Assembly: GCA_963965975.1 (NCBI GenBank)
Contig: OZ014411.1
Span: 7,627,501 to 7,691,500 of the forward strand
Reading direction: 5' to 3'
Source: Xestospongia bergquistia
Taxonomy: Eukaryota > Porifera > Demospongiae > Haplosclerida > Petrosiidae
Length of the DNA: 64,000 nt
Shown: in pieces, positions 1-64,000 of the stretch
How the letters are laid out: each line of letters starts with the position of its first letter
Numbering within the stretch: the stretch's first letter is position 1
Position numbers and translations under genes: made by a program
Notes under the pieces: generated by a model
What the model was told of the DNA's origin: nothing
Database searches by the model: none
What the model saw: only the letters and a program-made list of their open reading frames with translations

Positions 1-751
1 AAGTTGTGCCTTTTTTCAAAGGTTTTTCAGACTTTTAAAGCTTTTTGTTCGTTTGACGCTCTTTTGGCAGTATTCTTAAGAAGTGCAGACGTTTTTCTAC
101 TGTCCACTATAGTTTGGTGGCTACCAGTCCCGTGTTTGCCGAGTTAAAGCAGTTCAAAGCCATTTGCCCAGGTAACACACACACACACTGACAGACTACT
201 GTACAGTAACCCTCACTATGCGCCCACGCACAGCGAGGTTAATATTAAACAGTCATAGAATGCTTGTAAAATATTCGCAATATGCTTTTTAAAATGATCA
301 GTGTTCCAGCAAAAACATAAATTGTCTGAAATGTTAAAATGCCTATTATTAGTCAAGAGTTGTACATATCAACCTTTCAGTTAACATTAAAGTATTATTG
401 AAGGACATCGTTTCCTGTTCTGTTTCTGCCCCAATCATAAGTGGTTTTCTAACATTACAGTCTCCATAATTATTAATTTTATGTTACAATTTATCCATTA
501 TGGCATTCTAGTGTGAAGCTGTGTTATATAGTTTCATTAATTATTCATCAATAAACATGCATGTTTCCAAATATCTATGACTATTATTTCTGTTATGTTT
601 CATTATAAGAGTTTAAAAATGATTATATTATTTTATAAAATATGATATTACACTTAGGAATTAGTCAAACTGTTGACAAGTGTATAGATTGAATGACAAG
701 TAAAGATTATTGGGGGTGATTGGCATGAAGCCATTCATCTGTTAGTATATG
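1..751. other. Upstream non-coding region
   Basis: No convincing coding exon was seen on either strand. The first 240 bases are less AT-rich than the rest and include a short CA run near 177-188. The segment leads into the TATA box of the receptor gene that starts at 800. Confidence 0.4.
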
Positions 752-759
752 TATATAAG
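752..759 (+). promoter_or_regulatory. TATA box of the EMI/EGF receptor gene
   Basis: TATATAAG lies about 40 bases upstream of the ATG at 800. A transcription start roughly 25-30 bases downstream would leave a very short 5' leader, as is common in compact genomes. Confidence 0.5.
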
Positions 760-799
760 GTCTGGTATAGCCCTCTGGCCATTATACAAGATTGATCCA

Positions 800-3700
800 A
801 TGCCTGTCTCTCCAGTAAAAGTTGTTTTCATACTGTGCATTGTCACAGTTGCATTGCTTGGAATTTACAACAATAAAGTGGAAGCTTCAAATGGGTAAGT
901 TAAAAATTAAGAGTTGTGGTGAATTTAAAGACTAGTTATTTTTGCAGAGTTTGCTCCTACTATAAACTAACTATCAGGTCTTATGTTCGTTATTTGAGAC
1001 ATCGGTATAGTGCCATAAGATATGAATATTATAACTGTGGATTTTGGTCTACATGTCGTCGATATTATATTTCGTAAGGAAACTATAGCAATCTGGACAT
1101 CTTATGTACATTTCTTGTAGTTATTACTATTATCGTACTTCACAAATCAGTTATCATTATTATTACTCAATTGGACATCGTTGTTGTTCAGGATATGTGC
1201 TAGCACCTTCACGTTTAACATGTATAGGTAAGTTAACTGAGTCCCATATTAACCTAATTATAATAATATTACTATCTCATATAGCAAATTGTACAAGTGG
1301 CTGCTACAATGGTAACTGCACACAACCTAATACATGTGTATGTGAAGCAGGTTGGACTGGGTCATCCTGTAATACAGGTATGAAGTAATTGCAGTATAGG
1401 ATGAGAGCAACATTAAATATTTGCGACATTTCTGTACAGCTTATAATTTAATGTTTATTGGAATATGTGTACGTTTTCCTGCTTGCTGACTAAATGTTAC
1501 ATTATACATATCTATCCAGTAGTAATATATACATTGAACATTTCTGATATTCCTATTTTTTCTTCCATACACTGCAAGGAATCTTAAACTATAGGTGTGC
1601 CATTGAATTTTGATCTCTTTCCTTATTGTTAAGAACACTCCTCTCTATATACCATGTGCATGTACTTAGATGTAATTATAACACCATTATATTAGCATCA
1701 AGAATGAGGAAAGAAATCAACCCCTTTGTGGGTACATTTTATCATTGGCTGTTAGTAGTACACAGAAAAGAGGAAAAGTGTATAATACAATTCCAAAGTA
1801 TTTGATGCTATTTTTAAAATAATGAAGTCTCATAGTGTAATTATATGTACTTTACTGAATATATTATTTGGTTTTAAGTTTTGGGAGCTAGGGTTTTACT
1901 TTGAAGAGTTTCGTTGTCAAGACTTAAAATGCAAGGCTTACATCAACTATAATCATAGTAAATGATCTGTTTACAAGCTAAATGTCAGCAAGTTTCTTAA
2001 CTTGAAAATTGCACTAAGCCTTCCATTAAATATTATTTCTTTATTTTGTCAATCATGCATGGACATGACTGTAAACCTTTTCTTTTAACTTTGTGTTGGT
2101 GTGTTAGTCAACTCATAACACCAATTAATTAGTCTCAAAGAATGAGGAAAGATAGCAAACCCTATTAGCAGTAGTATTTTGTACGCAAGTATGTTAAAAG
2201 GGAGTGCAGATTTATAGCAAAAGATGATTTGTGAACTACCCTATTAGTACAGGAATCGAGGAAAAAAGGGGGAAACATAATTATCTAATCTTAACTAAGT
2301 TTATCATAAATGAGATTTTATGTACAAAAAAATAATAAAATGTGAATTCAGAGACCATTTCTATGGCTTATGTTTTAAGACCTTGGAAACAGGTTACAAA
2401 GCATAAATTCAAATATAAGCTCTGGATGCACATTGTACACATGTATTGGCATGTATCAAGAGCATTAACTAATGTAATGTATACTTCGTTTGTGAGATAT
2501 TTATTCCATGTTATGCTGCCTCATCCTTCATTCACTTTCCATTATGATACAATATCTTGTATTTTAGATATTAATGAATGTAGCAATAACAATGGTGGAT
2601 GTGATCAAATTTGTATCAACAAAAATGGATTTCACATCTGTTCTTGTAATGAAACCTTTGTATTGGCAAATGATGGACGTACTTGTGCAGGTAAATGTGA
2701 AAATATAAGTACTAAGTGTTAATAGTTCTGGTTTATATGAGGTCTATATGTTTAATGTGCTGAAGATATAATTATACTAGTTAAATGCATTCCAATATCC
2801 AAACAGAACTTCTAATAGCTAATAATAACATTTTTGTGGTATCTTAGTGACAACAAAAAATTGTAAATAAGAAATATATATTTGTTCATACACTTAATTG
2901 TATGTAAACAATACCATTGCATGTACAAGCTATAACAAAGTGTATTATAACTGTTAAATTAAACCATTGTTTAACCTTATGACACAGATGTAAATGAGTG
3001 TAATGGCACTGGAAGGATGCAATGTGAACATGAGTGTATCAATACACATGGAGGATATCATTGTGACTGTTGGACTGGCTACAGACTCCTGGACAATGGA
3101 CGGAATTGTTCTGGTAATGATATTACTGTAGTCAATTTTGCTCGATTTCAAAGATAGCATTATCATCTTAATTGCTAAACAAAACTCCTAAGAATTATTC
3201 TTGGCATTCAATTGTAGATAATTGACATAGTGTTGTATGTGTTTTGACATGCAGATATCAATGAATGTGACACACAAAATGGAGGTTGTCAACATATATG
3301 TGTAAACACTGAAGGTTCTTATTCCTGTCAATGTCGTAGTGGATTTATACTCAAACAAGACAAGCATTCTTGCACAGGTAATTACTATTTTGAAAAGGAA
3401 AATTTTAATAGAAAATTTTGTGTAATCAAAATTACTGTCAAATTTTTCTATGAATAGATAATAATGAATGTTCCAATCAAAATGGAGGATGCCAACACAA
3501 TTGTGTTAATATACCAGGGTCTTACTATTGTACATGTAGACAAGGGTATACACTGAGCTCAAATTTTCATTCATGTATAGGTATGATTCTATTTTGACAT
3601 GATGTCTTTATTTGTTTACTTCATTTTCAATCTCTAGCTAATCCATGTCCAGTAGTCTCTGCTCCATCACATGGCTATATAACATGTTCTGGGCCACAAG

Positions 3701-6700
3701 TAACTGATCATAACTGCACATTTACTTGTGAACGTGGCTATTCTATAAAAGGATCCCCATTTCACATGTGCCTACCAAGTGGGACATGGTCTGGCATACT
3801 CCCATACTGTCAAATTCAACAATGTCCTCATGTTAATGTCACTGATAAAACATTGGTGCTATATCCATGTAATAATACCTACAATGGGAGCTGTAATGTA
3901 GCATGTCGTCACGGTTTTCAAGTTAGTGGAAAAGCTGGTATTGTCAAGTGGCGTCAAATTTGTGAGCATGTTGAGGATGGATCAGTTGCTTGGAAAAATA
4001 GTGAGAAATGTACAGGTCAGTGTGAAGGAACATGTAATAGCATAACTGTACTGGTCAATATTTTCATGAAGTATGATAGCAAGCAAAATAGATTATATAC
4101 CATTTGCATGGCTAATGACATCAATTAATAATTTTTGTAATATATATGACTGAGAAATATGACAATGAATAACCTTTTTAAATAGAGCGCAAAAAATGTG
4201 ATCCAAACCCTTGCTCTCCTGGAAAATGCTCAGTCAGCATAAAAGGAAACATAATATGTAATTGCAAGGGAAAATATCGACTAGGAAAGAATTGCCAGAC
4301 TGCCTATCTCGTATCAGCACCATTACCAGTGATAACAGTTGGTAGCAGTCATAATATACAAGTGTTAACAAATCCCTTGAAGACAGCAGATCTAATTATA
4401 ACGTCATCTACTATGAACATATCTCGCACCATTACACTTGACCCATATACAGTAAGCTTATCTTTTCCAATGAAATTATCTAGTGTAGGGCTCCATATAA
4501 TGAGTTTTCATATGCTTTCAAGTGAATTGTACATTAAGCCAGATGATGCCATTTTTGTGGTAATACCACGAGAAAATAAAAGGGGATCAACTAACTATTT
4601 CACAAAACATGGTTTAAAAAATGGTTATCTTGGAGTAGGTTGCTGCCAGAATGAGATATCTATATTAACAGAGCAATGTATTTCGAATATAACCTTATAT
4701 TCAACATGTCAATGGATGACAACTAACGATACTCGTATGACAAATGGTGTTGTCTTCATAAGTGTATCATCAATGTATCTACCGTTGTCCATTATTGGAT
4801 TGCAATTTAATCAAAGCGAAAGTTTTAGTCCATCTATATACATCAGATCAAGTACTCTGCCAGCTACCTGCAAGGCTTGTGAACAAGGTTCTGTTCCATG
4901 CTTAACATCGCAGTCATCATTTGCTTTCACTCCCAAAATAACAAAAGACATTTTAAATTATAATTCCCTTTTAACCACTTTCCTCAATAAAATCAGAAAA
5001 TTTACACCACCTTGGTTATCGATTACTGTTCGATCTGACAAAACATCAACTTATTCCAAGTTAGATTACTCCGCTTTTGTAGGAACAGCACATGAACTCA
5101 ACAAAGTTGTTGGTTGTGATCAGTTCAATTTTCCAAATTCTAAAAGTTTAATATATGCTATTAGAACAACATTAAGTTTGTTGTTCACTATCAACTCTTC
5201 TCATGTGTTTTTATTTCCAACTGATTCTGATCCATTTTGCATAGCAGTTGATATGTGTAGTCAAGAATCGACAACTCTTCATGTTACTCTACCGAGTGAA
5301 CTCCAACCACCAGCTCTAAAAGGAATAACTCCATTGAAAAAACTTTTGGACAATAATGGTCAACTCTTCTTTGAGAACATTTCTTTACAAGAAAATGGTA
5401 TTAGGATGAACTTTGACTCAACATTTTTTAATGGCTTCAGGTTTATCAAGCCAAACTTACCAAGATATGAGTTTAAGTTATACTGTACTTTGTCCAAATC
5501 ATTCAGAGGTGGTAAACTCATTGTTGGAATGGATTTTAATGGAGCTATTTTGCACAATTCTTCTATATCAATGGGAGAAGTGAGTGACATAGTTAGAAAA
5601 TAGCTATTAATACTTGATGTGTTATAATAATAGGTACCAGGTTTGTTGTTTGGTTCAGGAGAAGTCAATATTACAACATCTGTAAGCAATTTTACAATTG
5701 CATTTGATGAAAGTACGCCAGCTTTTTTCTCCTTCCCAGGTTAGCCAACATTGTATTGATAACTAAGAAATCGAAAATATCACATGTTTATTAAAAGTTA
5801 CCAAATTTTTATTTTTGAACAGGACTGTCTATAGATAAGCTGTCGCTTCTCACTCCTGGAGTATCCTTTAAGACTAACAAGAAAGTGAGTTTTAGATTGA
5901 TTTCATTCCCAGCAATTTCGATTATCACCAATAATGACACAAACTGCTACGTTGATTCCTTCTTAAGCCTAGATGAAAGCTTGAATGTAAACAATATTAC
6001 TATGACAAGTAGCTGCTTCAATGTATATGTGGGAAGTAGTTTACAATTGACATCGGGCTTTAATCATATTATAACTGTATTTGGACAAAGCACTTCAGAT
6101 TCAAAGTCATTTGGTATTTATTCTTACTTGAGTCAGTCACAAGCTCAAATTGGCAACTTCATTACTCTTCACTCTATGAGAGAAATACCAACACTTGAAT
6201 TAATGATTTACTCTACAAGCAATGCAGTGGAGGGTATAATTCACAATGCTACAATTTCTCTCTTTGGTTCAGCATTCCAAACTAATATGACAATTTTTGG
6301 TAATGATTTGACATTTGAAGGCGTATCAACAATTTTCGGTAATTTTGATGTATACATTGTTGGTAGCTTTTTACTTAATCAAAATCATTCTGATGCTACA
6401 TTGTCTGTAATGGGAGAATTTCTAAGTGAATTTAAGGCTTATGTAACAAACATTGTAAATGAACTTATAGAAGGAGAAGTGAAAGATGTATTAGTTCGTC
6501 GAAATATTTCATCAGAAGGTATTAGCAGTGCAATTAAATGGCGAGATGATCTAGATCAGCACCTTAAAACTCACTATAAAGAGATGATAGAGTCACAAGA
6601 GCAACTTGTACAGGCAAACCTGACTTATCAGTCATCAGAAATTGAACTTAACAAAATCATTGACAGAATTGACAATGTCATTGAGGGTATTCAAAATTAC

Positions 6701-9700
6701 TCTGAGCTCTTTCAAGAATATAACATTTCTAGTGATCTCTGTATTGGACATGTGTGCAACAAGACTTGTTTACCTGGTATAAATTGCTCCCCATGTTCAA
6801 TGTTGAGTCTATTAGATATTAGCTACTTATGTCATATGCCTGGAAACAGCACACAATCTAATGTCAAACAAATTCCCATCATTCATTGGCAATACAAGGA
6901 AAGTTGTCGTGACTGCTGGAAAGTGACATGGTATCGGTCATTCTTAATATCTCAAGAGAAGTGTTGTGTGATGACCAGTACTCCATACACCAAATACCAC
7001 ACAATAAAGATCCAGAAGGACATTCCCATTAAAGATAGTGTTTGCAACATTAGTAGCTACAATGAATCTACAACAACTGCATGTTGCCACTCTCAAAACT
7101 GCCTGTATAATCTTAACAATCTTAAATGTGTTTTAGATAGTATTATTTGTCAGCAAGAGCAATTAGAATTACTCCAACAACTGGACATTGATGTCAATGA
7201 ATCATTGAGTCTAATTTATGAAGACTACATTTCAACAAAAGAGAAATTTGAACAAGCAAAGATAAACTTAGTGCGTATGAACTTAAAGAAGACATCCTTG
7301 GAAGAACAATACCTTTTATTGCAAGCAGCTTTGAGATCTGCCAATGATTCGGTGAATACAAAAATACAAGGTAATCTATCATTGTATGAAGAAACTCACT
7401 TTTTCCAGGAACTTATTGATATTAAGATGTCCAGCTCAAACATAATTACAGTGACAAATGTATCATTCAATCTTCAATTTACAACAATGACACCAACAAT
7501 CTTTCCAGTTCTCGTTGAGTATAAAGTACCTCACTTAGGGCAAAGATTTACAGTGAATACAATATTGAATATTTTCAAGCACAAGAATTTAATCGGTCGA
7601 GAAATGTCCATAGCTATTATGGAGTCTTACTTTGTGAACCAGAAAAAAAGCAATCAATCAATCAAAGTCAGCTCAACTGCTGATGAGCTCTGCAATGATA
7701 CCATACACATTCGAGAGTACACACAACAACTTCTATACTCTATTAATACATCATATGCAGAGTTAAATGAAAGTTTAGCTAATACTGAAAACGCAAGTGC
7801 ATTGGTTAAGTCACTTGTAAGTATTACCATTTCTAGTATTGAAAACTTTCCAGACAATGATGATATAAATGAACAGGCTCAACTTTACTACCAACTATTC
7901 AATGACAGTGAACAGTTTATTCAAGATTATGCAACTATAGTAGAAAAGCTCTCCTTTCCATTTTGGCAATTAGGAATGGAGCATTTACATGTTAATGCCA
8001 GTAGAGTCGAACCATTTGGCTGTTCTAGCTTCTCTGAATGTTTGCAAGCTGTAGCCAAATTAGCTGAGGTCATTAGTAAAACTATTGGTATTCCAGACAA
8101 ATTCATTAATCTTGTAGATGAGCTACCAAAAGTAGGATATGATAAGAATTTATCTTACCGAGAGGCTCAAAGAATTCTTTCTGAATTCCAGACTGTTCTT
8201 AATTCATTCAGTACCTGTAATGATCCTCCTATTGCCAGGATTAAGCCACCCCAGAGCTCAGTTAATATTCTTGTAAACAGAACAATTCATCTTTCGTGTG
8301 AAGCTAACTCAATTCTCCCAGTAAGATTTCATTGGTTGAAGGACAATATTATACTTCCAAATGCCCACTCAAGTTCCCTTATACTTAAAAAAGTCCAACT
8401 ATATGACAGTGCTCAATATAGCTGTATCACTTCTAATGATGCAGGCTCCACTACCTCCAAAGCAGTAATCATCAATATTCACACTATGCTAGAGCTGAGT
8501 GTTTCACTACCCTCTGTAAAGTACATCTATGAGGACGATGCTAATGGAGTAGATTTAGTTTGCGATTCTAACTCATCACCTCAGCCAGGTTGGAGATGGT
8601 TTTATAAACAAAAAATAGAAGATGAATGGCAAGTCAAAGAAGGCATACAGTCTAATGTATACACTTTAATACAACCCAAGCAATCTGATAAAGGTTGGTA
8701 TCAATGTATGGCATACAATGTACTGGAAAATACGACATCAGATCCAATGTATCTTCATGTACTGTCACCAGTTGTTGTTACAAGAGTAGAATATACAGCA
8801 ATACTACATTTCACACTTACTCCTAAAATAAACTTTGATTATTTAGAAGTAACACAGTCTCTTTCAGAACTTATGAAATCTCATATAAACACTTCAAGTG
8901 TAATAAGTTTTGTTGGCAACCAAGTAACTGCATTAACGTTTCCAAAACAATTTGTATTTTCCTTTAAGCTGCAAACTTTTCAAGTTCAATATAACTCTCT
9001 TCAAATTATTTTTGCAAAATTACATCCAGTTCTTCTACAACTTGAGTCTAACAAAAATAAACTGATCACTTTGCTCCAAAGAGATTCCATTCTCCAGTTT
9101 ACAATTCAGAGTATACCTCAAAATGCTACAGTAAAATCATTTCAAGTTGGATATCGGACATTCATCTGTCCTTCTGGCTATGAGCTCCATTCTGATCATA
9201 TTGTTTGCAGTAAGTAATGTAAATTGATGTTTCTTTATAATTTATTTTTGTTGTGATGATTTGTGATCTCATTTTTTAGTTCCTTGCAGACCAGGTTATT
9301 ATGATGGCTCATTGGTGACATCTTTCACTGATACTGGCACTGGAGTGTTTATAGAAGAAATGTTGCCACTATGTCTCGCTTGTCCTATAGGAACATACCA
9401 AGATAAGCAAGGACAGAGCACATGTACAAAATGTCCTGTAAGCTTTAGTACATTAAGAAATGGTGCTACATCAATGTCTTATTGTAAAGGTATCTATGTT
9501 GCTATATTATTATGAAAGTCTCATATGTTTTGTTTAACAGAAAAATGCCAACCAAATACATACTCATCAACTGGTTTTGTATCCTGTGTGTTATGCCCAC
9601 CTGGCCAATTTCAACCCCACTATGGAAAATTAAGCTGCATAACTTGTGATGATGAAGAATGCAATATTGATAATGGTGGCTCAAATGAAAGTAAGTCATT

Positions 9701-10764
9701 GTAAAATATTGTATAAGTGAATTACTTGACTTAGTAAATAAGTACTTATTGAGTATAAAGTATGATTATGTTTCAATGTTTAGGAACTTCTGTCATTGGT
9801 AAGATATCCTCTATGTTGATTAATCCTACAGTTACCAGCAGTGCTGAGGACATTTTAAGTGTAACTTTATCTTCCACAAATAACCTGATAAATGTGGTAG
9901 GTTTATCTGTGTACTAGTTAATCAGACATATAGAGTTATACGTGTCATCATTGTTACTTTAGGGTAACATTGATAAGAGTACAGTAAATGCAGCAGCTGT
10001 AACATTACCTATTTTGTTTGTCTCCATGATAATATTGGGTAAGTATTGTTCTTGTCCTTTCACATTACATGTGATTTCCTTTTTTAGTTGCTGTTTTGGC
10101 TCTAGTGATATATGTGCAATTTTTACGCATGAAAAAAAAGAAATTAGAAACTCCTCGGCCTATCAGAAACAGGGTTCCATCTTGTGACGAACTCTCTCTC
10201 AATATGAGCATGAATATGGTCATCAGTAACAATTTTTTTTCAGACACCCTGTTAGAAAAAAGACAACTACCAGCTACCTCTACAATCTTTGCTAATGATT
10301 GTGTTATCAGCCAAGAAGACAAAAAAGTAGAAGAAGTGTATGATGAAAAACCTGATATTGAAATGATTTATGATGAACACCCCATAAATATTCCTACATT
10401 CAATATTGATGATAAACAACCTCAAGAGATTCCTACAATTAATGATGATAGTGAATGGCCTCGACAGATTCCTTCAGATAATGAACCCCCAATTAAGGAT
10501 GATAATGAAAAGCCTCGAAAGATTCCTTCAGATAATGAACCACCTCTAGAGATTCCCCCAATTAAGGATGATAATGAACAGACTCAAGATATTCCTTCAG
10601 ATAATGTTGATAACAGTCAGCTTCAAGAGATTCTTCCATTCAATGTTGATAAAGAATTGCTTATTGAAGAGCTTCCTCCATTTGATGTTGTTGATCCTTA
10701 TGATGATGAGCACATTTATGATACTATTAGCAATCTATCCTTTAAAGATGAAGACTATATATAA
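800..10764 (+). CDS. Giant EMI-EGF-sushi-Ig single-pass receptor-like protein
   Basis: Seventeen exons join in a consistent frame: 800-894, about 949-1073, 1121-1227, 1285-1377, 2568-2690, 2988-3113, 3255-3377, 3458-3580, 3638-4015, 4186-5579, 5634-5739, 5823-9209, 9280-9489, 9541-9690, 9784-9896, 9963-10038, 10088-10764, giving about 2,470 residues. The order is: signal peptide (1-30); EMI-like domain ending in CCSGY; EGF ([13 protein letters not shown]); four EGFs, three opening DINEC, DVNEC and DINEC, the fourth DNNEC; two sushi repeats; another EGF; a long N-glycosylation-rich ectodomain I do not recognise; two Ig domains near residues 1730-1915; a possible SEA-like stretch; GCC2/GCC3-type Cys repeats; one TM helix (exons 16-17); and a 200-residue acidic tail. 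Each EGF exon is phase 1-1, the classic shuffling unit. Exon 12 is unusually long (3.4 kb). No kinase or phosphatase domain is present. The role is probably adhesion or surface recognition (inference). The start of exon 2 is uncertain by two bases. Confidence 0.92.
10405..10640 (+). repeat. Degenerate acidic Pro/Asp/Asn repeats in the receptor tail
   Basis: The cytoplasmic tail has imprecise repeats built on IPSDNEPP and IKDDNE motifs with regular acidic spacing. They are flanked by tyrosines in acidic context (VYDEKP, IYDEHP, HIYDTI, EDYI at the C-terminus). The tyrosines could be phosphorylation or SH2-docking sites, but none matches a strict ITIM. Confidence 0.6.
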
Positions 10765-10957
10765 TTAATTGATATATTTCCTTATGTTTATTAACGTTAT
10801 GTGTATTGTTTATTGTCACTGTTGCAATTGATTGTACTCTCTGTATGTAATTAGAGTGTTTTCAAATGTAGTTCAAAGTTTTTATATGACTTTTGTTATT
10901 TCATATTCAATTGACAGTACAGTTGGTTTAAGCCAATGGTTTATATGCTGCTAATAC

Positions 10958-10963
10958 AATAAA
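10958..10963 (+). other. Polyadenylation signal of the receptor gene
   Basis: AATAAA lies about 195 bases after the TAA stop, the expected place for the 3' end of this transcript. Confidence 0.55.
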
Positions 10964-11298
10964 GGTCAGTCATTGTCTCACCTTGTTACAAGAAAATAGT
11001 TGGAAATTATATGTAAATGAATTATATGAAATTGAAATCTTTGATGCCATTTCTTTTTGACTGATTACTCCTTGACATTTGATGCACTTTAATGTCAGAC
11101 AATCACTTTTTTTGCCTGCCTTGAGTTTGAGTGCTAATTAATGTGATAATCTTGTGTGGTTTGTTTATATATATATCAGACACACTAAACACAGTAAAAT
11201 TGTTGTCTAAAGCATTGTAACACATCCATGTTTGGGTGACTGTATATATAGTGGTTTATTTAGCTTTAATAGTTTTATATTTGAGGTTACCTGCTTAC

Positions 11299-11935
11299 CA
11301 TTCATTTGAAACAATCACATCATTGCTAATTTTCATTAACAATGAAAAATCATTAGATTTTAGACATTGGTTACATGTTCCACATTTCTGACATAACCAC
11401 TGTCCATTTTGTAATAAAGTGCCTTTATACTTCCCAGATAGAGTCGGGGATACACGTAAAGAACACAGACAACATAATCTACATTTGTCATAACAAAATC
11501 CTCCAGATGAGAGCTGTAAATGAATCTAATAGATACACTTAATGTATACACTACTTTGGATCCTGAATTAATTAAAACCGAAACCAAACCTGCAGCTATT
11601 AATTCCAATCTAATAATAAACTTTTACAAATGTCCCACATGTTCTGATGTGTCATGTGTCAAAGTGTAATAGATGATGAAGAGATAAAGTTACACACGTA
11701 ACTAAAAATATATTGTTATTTTAGAGTTAAACTTTTATTACTGGATACTTACCAGAGGACTCAAGATCATTCTGTGTCTTGGTATAGGAGTGAGATTATG
11801 AGTTAAAGTTAAATTTAAAATACTGACACAACTATTTAATCTACTATAGTAAGAACTCCTGTGTTAAGCATTGGTACATCTTCATAGCCATACTTCTGTG
11901 ATAAGTTGCCAAGTTGTCCCTTAATAGAGTGTATT
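11299..11935 (-). CDS. Partial gene with Cys-rich (PHD-like) zinc-finger exon
   Basis: Two minus-strand exons splice cleanly in phase. Exon 11822-11753 (flanked by cag and gtaag) ends in IPRHRMILSPL. Exon 11513-11299 (cag/gtaagc) reads FCYDKCRLCCLCSL, then QWLCQKCGTCNQCLKS. The C-x2-C pairs resemble a PHD or related zinc-binding module. A further upstream exon near 11935-11890 is open in two frames, so its joining is unresolved. No certain start or stop was found, and the 3' part would run towards the convergent receptor gene. It could be a small nuclear protein gene or an old remnant. No family is assigned. Confidence 0.4.
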
Positions 11936-11939
11936 CTAT

Positions 11940-13239
11940 TAAAATTTAAAAACAAAAGAATGGCCTGAAATGTATAAGAGGCCTAGTTATACTGTTCACC
12001 ATAAGTCTGTTATATATAGTTCATACTACTCTTTATTATAGATACTTGGATTGTTAACTCCAGATGGAGTCTAATTACATGTTCCATGATAATTGAAAAA
12101 CCATACTCACTAATGGTATATACTTGTCCATGCAGTGATGCCATAGTGATTACAGTTTACATAATGTTTGATTATGTTTAAATAGTAGAATCCAGCTATA
12201 GCAGGATCTAGATATATAATGTAATGGATACTAACTGTCCTATGTCACTTCAGTTTTGCATTGCCACTAAACTACAATCTTTTTTATAATATTTTGTTAA
12301 CATACTAATAGCTTGATCAAAGTTACAACAGCTTTTTAATTATTGTTTTAAATCAAATTAGGACTATGGCCTGACTTTCATTCAGAAATACACACATATG
12401 TGACTGTACTGTCCAAAACATATTATACTGTTCCCTAACCCCACCTCAAAACCTTCCTAAAGACTAAAGTGTATATGTATATACATTGATTTGAATTATA
12501 TATATAGCCTGGACATAAGGTGAACTAGCCAAGATATTTTGTTTAAGTTCTCTTAATCCTGAAATTCCAACACCTTTTCAACCTCACTTATCAATTGTTA
12601 GCCTCAATACCAATTTTTCCTCTTCAGAGTATGATGTTTATTATCCTTTAATACCAATATATCAGGATATCCTAAAACTAGTGTACTAATACAAACTGCC
12701 ATGTTGAGTATTCTTTCTATGATACAGGCAAAGGTCACCTTCCTTAATAATGTGTTAGGTAATGCAGTATATAGTTTATCAGTAACAACATATTGAAGCT
12801 AAAAGTATGCACTTGTTATTATCTTTAAAAAGATAAATCAATTTTTTTGTTCTGTGTCCAAAAAGTCAAGAATCATTTGTGAAGGAAGCATTAAGGTTGC
12901 ATGCTATAAAATAATAATTAACTTTATTTAATTGTGGGAACTCCAACACTTTGTACCATTAGGAACAGTAACTGTTAATACCTTTTGATTACTACTAGTC
13001 CATTTGTATCAAGTTTTTTTTACTACAATGCATACATTACAATTTAAAGCATTCAAAATCAAACCATATATTGTAGTTGAGTAAAGTTGCTGAATACAAA
13101 TCCAAAGATGCAGAAACAGTTTTGTCATATATAGCAGCTTGTTTTATCCAGAAAAAGACAGTTATCAATTAGTGTTCAGTAACAGATCAGATCTGCTGTA
13201 TATGCAACATCTTGGCTATAGCAATCACTACCTTCCAGG
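11940..13239. other. Intergenic, no convincing gene
   Basis: Very AT-rich. Short open stretches on the minus strand (for example near 12050-12145 and 12610-12720) have possible splice sites, but I could not link them to a product. Confidence 0.35.
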
Positions 13240-13247
13240 TATAAAAG
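13240..13247 (+). promoter_or_regulatory. TATA box upstream of linker-histone-like gene
   Basis: TATAAAAG matches the TATA consensus about 170 bases before the ATG at 13420. A second TATATAG near 13281 could serve instead. Confidence 0.4.
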
Positions 13248-13419
13248 TTTTATATATGTATACAGTGTTAGCACGTCCCTTATATAGCTTTTTTCCCGAT
13301 AACCTAAAACTCAGCCACTCCCACAGTAATTCAGCCCCCGATTTCGAGGACGTGAACATTCATTATAAACATAGCGTACAGCAGCACGGCAAAGTAGTGC
13401 TATCAGTAGTGTCTTAAAG

Positions 13420-13824
13420 ATGGACAGTAATAGCGACAACAACGATGATAATATTCAAGGAGTTAATGCAGACGCCAACAATGTACCATCCATAGACTTA
13501 GAGATGGATGGTAGCAATAATAACAACGCTAAAAATCAAGATCATCCTCCATACATTGAAATGATCAAAGAAGCCATCCCTAAATCTGGCTCCAAAAGTC
13601 CTGAAGCAATAGCAAAGTACATCAAAGAGAACTACAGTGTTGATAAGGAGAAACTCAAGTTCAACTTTAACAAGGCATTAAAGTGTGGAGTAAAAGATGG
13701 AACTCTTATCTATAAAAAGGGAGCAGGTGGCTCAGGTGTGTACAAACGTGGAAAGGTTGAAAAGAAGATCGAAAAGCCCGTGAGACACTCTCCAAGACAA
13801 ATAAAGAATATTGTCAAACACTAA
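13420..13824 (+). CDS. Linker-histone (H1/H5 winged-helix) domain protein
   Basis: Single exon, 134 residues. An acidic, Asn-rich N-terminus (about 1-42) is followed by an H15 winged helix (about 43-110). The core signatures are PYIEMIKEAI, SPEAIAKYIKENY, FNKALKCGVKDG and the wing KKGAGGSGVYK. A short basic tail with SPRQ follows. Known H1 globular domains bind the nucleosome dyad. Unlike typical H1, the tail here is short (about 25 residues) and the N-terminus is acidic, so a specialised linker histone or H15-domain regulator is possible. The start ATG follows a long leader with two TATA-like boxes. A second gene of the same kind lies at 60383-60793 on the other strand. Confidence 0.85.
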   Translation: MDSNSDNNDDNIQGVNADANNVPSIDLEMDGSNNNNAKNQDHPPYIEMIKEAIPKSGSKSPEAIAKYIKENYSVDKEKLKFNFNKALKCGVKDGTLIYKKGAGGSGVYKRGKVEKKIEKPVRHSPRQIKNIVKH

Positions 13825-13970
13825 AAAGTGTGCAAAGAGGCTTCAATCTTCAAATATATATTAAATGAATACTTACATTTTAGTTCTTTAATATTATTAT
13901 TATCATTATTTACTTTTTTAACCCAGTGTGTCATCTATGTACATTAGAAAAAAATTAAATCTTTCAAATT

Positions 13971-13976
13971 AATAAA
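13971..13976 (+). other. Polyadenylation signal of linker-histone-like gene
   Basis: AATAAA occurs about 147 bases after the stop. No canonical replication-histone 3' stem-loop was found, which fits a polyadenylated replacement-type message. Confidence 0.45.
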
Positions 13977-14778
13977 ATACTTAATTCCTTTATACTAAGG
14001 GAAGACTAATTTAAAGCACTTGTAATAATAATAAGCATTCTTTAATATGGTTTCTAATTGAATTTTTGACAAACATGCAAGTAAGCAAGTGAATGGTTAG
14101 ATATACTTTGTTGTCCTTTCTAATAGGATAGGCCATAATAAATTAAACTCTCAAAAGAAAATCAGTCTCATTGAAATGGACTCTATTGTATTAAAACTTT
14201 CATTTTTGTAAGACATTTCATATAATTATCGCTAATACAGTATATAAACATGTTCTTAACTTGATTTTCCAGGTATATCATAATATCATTAGTCTATAGA
14301 TAACTAACTCATGTGGCTGGTTTCTGTATTGGTGACTGAATGCTTAATGGCGATAGGTTGCCTTTAACAATCAAATGAGACCAAGAAGAATGGATAAATT
14401 GGCTTTAAATTTCAATTCTTTGTTAAGATGATTAACAAACCATTATCATTAAAAACGTTTGGCATAATTTAAAGTTGTCATGGGATAAGAAAGAAGGAGT
14501 TGAGAGAATGAAATCATGTCATGCTATCTCATTTTTAAAATCACATCTAATATTTATCTATAAAATGGAAATGTGCAAAATCTTCAGCAAGTGGAATGAA
14601 AGCAATAGAATAAATAAGTAACAAATATACTGTACACTTAGTTTGTAAATAAACACTAACTATAATATAGACAAATGTTTACCAGAATGCATTCACTTAT
14701 AATAATGGGCGGTGTCTAGAGTATAATTTAAATCAATATAAGCAGAGACGAGCATAGTTCTTCGTAAGTCGCCAGATC
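13977..14778. other. Intergenic / promoter region of the channel gene
   Basis: No coding signal was recognised. A TATA-like ATATAAG near 14736 lies about 40 bases upstream of the channel gene ATG. Confidence 0.35.
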
Positions 14779-16476
<1,698 letters not shown>

Positions 16477-16861
16477 GTAATGACAATTCACTTTATGCAT
16501 AATATATATTTCTATGAATCTGTGATGCCTATACAACAATATATCCAGACATACATATGTAATGTGTATGTATGCCAGTAATGAGTTCAAAGCACCAAAT
16601 TCATTGAATTATATATTCGTTAGTGGTATTAAGTTGAGCTCAATGTCACTATGTAGTCTTAACCTATAATCTGTTATACCTATACATTTATAAAATTAGT
16701 TACTTGAGTACAAATGTATAGATACTGTGAGGTTTGGATAGATTGATAAATGGATAGATAAACAAAGAATATAAAGGAATCTACAAAAACAGAGTAATGG
16801 ATAAGATAATAATTGTAGTTGTGTCAACACTTCTATTAACAAACAGAAGCCATTCATGCTC

Positions 16862-18320
16862 TTTGTACTAATAGGAGGAAACCAATATTGTTGTGTATTG
16901 TTCTTATTTCATTTACATTATACAATGCATCTTTGTATAGTATGGATGCAGTGTGTACTATAAGTATGATAATATACTCTACACTCTTGAGGGGATGTTT
17001 TATATTTAAAATTTAAAATATAAATGCATTCCTTAGTAAATAATTCAAAACTGACCCATTTCAAACACAAGAAAGCATGTAACAATGTCTATATTGTTAA
17101 TGGTAGACCAGAGAATGCTTAACCTGTCACCTATACTATTAAAATAGAGTGATTATTTTAAGCCATGAATGGTTATAACATGTATGCATTTTATTTTATT
17201 TCTTACACAAAATAAGATGCTTGACCATTCATATAATATAGTTCAATATACTTTGTATGAGTGCACAATATATCAGATATAAAAAGAGTGTGATGTTTAG
17301 ATTGTCTTTTAAAAAAACGCTGTATTATATACATATGAAATAGGTCATATATGACCTATATGAAATAGGTCAGTTTTGAATTATTTACTAAGGAATCCAT
17401 TAATTTTAGTATTTTAAATTTTAAATATAAAACATCCCCTCAAGAGTGTAGAGTATATTATCATACTTATAGTACACATTGCATCCATACTATACAAAGA
17501 TGCATTGTATAATGTAAATGAAATAAGAACAATACACAACAATATTGGTTTCCTCATAGCACAGCCTAATTAGAAATAAAAGTTCTTTTGTGTAACTAAT
17601 GAGAAGTTAAACAGAATCTTCATAGCTCCTGTATGAAGATTCTGTAAGTTTTGTCTATCAGTATATGTCAGATATAAAAGAGTGTCATGTTTACTCCTTT
17701 TCAGTGTCTATTTAAAAAATGCTGTATTATATCACAGTAAATGATTATAAATGTATGTATATCAGATATAAAAAGAGTGGGATGTTTACTACTTTTCAAT
17801 GTCTTTTTAAAAAAATGCTGTATTATATCACAGTAAATGATTATAAATGTATGTAATTAGTAAATATATCACAATTTTTCATGCATGCACAACATGTGTA
17901 TATGAGCATACCCACACATGTATTATGTATATATAAATGAGTACAAGGGTATGGATACATTGACTATTGGATAAATTGATGAATGAATAGATGAACAAAG
18001 AGCATACTAGACAAATCAACAAAAACAGTTAGAGTAATAGACAAGACAACGCATGTAATTAGACAATGATAGCAACATATTTATAAACAAAAGGCATTCA
18101 TACTCTTTCTAATTAGGCTGTGCTATGAGGAAACCAATATTGTTGTGTATTGTTCTTATTTTATTCACATTATACAATGCATCTTTGTATATATAGTATT
18201 GATGCAATGTGTACTCTAAGTATGATAGTATACTCTACACACTTGAGGGGAAGTTTTATATTTAAAATTTAAAAGACTAAATGCATTCCTTAGTAAATAA
18301 TTCAAAACTGACCCATTACA
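16862..18320. repeat. Three-copy fold-back repeat family in the 8.5 kb intron
   Basis: A segment of about 200 bases at 16875-17068 (AGGAAACCAATATTGTTGTG through TTCAAAACTGACCCA) recurs in inverted orientation at about 17370-17560 and again in direct orientation at about 18125-18315. The first two copies can fold into a long hairpin. No transposase is visible, so this is a MITE or fold-back type repeat. Confidence 0.8.
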
Positions 18321-18980
18321 AACACAACAAAGCATGTACCAATGTATATATTGTTAACTAGTAGACCAGAGAATGGTTAACCTGTCACCTATACTATTAA
18401 AATAGAGCAGTTATTTTAACCCATTAATGGTTATAACTTGTATGCATTTTATTTTATTTCTTAGACAAAACAAGATGCTTGACCCTTCATATAATATAGT
18501 TCAATATGCTTTGTATGAGTGCACACTACCAATAACATTCCATTAATGGTTTATATCAACATATATCAGTGTAAAATAAATGTTTATTTTAACCCATTCG
18601 TTTGTTGTCACTTAGTCCTGCCAAATACATTTAAACATGTTGACAACATGCACTATTTTTTAATAGTAATTATTATGGAATTGACATTAATTTCATGTAC
18701 TTCAAAAGCTGACTTCATAGAAAGGACATGTATATGGTATATAGGACAGTCATATTATAAACCCTCACAAACATAGGCTAGGTATCCATGACAGTTCTTT
18801 TGTCTAACTAATAAGAAGTTAACAGAATCTTCATAGCTCCTGTATGACGATTCTGTTAGTTTTGTCTATCAGTATGTCAGATATTAAAAAAAATGGGATG
18901 TTACTACTTTTCAATGTCTTTTTAAATAATGCTGTATTATATACATAGTAAATGATTATAAATGTATGTAATTGGTGAAA
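17258..18980. repeat. Dispersed 80-110 bp repeat interleaved with the fold-back copies
   Basis: A unit beginning CAGATATAAAAAGAG and running to TGCTGTATTATAT(C)ACA occurs near 17275, 17670, 17760 and 18870, with small differences. The unit alternates with the fold-back copies, as if a larger composite unit had been duplicated. Confidence 0.65.
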
Positions 18981-19610
18981 TCAACTTATCAAATTTTCAT
19001 ACACACGTATATGCATAATTATTACTTGTATAAGTTGTCAAGTATCAATATGTATGTTTTCATTTAACCCTTTATTAATGAATGATGCTTATAGTATACT
19101 ATGGAAGTATAGCTATATCATAATAAGTTAATGAGATGAATGGACATCTATATAGATCTATATATTTAATACACTCATCAATGTCTATTATTATTGTGTG
19201 TAAATGCTATTATTGAAATAAGGGTAAGAAAATGAAAGCAATTTTTATTATATTTCCATCTTTCAATGAACCTAATGAAAGGACACAATGTCATGAGATA
19301 ATAATGACTATTGTTATTACTTTTATAAAGCAAGAAAGTTGACAGACTTTACTAAGATAGAAAATCAAATTGCTGTTAAACTCTAACAGGATTCTTTGTG
19401 GCAACAATATTAGGTATCCATAATACGTAATAACCTACTATTATAGTTATTTAGTTGTTAACAGAATTAAATTCAGTTCATAGCACTGCTATACCATTTA
19501 ACTTACAACATGTCACACCAGACAGAACAAAATGTGGTTGTAAATATAACTTAATATAATTATATGAATAAGTTTCTTATAGCTACTCAAAGATCTTCCT
19601 GGGCTTTAAA

Positions 19611-19829
19611 TGTAGAAAAATGACACTTTCTACAGATTGACTTAATGTATTGTATAAGTATTGTTGTGTATGTGTCTTATCATAACCACAAATATTAATT
19701 AACTCTGTGTGTTATTGTAGTGTGTTCTTAGAATGTTCTAGAAGGTTATGGTGTATTATCTTTGCTATATAAGTTTTGATTTGTGTACTCTCTCGCTGCT
19801 CAATCCTTTGATCAGTAAGACTCTCAACA
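19611..19829 (+). repeat. Left (5') copia LTR, 219 bp
   Basis: Begins TGTAGAAAAATGAC and ends CTCAACA, so it has the usual TG...CA ends. It contains a TATA-like CTATATAAG near 19767 that probably drove the element. The primer-binding site follows at 19830. Confidence 0.92.
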
Positions 19830-19846
19830 GGTTATGAGCCCAGCAG

Positions 19847-20945
19847 ATGGCGTCTGAAAATCGTAGTGTTATCGTACCGCTTAACAGCAGTAACTACGCG
19901 ACATGGAAGATTCAATGTTGGATGGCCTTGATAAGAGATGCTGTGTGGAACATTGTAGATGGAACAGAAGTAGCACCTACTGGAAGTGCCGCAACAGCAG
20001 AAGCCCAATCGAAGTTCAAAGCAAGACAGGATCGAGCATTGGCGACAATTCTCCTTTCGATCGAACCGTCATTGTTATACTTACTTGGCGACCCTAAAGA
20101 TCCGACAGAAGTCTGGAAGAAACTAGAGGATCAGTTTCGTAAGAAGTCTTGGGCGAACAAGTTGACGCTAAGACGAAAACTCTATTTGCTGAAGCTTGGA
20201 GAGAAAGACTCTGTCCAGGAACACATTAAGAATATGACCAAGATCTTTGAGCAGCTGTCATTTATAGGAGACACTGTTACTGATAAAGATTGTGTGGTGT
20301 TTTTGCTGGCCAGTCTGCCAGACTCGTACTGATTGTTAGTAATGGCCCTTGAAGCAAATTCTGATGTACCTAAGATGGAAGTAGTCACAGAGAGATTGTT
20401 ACATGAAGAGCAGAAACAGAAAAGGGAGATAGAAACTCATAGTGACACCTTACTAATGACAAGATCAGACCCCAAACGTGGAAAAGGACCGAAATGTTTT
20501 CGTTGTAAAAGATTTGGTCACATTCAGAGAAATTGCCCCGACTTACGTTACCAAGAAGAGAGAGTTAAACCAGAGAAAAGATATACGAAACCTAAAGTGA
20601 CAAAGAGAAGAGATGAGCGGGTGCATGTTACGTCACAGACAGGGAGGTCTCGTAATCGTGACGATGAAGACAGTGACATTGGTCTAATAGTTACACACGT
20701 TTTATCAGTAGGAAAGTCATGTGACTCAATTGGTACCTGGGTCATTGATTGGGGAGCCACCTGCCACATTTGCTGTGATATCAATCAGTTTGTAACGATA
20801 AACTCCCTACCTGAGTCAGTGAATATCACACTTGGAGATGGTCATAAGTTAACAGCAACAAAACAAGGTGATGTTGTAATTTTTGTTGGGACCAAGAAGG
20901 GAAGAGAGAGGAGATTTGTGTACTTTTTGTCCCAGAGTTGTCCTT
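19847..20945 (+). pseudogene. Copia gag and protease, disrupted
   Basis: The frame opens with a Gag region (LNSSNYATWKIQCW; UBN2-like) and meets an in-frame TGA at 20330-20332, then continues in the same frame. A CCHC zinc knuckle (CFRCKRFGHIQRNC) and the start of an aspartic protease follow. The catalytic DSGA triad region reads DWGA, so the protease active-site serine is replaced. The frame is lost near 20945, where integrase continues in another frame. Confidence 0.85.
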
Positions 20946-21990
20946 TAATTTGTTTAGTGTACCAAAGGCGACTGAAAGAGAAGCCTCCATTATCTTTGAA
21001 GATACGAAATGTCGCATTTTTATTAACAAGACAGATCTCATCGCAGAAGGTACCAAGAAAGGAAAACTCTATCACCTGATGTACCGAGCAAGCACGTTAC
21101 ATACTTCAGAAGAAAGTATCAATACATCAGTGACTGAGGATATATGGCACCGACGTTATAAGCACCTAAATTCGAAATACTTGAAGCTATTAGTACGGAA
21201 AAGGCTAGTGATTGGTTTAAATTACGATTGTTTAAAGGATATGAAGCTTTGTGAATCCTGCGTTAAAGGAAAGCTTCACAGAAATACCTTCACTAGCAGT
21301 GAAAGATACACAAGGAAACCACTCGAGTTAGTCCATACTGATGTTTGTGGAAAATTGGAAGCGAGTTCACTGAGTGGTGGTCAGTACTTCCTCACGTTTA
21401 TTGATGATTATTCTCGTTATATTTGGATTTACATACTAAAACACAAGAGCGAAGTGTTCACTCGTTTCAAGGAGTGGAAAGCCATGGTTGAGAAATCTAC
21501 TGGTCACGATTTAATTTCCATTCGAAGTGATAATGGTGGTGAGTATTTATCATCAGAGTTTCAAAGTTACCTCAAAGTAGAAGGAATCAAACATGAAAGA
21601 ACTGTACCTAAAAATCCCGAGCAAAACGGTATAGCAGAGAGGTTGAATCGAACTCTCGTTGAGTCTGTTTGTTCTATTTGGCCGATGCAACATTACCCAA
21701 GGAGTTTTGGGCTGAAGCCCTATCAACCGCTACCTATCTACGAAACCGAAGTCCAACCAAGGCTCTAGACGGTCTGACACCATACGAAGTACTTAAAAGG
21801 AAAAAAACCCTGTGTTGATCATCTTAGAATTTTTGGATGTGTCGCTCATGCACACGTACCTAGTGATGAGAGGAGAAAGTAGGATCCTAAGTCTAAACGT
21901 TGTATTCTACTCGGCTATGGTACAGATGTTAAGGGGTACCGTCTATATGATGTTGAACGACGGAGAGTATTTTATAGCAGAGATGTAGTT
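20938..21990 (+). pseudogene. Copia integrase, frameshifted
   Basis: A GAG-pre-integrase zinc site (WHRRYKHLN with CESC) is followed by an rve core with HTDVCG, DDYSRY, SDNGGEY and EQNGIAE, which supply the expected acidic catalytic positions. The frame breaks near 21680, where the remainder runs on in other frames. An acidic linker is open at 22012-22215. Confidence 0.85.
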
Positions 21991-22011
21991 TTTGACGAAT
22001 CGAAGGTTGGA

Positions 22012-23850
22012 ATGAATAAAGAGAACAAGAAAGACATTTCTGAACACCAGGTAGAATTTTCAAGTGAATCTAACGATACCAGCAGATCAGATATTGATGA
22101 GTATGATACACCTCCTAACGAAGTACAGGAAGAAACGAATAATGAAGAATTAAATAATGAAGATAATGAAGATAATGCACCACAGATCACAAGATCTGAA
22201 CGAGAGAGAAGATAACCTGACTATTATGGAGTATGGGTAAACTCTGTAGAAGAAGTGCAAGAACCGAATACGTTTGAGGAAGCTATCACAAGTCCACATA
22301 AAGATAAATGGATAACTGCTATGCAAGAAGAGATGCACTCCTTAAGTGAAAATGAAGTATGGGACTTGGTAGAACCTCTTAATGACAAACACATTGTTGG
22401 AAGTAAATGGGTCTACAAGAAGAAAATTGGAGAGAATGGATTGATTGAACGATACAAGGCCAGATTAGTGGCACAAGGTTTCTCACAGAAATAAGGTCAG
22501 GACTACGAAGAGACCTTTAGTCCTCTTGTTCGATTTGAGTCGATTGTTCGATGTTCGATTTATCGCAATATCCGCTCAAGAGAAACTAAAAATACATCAA
22601 ATGGACATAACTACTGCACTTTTAAATGGAGAACTTGAGGAGGAGGTCTACATGAGACAACCGGAAGGTTTTGAATTGAAAGGTCAAGTGAATCTTGTGT
22701 GCAAATTGAAACGTAGTATTTATGGTTTACGTCAGTCTCCACGTTGTTGGAATGTTGCACTTGACAAGAAACTACAAGAAACGGGATTCAATCAAATACC
22801 TAGTGACCCTTGTGTATATGTGAGTTCAGAAGGAGAGAAAGTCTTTATTGCCATTTATGTAGATGATATTTTGTTAGTAGGAAAGAGTCTGAAGCAAATA
22901 GAGAAAGTTAAGAAGATGCTGGGTGTACATTTCAAGGTCAAGGATATGGGAGAGTTAACTTACTTCCTGGGAGTAAAAGTTATTCAACATGAAGATGGTT
23001 CAATATGGATTGGACAACCACTGTACACAGAAGAGCTACTCAAGAAATTTAATATGGATCAAGCCAAAGAAATGCCAACACCTGTCAATACTGGACAGAA
23101 GTTAGTTCAAGCTAATGAAGATTCTGAGTTGGTGGAAGTTAATCTTTACCAATCAGCAGTTGGTTGTCTACTCTATTTAGCTACACGTACTAGGCCAGAT
23201 ATTGCCTATGCCGTAGAAAACCAATCTAAATTCTGCACCAAACCCACCAAGGAACATTGGACAGCTGTTAAAAGAGTAATGAGATACCTTAAAGGTACCA
23301 TTGGATATGGACTCTTATACAGTAATGAATGTAATAGTGAATGTGTTGGTTACTCAGATGCCGACTGGGCAGGAGACTTAACAGATTATAAGTCAACATC
23401 AGGATATGTCTTTACATTTGGAGGTGCAGCTGTCAGTTGGAAAAGCAAAAAACAAGAATCAGTAGCTCTATCCACCACTAAAGCGGAGTACATGGCTCTA
23501 TCAATGGCAGCTCAAGAAGCAACCTGGATGAGAAGATTGTTATCTGATTTACGTTACACCCCCTCCCATCCAACAGTAATATATGAAAATAATCAATCTA
23601 CAATTAGCATGACTAAGAATCCGACTTTTCATAGAAGAACCAAGCACATAGTATTAAGTACCAATTTGTAAGGGAGCAAGTTAAGAACGAATTTATCAAG
23701 ATTATGTATTGCCCATCTGAAGAAATGATCGCTGATATATTTACCAAGGGACTAAGTAAAGAAAAATTTTGGAAGTTTCGTAGCATGATGGGAATTAAAA
23801 ACGAACTCATCGGTTATAAAGAAGAAAAGGACACATCAATCTGTAAGAAG
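22012..23850 (+). pseudogene. Copia reverse transcriptase and RNase H, frameshifted
   Basis: An acidic linker leads into the RT N-terminus (GSKWVYKKK, ARLVAQGFSQK). A stop at 22492-22494 and a frame change near 22526 follow. The rest keeps the catalytic YVDD box, the copia RNase H signature (SDADWAGD; SVALSTTKAEYMA) and a terminal HRRTKHI motif, after which the frame is lost near 23671. The catalytic boxes are retained, but the chain is broken in at least two places. Confidence 0.88.
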
Positions 23851-23860
23851 TGAGAAGTAG

Positions 23861-24107
23861 TGTAGAAAAATGACACTTTCTACAGATTGACTTAATGTAT
23901 TGTATAAGTATTGTTGTGTATGTGTCTTATCATAACCACAAATATTAATTAACTCTGTGTGTTATTGTAGTGTGTTCTTAGAATGTTCTAGAAGGTTCTG
24001 GTGTATTATCTTTGCTATAAAAGTTTTGATTTGTGTACTCTCTCGCTGCTCAATCCTTTGAATTGTTAATATTATACTTATTTGAATCTTCAGTAAGACT
24101 CTCAACA
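23861..24107 (+). repeat. Right (3') copia LTR, 247 bp
   Basis: Same as the left LTR except for an extra 28 bases between CTTTGA and TCAGTAAG, plus TATAAAAG in place of TATATAAG and GTTCTGG in place of GTTATGG. Confidence 0.92.
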
Positions 24108-24112
24108 TTAAA

Positions 24113-25013
24113 TATGTCTGTTAGATATTTAGTTACAGTGTTTATTTGTCCAGCAGTAAACAATAGTTTTTATGTATAATCGGTTCCCACCCCCAAATAA
24201 ATCCTAAACATAAACTATACACACAGCTTTCAGCTATATGAATAAACACTTCGATATAGAAGATTAGTATTAAATTTTTATTGTAAGCCACATGGAACAA
24301 ATAGTGGATATCAATGGAGATAAAACAGTCACTGACATATTCATCAGCATATCTTTTGCATTTAAATCCGCTGTGTTTTTCACATTTTGTCAGGTGTTTA
24401 GATGTACTCAAATATTGTAATTTATAATTTATTTTACAAAATTATTTATTTTTCCATCTTAGTCCAGCATCTACTTAATCTCACTTTTTTAATTTTAAGG
24501 ATTCTAAAATACTTTATTTTTTTCTATGTCAAGCTAGTAATTTCTTATGCCATGCACATTTTAATCATTATAACTATGCATGATCCAACTATCAACACTA
24601 CAACTCTAATTGTAAATTTTAGTTGCTAAACTTCTTTTAAAGAAGAACAAATATAACATGAGCAATTTTACAGTTGTGTAAATTAAATAAGTTATTACTC
24701 TTTAAAAAAATATATTTCATTTTAGGCTACATATTGAGAATTTAACTATTTGCTAATGATCTGGCTAAAGCAAAAGTTGATGCCTTCTTTTTAACTTTTG
24801 TCATGTCATGCAACTTCAAAAGCTTTAATGCCAACAGACCAACCTTTTAATTAAAAATAATAACTATCAACTTAGAGCAACATTTCAATTGAAATGTTTC
24901 ATTTGTATATGACCACTGGAAATGTTTGGTTTGTACATTTTGTACTGATTGATTTTTATACATAATTATAATGCTAGAATTTCTTCTGCTTCAATTAAGT
25001 TATAACACCATAG
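24113..25013 (+). other. 3' part of the 8.5 kb channel-gene intron
   Basis: AT-rich, with no coding signal recognised. It ends at a CCATAG acceptor before the exon at 25014. Confidence 0.5.
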
Positions 25014-28000
25014 ATACCAATTTGAAATGGCTGCTATTGCATCAGTCTTTGTAACAAAATTAGCAACTTCAAAAGCTTTAATACCAAATGTAATCAAAGT
25101 AAGTCATTCATTCTCTTTATTTGCATATATATATATAATTATATATAATATAATAAAATAGGGAGGCAGCGTAGTGAGAATTCATAATACAAAATTCAAC
25201 AGGTTTGTTGCTGGAAACTATGATAAAGGTAAGGGAAATATTGAGTGTTATGACATGCAAGTCTTAATATTACTCAAAATGTAAATAAAGTTTTAAAAAA
25301 GTACATATAATGCTTTATTGAGTATATTGGTACCAGTGACCACATTTTCCTTTAGATGGTATTTATCATGTCATAAGTCTACTCTAGTTACATTTAAAGC
25401 AATTATGAACACACTTTATGCTATATTATAATTTTGCTTGATGTTACGTTCAGTAACCTTTAATTTGATAGTGGAGGCAAAGAAGAAGAAAAATGCTCTA
25501 CCTTTGTCAGGTGACTGTTGGTGGCAGATAGAGAGAGTAGCATGCTTTGATGACAACCAAGTAGATCTGAACTGCTATTATGGTATGCATGTTTATTTAA
25601 AGACATCACCTTTTAAAGCATTGTAATATTAACAGTAGCTATATATTATTTGTTGACATAAAGAATGAACTCATAAAATGTGTGCTTAGGTGATCCTATT
25701 TGCCCTCAAAAGGCAGTATATATCAAACACATGCCTTCTCAAAAGTATTTAACGGTAAAGAAAAATGGTCAAGACTTATCGTTAAAGGTAATAGATGTAT
25801 TGCTCTATTGATTTAACTTATTTATAGTTACAACCGCTGCAAGTGGCTAAATGTCAAAATGAAGATACAGAGTTCTATATTACCGATGCAGAATGGCAAG
25901 ACATAGTAATTAATCCATACTTTAGTTATCATAATATGTATATTAATTCATACAGTTGTAACTGCCTGCTAGTTCTTAGAATTAATATGTTTTTGTGTTG
26001 TATAAAAAATTTAATAACTGTTTTCCTAAGGAGTACATAATGAAAGGGAGTGAGGTGAGAATTGTACACTCTGATGAGAATCATGACCATAAATACCTCT
26101 CAATGCTAAGTTAGTGTTCTTGAAGTGACCAAAAATAATTTATTTATCATTTAGGTCATTATGAGAGTGGTAACAAGGAACTTCATGTGAGTTTATAATA
26201 TTGCACATGTGAGGACATGTTGTATGTGTGAGTGGCTGTGCATAACCATGTTTGTTTGTATGTACTAGACTGATAGTGTTTGCTGAGATTACACTTTTAG
26301 AATTGAGCTACTATCGAAAATTAGCTGCTAGCTTCATAAAATAGAAATAACACTCGCATACATATGCCTGAATTTTGTTGCTCGAGTAAGCTGCGTTTAA
26401 ATAATTTAATTGGCTGCACAATACTTAAACGTTTTCAAAAATTGTAATTTCTTGCTACTATTTTTGGATATCTAGTAATTTCCTCAACAACAGGAGGTAT
26501 GCTAAACATATGCATCTACAATTTTTTGAAGCATATTTGTGGTTGATGAGCAGAGCTTCTCTTTTTACTAATATCATATGTATAGCAATTTGGATTCAGT
26601 TTATAGTAGGGATTTTCTACTTTAATACTTTATCATTGATCTCTTGGCTATATAGAATCAGCATGCCCTATGAACATATATTGACAATAACATATATGAC
26701 AGTTATGAAGTACGAAAGATTTTTTAACTATTTCTTACAGATATGTCTTCAGGATGAAGATTTCTGTGTTGACCATCAATGTTTTAGAATTGATGAAGTT
26801 AGTGGCTCAAAAATAGACTGTTGAAATTCATAATTTTTTAGGTTAAATCTATTAATGTTCATGAAATGTACAAAGTGTTAGGGCTTGTGTCTTTATTGAA
26901 GGACAAAATTCATGTAAGTTTTTATTATCAACAAATATTTTTAAAAAAAAGGTAAATAGAGCATTTCTGAATGTCAACAGGAAGATAGCATTTGTGTACA
27001 TGATCATGATTGTCAAGATTTTGCAAATATCTTGAAAAATTTGTCACAAAAGATTAAAAATTGTTCAAAAACTTTAATCAAAATGCTAAGAACATCAATG
27101 GTGAGTTTACTATATAGTTTATCAAGCACAGAATCATCACTTAAAGCAGGTAATTGACACAATGATCGACTTTCTTCATAAGTCTTCGAACGAAAACTAT
27201 CAATGTACTATTTGCAATAAAGACCTGTGCCAAGAAGTATCATGTGTGTTGTTATCTATAGCACACAGTCCAAGTCATAAAACTCGCAAATATTTTAATG
27301 ATAAAATATTTTTGGACATTTTCTACAAATTGGTAAACATTTAAAAATTAAAAATATTAATAACAATTTTATAATATTTTGTAGCTGGGTTCAGACAAAG
27401 GAGTTGAAGATGTGTTAATTGAATTAATAATTAATGAACGGTCAGGATATACATCTATACTATACTCTTTGAAAATAAACAGCAAGCACTTGAATATTCT
27501 TTTAATTAATTGATTTTTATAACAAGATGTTCTTTTTTATAACTATAGTGACATTGGAGAATCAGTAAAAATAGAATTAAAAAAAGAAGATTCAATCTTA
27601 CTGAAATTCATAAAAGAAAATAATGTGAGTTTGAAATAATATGTCTATATATGTATATATAGAATGTATTGCCTTGTATATTCTTAATAGATGATTGTAA
27701 TGTCAAATGCTTGCATTACAATAATGTTTCCTTTGATTATTGTTTTAAAGAATAGTAACACTTTTACATTATCATATATTATTTTTTTAAGGATGCTGTC
27801 TCTATTAACATGTTAAGTGCTCTTTGTTTTCCTGGAGGATATCCCATTAAGTCTTTTCAAGGTATAGCCATAATAAGCTAACTCTCATTAATAAAATATT
27901 GTTCCTACTTGACTTCTTATAACCACTAGATATGGTACGAAAATGTATTGTTAATTCTGAAAAGGTGACATATTTAATATCTAATTTATCATGTCTTTCA

Positions 28001-31000
28001 TTTTTTCTCTTATTAATTATATCTTCATTTCAGTTGTCATGTCATGAAACCAAAAATGAAGGTGTTTTAGTTCATTTTGTTAAACCAAACATCACAATGG
28101 ATATTCGTTCTTTTTGTTCCAAGGTATATATTTTATATTTTTGATTACTTTACATTAGTGATACCTTCACTCTGCATGCATGCTTTTTGTAGATGAGTTA
28201 TGCTGAACATAAAAAAGAATGTGATTTATTAATATGCTGAACATAAAAAAGAATGTGATTTATTAATTGCTCATCTTAAACTTTACAGTCGACTTTGCAA
28301 GGTATGATTATGTAAATTAGCTACAACAATTTCACTACCTATATAGGGAGTGAATAAAGAGTCTATTGAATTAATCAAGAAAAAATTGTCCTTCAAACAA
28401 ATTCTAACTGTGTTGGAAGATGACACCATTCATCCATCGATACAGTCAGCATATTTGGAAGTTGTTACATCTGTGTATATTGACAAATCTGTTCAAAACA
28501 GTCACAGACACATTGATAACATATCACACTGTCATGTAAGTTGAAATATTTTGGCTAAGAAATATCTATTAACAAATAAAAAGCTGAGTTTATGTTTATT
28601 TTCTCATTATAGTTATGGGATAACCTGCTCTTTCCCATTTTTTTAAATAACACAAGATGTACTATTGTTATTGATCAGGTCAAAGAAGATGACATTGTTA
28701 ATTTTCGTGAAGTTATTGAAGGCATGATTCAGAAATACAAGGTAATATAATAGATGAACACTATATTTTTACATTTTACATTTGCATTTTTTACAATTTT
28801 ATTTTTTGCAATAAAGTGTAATCAAAAGGTAGAAGCACAGGGTTCTCATGATAATGAATTATTATATGAAGTGTTGGGTGTACTGGAACCTATAGTGGCA
28901 TATGGATATTGTTGGAATGTGCAGGAACATTGGCTTAATGATCTTGTTAACATTTTAAAAGATAAAAACAAGAGTAAATATTGATTTTTAGTAATTCAAT
29001 ATTTTTTATAATTTACCTAGAGTATGAAAAGCAAGTAAAAATAAGGTACATGTGATTAATAATCAACAGATTATTATTAATATGATATCTTGTCTAGAGT
29101 TGTTAAGTTGTTGCATCTTTTCTTTAAGCAATTATTGTTCTTAGCTCTGGAAGTAAGTTATAATAAAATACATTAATTTTTTATATAATCATCATTATGA
29201 AGAGGTTTTTGATTGAGTTCAGGAAGTGCTATGATAACACAAAGCCTAAGCCTGATGTATTACTTCAAGATAAGACATTATCAGCTGAGTAAGAATAATA
29301 ATAATTATAATAATATATCATGAAACGGAGTAATGAAAAATATGAGTGTGTATATAAGGAACTAATAAAATGCAGAGTTTCATAGAAGTACAGAAGAAAA
29401 GAATTAGCAGGAAATATAACCTTATGTCTTAAAAGATTTATGCAAGATTTTAATACATAGAGCTCAACCATAGACTTGTTTTGCTGGAGATGAGAAAAGA
29501 GGATAGGAGTTTTGGACTGTATGTAAACACAAGTATATTTGATAATTTGAGAATTAATTTTAAAAGCATGGAGATGCCAAACTTAATGTCAAATCAGTGA
29601 AATGAGAATTTGTCATCAAGTTTTAAGACTTAGTTTGTTAAAAATGAAGCATATGAGTAATTTCATGTATTTGCAATTGTTAGTTAATAATGGTTGAAAT
29701 CTCAATCTTTAACTATTATAATTGAATTTTTAGCTAATATAATAGATTTAACTGTGTTTACATAATAGTGACCTTCATAGATATGTAGAAAGTTTATTCA
29801 TTGTAGAGACCTTTCAGAATCAATAAAATTCTAATTGTTTATGAATAGATTCATTTTCATTATTTAACTTTTAATCAAAAATGTCAGAATAAGGATTAGA
29901 TATGAAAACAATATAGAGATACTTAAAAGCCATAATTAGTAATTATAACACATTTAATATGTTATTTGTGCTGTATGTTACCATATATGTACCAAAATAT
30001 CATTCTAGTGTTAAAAATGGGAAGTTGTGAACATATTTGTCTGCTTAAATAATCTGGCATTTGTAAAAAGTTTTATTTAGGCTTCATTTAGCAAATAAAC
30101 TAAATTAGGAAATCTTATCTTATAATATAATATTTTTTGTTGACAAAACAACACTTTTATGGATAGTTTAGCAATGGCCTATTTGACAAATGTTTATACT
30201 AATTTGATTTATTAAAATAACTAATTATTTTTTTATTTTTTTGTAGGAATGTGCATGAAGCAAGACAATCTCTTCAGAAATGTTTCTCATTAACACAATA
30301 TTCTTGCTTCAATATTGATCATAAAGATGGTGAAAATCTTGTTATAGTGTTATTAGATTTAATGAAAAGTTATGGCAATGAATTGATGATATTCTGTGCT
30401 ATGCTATTATTTGATATACATCAGGTGAATTATTTAAAAGAATAATTTGAATTGCTATTTTTGTTACAGAAAGAATATGTTCTATTAGAACAAGTTCAGA
30501 GATATTGTTATATTTGTGATAATGCAAACATTATCAATAAGGAAATGATGGCAGAAGGATCTTTTGAAGAAAATTCTAGTTTAAAACTATTACTTCAAAG
30601 CACAATTACTCAAAGTGGTATATTTCATTGCTGTTATTATTATTACATGTTACATTTGAATATATTATAGCTACAGTAACAGAATAAATTAATTTATTTT
30701 TTATCTATAATAGAGATCAAAGCTATTCAACAAAAACTTCAAAGTCTACTTGATAACTTCTGTAGTGATTCTGATACACATGTCAATTCATCTTCACAAA
30801 ATGTAGCCTTTTCTTCTGGTATGTCAAAATTATTTTACAATGAATTACAATTTCCTTGTATTAATTTATTACATTTGACTACAATATTTACAACATGGAT
30901 AAATCCATCTGTCATTAAAACTAATATGTCTCTTTGTAGGTATATTTTCAATTTTGATGACCTTTATTTGCAAAAATGAATATCCAGATCTTCTCAATGA

Positions 31001-34000
31001 AGAACCTTTAGAAATAGAAGAGATACATGAATCATCAGGGACAGAAGACGATGACTGTCCAAACATGGAGAATCTAATTAAAATAGTTTGCAAAACACTA
31101 CAGATGATGGCTCGTGAAAATTATAAGGTGAATTAGTAGCACATGTAAATTTAACTTTTATAATATTGTATTAACAGAGTATGGATTTAACTATAATATC
31201 TATTATTATCATTATGTTTTTAAAAAGCATTTATTTATATATAAGGTGAAGGAAGCTATTTTTGAAAATTTCATCAACTTGTTGAAAGTCAAAACAGCTG
31301 TCAGCTCTGTAGCAGATCTACTAACTGAGGTAACTATAACAAGGAATAAACAATGATATATTCTTACTGTTTACTGTGTAGGTATTCACAAACAATGAAG
31401 ATCTAAGCCGTAGGTTAACTGAGGACAACATTTATCAAATATATATACTTGCCCAAAATGGTAACTTGTCCTATTATACAACATTGGAGACTATAATGAA
31501 GGTAGAGTGTTCAATTACTATGGTGATTTGAATTTTTAATTTATCACTTAGCCCAAAAGTAACTCTCTTTTGAAAAATATCCAGGAATTTATAACTATTT
31601 TGTTTTATGAGTCACAAAATGAATATAAAAAAATGGCAACAAATAACAGAAATGAAGATTTCAACATTCTTAAACAAGTAAGATCAACAACGTATAAAGA
31701 AAACTGTCATATAATAATCAAATAGTTAAATACAAATGCCACAGATCAAGGTTTCAAATTTCTTTGCATCTCTAATTTGCTTGGAACTTGTTGTGAGGAA
31801 CAGGGTAGGCTCGCTGAAGATTTGTGTCGAGAAATTTTCACAATAAATGATCTCTTGAAGTTAGTAATCAGCATATTTGCTGTTTTTTAATATTTTAAAT
31901 TTTTGGATAGCACATAAATTGTGATTTTATGTACATGTATGTCCTATTGCATTGTTTGTAACTGGGAGACAAAAAATAAAATTAACCTTCACGATTACAT
32001 TTACTGCTAAAAAACCTGACTTTTTAAATTATTTAATAAGAATTTCTCTTTAGTTACCATAAAAAAAATTTTCATGGAATTTAATTTAATTTGTCACAAT
32101 TTTTGTTATGTAAACATTTTGTTATTCACAGAATAATTTGCGATGAGACAATTAACTTAAGAGTTAGAGTTCCTTTTGCTCATTTGCTTGCAGAAGTTTA
32201 TATCTCAACTGAGAGGCCTAGTCATGACTCAACTTGTCAACTTTTGTCAGACATGTAAGATATGTTGAGAATTTTTTTTTAATTATAATCTTAATTATTA
32301 CTTTTAAGTTGGATAACTCATCAATAATGCAATTATGATATCATGACTATTATGTAATGATTTATTCTATAAACATTCATAGAAAATTTTGGAACCATAT
32401 CAAAGAGTGTGTGAAAATGATCAATACCATTAAGGAGTTTGTAAGCGATAATACTGACTTTGTCAGAAAAGAATTTGAGAAACTCTTCATTTTACGTCTT
32501 GTAAGTGCTATATTTTTAGATTTTTGTAACATTATTCCTATGACAATTTAAAATCCATGCATATTTTTTCTTCTTAATTTTATTTTCCATATTATACTAA
32601 TAGGATTGGTCTAAAGTACTGAATGAAGGAGAACATCCTGATATTACATCTATGCTTATTTACTTAGTCCAGGGTCTAATACCATTGATCATTACTTTGA
32701 CTAGAAATGTAGTTAGTGATCAAGTCGGTAAAGAGAAAATGGATAATATTAAGAATCTTCAAATAGCTACAACGGTTAGAATTATGAATATAGTTAAGCA
32801 ATATGAGCATAACTTTTTGTATAATAATTACAGACTCTCATTACTGATCATTATAAGTGCTTTTTGACTGGTCAAGTACAAATAGACTTTTGGAAATCAT
32901 TCCTTGATAGTATTGATGAAGTGCACACTACGTCTGTTGCCTGGGAGTATTTTATTGCTAAAATTAATAAAAGAGAAGCTGATTTAAGTCATTTACTGCA
33001 AAACTTTGCCAAAAACTACATCAAAGCCTATGAATGGAAAAGTAATGATGAGTTCATCAGTGATAAAAACGCAGGTATCTATCATTTGCTTACAACATTA
33101 AATCATAGTGTTCAAATAATATATTGTGTATAATAATACTAATTCTTATTATATATCATGAAAATTATATTTCATGTCGTCAGATTTGGTTGTTGCTACC
33201 AGCTTACTACCAAAAGGACAACACTTTAAGAAATTGATCTTGACTATTAAAGAAAAGTCACAAACAGATAGTATTGTGGAAATCCTATGGTAAAAATAAT
33301 TATGATAATTATTTAAGTGTTCAAAATTTTAAAGTTTTCTACACAACATATCTTGGCTTGAATTAAGCAATGCACATAGGGACAGATTAATAGTGACAGT
33401 ATTGCAAGTCCTGTTTGCAGAATTGTACTATGAAATTGACAGTACAGATTGGAAAATGTATGTATTGGTCTAATAGAGTTTTTAAGTTGATTTTGTTATT
33501 CAATACTAGTGTGTGTGAGCAAACAATGAAACCTCCTAACGATCATATGGTGGAGTCAGGCTATCATGCAAAGGTGCAGACTGTGAATAATAATATTATC
33601 ATTTCATTTCTTTGCTTCATCTTCAGGCTATTTTGCATCTTTCACATTCAAATGATAAAATTGCACTGCATGTTATAGCTTATTTATATATGCTAGTTTA
33701 TAATGGCAAAAGGTCTGCTCAGGACAAGATTTTTGAATATCTTAAAGAAGAACCAACATTGTTGATAAGATTATGTAAGTTACTCACAATTTCTACATCA
33801 GCTTTAACAAAGGATGTTGAGTGAGTTTTTTAATTAGATTGAATTAAATTGCTATGTCTTGTTAGATACTATGAAGGGTTTGTATCAGAGAGAAGGAAGT
33901 CAAAATCTGCAATATTGGTAAGTACAAATTTGCTTTTCTTTTCAATATTAGCATATATATACATAGTAATATTTTTATTTCATTTTGTCTAGTTTATGAA

Positions 34001-36060
34001 AATTTGGAAAATTTTTTGTCCAAATTTTTATGCTCTGTATAAAGTACGAAAATAGTTGCTAGGAATATTATTCAATTATGAAATAATTACAGTTACAGCA
34101 TACTAATCTCTCTACTGTTCATTTCCTTCTTGCATGATTGCACTTCTCCAACAACTGCCTGGAATGTAACTTTGTATATGATAACCCTGAATGTACCCGC
34201 TATGTCACCTCATGCCTCACAGACTGAGGTGTATACATACTACATTTTAATTATTTACTAAATAAAAAATCTCACAAATTTTTTTTACTATGTACAAAAG
34301 TACTTACATGAAAAAAATTATGAATTATTTGAGATGCTAAAATTCTTACTTTACAGTATATTTTTTTGCTATATATCTGCAGCAAGGCCAACCAAAGCTA
34401 CACATTGGAGAAAAGGATGATATTGATGGACTTACCACTTCTCCTTCCCAACATTTTGTTTTATTATCTCTTGGCCAGTTGGTAACAATATACACAATGA
34501 ATGACAGATGATTGTTAATCCAACTATTAGGAACCAGATAAAGATATTGCTATTCAGAGAATTAGTGTTATATTTAAACTAGTAGCTGCATTATGTGATG
34601 GTCAACACAGGAACATGCAAAATGTCCTCAGATGTCATGAACAAGCATCAGTAAGTCTGTCACTGCTATACATGCATCACAATAGATACACTCAGTAAAA
34701 TGTAAATATATATATAATTTTATATGCATAAAGATATCAAAGTGAACAAGATACAATTATTTTACAGCAAATTAATGTTGTTAGAGAAGTAACAATGATT
34801 GTACAGACTTTAGCAGAAAATTTCAGTTCAAGAACTGTACCTCCTATAACAAAAGGAATTCAAGTAAGTACTGAAATGGTCCAGTATAGGTTTTAATATT
34901 TTGCTTCATGAAGGCTCTTATAGAGGTGTGTGCTGGAAATTATGAAAACCAGGTCACAACACTAAATAATCAAGTCATCTACTTTGTCAATGATGTGCTC
35001 AAATTTAATGATAACTGTGATCAATGTGATGTGCTCGAAGTTAAGCATAACTGTGATCAATGTGGTGATGTAAGTCTAGTGGTTGAATGTAAAGTGCTGG
35101 TTAACTGTCATGGATGCTAAATGTGCCTGGAAGTTCTAAGTCTCAATATTATAATTGTTTTAGGTTATGTTTTATGTATATATATATATATATATATATA
35201 ATTATATATATATATATATACATGTATATAGAGAAATCTACTTTTCATTACATTGTTGTATGTGACTATAAGTGTATATACTTACATATACTCACATTGC
35301 TAAGTTTATTTATACATTGCTACCACATCTCAACCTCCAATCACCTAGTTTAGCACTTCTGTTTTCTTTTAAAGCATTATTTGTTATATATACCTATATT
35401 ACAAATTACAATGACATCAATAATTTTAATGTTATAGATTATCCGAATGAAATGTAAAGCTATTGAACTGTTAGAAGTGCTTCTTGAAGAAACAAGTGAA
35501 CAACATGAACAGATTTATGAAATGGTTTCCAGGGATCTTCATGAGACTCAACTTGACATAATAACAAAAAAGCTATATGAACATGTAAGACATAGTGTAA
35601 TACAATTAGTAACACATCATATATAATAATAATAATCATAGCTTTGACTAACTTAAACAATATATTTTTTATTTTTACTATAACACCTGGTAAGAGATAC
35701 TTCTTAGCTTTACTGTATTTTCAAATGACATTTCTACACTTGAGAAAATTATAGCCTAAGGTTTACAATAATAATGTTAATGATAGTTAGTATTTACTTC
35801 ATATAATAATTCTTATTGTAGTATTACAGTAAAGAGGACACTCAAAATGACAATGATTTTGTTGCCTTTTGCAAGCGTTCAATGTTTAGAGGTTTCCATA
35901 TTCTTAAGAAAATCAACAAGGATGAATATGGTATGTTTTATGATTATTTTGTGCATAAACAATATGTTTTATTAATGTTTATATATAATGACATTCTACC
36001 AGTTTATCATACAAAGAATATTGAAAGGGAAACACACAGCATTGAAATACGTTATGTGAG
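25014..36060 (+). CDS. IP3R/RyR-family channel, middle exons (MIR, RIH, RIH-associated)
   Basis: Exons: 25014-25098, 25162-25228, 25472-25582, 25690-25787, 25828-25905, 26031-26109, 26155-26186, 26741-26797, 26842-26913, 26981-27100, 27150-27332, 27385-27440, 27549-27624, 27792-27861, 27930-27964, 28034-28123, 28193-28301, 28347-28535, 28613-28741, about 28817-28973, 29145-29152, 29218-29288, 30247-30424, 30470-30617, 30714-30818, 30940-31127, 31246-31329, 31382-31501, 31552-31677, 31726-31859, 32132-32254, 32383-32500, 32604-32792, 32834-33074, 33184-33289, 33380-33457, 33510-33573, 33627-33820, 33866-33917, 33993-34043, 34383-34481, 34531-34650, 34768-34863, 34914-35069, 35438-35584, 35822-35930, 36003-36060. 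MIR strands (GGSVVRIHNTKFNRF; KYLTVKKNG; GSEVRIVHSDENHDHKYLS) and RIH helices follow the IP3R order; exon 34531 matches the RIH-associated block (ALCDGQHRNMQNVLRC). The basic RTTGR loop of the IP3 pocket is replaced by an unrelated Lys-rich loop. Exon 28193-28301 carries a frame-breaking duplication, and the last exon is cut by a transposon. Confidence 0.85.
28199..28266 (+). repeat. 34 bp exact tandem duplication inside a coding exon
   Basis: Copies at 28199-28232 and 28233-28266 are identical and begin TATGCTGAACAT. With one copy the exon (28193-28301) is 75 coding bases and in phase, reading AEHKKECDLLIAHLKLYSRL. With two copies the frame meets TGA after ECDLLIC. No alternative splice acceptor that would skip one copy is obvious. 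Confidence 0.9.
34992..35063 (+). repeat. In-frame 36 bp tandem duplication (12 residues)
   Basis: Units 34992-35027 and 35028-35063 encode DVLKFNDNCDQC and DVLEVKHNCDQC. The copies have diverged at several bases but keep the frame and both CDQC motifs, so this is an older, tolerated duplication in the RIH-associated region. Confidence 0.85.
35174..35222. repeat. (TA)n microsatellite in intron
   Basis: A TA run with one ATTATA interruption, between exons ending at 35069 and starting at 35438. Confidence 0.9.
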
Positions 36061-36520
36061 TATGGCATTCCAAACTGGACAAAATTATGTTGACAAAAAC
36101 ACCATTACCTAGACAACATCGCCATGCTCGTTGACAAAAACACCATTACCTAGACAACATCGCCATGCTCAAACAGACAAAAACACCATTACCTAGACAA
36201 CATCGCCATGCTCAAACAGTGCTTCATTCATGTCAGTTAACTAGTACTGTTGTTCACTGTCTGATCAATATACAACATCTATATGCTCAACTTGAACACA
36301 GTGCTATCGTCATTGTGTGATCGTGGTGGATCCACAGACAAGATCATCATGCTCAACAATACTATCATTCATCGTTCTCAACAGCAGACAAAATCGTCAT
36401 GCTCAAACAAAATCGTAATGGTCAAACGCCCCGCCCAACGGAACTGACGTTACCTGTCGTCATATGTTTTGTTAATAAGATTAATTATTATTAATTATTA
36501 AATTGCTAGCAATCTATTTA
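36061..36520 (+). repeat. Left terminal inverted repeat, about 460 bp
   Basis: Contains three tandem copies of a 41-43 bp unit (core GACAAAAACACCATTACCTA) followed by diverged relatives of the motif, then a GC-richer block (GCCCCGCCCAACGGAACTGA) and an AT-rich inner edge. It pairs with 42129-42631. Confidence 0.92.
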
Positions 36521-37381
36521 ATGCGTATTAACACATTGTTGTAATACTTCAGATAAAAGAGAATCTTGTTTAGTTGATAACTTTGATAGTGCCTAAGGGA
36601 GTAGCATGCTTTCTTTTTAAGTGAATTTACAATTGTTATGCCAACATGTAATCATGAGGTTTACTACTTTGATGACGACGAAGGCCTAAGCTCTGATCAT
36701 GAGATCTTGAGTCAGAAACAAATTTAGAAGTCATTTTTATTGTGCAATGTATAGCCAATAAAGACTACTAAAGGGTCATAAATAAATCTGAAAGGGGAAG
36801 GAAGAATTTGCTTTGGGAAATTTGGTGTGAAGATAATGAAAGAAGATTGGAATAATGATCAGATATCAGTGGACTAGAATGCTCAGATGATATGATAAAG
36901 CCAGTGATTAGTGTTATTAGAAGATAACTCTATAAGTCTAAGATGTTTTTGTCTTTGTGGATGGATTTCTCAAAAATGGTTTCCATTTAAAACAAATTTA
37001 GGCAGATACCATCTTTCATGACAATCATCTCTTGTGTACACAGAGCCCACCCAACTGTTTTACTGAATAAGAACCTACAGAAGCCGAAGGCGGACATCTA
37101 ATTCTATTTTGTAATTTCATATTCTATTTTGAAATTTTCCAAAAATATTCCAATTCCAATTCTTTTTCTTATCCTTTGATGGATTATTTAACAATTCAAA
37201 TTGAGCTCAATGAAGTGAAGTGAGCACAGTGAGTACACATGAAAACAAATCTATTATTTATAATATATAAAACAGTACTAAAGATTATTATAAACTATTT
37301 ACTTTACACAGATATTATATACCTCTAGTTTAAATATCAAACACTTCACTTATGTATAATAATTATAGAATAATGTAATAC

Positions 37382-37387
<6 letters not shown>

Positions 37388-37418
<31 letters not shown>

Positions 37419-37420
37419 TG
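37388..37420. repeat. (TA)n microsatellite in the transposon
   Basis: A TA run of about 33 bases in the interior of the element. Confidence 0.85.
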
Positions 37421-37675
37421 TTTAATTTGCATGGCTAATTTACCCATATAACCATATGGGTAAATCAATCAACACATATGTATATATATACATTTAAGTG
37501 TTAATTTGTTTCTATCTCTGTCAACTCAGTTGATCACTTCAATAACTGCATAGCATGTAATTACCAGACACAGTTCTAATTATCAGTAATGTGAACTAGT
37601 GTAAAAGTAAATTTAAACACATTATTCATTTAATTCAACATATTATACTATAACATTGTGTGATAATCCTTTAAT

Positions 37676-38119
37676 CTAATACTGTGCATATTCATAATCT
37701 GATATATCACTGGTGACACCTCTTATCAATTGCAAGAACACTTTTCTTCTACTATATGATGGACTGGTCTGCAGTTGAGGATCTGGTATAGCTTTTTTCT
37801 GAAAAACGATTAAGATCAAATGATAATCTACTCTAAATAATTACCAAACCTTTCTGTTAATATACACAGCCGTTCCTGATATCAATATTATTATAACAGT
37901 AGTTAGTAAAAACAGAATGATAAGTATACAACCAAGAGTTACTATAACTGTCAATAAAATAATAGTATTGTCCTCTGCTAATGGTTGAGTTGGAATTGAA
38001 TTTCCAACTTCTGTAAAAAAACTCACTCTTAACAGTTGTTTATGAGGAAGATTACCTGTACCTACTACTAGTGATAGGATCAGCACTACTAATAAAGGTT
38101 GCAGTATATGAAACAAGAT
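37676..38119 (-). CDS. FN3-end, TM helix and tyrosine tail fragment (receptor-like cargo)
   Basis: Three minus-strand exons join in phase: 38119-38056, 38027-37850 and 37798-37676. They read as the C-terminal strands of a fibronectin-III-like domain (LVSYTATFISS, RYRVSFFTEVGNS), a strongly hydrophobic TM segment, a juxtamembrane INRKKK and a short tail ending DYEYAQY before TAG. The intron between the first two exons is only 28 bases, which is unusually short and makes that join less certain. No start or upstream FN3 part was found, so this is the 3' end of a receptor gene carried within the transposon, or an older local gene remnant. Function is unknown. Confidence 0.55.
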
Positions 38120-38129
38120 CTATAACTGT

Positions 38130-40450
38130 TGAGAAAGTTGTTGTGATGATTATTATCAAATCAAGAAATGGTCAGTCAAAGGAAATGGAAAAGGAGATGA
38201 GGTCCTTACATTTGATGTCATCAAAAGAGGTAAAGAGACAGAAGGGGTAACAAAATGTGAGGAGAAAGATAATGATGATGACAAGATAGCAAAAAGCAAG
38301 AGATATGAAGGTACTGGAGAGGATGACAGACAATTGTTCTAAAAGATAAAACAGTTATATAATAATAATGATAAATTATTGACAACTACTGGTTGAATAT
38401 ATTAATTTGCATCATTACGGATCAATTCATGGTTCTCTGATCGTTTGAAATATTTAATACAGGACTACTACTGATAAATGACAGGAGAGAGATGATTTGG
38501 TCTAGATTATATATACACATGTTAATACAATAGTTTTTCTTTTTTGTAACATATACAGCATGCTAAAGATAATGAATTGTCATTTTGATTCCAAACAATA
38601 TTTTTTGCAGACAGACAGACAGACCAATTGCTTAACCCTCCTTGCAATGTGGGACAATAATTTTATAATTGTAGATTTTATTGATTGTAACTACTGTTTG
38701 TTTAAGAAATGTATATTATTCAAGAGATAAAGAGCTCATGTTGACTGTATCTAGCTAGTAATGTGATACTTAATTCTTTATCAGTAGAACAATAGGAGCC
38801 AATATATTAACATATATATATAAGTTTCATAGTAAAATTGTTAGACTTTGGCTAACAGCAACTACAACTAATATGAATTAATATACTGGTACTAATTCTA
38901 TACAGACATCATTGAAAAAGGTTTGCTTACTGAGTAAGATGACCATTGGATGCCAAAATGAGGAATGTGTAATTGTTACAGAATTGACAAAGGCTTAGTA
39001 CTTGCATAAACAGAATAAATGATTTTAAGCACTTTTAAACCACTTTAAAGTACTTTCATATATGTGTCTAAACTTGAAGTGTGTCAGTGTCTATGATTCA
39101 GTTGTCAATTATAGAATTATATATTGTAGATATAACAATGAAATCAGCTGGGAATACTTTGTTAAGAAGAGGTGTTCATTATCATTAACTGTTAAACACT
39201 TTGAATAACTTATGTTCATTACATGTAACAAACATTTATAACATATTTCACAGTTGAGTAGTAGTAAAATAAATATAAATATGTCACTGATACATTTTGC
39301 ATAGAAAATGCTTAAGTTATTTCTAAAGTACTTTCTCCCATATATCTGATTACAAGTATATATAGATTAATGAAATCAGTTGATAGTTGGCATATACTAT
39401 ATCTTGATAGCCAACAGTTCAGTTCAAATAAACAATCAAAAACATACTTCAAATTAATGGACAACGTATATACTGTTTTATATGATGGTTAAGCCATAAC
39501 TTCTGAACCATAACACCAATGTATAGGCATAAAAATCACTATACCTAACCATATAAATTTTTGTAAGGATTATAATTATTTGTTGGAGTAACTGTCAGTT
39601 TACTGATCCACCCCCTCTCTCTACAAAACTAACAATTATGTTTTTTTTTACTGAAAACATGTACAGTTACTACTCAGATCATATCATATTGACATAATAT
39701 AATGAGGTAGCTAATGAGTCATATATTATTACAATGAGTTAAAACAGACTTTTTATATCACTTAAAAAGATACCATATATCAATGATGATTAAAAGATGT
39801 TGACTAATAGCAAAAATGGTTTTATACTAACATAATTACCTGATCACTAAGATAAAGAAATAATAATATCATAAATAAATAATTAATTGTATTGTGAAAC
39901 CCAGACCTCCTGACAAAATGTGAAATGTCCAGTCAGCACATCCTAATTATAAAATGTAAAATCATTATGTAAATCCCTAAATAATTTTTTTAAGCAAGAA
40001 ATTATTTTGATCACTTTAATTTCTGCCTTTTTGTACAACACGAGTGTATGGTCCAAAATCTGACAATTTATTGATTATATCAGTCTGGTACACTACTTTT
40101 TCCTATTATTGATAATTATTGATAATAATTACCAAAATTGAAAAGTAAGATAAGTAGCTTAGGCAACAAAAACGCTTTGAACTAATCAGAGCTATGAATA
40201 GACCATTGTAGTAACTTAGTTTGTAAATAACAGGCACAATAATAGCTCAGGGCAGTGTAGAGCTAAAAAGAAAATCGAATAGACCACATGGGCTATTGTT
40301 TGAGGCTATACACTAAGTGATACTTTCAGTTGATGAACCATTACTGTCTGTCATTATCTGTTTGCACTACAACTACCAACATTTGGTTTAAAAAGTAATG
40401 TTGCTCTCTATATATACAACCACAACTAGGTTGATTATATTAACTATACA
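38130..40450. other. Transposon interior without recognised gene
   Basis: A charged plus-strand reading frame (about 38143-38343, ending GEDDRQLF) overlaps the upstream side of the receptor fragment, but it has no start and no known family. The rest is AT-rich with no coding signal recognised. Confidence 0.35.
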
Positions 40451-40453
40451 TAC

Positions 40454-41980
40454 CTCCATGGATAACCACCTTCCACCTGATGAGCTTGTGGTTTCCATCG
40501 ATATGCCTATAACAAATGTGTAATTATATGTAAACATTAATTTTATACAACACTTATGTCTTATAGGTGCAACATTTCCCACAGATGAACTGTCCAATAT
40601 GACAGTCTATTAGATACTACGTGGCTGTCTGTTACTGGGTATTTGAATGCATGATACATATTACCATATAATATATTTGGCTTGACTTGCCATAAAAACA
40701 TAGCAGATTCATCTGATATTACTCAGTTAGCACTCTAATGTTACACACAGGCACATTTAAGAGTCTAAGTTAACAAAAGCAGAAAAAAGTTATTTCAAGC
40801 CTAAAAATATCAAATCTTTGAGTAAGACTCACATATTAGTGAAATGCTATCAAGTATTTACCATCCATGATTGTGACAAAAAGTAATTTTTAAAAAAGTG
40901 GAGTAAACATCATAGCAGATTAAGCCACTGTTATGGATGTCATGTTCACAAACCTTGAGAATTGTAGCAACAGGCATATCAACAAACTATCAAATAAAGG
41001 GTATGTTCAGAAGTTTTTTGACTTTCATAGATGAAGTAAGGCCTGGAAAAACCAAATTGTTGGCAAAAATTCATTCCCTGAACGTAATATTTACATTGGT
41101 ATAGACTAATTTCAATTACCTTTAGAATAATATACATACTGTATTAGGATGTATGTGGAATTTTTTGGAAACAACCCAAGTTAGACATGAAAGTATCCTG
41201 TATTATGTAACATATTCCAAAAGACATTACCTTCACATCACAATATAAAAAATTGCTATAAGAACACTAATTGCTAACCACAGTACTGTAATAATGAAGT
41301 AAAGAATGCACAATATTTACCATAAAGCATTTGGTCCTGCAACAGAGTAGCGTCGACGGTGTATTCTAGCTGCTCGTCTTAAAAGACTGACTGACAGGAT
41401 CAACTCTTCACATGCTCTCAATAACTCTACTTCTTTGGATAATGAGTCCCTGTGAGAGTAAGGCCCCCCGAACATGTGACAATCCAGAATCCATTGTAAC
41501 CAGTTGTTAGTATACAAACAATTTTTATAACCAAATTCATCCATTCCAAACACTTCTATTATATCATGTACCAGTTGATGTCAATATTACCTGTAAAATG
41601 TTAAAGATTATGTCATCCAGTTCTTCATTAGAAATCTGTGTGAAGTTATTCCCTATTCCAAGACCAAACAGTTCTCTTCGTCTTCTTAAAGTTCTTTCAG
41701 ACACTCCAAGAATCATAGACATTTGCTGGAAATTGAATCCAAGCTCTAACAAAGATTCTAAATCTTCTTTATGATTATGGTATGATGGCTGTCCAGGTTG
41801 TCCTGTTCTTTGACAAGAAAGATGTTGGTTAGTAGGGAGGTTACTAGGATCAGGTTGTGTCCAAAGGGTCCATTCCCCATAATGGGAACACAACCTTTGA
41901 AATTCTCCTATTACATACTCAATATCTCTTATGACTTCTTGTGGAGTATGGTCACTTTCTAATACCCTCCCTAAAATCAC
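40454..41980 (-). pseudogene. Integrase-core (rve-type) transposase, broken
   Basis: The first exon (41980-41591) carries a helix-turn-helix region, LLELGFNFQQMSMILGVSER followed by TLRRRRELFGLG. After a GTAAT donor, a second exon (about 41566-41318) ends RRAARIHRRRYSVAGPNALW. A third (40506-40454) joins in phase to give the hallmark HIDGNHKLIRWKVVIHG, typical of integrase-core proteins that are repetitive in cnidarian, lancelet and fish genomes. The second exon contains frame changes and a TGA between GLIIQRSRVIESM and RVDPVS, and the catalytic C-terminal half was not found. This copy therefore cannot supply transposase. Confidence 0.8.
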
Positions 41981-42128
41981 TCGAAGGACACTTATACAGT
42001 CTCTATATATAAGTTCTCTGCCAAATTTAAGTCGTCGGTGTTATAGTGACGATGGAGTTGAGATGACAATCCCAATAGGTACTCCAGAAAAGAGTCTATA
42101 TCAAAGGTTGAACTTGTCATGTGTAAAA

Positions 42129-42631
42129 TAAATAGATTGCTAGCAATTTAATAATTAATAATAATTAATCTTATTAACAAAACATATGACGACAGGTAAC
42201 GTCAGTTCCGTTGGGCGGGGCGTTTGACCATTACGATTTTGTTTGAGCATGACGATTTTGTCTGCTGTTGAGAACGATGAATGATAGTATTGTTGAGCAT
42301 GATGATCTTGTCTGTGGATCCACCACGATCACACAATGACGATAACACTGTGTTCAAGTTGAGCATATAGATGTTGTATATTGATCAGACAGTGAACAAC
42401 AGTACTAGTTAACTGACATGAATGAAGCACTGTTTGAGCATGGCGATGTTGTCTAGGTAATGGTGTTTTTGTCTGTTTGAGCATGGCGATGTTGTCTAGG
42501 TAATGGTGTTTTTGTCTGTTTGAGCATGGCGATGTTGTCTAGGTAATGGTGTTTTTGTCAACGAGCATGGCGATGTTGTCTAGGTAATGGTGTTTTTGTC
42601 AACATAATTTTGTCCAGTTTGGAATGCCATA
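42129..42631 (-). repeat. Right terminal inverted repeat, about 503 bp
   Basis: Reverse complement of the left end, but with four tandem copies of the 41-43 bp unit instead of three. This explains the difference of about 43 bp in length. Otherwise near identical, suggesting a young insertion or recent gene conversion between the ends. Confidence 0.92.
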
Positions 42632-42637
42632 TGTGAG

Positions 42638-45600
42638 TCATGACAACCAAGAAAAGCAAGTTCTGACTTGTGTCTACTTTCCCTTTAAATATAATGTAAG
42701 TCTTCATAAAATATGGATAATATGCATTATCTCAATTACTTTACAATTGTTGGATTGTATTTTCATTAATATCTTGTGGGTTGAATAAAGGATGAACTAA
42801 TGGAGGATGAGAAACAAAAACTTCAAAATGAAATCAAGCGAGACTCTCCAGAAAACAAATTAAAAGATTTTCTTTTATGGACTGAGTCTAAACTAAAAAA
42901 CTACACACATACTGTAAGCACATTTTCTACATATTGTTTGTATGTATTATACATGTACTTGTCTGTCGTACCAATATATTAGAAAAAATTGGAGAAAAAT
43001 CCAATCACAAGAGTGTTGCTTTTTGGATCGTAAGTATAAATTTGATGATTTACATTTTGTCATGTACAATTATTACTAAATGCAGGACACTACGTCACTG
43101 GTTTCTCGTATTCTGGACAATATTGTTAAATCTATTTATTCTTGCTGAGCTTAAAGTCCCAAAAGAGTAAGTCAATGTAGATCAGTGAAGGTAACTGATC
43201 AAGCTAAATTTATATTTCTACTGAAGACAATGATAATTTTTAAAATCAATTTACATAATTTTCTGTTAGTGCTTTATTAATAATTATTATATAATATTTA
43301 ATCTGGCAGGCCTCAAGATTCTTGGTTTCTTGTCTTTTTACCACAATTGTTGACTAATACATCTCAAAGGTAATTTAGTTTATCAATTCAGTAATGATTT
43401 ATTAGATGGATGACTAAATCATGAATACTTGTTTACTAATGAGAATTATTATAAGTGCTTTCAATTACTTGAAAACATAATTATTATATATCAGTCTTGA
43501 GTTCATGCATATGTACTTAGTGTTTCTTTCATAAATACTCAAAGTACTTTATGATATTCAGAAAAGAGGAGTTTTAATGCTTAATCCATTGAGTGATTGG
43601 TTGCATCCATGGTGGTTGTGCTTGAGTACTGTGGGGAATTTTTGTGCCTAAGTGTTTATGACAAAGAAATAAATGTTTAAGTACAACTGCTTTTCCTTAT
43701 GTTTAAAGGTCTTGTTCTTTGCACATATTTTCATATGAAAATTTTTATTTAATTCTTACATTTTAATCAAACATTTTACAAGTTACTGTCACGTTGCATA
43801 TTTGTAATTCTAACATAATGTTTTTAGATATAAGTTTGGTCACATATATCGATAAGGAAAGTTTGTCTAAGAGTCTTTAAACCTCTTCCTTCACCCCACA
43901 TTTACCACATTGTATAATTGCATTTAAATGAAAGACACAGTGTACATATATTTTATATTGCCTATATATAGAACTGACAACATTACATTTATAATACATC
44001 CTGAAGTCAGTGAATGGTATAAGTATTTGCACTATATATTGGGAGGTGTTCATACGTTCCTAACTGTCTGGATGATGTGTGAATACTTTGTTAAAGAGTG
44101 CCCTAACTTCAAGTTTCAAATTCCATGGATTCAGAAAAAACTGTAAGGGTGAAATAGTTTAAACTACATTTAACATTATTGCTGAAAAAATTTTTAAAAT
44201 TAAGTATTAGATAACTATTATACAATTCAAATAGAACACAAATTTGCATAATAATAGTAGAAATAAGTAATAAAATTAATGAAAAAATTATAAAATTTTG
44301 ATCATAACAAGTGACATCTTTTAATATGATAATAAAGTTTTGTGAATGCTAATATGAATATGTAATGTAAAATAGAAATGAAACAAATACAATATTAATA
44401 TAATATCACTGTAATTGTCCAGGTACAATTTGAAAAAATATATTTTAAGAACATTTCCAATCGAAAATAATAAGAAGAATGAAAGGTGAACACAATTTAA
44501 TTACTTATTTTGCTTACATTTAAGAAATTGATCATGCATATGCCTGTCTTTATTGTCATTTATGTAGTGCAATCTGTGAGTCTTCAAGATTATTTAAAAT
44601 ACTTAAAAAATGCAGGAGCAAATTTTGTTCTTGCTTTGAATTGCCAGAAGAGAGTCAATGCTTTGACATATACTTTTTCAGCATCTATCCAATGTATCGA
44701 GTATTATTTACTCTATGTTCTCTGTTGGGTCTGTCATTATCCGGATACTTTTATTCCTTCTGTTTGCCTTATATTTTTATTAAAATTAATGTGATTCAAC
44801 ATGTTATCAAGGCAGTTGGTGGAAGAGGTAAGACTTTAACAATTTAAGCAGAATTTTGTTTGAAGCTGTGTCATTAAGACGTCATTGGATTGAATGTTAT
44901 CAGTAATGCCAATAGAGATATTGATAATACTGTATTTTAAAGATGCATATCATAAATTGATACTGGCCATTTATTTTAGGAAGATATTCTGTACAAACCT
45001 TTAGTAGTTGCTGTGATAATACTTAGAAAAAAATTTATAGACATATGAGTTAATTGTCTAATTTTTTTTTTTTAGTTGAACAGTTAATATATGTTGGACT
45101 ACTAATTCTAAGTATTTTGTTAATATATGCTGTCATTTCATTTGCCTTTATGTCCCAATTTTTTAACCCTGATGATAATCTATATTGTGATACACTCTGG
45201 GAATGCTATGTCACTGTCATAAGAGAGGGATTACTGGGCACTTTTGGAGCTGTAAGTTAGTAAAATAAATTTTACATTTTATTTTTCTTTGCAGTCTATT
45301 CCAGTGCGCTATACAGGACAAGATGGTCCCAACTTTCATATTTATAGCTGGCGATCTTTCATTGATTTGTCATTCTTTGTTATTGTTACCGTAATTGGGA
45401 TGAATGTCATTGTTGCTATTTTAGTTGATAGATTCTCTGAACTCAGAAATGAAAATGTAAGGCGGTCTTAAATTTAAATTTAATTTCTACGTGTACCCAA
45501 CCAATTTAGGAAACAGCTCTTAAAGACCAAAAGGATTACTGTTTTATTTGTGGAATTAGAAGTGATTTATTTGAGAAAAGTGAAGACAAGGTACATGCAA

Positions 45601-46462
45601 ACTTTAAAAAAAATTGTCAAAAAGTCTTGAACAAGTAACACAAATATGTCCTCAAAAGTTAGCAATACATCTCCTCCCTAAACTAGCTGATAGTCATCTT
45701 TAAAGTTAACTAATGGCTTTAATTATTAGTTCCTTATAACATTCACTGTCTATAGTCTATTTTCTATCAAGATAGTTATATCTGTTCAAAGATTACTATC
45801 TTAAATTGTTAATATAACTTTTTAGCTGTTTTGATTTTGTTTATTAAATGTTCTTGCAAAATTTGAGATTGTACTTGATGTGTTTCAAATAAAAATTTTA
45901 ATATCAAGAGCAATTTTCAGAAAAATTTGAATCTTATCTCAATGTAAGTAACTATTGTTTTTGATATAATTTAGGGATACTTCTTATATTAACATGTCAT
46001 TTTTTTATTTTTTATATCATAGGGATTTTATAATCACACTCACAAAGAACACTATATGTACAACTACATGTATTACATACTATACTTACATTCAATGGAC
46101 CCAAATGATCACAATGCTATGGAAAAATATGTCTATGAATGTGTAAGTACTTCTATTATACTTTAGCGTTACAGATAGCTCATCTGTGATTTATTTAAGT
46201 GTGACTCTTCAATTTTTTCTAGTTTACAAAGGACAAGAAGTCCATTGAATTTTTTCCTCTTCGTATGGCGAAGCGTCTTGGTGGTTCTGTGCCTACTGGT
46301 GTCACACAGCAGTCACAAGAAGCATTGTTTGAAGAGAAACAAAAGCATATTATCAAACAATTGGAAGATTTCAAAAAATCAATTCTTGAAGAAATGCAGA
46401 AAACTGGGAGTATTGAAGAACATCCAGACCATGATATATCACAGATATTAATAGATGACTAA
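42638..46462 (+). CDS. IP3R/RyR-family channel, 3' exons (TM domain, pore, C-terminus)
   Basis: Exons: 42638-42695 (rest of the interrupted exon), 42791-42913, 42983-43029, 43086-43166, 43310-43369, 43972-44142, 44423-44485, about 44616-44827, 45076-45251, 45295-45456, 45510-45590, 45911-45943, 46023-46142, 46223-46462 (TAA). TM helices begin at WFLVFWTILLNLF. The family-typical S6 (NVIVAILVDRFSELRNEN) and the zinc-binding CFICGI linker followed by HTHKEHYMYNY are clear. The selectivity-filter stretch, GGGIGD or GGGVGD in IP3R and RyR, reads GLLGTFGA, lacking the acidic residue. The C-terminal helix ends LIDD. A possible extra hydrophobic exon at 44527-44577 does not fit the phase and was left out. 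The whole gene would encode about 2,340 residues if the lesions were absent. Confidence 0.85.
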
Positions 46463-47918
46463 CTAATGACAATTAATAATATGTATAGGACTTTATTTTG
46501 TGGCTACTGGGTAGTATGTAGAGATTATTTTACAGACATAATTACTGTAGTCTTGTTTTAGCTGTTTGTTTGTACCCATCCCTACATTTCATGACTTTAT
46601 TAAGAAATGTTTATGTGCTTGTGATAGTAAACTAAATTATACTTGCACAAACATGTGGTGGAGAATAATATGATTTATACATTGTACTTATTGTCTCTTA
46701 TCATCACCTGTTAATATGTCATTCTCAGCATTTGGTTATCCAACTCATCTCAATAATAACATCAGTAGTACAGGATATACATAGGCCTACCTTATCATCA
46801 GATATTGTTAAGTGATATGTTACATAGTCAGTAGATGTATTCTTATGGGAACTAAGGTAATTATAATGATGATCAATTCTATTGCATGTGCATGTACCTC
46901 AGTAACATTAATTTTGAAGTAAATTTATTCACTGTTGTGTCAGTATGTATTGGCTTAGCTATCTTAACTATTTATAGGTTAAAATTACTTGCTTTCCATG
47001 TTGTTAATGAATGCTGCCACATTAAAGGATGAAATTGTCTGGGTGTTGATAGACAGAGTGTGTTTCCTTTGTTTGAGGAATTCATGGGAGAGTGCAATTT
47101 AAATTGTCTTATAATTAGATCCTTACCTCTTATTATTGCTAAAGCTATTTAGCCATTATAATTATTCTCCATCACATAACAGTTCTTTATACATTGAGTG
47201 GTAGTAAGTGTAAGTTTCTAAATTTTTTTTCAAGATAAACGATCATGTTGAATTATAAATCATTTATATAAGTAAATATAGCTTGATTACTATTGATAAG
47301 ACAAATTTGGATTTTGCAACATTTGCCTACTTAATAGATGAAAGTAAAGAAATGCCTATTTAAGTATAATATAAACACGCATAGATACTTAATAATAAAT
47401 AGTACACAATATGAGTAATCAATATGTTCAGTAAACTGAATTAAAAACTGTCTTTCCATTAATAGCCTGGGTACAAATATGAGCTATTACATTAGAAGTT
47501 CATAAATAAAGTAGTTAATATGAAGTTTATTACTACAAAGAGAAATGACAGAACATTATTATATCAAGGCCACAAATATGATGTAAACAAGAGAGGACAA
47601 GCTAGCTAGCAATTAGTCTTTACAAAACCTACAAATAAATGTGGGTCTTTCCTTAACATATGTCATGATGATGTAAAAATGTTCAACTGTTTATAAAGAA
47701 TGATTGTTAGGGGTACTAACTTATCTCTGATCTATTTTATTAATAATCATGTAGGGTTGATATTATTAATTTTACACTTGGTAATCTATGGAAAGTGTAA
47801 AATTCCTTTAAATCCTTTACAATAACTATGATGTCACTGTCATAACATTTCAGGGTGCGGTCTCATGACCTTACCTATTGTCTTCATTTAAAAATCTCCA
47901 TAATTTAATATTTCAGTA
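46463..47918. other. Intergenic, no gene seen
   Basis: AT-rich sequence between the channel stop and the TRIM gene. No coding stretch, RNA gene or clear repeat was recognised. Confidence 0.45.
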
Positions 47919-50172
47919 ATGTCTTCTAATATAAGTAGTGCTGCTAGTGGACTTCTTAAACATGTAAGTAGTATATCATTGATAGGATTTAATATGACTG
48001 TGTATACACATATAGGCTACTTTGAGTTTTAATTGTTGTCTAAAGTGTAATCAACCTTATTGTGATTCTCGTATGCTCTCTTGTTGTCACTCCTTCTGTA
48101 TCCAATGTATCCAGTCTCTCATGACTGAAAGTAGTGGAACTAATTCCATCATATGTTCCTATTGTCACATGACCACTCCAGTACCTAAAGGAGGAGTCAC
48201 CCGTCTTCCTCGTAACCTTCGTCTCATTAACAAACAGGGTGACATCCTTAACAAGATCAACTCAAACCCTCCTCCACCTTGTGACTCATGTAATGAAGAT
48301 GCTTCAGTATTCTACTGTACTGAATGTACAGATCTCCTTTGTAAGCAATGTTGGGATGCTCACAAAAAGCTTCGTTCAACTCGTACACACTCATCTTTTA
48401 CTCTTGAAGAAGCTCATGCTATGTCTCTAGACAAATTAACTAAACTAATTCCATCTTTTACTCATACCTGTCATGATCATACTGACCAACAACTAAAGTA
48501 CTATTGCCAACAATGTATTATCCCAGTGTGCATTCAATGTACCATTATCAACCATAAGGACCATCCTGTTACTGAAGTAAGTAAACAAGTTGACATTGAT
48601 AAGGAAATAATTCACAAGAACATACAAGGTATCCAAGTAGCTCAACATCAGCTTGAAAAAGTTTTGATATCAGGAAAAGACGTAAAGGAAAAGATCAAAA
48701 CTCGAAAGAGTGAGATAGACATAATCATACATCAAACATTTGCTACTTTTCGACAACTTCTACATCAATGTGAGGATTCTCTGTTAGCTCAGAATAGTGA
48801 GGTAGCTAATGCTAAAGAGGTTTGTCTCTCTCTTCAAATAGAAAGGATCCAACATCTCTTGGAGACAATGACTTATTGTCATAGTCTTGCAACTAGTGCT
48901 GTAGCTGAGTACAATGATGTTGAGTTACTATCAGTGGCTGACACACTACAAATCAGAGCAAGCCAACTACAAAAAGAGTTCTCTGAGACCCCTCTTGAAG
49001 TATGTGAGTCACCAACTATATCAGTAGATATAAATACAGATGAACTAGCTACAAAGATATCAAATGTAAGCATTACATTTAATGAGATATCTCCTAAATA
49101 TACAACAGTAGAGATACCTTCAGATATTTTAATAAGTAGAAAATCAACAATACAAGTAATTTCACGAGATGATAAAGGGAAGGAATTATCTAAAGGAGGT
49201 GCAGTCGTGAGTGGTAGGCTTGTACCAGTTGAAAAGAAAGGGATACCAATTGAAGCTAAGACCACAGATTTTAAAGATGGTACTTACCTTCTCTCCTTGA
49301 CACCACAGCAGTTAGGTGATCATAAACTCTTCCTTACTGTCAAAGGTCAATCTATCCAAGATAGCCCCTTCAATGTTTCTGTAGTTACTTCTCGTGATTA
49401 CACAACCCTCAAGAATCCAGTTCAAATTATTACTGGGATAAAGTATCCAAAATACATGGCCTTTTCTGAAAATGGTGACATGTTTGTCACTAGTGGTGAA
49501 AATTGTATATACGTATATGACAGCAGTGGAAGACAAAAGACTACTATTGGTTCAAAGAAAACTGGTCCACTACAGTTAGATAATGTCATGGGAATAGCTA
49601 TTAGTGGAGACATAATATATGTGGCAGAACATGAATCAAATAGGATTAATATGTTAACTTTAGAAGGAGAGTTTTTGGGTACTTTTGGTAGTGAAGGGTC
49701 TTGTGAAGAGCAGGTCTTGAGTCCAAGAGGTATGTGTATTGGTCCTGATTGTAAAATATATGTTGCTGGTGTTAATCATATCCGGGTATTTAATTGTGAT
49801 GGCACTTTCTCTCATAACATTAAACATGATTCATCGGAGATGTCTTTTGTTCGTGATATTTCCTTTGATTGCTCTGGTTTTCTTCATGTGACAATTTCAA
49901 TCTTTCAAACAGTTCTTGTCTTCACTCCTGAAGGTCATTTTAGATATCATTATGGTCACTTTTATCTTGATGGACCATATGGTATAGCTATTGATTCAGC
50001 TGATAATACACTTGTCATGAACCATAGGGGAAGCTCTCTTTCTATTTTTAATCAATATGGCTTTCATATCAAGTCAATAAAAGGCTTCAATAATCCAATA
50101 GGAATAGCTGTGGCTCCCAATGGATCAGTGTGGATAGCTGATCAGTACAACAATAGATTAGTTAAATACTGA
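47919..50172 (+). CDS. TRIM-NHL protein (RING, two B-boxes, coiled coil, filamin, NHL)
   Basis: Two exons, 47919-47963 and 48016-50172, give 733 residues. The upstream start MSSNISSAASGLLKH is chosen because it splices in phase to the long frame, whose own first ATG is internal. Domains: RING (CLKC ... CCHSFCIQC ... CSYC, about 20-70), B-box 1 (CDSC ... CTEC ... CKQCWDAH), B-box 2 (CHDHTD ... CQQC ... CIQC ... H), coiled coil (about 205-330), filamin repeat (about 385-485) and NHL repeats (about 490-733). Members of this family are E3 ubiquitin ligases or RNA-binding regulators, with the NHL propeller binding the target. All RING zinc ligands are visible, so ligase activity is plausible. The domain order is that of the TRIM2/TRIM3/TRIM71 class; a one-to-one orthologue cannot be named. 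Confidence 0.92.
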
Positions 50173-50822
50173 TATGACATTATTTTTATAAAGAATGCTA
50201 TTATAATGTTATAGAATTCTATTATAGCTATAGAACATAATTTATGATATTACTGCAACAATAGTAGCAATATTAATTAATTACCTGACATTGACTGTGA
50301 TTTAAGTAGTGTTCAGAGCTTACTTAAAATTATTATTCTCAATTGTTTTTATTTCTTAAATCGAGCTATTAATATTCAATAATAATAACAACAACAAACT
50401 AATGCAATTAAAATAAATGTAACTTAGTGTTATACATTGAAAACAATGAATTGTGTTATTTATTTTAAGATGAGCTAGAAAGTTTCTGGTATGTTTTTGC
50501 ATGTACAAATATATTATTATATTAATATCTACAAAATACATGTATCTCCAAACACACGTCTATCAATTACGTTACAAGTACTTCGTTTATCAGTTAAAGT
50601 TCTTACGAAGTCTATCCAAGACTATTCTAACAGAATATAAATATCATTGCCTAATATATAATTTCCATGAGCTGTCAACCATACCTTATAAATCAACATT
50701 TGCTATATATGCCTAAGTCAGCCAATGATAATGTAATAATTGTCTAAGGCAATTATTGGCAATTTAATAATTTCTTGTTATAAATTTTAAAAGAGGAATT
50801 AACTTTCTATTATACAACCTCC
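50173..50822. other. 3' flank of the TRIM gene, no gene seen
   Basis: AT-rich. No coding signal was recognised on either strand. Confidence 0.4.
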
Positions 50823-51179
50823 ATGCCACAAGTATTGAAATGTATTTCTGCTGAATTATATGTTGCACTGGTGTTTATTGCAACTAATACTCTAGTATCA
50901 TTACAACCTAGTACTGTTACTCCAATACATCTGAATTATAACAATTCTTTACCTCTTTGTCCTCAATTTTTTTCTTTACACAATCAACATCATAATGTGA
51001 CTGAATGTGCTAATGCCAATATAACATTTGATCATGTAATATTTCACACAGATTGTACATATATCAAGAGAAACAATAAACATGTTAAAATGATGATAAA
51101 AATGTTTGAAATAATGAGGCAGTCATATATATTAGGAGTAAAAGTCATTGAAAATAAGTTACTTGAATTCTTCCTTTAA
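50823..51179 (+). CDS. Hypothetical small protein with signal-peptide-like start
   Basis: An open frame of 118 codons starts MPQVLKCISAELYVALVFIA, whose hydrophobic stretch could be a signal peptide or anchor. It contains several NxT/S sites and four scattered Cys. No family was recognised. It may be one exon of a longer gene or chance, since AT-rich DNA here rarely stays open for 350 bases but can. Confidence 0.25.
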   Translation: MPQVLKCISAELYVALVFIATNTLVSLQPSTVTPIHLNYNNSLPLCPQFFSLHNQHHNVTECANANITFDHVIFHTDCTYIKRNNKHVKMMIKMFEIMRQSYILGVKVIENKLLEFFL

Positions 51180-51270
51180 ATTTAGCTTTAACATTCAAGT
51201 TATAGTTAAAAGCACTTTATCATGGATATAAAAATGTCTTGTAAGTTGAATATAGTGAGTGGAATATGGA

Positions 51271-52080
51271 TTATGGAATATGGATTATGGCAATATGCTT
51301 TCCATAATCCTTACATATAAATGGTTTCTCTCCAGTGTGGACATGAGAATGGCTTGAGGTAATAAACTCTTTCACACAGTCCTTACATATATAGGGTCTC
51401 TCTCCAGTGTGAATATGATGATGATAATGAAGGCTACTAGAATGAGTAAAACGTTTCCTACAGACATTGCATATGAAGTGTTTTCTCCAGACTACTAGAA
51501 TGACCAAACCTTTAGCACAGTCCTTACATATAAAGGGATTTTCGGCAGTATAGATATGAGAATGTAGGGGTCAATTGAGTAAAGGTAATAAATCATTTTC
51601 CACAGTCTTACATATGTAGGCTCTCTCTTTGTTGTGGATACAAGAATGAGAAATAAGAATACCAGACTGAGTGAACCTTTTCTCACAGTCCTTACAAACA
51701 TAGGCTTCTCCTTTATTGTGTATATGATTATGATGTGATACCTTACTAGAATGGGAAAGCTCCTTTCCACATGTAGTACAAAAGTGTTTTTTAAAATTAT
51801 ACTCAGCAGAAGCAGAAGGACTTGATATAGTTTGGATACTTTGGGATTGATGACATACATGAGAATGTGTGTTTAGATTAACTTCTAAACCGAATGTACA
51901 CTTACAGTCTGGACAGTGATAGGGTTTTTCACCAGTGTGATGAGAACGGATATGATAAGTCATAATGTTATGATCAGTACTAGTCACATGATGACACAGA
52001 GGACAATGGAGAATTCCTTCTTTTGAGGAACAGTGATTGTTGAGGAGATGATCAATAAATACAGTTGAATTAGTGACTCC
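51271..52080 (-). pseudogene. C2H2 zinc-finger pseudogene (copy of the gene at 55436)
   Basis: The N-terminal half (51987-51571) is closely related to the intact gene at 55436-56626: TSTDHNIMTYHIRSHHTGEK, then PYHCPDCKCTF, then the HFCTTCGKE finger. It loses the first codons, has frame changes near 51571 and 51500, and mutated zinc ligands (CKDYGKH). Only about seven fingers can be traced. Its 5' flank differs from that of the intact gene just upstream of the NSSVFIDHL-like region. Confidence 0.85.
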
Positions 52081-53265
52081 AGCCTGTAGTCATACCAATT
52101 GAACATTTTATAGCCTTTCATAACATTGCAAAAACAATTTTTAGTTTGTTGTTAATGTTCTGCTTCTGAATGTAAGTAGTGTTTGTAGAAGTTCTCTTGG
52201 TTTACTAACTGTTTCTGAGTGAGAATAAAAATTAAGAGATTGTATCTGATGAATCTTAATTTTGAAGATACAAATTAGAAAGTAAAAGCTGTAAACCTTG
52301 AACCACTATAATACATTCTTGATTTCATTGATCTGACCATTGAACAAATCATTGATCCAAGTCATTTAACTGAGTCATAAATCTATTAACTCACCATTAC
52401 TTCATAATAATTATGTTTTTATGGTAATGGTAACATATACTATATCTTCTTGCTATGGTAATGTTGCTATAAATATTATTACCATAGTAATTGTTGCTAT
52501 GAAAACACACATTTTGTTACTAAAAGTAACTGTTGCTATGTTGACATATGTGGTGTAGCTTATTGTAAGGATTACATTGTTTCATCAATATGGGAGATTC
52601 AGTGAGTCCAATTGGTCTTGAAAACTACCAAAAACACAATAAAATTGAAGAATTCATTAAATTTAACATACAGTAAGATTTGACAATGTTTCTAACAAAT
52701 GTGGAAAAGTAACTGTAATAAATATTTTCTGCTAAAATGTGTAAAAATTAACACTGATTAATCACTTCAATTTTTAATGGAAAATAGTTTTTAACAAATG
52801 TTGCTGATAATTATTAGAATTAAACAATTATCATTATTAAAATATCTGGTAGCTTTGATATTGTTTGTGACAAAACTAAAACATTATGCTGTAAAGTAAT
52901 TAGTTTTAATCCTGAAACAAAAATTGGTCTAATTGTTACAGAGTCATAAATTTTGTTGCTATGGTATTATATATATATTGTATGTTGATACAATGGTAAT
53001 GTTGTTATGGTGATTGTTACCATGGTAGTAGTTGATATAACACACATCTTGTTGCTAATAATAGGATTACATCTACAGGTTATGTAATACTCTTGATATT
53101 TAGGAATAAATTATTTCTTAAAATTATAATATACATTTAAGCCATTATAAAATTAAACAACTTATTATAAAGCAATCAATGTAACATTTATTAGGTAAGA
53201 GAATTTTAAAAACAAGAGTATGGTATTGCTAGGAGACAACTAAACTAAACATTGCTTTAAGCTAA
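52081..53265. repeat. Repeat block C, duplicated at about 62790-63540
   Basis: The segment starting CCAATTGAACATTTTATAG and containing repeated CTATGGTAATGTTG and TTACCATGG motifs recurs at 62790-63540 with substitutions and indels. It has no coding potential. The motifs resemble RFX X-box half sites. Confidence 0.7.
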
Positions 53266-53832
53266 ATACATGATTCAGTAAATATTGTTTAACCAACCTA
53301 TATATAAATATCTAGCTTGATCAAGTTATTCTTACTGAATGGTCTGCATTTTTTAGTTACCAATCCTTGTCATTCTCTATGTAGTTGTCTGTCCATTTAA
53401 GAAGCACAGTTTGAAGATAATAAAAAGAAAAGTCTTAAGCACTGATACACACTTAAGATTAGGTATGTACATCTAATGGTTAGCATTATTTATGAATATA
53501 GAACATAGGTAAGTGTTATTAAAACTGGATTGTAATACTGGAGTGGACTGACCTTTAATTATTTACATGAGTGAAGATTGCTACAGGTTGTATATATAGT
53601 ATTGTATGAGTTAACAACACAAAGTTGAGTTATCATTATGCCCTTTGATTTTTTACTGAAGTATATGTAAGTTTACACGAAGGTCAGATATCACGTCCAA
53701 TTTGATAAAAAGGTATAGAGAGACAAAAAGTTTCCACTAGAGTTACAGGTTGAACTAAAGCTACCAGCAGTTTACCCACTATTGCAGAGAAACTAGTCAA
53801 TCGTGCTTTAGTAAAACCCTTGTAAAATATGT
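53266..53832. repeat. Repeat block B, duplicated at about 62198-62785
   Basis: The block from ATTCAGTAAATATTG through CCTATATATAAATATCTAGC to CCCACTATTGCAGAGAAACT recurs in the same orientation at 62198-62785. The second copy carries extra bases near 62655. Confidence 0.8.
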
Positions 53833-55435
53833 TAAGTCTTATTAACTTGACTAGATATTAAACATAAACATTATTATCATAAAATATAAAGAAGATGTAG
53901 AGGTATATATACAAAACTAAAAGTGTTACAATAGTGCTATGATAAAATGATATAACAATGTTTAATGATGTAATGAGTACAAGATGAAACAGTAACTAAT
54001 TAGACTATAGACTATATTTAGTATAATGCTTAAACCATAAAACCTAACATCTAGGTAATATAATAATTACAAAAGCCATAAAAATATTTTGCTACCATCT
54101 AACTGAAGATCAGTCCAGTTCAATAGTACAGTCCAATGTTTACTCAATTCTTTTCATGAGGTTATGTTTAGTGTTAAGCTTAAATTAAGGCCAGTAAATT
54201 TACTGATCTACTCCCAATTTTTGTCCATCTATAACATTCTAGCAAGAATGTGTAGTTCAATGGATTACCACAGACATGTGTACATGCCTTTTTTATTATG
54301 TAACAAGTAAATTACAATTTCTTCAAAAGATCATTAAATATTACGATGTCCCAGCTAGCATCTCTAACAAGCCAAAATTAGGAATGGCAGTGTGGACATC
54401 CCCCTACATCACTGACATAATGTTTTGTGCCAGCAGTTGTATGAGATAAAAGACTGTCAGTTAACACTAGATAGAAAGTAATGATTTTGTTTAAGGATTG
54501 TATTTATAATCCTGAAACAAAAATGGGAATAACATACATATTACTGCTGCTTATATGATCACACTCTTTCTCCTCACTCTTTACTAGATATTAAAACACT
54601 TTGCACAGAAACTAAAGAATATACCTTACCAATGTAATCTACTATTATATTATATACTATAGACATTCAAACTTTAAAATTTAGATAACTATGTCATTTA
54701 ACATAATTATTAATAGCTATTAGTCCAGTCCAGTCTAATAAAAGCATCACTTTATTTCTTTCTTTCATGCACAACCAAATATAATTATTTGTTGATTCTA
54801 TAATGGAACAGATAAATTAAATTAAACAATGATTATTAAAAATTAAAAAAAAAAAACTAAAAACAAAATGCTATATAGTAATTAAAGTCCTGAAACTAAA
54901 TTCGCCTAATTATAACAGTCATAAACAATGTTGCTAGGATATTATATACTGTATGTTGATGCTATATAATAATGTTGTTAACGTAATTTGTTACCATAGC
55001 TATGTAATATTCTTGATATATAAATAGAGTAGGAATAATAAATTTAATGACATACACAAGTAATAAGTATATCAGCAAAATACATTATCATATCAAGTGA
55101 AATGTTAAATCAGTCAGTGTCATTTGACCTTATCAGTAACTGAGCACATCAACTAATGATCATAATGTTTGTACCAATGATGACTTTAGTCTCTTGTACA
55201 GGATGATCTATAGTCTACACATGTTTATATAAACTATTATTAGTAGAAAGTCCTTTACTTCAGATAAAATTATACTTAATAGATGATTATAACAACATCT
55301 TATATAGTAAATAGATATGATGTAACATATAACAATGGATAGATACTGAATTAATAGATAAATGATGATTAAAGAGTGTTAACTTGGAGTGTCTAGTACA
55401 CCTAATTATGGACACAAGAAAGTCTAGTAAGATGA
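53833..55435. other. Intergenic, 3' flank of the zinc-finger gene
   Basis: AT-rich with no coding signal. A stretch near 54900-55010 (AACAATGTTGCTAGGATATT; TTGTTACCATAGCTATG) is another diverged relative of block C and is also similar to about 63810-63880. Confidence 0.4.
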
Positions 55436-56626
55436 CTATATGTATGGTCTCTCTCCAGTATGAATATGAGAATGTTTAATAAGATCACTAGAATGAGCAA
55501 ATCCTTCCCCACAGTCCTTGCATATAAAGGGTTTTTCTCTAGTATGAATACGAGAATGCCTGGTCAAATGACTTGAGGTAATAAACCCTTTCCCACAGTC
55601 TTTACATATATAGGGTCTCTCTCCAGTATGAATACGATGATGAGAACGAAGAGCATCACAACGAGCAAAACCTTTCCCACAGTCTTTACATACATAAGGT
55701 CTCTCCCCAGTATGAATACGACGATGAGAATAAAGATTATAAGAGTGAGTAAATCCTTTCCCACAGTCCTTGCATATAAAAGGTTTTTTTCCAGTATGAA
55801 TACAAGAATGCCGGGTCAATCGACTAGAGGTACCAAAACCTTTCCCACAGTCTTTACATATATAAGGTCTCTCCCCAGTGTGAATACGATGATGTAAACT
55901 AAGACTATAAGAATGAGCAAAACTTTTCCCACAGTCTTTACATACATAAGGTCTCTCCCCAGTGTGAATACGACGATGAGAATAAAGATTATAAGACTGA
56001 GTAAATCCTTTCCCACAGTCCTTGCATATAAAAGGTTTTTTTCCAGTATGAATACAAGAATGCCAGGTCAATTGACTAGAGGTACCAAAACCTTTCCCAC
56101 AGTCTTTACATATATAAGGTCTCTCCCCAGTGTGAATACGATGATGTAAACTAAGATTATCGGAACGAGCAAAACCTTTTCCACAATCCTTACATATAAA
56201 GGGTTTTTCTCCAGTATGAGTACGAAAATGACATAGTAAACGACTATAACATGAGAATTTTCTTCCACATGTAGTACAATAATGATTTTTGGAATTGGAC
56301 ACAACACAAGTAGAATAACTTGATATAGTTGGTACACTTTGGGATTGATGACGTACACGATAATGAGTGTTGAGATTAACTTCTAGACTAAATGTACACT
56401 TACAGTCTGGACAGTGATAGGGTTTGTCATCAGTGTGATGAGAACGGATATGATAAGTCATAATGTTATGATCAGTACTAGTCACGTGATGACACAGAGG
56501 ACAATGGAGAATTCCTTCTTTTGAGGAACAGTGATTGTTGAGGAGATGATCAGTTAATACAATTGAGTTACTACATGTCTTCTTACAGTCACGTATAAGA
56601 CAATACACTTTAGAGCTAGACGACAT
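55436..56626 (-). CDS. C2H2 zinc-finger protein with about 13 fingers
   Basis: Single exon, 396 residues, from MSSSSKVYCLIRDCKK to HTGERPYI. Four diverged N-terminal fingers are followed by nine canonical ones of the form (F/Y)ICKDCGKGF-x5-L-x2-H-x3-H joined by TG(E/K)(R/K)P linkers. Such arrays bind DNA, usually as transcription regulators or transposon silencers. Fingers 5-7 and 8-10 are a three-finger, 252 bp duplication. The protein stops directly after the last linker, exactly where a further finger would begin, so the array was probably longer once. A dead copy lies at 51271-52080. No KRAB, SCAN or BTB domain is visible. Confidence 0.92.
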   Translation of the reverse strand: MSSSSKVYCLIRDCKKTCSNSIVLTDHLLNNHCSSKEGILHCPLCHHVTSTDHNIMTYHIRSHHTDDKPYHCPDCKCTFSLEVNLNTHYRVRHQSQSVPTISSYSTCVVSNSKNHYCTTCGRKFSCYSRLLCHFRTHTGEKPFICKDCGKGFARSDNLSLHHRIHTGERPYICKDCGKGFGTSSQLTWHSCIHTGKKPFICKDCGKGFTQSYNLYSHRRIHTGERPYVCKDCGKSFAHSYSLSLHHRIHTGERPYICKDCGKGFGTSSRLTRHSCIHTGKKPFICKDCGKGFTHSYNLYSHRRIHTGERPYVCKDCGKGFARCDALRSHHRIHTGERPYICKDCGKGFITSSHLTRHSRIHTREKPFICKDCGEGFAHSSDLIKHSHIHTGERPYI

Positions 56627-57464
56627 GTTTAGTTAGGACAACACGTGGTTTATAGCCTAAGTAATTAGATCCACGCCTATTAAACGAATAATATTATTTT
56701 TGTCGAATTATGTACATGTATATATTCACACGTTATTATTATAGTGACTGACAGATAAATAGAGAAAGCAATGAGAAAACTAAAGGAATAGAAGAAGAAA
56801 GATGCTAGAAAAGGGATGAAAGACTTAGTCTTGCAAGATATAGACAGAGAAGAAGAGACAGTAGACGGAAGACAAGTAAAGAAGAAAGTCTTGTGAGAGA
56901 CTAAGTGAATTAAAAGAAACATACACAGTTAAATAAAGGTAAAAAGGCTAATAAATAAGGGACAAAGATGAATGGAATTAATACAAACAGAGAGTGTAGA
57001 TAAAACAAAGACAGAGACCAACCAATTATTTGAAGCATTGCATTGGTATCAAATATTATGAAATATTGTCAATGTTAATGTTCAAGTGATTTAAAAACTC
57101 AATGTTGTTTTCTGTTGAGAACAATATCAATGCAAATTATCCAATTATAAAAAGTAATAAATGTCTTCATTCATTGTATGAATTTGTTAAAAATTGCTTT
57201 TAACTCCTTCCAATTTAACTGTAGAATTTCCAATTTGCTTTTTTCTGCCAAAACAAAGTCAATTTTTAGATATTGTAGCAGAAAAAGTCACAAAATCTTC
57301 AGATATTAATGCTTAGTAGTAATTTTACACAGATTTTTAGTTAATTGTATAAAAACCGATTAAAAACTAACATTTTTCAGCAGAAACAAGTATTGGTTAA
57401 ATATAATGTAAATTATAGAAATGGTGCAGAAAAATTGTCCAATCTGCAAAATGTTTATTGTTTA
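56627..57464. repeat. 5' flank of the zinc-finger gene, including repeat block A
   Basis: The part 56857-57199 (GACAGTAGACGGAAGACAAG to CATTGTATGAATTTGTTAAA) recurs in the same orientation at 61843-62172 at high similarity. No coding signal was recognised. Confidence 0.75.
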
Positions 57465-57689
57465 TTAACTATTTAAGTACAATGATTTCATTAGTGTCAC
57501 TATGTTTTGTGGTAGAAGAAATTCTTCGATTGTTGGGACAGTGAAGTTGAGAAGTACTTGTCCTCTACGAATTGTATCAATCCAAGGCACATAATCACCA
57601 TTTTGTCTTTGGATTGATGGCTTCCACTTCCTACAATAAGTGTCATCATACCACCTCACTTGTATATTATGAGAGGTGATTAGTGCCAA
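57465..57689 (-). CDS. Unrecognised C-terminal exon (RWYDDTYCRKWKPSIQ-type)
   Basis: An open frame with protein-like composition (QVRWYDDTYCRKWKPS, YVPWIDTIRRGQVLLNF) ends in TAA. It may begin at a splice acceptor (ATACAAG near 57666) rather than at the ATG, because its first codons lie in an inverted-repeat arm. The pattern resembles small SH3-like or chromo-like ends of repetitive proteins, but I cannot name a family. It could be the last exon of a gene, or a transposon-derived piece. Confidence 0.35.
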   Translation of the reverse strand: MALITSHNIQVRWYDDTYCRKWKPSIQRQNGDYVPWIDTIRRGQVLLNFTVPTIEEFLLPQNIVTLMKSLYLNS

Positions 57690-57754
57690 CCCTCTCTAAG
57701 ACTTCACTAGTCTCTCTTTAATGTGACTATTTTGGCACTAATCACCTCTCATAA
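57667..57754. repeat. 23 bp perfect inverted repeat with 42 base loop
   Basis: Arm 57667-57689 (core GAGAGGTGATTAGTGCCAA) is exactly complementary to 57732-57754. It could form a strong hairpin in DNA or RNA, or be a solo pair of short transposon ends. Confidence 0.9.
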
Positions 57755-58234
57755 ACACACACTGTTGTGATAAATTGGTTGTTTTAATTAACTGTATAGT
57801 CACTTGGATGATACACATGCCTCAATTTCATTTATTATTACAAAACATCAATAGGAAATGCTATTTTGATTACTAATTACTATGGAATTGACCATTCATC
57901 TAGTTCAATAGTATTGATTTCATAGAAAGGGCATACATTATGTGAGGTTAGGAGGCTGTCTCAACAAAATTCCATGTATAGTGACAATCGATAGATTCTG
58001 TGGAAAACATCATTTAAGTTACAAGTTGGTTATCTGGAATAGTTCACATACATCAGTTTTATACCAAGCCTGTTATATAACACATCATCTGTAATGATAG
58101 TAAATAGAGGTCAAGTGGAAAAAAGAGGATGAAAATGAACAATGCACTGTAGAACTATATTGTAAATATATAGTTAATTTAGTTTCATATAATACACACG
58201 AGATACTAGTAAATGTATGAGAATATGTCATTAG

Positions 58235-59030
58235 TTAAATATAAGAATTATTATGATGTAATAATGATGTCATTATTTTTACCACTTCTGTATCTTCTTC
58301 TGTTTTCAGTGCTTTGGAATTAGTCAAATATTGAAGAGTCAAACCATTTGTTGTTAATCTATAACACCTGATAATAAATACATGAGTAATTGCATTAATG
58401 GTGGGTGTGGTTATTACTTGAGGATACATCCACTTATATGAAGTATACGTTGGTAATCTTCAAAATGAAATGATGCAACATCATGATGGAAAGCTACATT
58501 ATCAGCACTTAAAGTCCCAATCTAGCAAGTCTATTAAATAATGAGGTTCTTAAATGTATAAGTTACCTGTTGTCCAGAACGTAATGTTCTTACATGAAAT
58601 TCATTACATGCAGCAGGCTAGGATTATGGATATAAACATGAGGGGAGCCTCCAAAATGGACTACTACTTCAGGATTACATTGTATTTGAAATAACAGTGG
58701 TGGAAGTTCTACAATAGTGTAGTATAATGTCAGGTGATAATCATGTGACATACCAGTGATATTAATGGTTGTAGGAATGCTATTAGGAAATGTACCAGGA
58801 GTATATACTGTAATATCATTAGACTGATAGGATATCCCTAATTTAACTGTAGCTATAGTGCACTAGAAAGAGAAAGAAAATATAGGCTATGGTGTCTAAT
58901 ACACTAACATTGTCCAATATCTATTGAAAACTATAATATTGACAATGTTGTGATGATAGCACAAGGAGAAGATCTTCAGTCAGTGAGACATCACGGATGT
59001 TGTCACCAAATATCTATGATATAGTTAGTG
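58235..59030 (-). CDS. Partial secreted/membrane gene with an IPT/TIG-like segment
   Basis: Several minus-strand exons look coding. About 59024-58930 reads IFGDNIRDVSLTEDLLLVLS, like an IPT/TIG strand. 58863-58755 reads CTIATVKLGISYQSNDITVY. 58710-58640 reads ELPPLLFQIQCNPEVVVHFG. 58620-58568 reads PAACNEFHVRTLRSGQQ. 58523-58425 reads IGTLSADNVAFHHDVASFHF. About 58368-58300 reads CYRLTTNGLTLQYL. The phases of the last four agree; the join to the IPT-like exon is unsolved. A possible signal-peptide exon lies at 59713-59600. It may be a receptor ectodomain fragment or a decaying gene. Confidence 0.45.
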
Positions 59031-59599
59031 TTATGTTGAACTGAAATTAAATGAACTTCCAATATGTCCTTTAATTTTGACTTTTAGCAACTAAAACTTA
59101 ACTTTACTTTGGATTGACTGACATTTCTTGTAGTTTAAATAAAGTTAAATTTATTTTTTAAAAATGTTGTGTTGCCCAAATGATACCTCCTCATTCACCC
59201 AATCAGGCTTCCATTTAGGCTTCAGGATTTCCTGGTATTGCTAGCTGGGACTGCCACCGTTGGCTTGGTAACAATTGGTTTCAAAATCACAAAGTCAAGA
59301 TTAAACATTCATGTGTTTAGGAAACTAACAATATGGTTGATGAGTCTCTGACACAGCTTGAAATTAATCTCTTGTAAGAACAATGAGTCATGCATGATAT
59401 GGAATAAACTGACTGCTTTAATTATTGGTAACAAAATGGTTATCATATGAAATTTTTGCTATAATTACAATTAAGGAGGTTAGATGGAGTATTGTTTTGA
59501 CATTTGTATCTAACAGAATCATAAGTGTAAAGTATTATATTAATAAGAATAATAAAACTTAGTCTATAAAGGTATACATATCCTGGCACAATAGTTCAT

Positions 59600-59713
59600 C
59601 CCTCATCAACATCTGGACTGGCTATAAATATGCTCAGCAAATTGATACACAGTAACATTGCATAGCAGACCTTTGGAAAACTCCAAGATGTGGTAGTTTG
59701 AGTCATAGTTAAA
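59600..59713 (-). CDS. Possible signal-peptide first exon of the IPT-like gene
   Basis: ATG at 59711-59713 (minus) opens a frame with a strongly hydrophobic run (VCYAMLLCINLLSIFIASPD), fitting a cleaved signal peptide, and meets TGA after about 36 codons. A GT donor within the last codons would link it to the exons at 59.0-58.2 kb, but I could not fix the join. Confidence 0.35.
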
Positions 59714-60382
59714 GACTACAAAAGAAGTGTTAGTAAGCGTTTTTTATAGCATTTACTTTTCGATTGAGGTAACTGTTTGTTGTGCTACTACTAGTAGAAA
59801 TTTAAACTTGAGTAAGTGATAATTAATATAACATTTTATGAATATTCTAATTATAGTTCTTATAGAGTCAATGACTATGATTATGACAAAACGAAAATAT
59901 AGAGAAAGAACATGCTGTCTTGTACAGTGTGCTACATTGAGCGGTAGGGTCGAGAGGCTTACAGACAGCACATTGCTACTATATATTTCCATTTACAGAA
60001 TTATATGTATGTTTCTTCACTTTTATACAAGCCTATCATTGCTAATGAGTTACAATCTACAACGTACAATTTAACTTAAGACATATTGGTAAGACTTATT
60101 GGGCCTATAGCTGTCATGATCAGGTGGTTCTTGCACATCTGTAGGCATCCCCACTCAATTGGTAGCCTTGTAAATACAGCAAATCTGAAGAATTTATTTA
60201 TTTCAAGCATTGTCTCAACATCAGTTAAATACATGATGCAGCTAACTTAAATGAACTTTGTACAAACTTAACATTATGTGACAAATATACTACTAGCTAA
60301 AACAATGTTAATAGAAATAATAGAAAAGTAAACCAGACAAAATGGTTTTATACATCTGCAAAATCAAAGTCAAACTCGATGA
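59714..60382. other. Intergenic, no gene seen
   Basis: No convincing exon, RNA gene or repeat was recognised. Confidence 0.4.
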
Positions 60383-60793
60383 TTATTTCGAACAACTCTG
60401 ACCTTTGGTAATCTTAGCAACCTTCTCAGCAGGCTTCTTATGCTGTCTTAAAGATGTAGTACGTCTTGGAGTGTTGTCCTGTTGTAGTTTATATGATCCA
60501 GTACCGCCAGCTCCTTCATTTTTATAAAATATCTCCATCTCCACACCATACTCTAATGCTTGTTTGAGGTCAGTATGAAAATCTGGGTCCTCGTTTGCTG
60601 TTTTGATTTTAGACTTTATGTACTTGGCAATTATCTGACGACTGCAGCCAGGACCTCTGTCCAATTTCTTTATAGCTTCTTTAATGATGTTTATATATTC
60701 TGGCTCGTCATTTAGGCCACTAGTACTTCTGATATTTACTTTTAGAGATAATTCTGTTTTAGATATAGTACTTTTACTTTTCGTCTTAGGCAT
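60383..60793 (-). CDS. Linker-histone (H1/H5 winged-helix) domain protein, second copy
   Basis: Single exon, 136 residues. A Lys/Ser/Thr-rich N-terminus leads to the winged helix (about 30-105): EYINIIKEAIKK, SRQIIAKYIKSKI, LKQALEYGVE and the wing NEGAGGTGSYKL. A basic tail of about 30 residues (TPRRTTSLRQHKKPAEK) follows. The domain is diverged from the copy at 13420-13824 and has a more basic, H1-like tail. Both may act on nucleosome linker DNA. No canonical histone 3' stem-loop was seen. The gene is single-exon in a region where multi-exon genes predominate, as is usual for linker histones. Confidence 0.82.
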   Translation of the reverse strand: MPKTKSKSTISKTELSLKVNIRSTSGLNDEPEYINIIKEAIKKLDRGPGCSRQIIAKYIKSKIKTANEDPDFHTDLKQALEYGVEMEIFYKNEGAGGTGSYKLQQDNTPRRTTSLRQHKKPAEKVAKITKGQSCSK

Positions 60794-61462
60794 TTTGGGT
60801 TGTTACGAGAAGAAACAACGTCTGTTCTTGCTAACTGTAAAACCGATTTTGCTCTGTGTGGAGAAGAGTACGAGTTTGTATAGCGTACATCCACATTTCT
60901 AATAGAGACAAAATGTTAGTAGAACTTGTTGAGTGAAAAAAGTGTTAAAAAGCAGATATTTGTTTGTAAAGTGAATTAGCCATAATGTAGGTTAATGTAG
61001 GTTGATGATCGAGTTCTTGAGCTTTTATAATTTTTTTTGTTTCCCTCAGAGTATTGTACTTGATGTAAATGTTAGCGGTTAAATGATGTGACTGTTGTTA
61101 AAGTTGAATATATGAAGCAAACGTTTTTTATCCATATTCATTCCTTTGCTAATTTTGGAATGTTTCCATTTGTCTCTGTAATTGTTCAACTCATGTGCTT
61201 TCAATCCTCCAAGATTACCTGGATCAGAAAGCCAGATGTCACAGTATCTAACCGGGAAAATTTGTAAAAGACAGAAGTCACAACCGGATTACCAATATCT
61301 AGATATTATATCAAAGATCTCTCTGTCACATTGTTGACAAGTGAAATAATTAGATTTAATAGATAACATCATTAAATTAAAAGCATGTATGACTTTGCAA
61401 ATTAAAGTCATTCTTGTTTTTAGTTGATGACACAAGACAATAAACTCCAAGACTCCTACATG
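60794..61462. other. Intergenic, promoter side of the second linker-histone gene
   Basis: No coding signal beyond weak frames that overlap the hairpin at 61463. Confidence 0.4.
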
Positions 61463-61514
61463 TAAGGAGTCTGAACTGCCCTTATTCGCAAATAAGGGCA
61501 GTTCAGACTCCTTA
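61463..61514. repeat. 24 bp perfect palindromic hairpin with 4 base loop
   Basis: TAAGGAGTCTGAACTGCCCT and the next four bases pair exactly with 61491-61514 around the loop CGCA. A third GACTCC copy at 61451 extends the structure. The loop is too tight for a usual microRNA precursor. Confidence 0.93.
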
Positions 61515-61842
61515 TCCATTTAAACACTAGTGGTTGCAACACTTTGTATATAGAGCTGATTATTTTGTTGATCAAGAGTCACTGATGGCATGAAATGTAC
61601 CAAATACTGTTACATTAATAGACTTCTGATAATATATTGATTTACTTCAAAGAAATATCCCTCCCTGTGCACATGGTGTTTATTGCCATAACTATCCCAA
61701 ATTTATTGGACAAAACTTACTAGATATTGAATATATGTATATATTTCAATTTCCATGCATAGTAGGCAAGTATATAAGCTGGTGAAGGTTATCCAAAGCT
61801 GGAGCATGCACTCGAGGAACTAAAGGAGCTGTTATAAATTTA

Positions 61843-63960
61843 GACAGTAGACGGAAGACAAGTAGAGAAGAAAGGGGACTAAGTGAATCATACACAGTTG
61901 AATAAAGGTAAAAAAGGCTAATTAATTAGGAACATGCGGAGATAAATGGAATTAATACAAACAGAGAGTGTGGATAAAACAAAGACAGAGACCAACCAAA
62001 TATTTAAAGGAGTGAGATATTACATTGGTATCAAATATTATGAAGTATTGTCAATGTTAATGTTTATATGATTTGTTATTTTCTGTTGAGAACAATATCA
62101 ATTGAAATCATCCTATTATAAAAAGTAATACATGTCTTCATTCATTGTATGAATTTGTTAAAATTACTTTTAGTTTATGAATTAACAAATTATGTTAAAT
62201 GTATGATTCATTAGATATTGTTCAATCAACCTATATATAAATATCTAGCTTGATTAAGCTATTCCTACTAAATGGTATACATTTTTCTAGTAACCAATCC
62301 TTGTCATTCTCTATGTAGTTGTCTGTCCATTTAAGAAGTACAGTTTGAAGATAATAAAAAGAAAAGTCCTAAGCAGTGATACACACTTAAGCTTAGGTAT
62401 GTGCATCTAATGGTTAGCATTATTTATGAATATAAAATATAGGTAAGTGTTATTAACACTGAATTAGAATATTGGACTGGAATGACCTTTAATTATTTAC
62501 ATGAGTGAAGATTGCTACAGGTTGTATATATAGTGTTGTATGAGTTAACAACACAAAGTTGAGTTATCACTATGCCCTTTGATTTAAAATGAAGTATATG
62601 TAAGTTTATACAAAGGTCAGAACTCACATGCAATTTGATAAAAAGGTACAGAGAACTTATACTAGTTATAATGTAATTAAGTTTTCACTAGAGTTACAGG
62701 TTGACTGAAGCTACCAGCAGCCTACCCACTATTGCAGAGAAACTCGCCAATTGTACTTTTAGTAGAACCCTTGTCAAATAAGTTGAATTATATCAATTGA
62801 ACATTTTATAGACTTCCATAGCACTACAAAAAACAATTTTAGCACTGATGTTGTATTGTCTCTGATTGAGAATAAAATTAAAAGGTTCTCTCTGATGATT
62901 ATTAATTTCAAAACACAAAATTAGTAATTTAAACTTGTGCTTTGAACAACTATAATCATCTCTTGATTTAATTGATCTAGTCATTGAACAAATCGCTGAT
63001 CCATTTATCAAAGTCATTTAACTGAGTCATAAATCTATTATCCTCATCATTATTCCATAATAGTTATGTTTCTAAGGTAATTATTGCAATGGTAATATAT
63101 ATTATATCTGCTTGCTATGGTAATGTTGTTATGGATATTGTTACTATAGTAACTGTAGTTATGGTGACGTATGTGATGTAACTTTTTGTATGGATTACAT
63201 GGTTTCGTAAATTTGGGGGATTCTGTGACTGTGAGTCCAATTGGTCTTGAAACCTATCAATAACACAATAAATTGAAGAACATATTAATATTACAAGATT
63301 AATCAGTGTTACAGTAAGTTTTAGCAATGTTTCTAACAAATGTGGAAAAGTAACTGTATTTTCTGCTAAAATGTTTAAAAATTAACACTGATTAATCTTG
63401 TTATTTTAATTGTTATCATGTTAGTAGTTGATATAATTACACACATCTTGTTACTAATAATAGACATTAATACCATATTACATCTACAGACTATTTAATA
63501 CTCCTGATATGTAAATATAGTAAGAATAATTTATTTCTTAAAATTATGATATATATAATGGATAGACAATGTATTAATGATGATGATTTCTATTTTGGGC
63601 TTATGTTTTTACTGCCATCCCTATTTTTAATGATTTTTTAGAAATTTTAATTTATTTGTCACTTATTTATATTTGAATATAAATCATGCCTTGTGAGTTG
63701 TGAGATATATAGAGAGAGACTGTAGAAGATTGTGAAACATGAATGAAAGAAACAAGAGAAAATGAAAAGCAATATAATGTAGAGAAAGTAAGCCAATTTA
63801 TGTATTGTTACACAATTATAAACAATGCTATAGTGTTGTATAATGTTGCTATGGTAATGTTATATTGATTGTTACCATGGTATTAGTTGATATGATAACA
63901 CACTTGCTGTTACTAATAACAGACATTGGTAATATATCATTACTTTCAGAGGTTAGAAGA
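61843..63960. repeat. Diverged duplication remnant (blocks A, B, C) lacking the zinc-finger gene
   Basis: 61843-62172 matches 56857-57199 (A), 62198-62785 matches 53266-53832 (B) and 62790-63540 matches 52090-53110 (C), all in the same orientation. The block order A-B-C differs from the order C-B ... A of the first two units, as expected from a tandem array read across a unit boundary. No finger codons remain. Confidence 0.75.
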
Positions 63961-64000
63961 CACAATCTACATATCAAGATATTATAAAGTGTACAAGCAA

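Follow-up and report, generated by a model that had tools for sequence, protein, structure and literature searches.

The window (the whole 64,000-nucleotide stretch of Xestospongia bergquistia DNA analysed here) contains a 6,571 bp element at positions 36061–42631 that is almost certainly a young DNA transposon, recently inserted in a coding exon of one IP3R/RyR-like channel gene. Judged from the splice sites that can be read at its ends, the chances are about even that this insertion did not simply cut the gene in two and that its probable consequence is a new intron. The element begins with TATGGCATTCC and ends with GGAATGCCATA, and is flanked by exact copies of a 6 bp target site duplication (TSD), TGTGAG, at 36055–36060 and 42632–42637. 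Its left inverted arm (36061–36520, 460 nt) contains three 43-nt-type units and its right arm (42129–42631, 503 nt) four, the right arm thus having one additional subterminal unit; the arms match at 459 of 460 positions, with a single substitution at 36304. A DNA transposon of ~6.57 kb with this duplication had been proposed at this place by an earlier reading of the sequence only, and the near-identical arms, the TSD and the related copies elsewhere in the genome (below) bear that out.

A search of the genome (146.5 Mb in 21 contigs) found 23 ends of this family and none for the reversed pattern, so the family exceeds chance, and its copy number is low (23 to 25 ends). A sister copy at C1:9289915-9297090 is 99.2% identical to the window element over 5,584 bp, is flanked by its own 6 bp TSD, CCTTTT, and carries ~0.7 kb that is absent from the window element. 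This difference, together with the perfect TSD at both junctions, makes it very improbable that the element is an assembly or haplotype artefact that no real chromosome has at 36061–42631, even though long inverted repeats are difficult to assemble. Comparison of six facing end pairs showed shared flanks in three (6, 6 and 7 bp) and none in the other three. The termini have the TA..TA form (TATGG..CCATA at both ends), and a longer relative has an rva_4 integrase-type DDE core (E 3e-62, D-39-D-34-E) that gave no match when compared with PDB. The window element does not have this core, and the IS3-like DDE transposase is thus found in the longer relative only. What it does contain is a 158 aa open frame on the reverse strand (41564–42040), left over from the beginning of the transposase region, with a helix-turn-helix (Pfam Xre-like-HTH, 1.4e-5, its 25.7 bits being slightly below the cut-off of 25.8), and, also on the reverse strand (37660–38119), a passenger fragment with a transmembrane segment and a tail ending in ISDYEYAQY. 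The passenger is present in the window copy and seven further copies and has one match outside the copies (C2:1735050, 51%); in Pfam, the copies' remaining open frames yielded sub-threshold names or no match. The IS3EU/GingerRoot type is described, in the part of PMC10045372 available to us, as having TA..TA termini, usually a 6 bp TSD and an IS3-like DDE transposase, and the window element fits this type in its termini, its TSD and the integrase-type core of its longer relatives. It differs from that description in having lost the core, in its 460–503 nt arms with 43-nt subterminal repeats and in its passenger transmembrane fragment. It would be a non-autonomous element, mobilized by transposase supplied in trans.

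The host gene is IP3R/RyR-like, and lies on the forward strand at approximately 25027–46462 in a rough model whose exon set is incomplete (gene finder, setting −8/−3). The joined gene model matches Pfam Ion_trans (2.5e-9) and RIH_assoc (2.7e-9), and in PDB the pore exons further downstream match chains of RyR (4e-16) and IP3R (2e-14), in agreement with the gene identity suggested from the sequence earlier. The earlier placement of the insertion upstream of the transmembrane region is upheld, the pore exons lying downstream of it. A profile built from the window and six paralogs matched only ITPR2 chains in PDB, in order, at 2084-2206; these profile matches are weak (E 0.029, and 0.17 for the interrupted stretch itself), and the 79-residue joined query alone returned no IP3R chain and one spurious match in PDB. 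The pore region, RIH_assoc and the CFICG motif that follows the final transmembrane segment are as in IP3 and ryanodine receptors. Unlike these receptors, the window gene is divergent and belongs to a large local expansion, with pore exons at 32 or more other places in the genome, and the Pfam scan of its incomplete model finds no N-terminal ligand-binding or MIR domains, although MIR-like peptides can be seen by eye at ~25.2–25.8 kb. Over 347 codons the gene and one paralog differ with dN 0.15 and dS 1.02, which indicates long-term purifying selection; the number of other pore-exon places means that loss of the gene could be tolerated. An expansion of IP3R/RyR genes is reported for Paramecium in the accessible part of PMC3213138, and among the titles listed by searches none describes one for sponges.

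The interrupted exon (forward strand, 36003–42695) consists of the halves 36003–36060 and 42638–42695, which add up to 116 nt once the element and one TSD copy are left out. Its joined flanks translate as VYHTKNIERETHSIEIRYVSHDNQEKQVLTCVYFPFKYN with no stop, and the protein is continuous across the insertion site, with a single match each, in 11 of 12 paralogous loci chosen from genome matches to the pore exons (e.g. SIEVNYVTKDNNEVLTRVYFPFDY); the twelfth, L044, has no match in the interrupted stretch. The element thus splits one coding exon, as had been claimed, and we rejected an original intron at this site for the same paralog continuity and because the base after the TSD opens directly onto exon sequence. 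Near the junction the six paralogs that were aligned are shorter by two or three residues, so the length of this loop varies.

How could an exon interrupted in this way still be expressed? The last five TSD bases and the first T of the element form a candidate 5′ splice site, TAT|GTGAGT (36056–36061, forward strand), and the right inverted repeat bears a candidate 3′ splice site ending in ATTTTGTCCAG (42598–42617), after which the exon would restart at 42618 (TTTTGTCCAG|TTTGG). Excision of the 6,562 nt between them (36056–42617) is in frame and stop-free and adds five residues (IEIRY-FGMPY-VSHDN); among the 21 AGs at 42300–42660, only those for 42618 and 42657 preserve the frame without a stop. 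The donor, at 7.16 bits, exceeds 40% of the 42 modelled introns in the gene and so is ordinary for it, and the acceptor, at 3.44 bits, exceeds only 17% of them. Within the element 62 of 361 AGs score at least as high as the acceptor (itself included) and 10 of 376 GTs match the donor, so competing splice sites are numerous. In a simulation of coding-sequence insertions, designed after this case was known, an in-frame TSD donor of at least equal strength arose in 9 of 4,695 cases, in 76 of 4,695 with a lax cut-off, and in 378 of 4,695 (8%) when donors that are weak and lie as far as 30 nt upstream were also counted. Run with generic splice models on a sequence whose element interior was masked, the gene finder joined 36055 to 42618 in four of five settings, the fourth of these settings reading through the preceding intron; the fifth jumped from 36055 to 42791. 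When the element was left unmasked, both half exons were kept in one of three settings with false exons between them, as also in the first such run, which over-predicted (193 exons).

With an in-frame splice pair formed by its end and the duplicated target, the element may function as a new intron. Insertion of the non-autonomous IS3EU/GingerRoot-type transposon duplicated TGTGAG, and the duplicate followed by the element's first T reads as a donor, GTGAGT. The candidate acceptor came with the right inverted repeat, 14 nt before that repeat ends; the spliceosome may then remove 36056–42617, so that the mRNA would gain 15 in-frame nt (FGMPY) in the length-variable loop upstream of the transmembrane region, probably mixed with prematurely ended transcripts. 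The sequence-only reading had described a clean gene-breaking insertion; the split of the exon stands, but the break does not follow in the same way, since the GT..AG pair, overlooked at that time, would excise the element in frame at the cost of five residues. This pair also comes close to the finding which that reading had itself named as contrary to it, namely transcripts that remove the element precisely and keep the frame.

That at least some of the transcripts are spliced in frame seems to us a matter of equal odds. Only slightly less probable is a null or truncated allele, as the sequence-only reading had proposed, whose transcripts would enter the element and either meet a stop after VSMAFQTGQNYVDKNTIT or finish at an AATAAA early in it, giving no pore; such an allele would owe its persistence to the many other genes of the kind, or to being heterozygous or new. 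Read-through would give IEIRY-VSMAFQTGQNYVDKNTIT-stop, soon after entry, and the sense strand of the element carries ten AATAAA sites, starting with one at 36757, so that a truncated product is possible. The weak acceptor with its many competitors, the abundance of other pore-exon places, and near-identical arms that leave little time for selection all favour a null allele, as does the exon length, since skipping of the whole 116 nt exon would shift the frame and was rejected as a means of rescue. Against it stand the existence of the in-frame pair and the rarity of such pairs among the simulated insertions. We consider rescue by leaky or full splicing and a tolerated null allele about equally likely. 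The stronger proposition, that a full-size IS3EU-type transposon became a functioning spliceosomal intron in one step and that the channel works with five extra residues upstream of its pore, is more tentative, and on the present reading of the DNA we would put it at roughly one chance in three.

It is much less probable that the family is a true introner, with inverted repeats that evolved for intron creation and the window case one of many. The acceptor stretch does belong to the terminal repeat that is conserved among the ends found, both predicted splice sites come from the element or its TSD (the acceptor being weak), and an 81 bp short relative is present at C5:2847338-2847418. The low copy number argues against it, as does the finding that, among the 21 ends outside the window element, just the one at C7:3131974 adjoins recognisable coding sequence, at a locus that looks rearranged; most other copies lie outside recognisable exons. 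A coarse screen of these 21 ends thus gave neither a second clean exon insertion nor many similar introns across genes, and family-wide intron making was rejected for now; only three flank frames were Pfam-scanned, so exons may have been overlooked.

The origin of new introns in animals is an open question. At this locus the insertion is single and young, its arms are nearly identical, the empty site can be deduced from paralogs and one specific junction, 36055–42618, is predicted. If splicing at that junction is real, an animal can acquire a large DNA transposon that is an intron from the outset; if the junction fails, what remains is a knock-out allele of the ordinary kind, in a channel family that is redundant.

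Candidate removal of an exon-borne DNA transposon as an intron has a likeness in maize, where Dennis in 1988, Wessler in 1991 and Giroux in 1994 reportedly described Ds elements spliced from exons, fully or partly. Ds is a hAT-type element of a plant and its case rests on RNA evidence, whereas the window element is of IS3EU type and its splicing is a prediction. An aphid paper on gene-inactivating insertions names IS3EU (PMC9783078), and among the matches listed for introners, intron gain and IS3EU splicing, the titles and opening abstract lines describe no IS3EU element as an intron. One survey, in its available portion, has introners from just two groups of animals; the introner families that it covers have median lengths of 30–654 nt and at least 5 intron copies (PMC9860276), whereas here there is one 6.6 kb insertion that is a candidate intron. 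The DNA-transposon introners in that same portion share the predicted arrangement of our case, in that the TSD supplies the donor and the element the acceptor, as in Symbiodinium, and few codons are added, four residues in Aureococcus and a predicted five here.

The window corresponds to C1:7627501-7691500 of the 146.5-Mb genome (C1 and the like denote its contigs), and within it the transposon spans 36061-42631 (6,571 bp). Its inverted arms, 460 nt and 503 nt long, are identical at 459 of 460 positions, and their difference in length is one 43-nt subterminal unit; the termini read TATGG..CCATA, with TGTGAG on either flank (36055-36060 and 42632-42637). The sequence-only reading, which had described a transposon with a TGTGAG target-site duplication (TSD) in a coding exon, was right in this structural respect. 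All that this copy keeps of the transposase is a helix-turn-helix frame that lies upstream of the integrase-core region, and it is therefore non-autonomous.

Genome ends matching the 35-nt terminal pattern with ≤3 mismatches number 23, and those matching a 24-nt pattern 25; the reversed control pattern found 0 ends in the genome in both searches. A sister copy at C1:9289915-9297090, which carries its own duplication, CCTTTT, shares 99.2% identity with the window's element over 5,584 bp, and among six facing end pairs compared, flanking bases are common in three (6, 6 and 7 bp) and not in the other three. Several other copies carry extra kilobases, absent from the window's element, that start near window position 40051; in the C10 copy, which measures 14.9 kb between its two ends and has no matching TSD, this additional DNA codes for an integrase core (Pfam rva_4, E 3e-62; spacing D-39-D-34-E). 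An 81-bp miniature element of the family (C5:2847338-2847418, locus L025), with CAACATG on both flanks, is nearly just two terminal repeats. IS3EU elements have TA..TA ends and usually 6-bp duplications, and the family appears to resemble them in both features; the authors of that description were unable to tell IS3EU apart from GingerRoot (PMC10045372). The family also carries a passenger fragment, a transmembrane segment plus a tail ending ISDYEYAQY (window 37660-38119 (-)), copies of which are present in fetched loci L054, L056, L057, L058, L059, L061 and L064; the tail reads ISEYEYAQY in one copy and AQH in another, and the sole further genome match is at C2:1735050 (51%). Elsewhere in the window, adjoining open frames at 20000-23850 (+) look by eye like a Copia-type retrotransposon polyprotein, broken between frames.

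The host gene was examined as a rough exon model joined across the insertion site. This model matches Pfam Ion_trans (2.5e-9) and RIH_assoc (2.7e-9), and its pore region matches RyR (4e-16) and IP3R (2e-14) in the PDB. The insertion-site stretch is too divergent for single-sequence search; a seven-row profile run against the PDB matched only ITPR2 chains (2084-2206), with order kept but at weak E values (0.029, and 0.17 for that stretch), and aligned SIEIRY to the QIEIVR stretch. The protein crosses the insertion site within one match in 11 of 12 paralogous loci chosen among matches to the first pore exon (for example SIEVNYVTKDNNEVLTRVYFPFDY and SIEVNYELNYENQVLSRVYFPFK, alongside the joined window sequence SIEIRYVSHDNQEKQVLTCVYFPFKY), and the twelfth gave no match at that stretch; these alignments indicate that the interrupted exon was formerly continuous. 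Six aligned paralogs lack 2-3 residues close to the junction (a few positions away at most), so loop length varies here. That first pore exon has at least 33 matching places in the genome, the window's gene included (16 on C2, 6 on C1, 5 on C6, 4 on C15 and 1 each on C5 and C7, counted from the match table), many of them in arrays (e.g., C2:10.14-10.53 Mb, C2:11.66-12.0 Mb, C6:2.56-2.68 Mb and C15:3.93-3.97 Mb). Calcium-release-channel-like genes have thus undergone a large expansion, some members being perhaps pseudogenes.

A candidate donor, TAT|GTGAGT at 36056 (+), is made of the TSD plus element sequence, and a candidate acceptor, ATTTTGTCCAG|TTTGG with exon start 42618 (+), lies in the right arm; excision of 36056-42617 would give IEIRY-FGMPY-VSHDNQEKQVLTC with the frame kept. 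Among 21 AGs at 42300-42660, the frame is open to the exon end only for 42618 and 42657. The donor scores above 40% of the gene's 42 modelled introns (ordinary) and the acceptor above 17% (on the weak side), ranks that should if anything be understated, since the reference introns were picked by the same gene finder via such scores. Within the element, the donor is equalled in score by 10 of 376 GTs and the acceptor by 62 of 361 AGs, the candidate itself counted. When it was run with generic splice models and the inside of the element was masked, the gene finder predicted a junction of 36055 with 42618 at four of five settings (running through the preceding intron at one) and at the fifth jumped from the same donor to 42791. 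Unmasked, it recovered both half exons, with false exons between, in an over-predicting run and at the laxest of three further settings, and did not find both at the two stricter ones. The single-exon open frame at 48016-50169 (+) (718 codons, TRIM-NHL-like by eye) served as coding training sequence. Simulated insertions covered 4,695 positions of coding sequence, of which 2,130 belong to this 48-50 kb open frame and 2,565 to modelled upstream exons. An in-frame donor within the TSD reached at least the strength of the real one at 9 of them (8 and 1, respectively) and a lax cut-off of 3.24 bits at 76; when donors ≤30 nt upstream were allowed, the numbers were 43 and 378. The arrangement is thus uncommon, about 0.2-8% by strictness, in a test made after seeing the case.

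The gene breakage that the sequence-only reading also claimed is unproven. Read-through of the element would yield IEIRY-VSMAFQTGQNYVDKNTIT and then a stop ahead of the pore, and the element holds 10 sense-strand AATAAA sites, the first at 36757. Comparison with the paralog at C1:7.85 Mb over 347 codons gave dN 0.15 and dS 1.02, which shows longer-term purifying selection on the gene and is silent on the short time since insertion. We consider a new, probably leaky intron and a null allele tolerated in so large a gene family about equally likely.

The same potential acceptor is present in the terminal repeats of the ends found, a few of which differ by 1-3 bases, so that a copy landing next to a suitable target could be splice-competent. 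Apart from the two ends of the window's element there are 21, and by a coarse screen (open frames for 23 ends, Pfam on three frames) only one of these adjoins recognisable coding sequence: a 69-nt end at C7:3131906-3131974 (L063 3907-3975) beside a class C receptor-like exon (7tm_3, 2.8e-5, under the cut-off), with a fn3-like stretch on the other side of the element, perhaps reflecting rearrangement there. Because of this single case and the family's low copy number, we do not class it as an introner. Maize Ds elements are reportedly spliced out of exons, and the window's element, if spliced, would resemble them. It would also resemble those introners in which the TSD supplies the donor and the element carries the acceptor, and an introner that adds four residues, the addition here then being FGMPY (PMC9860276).
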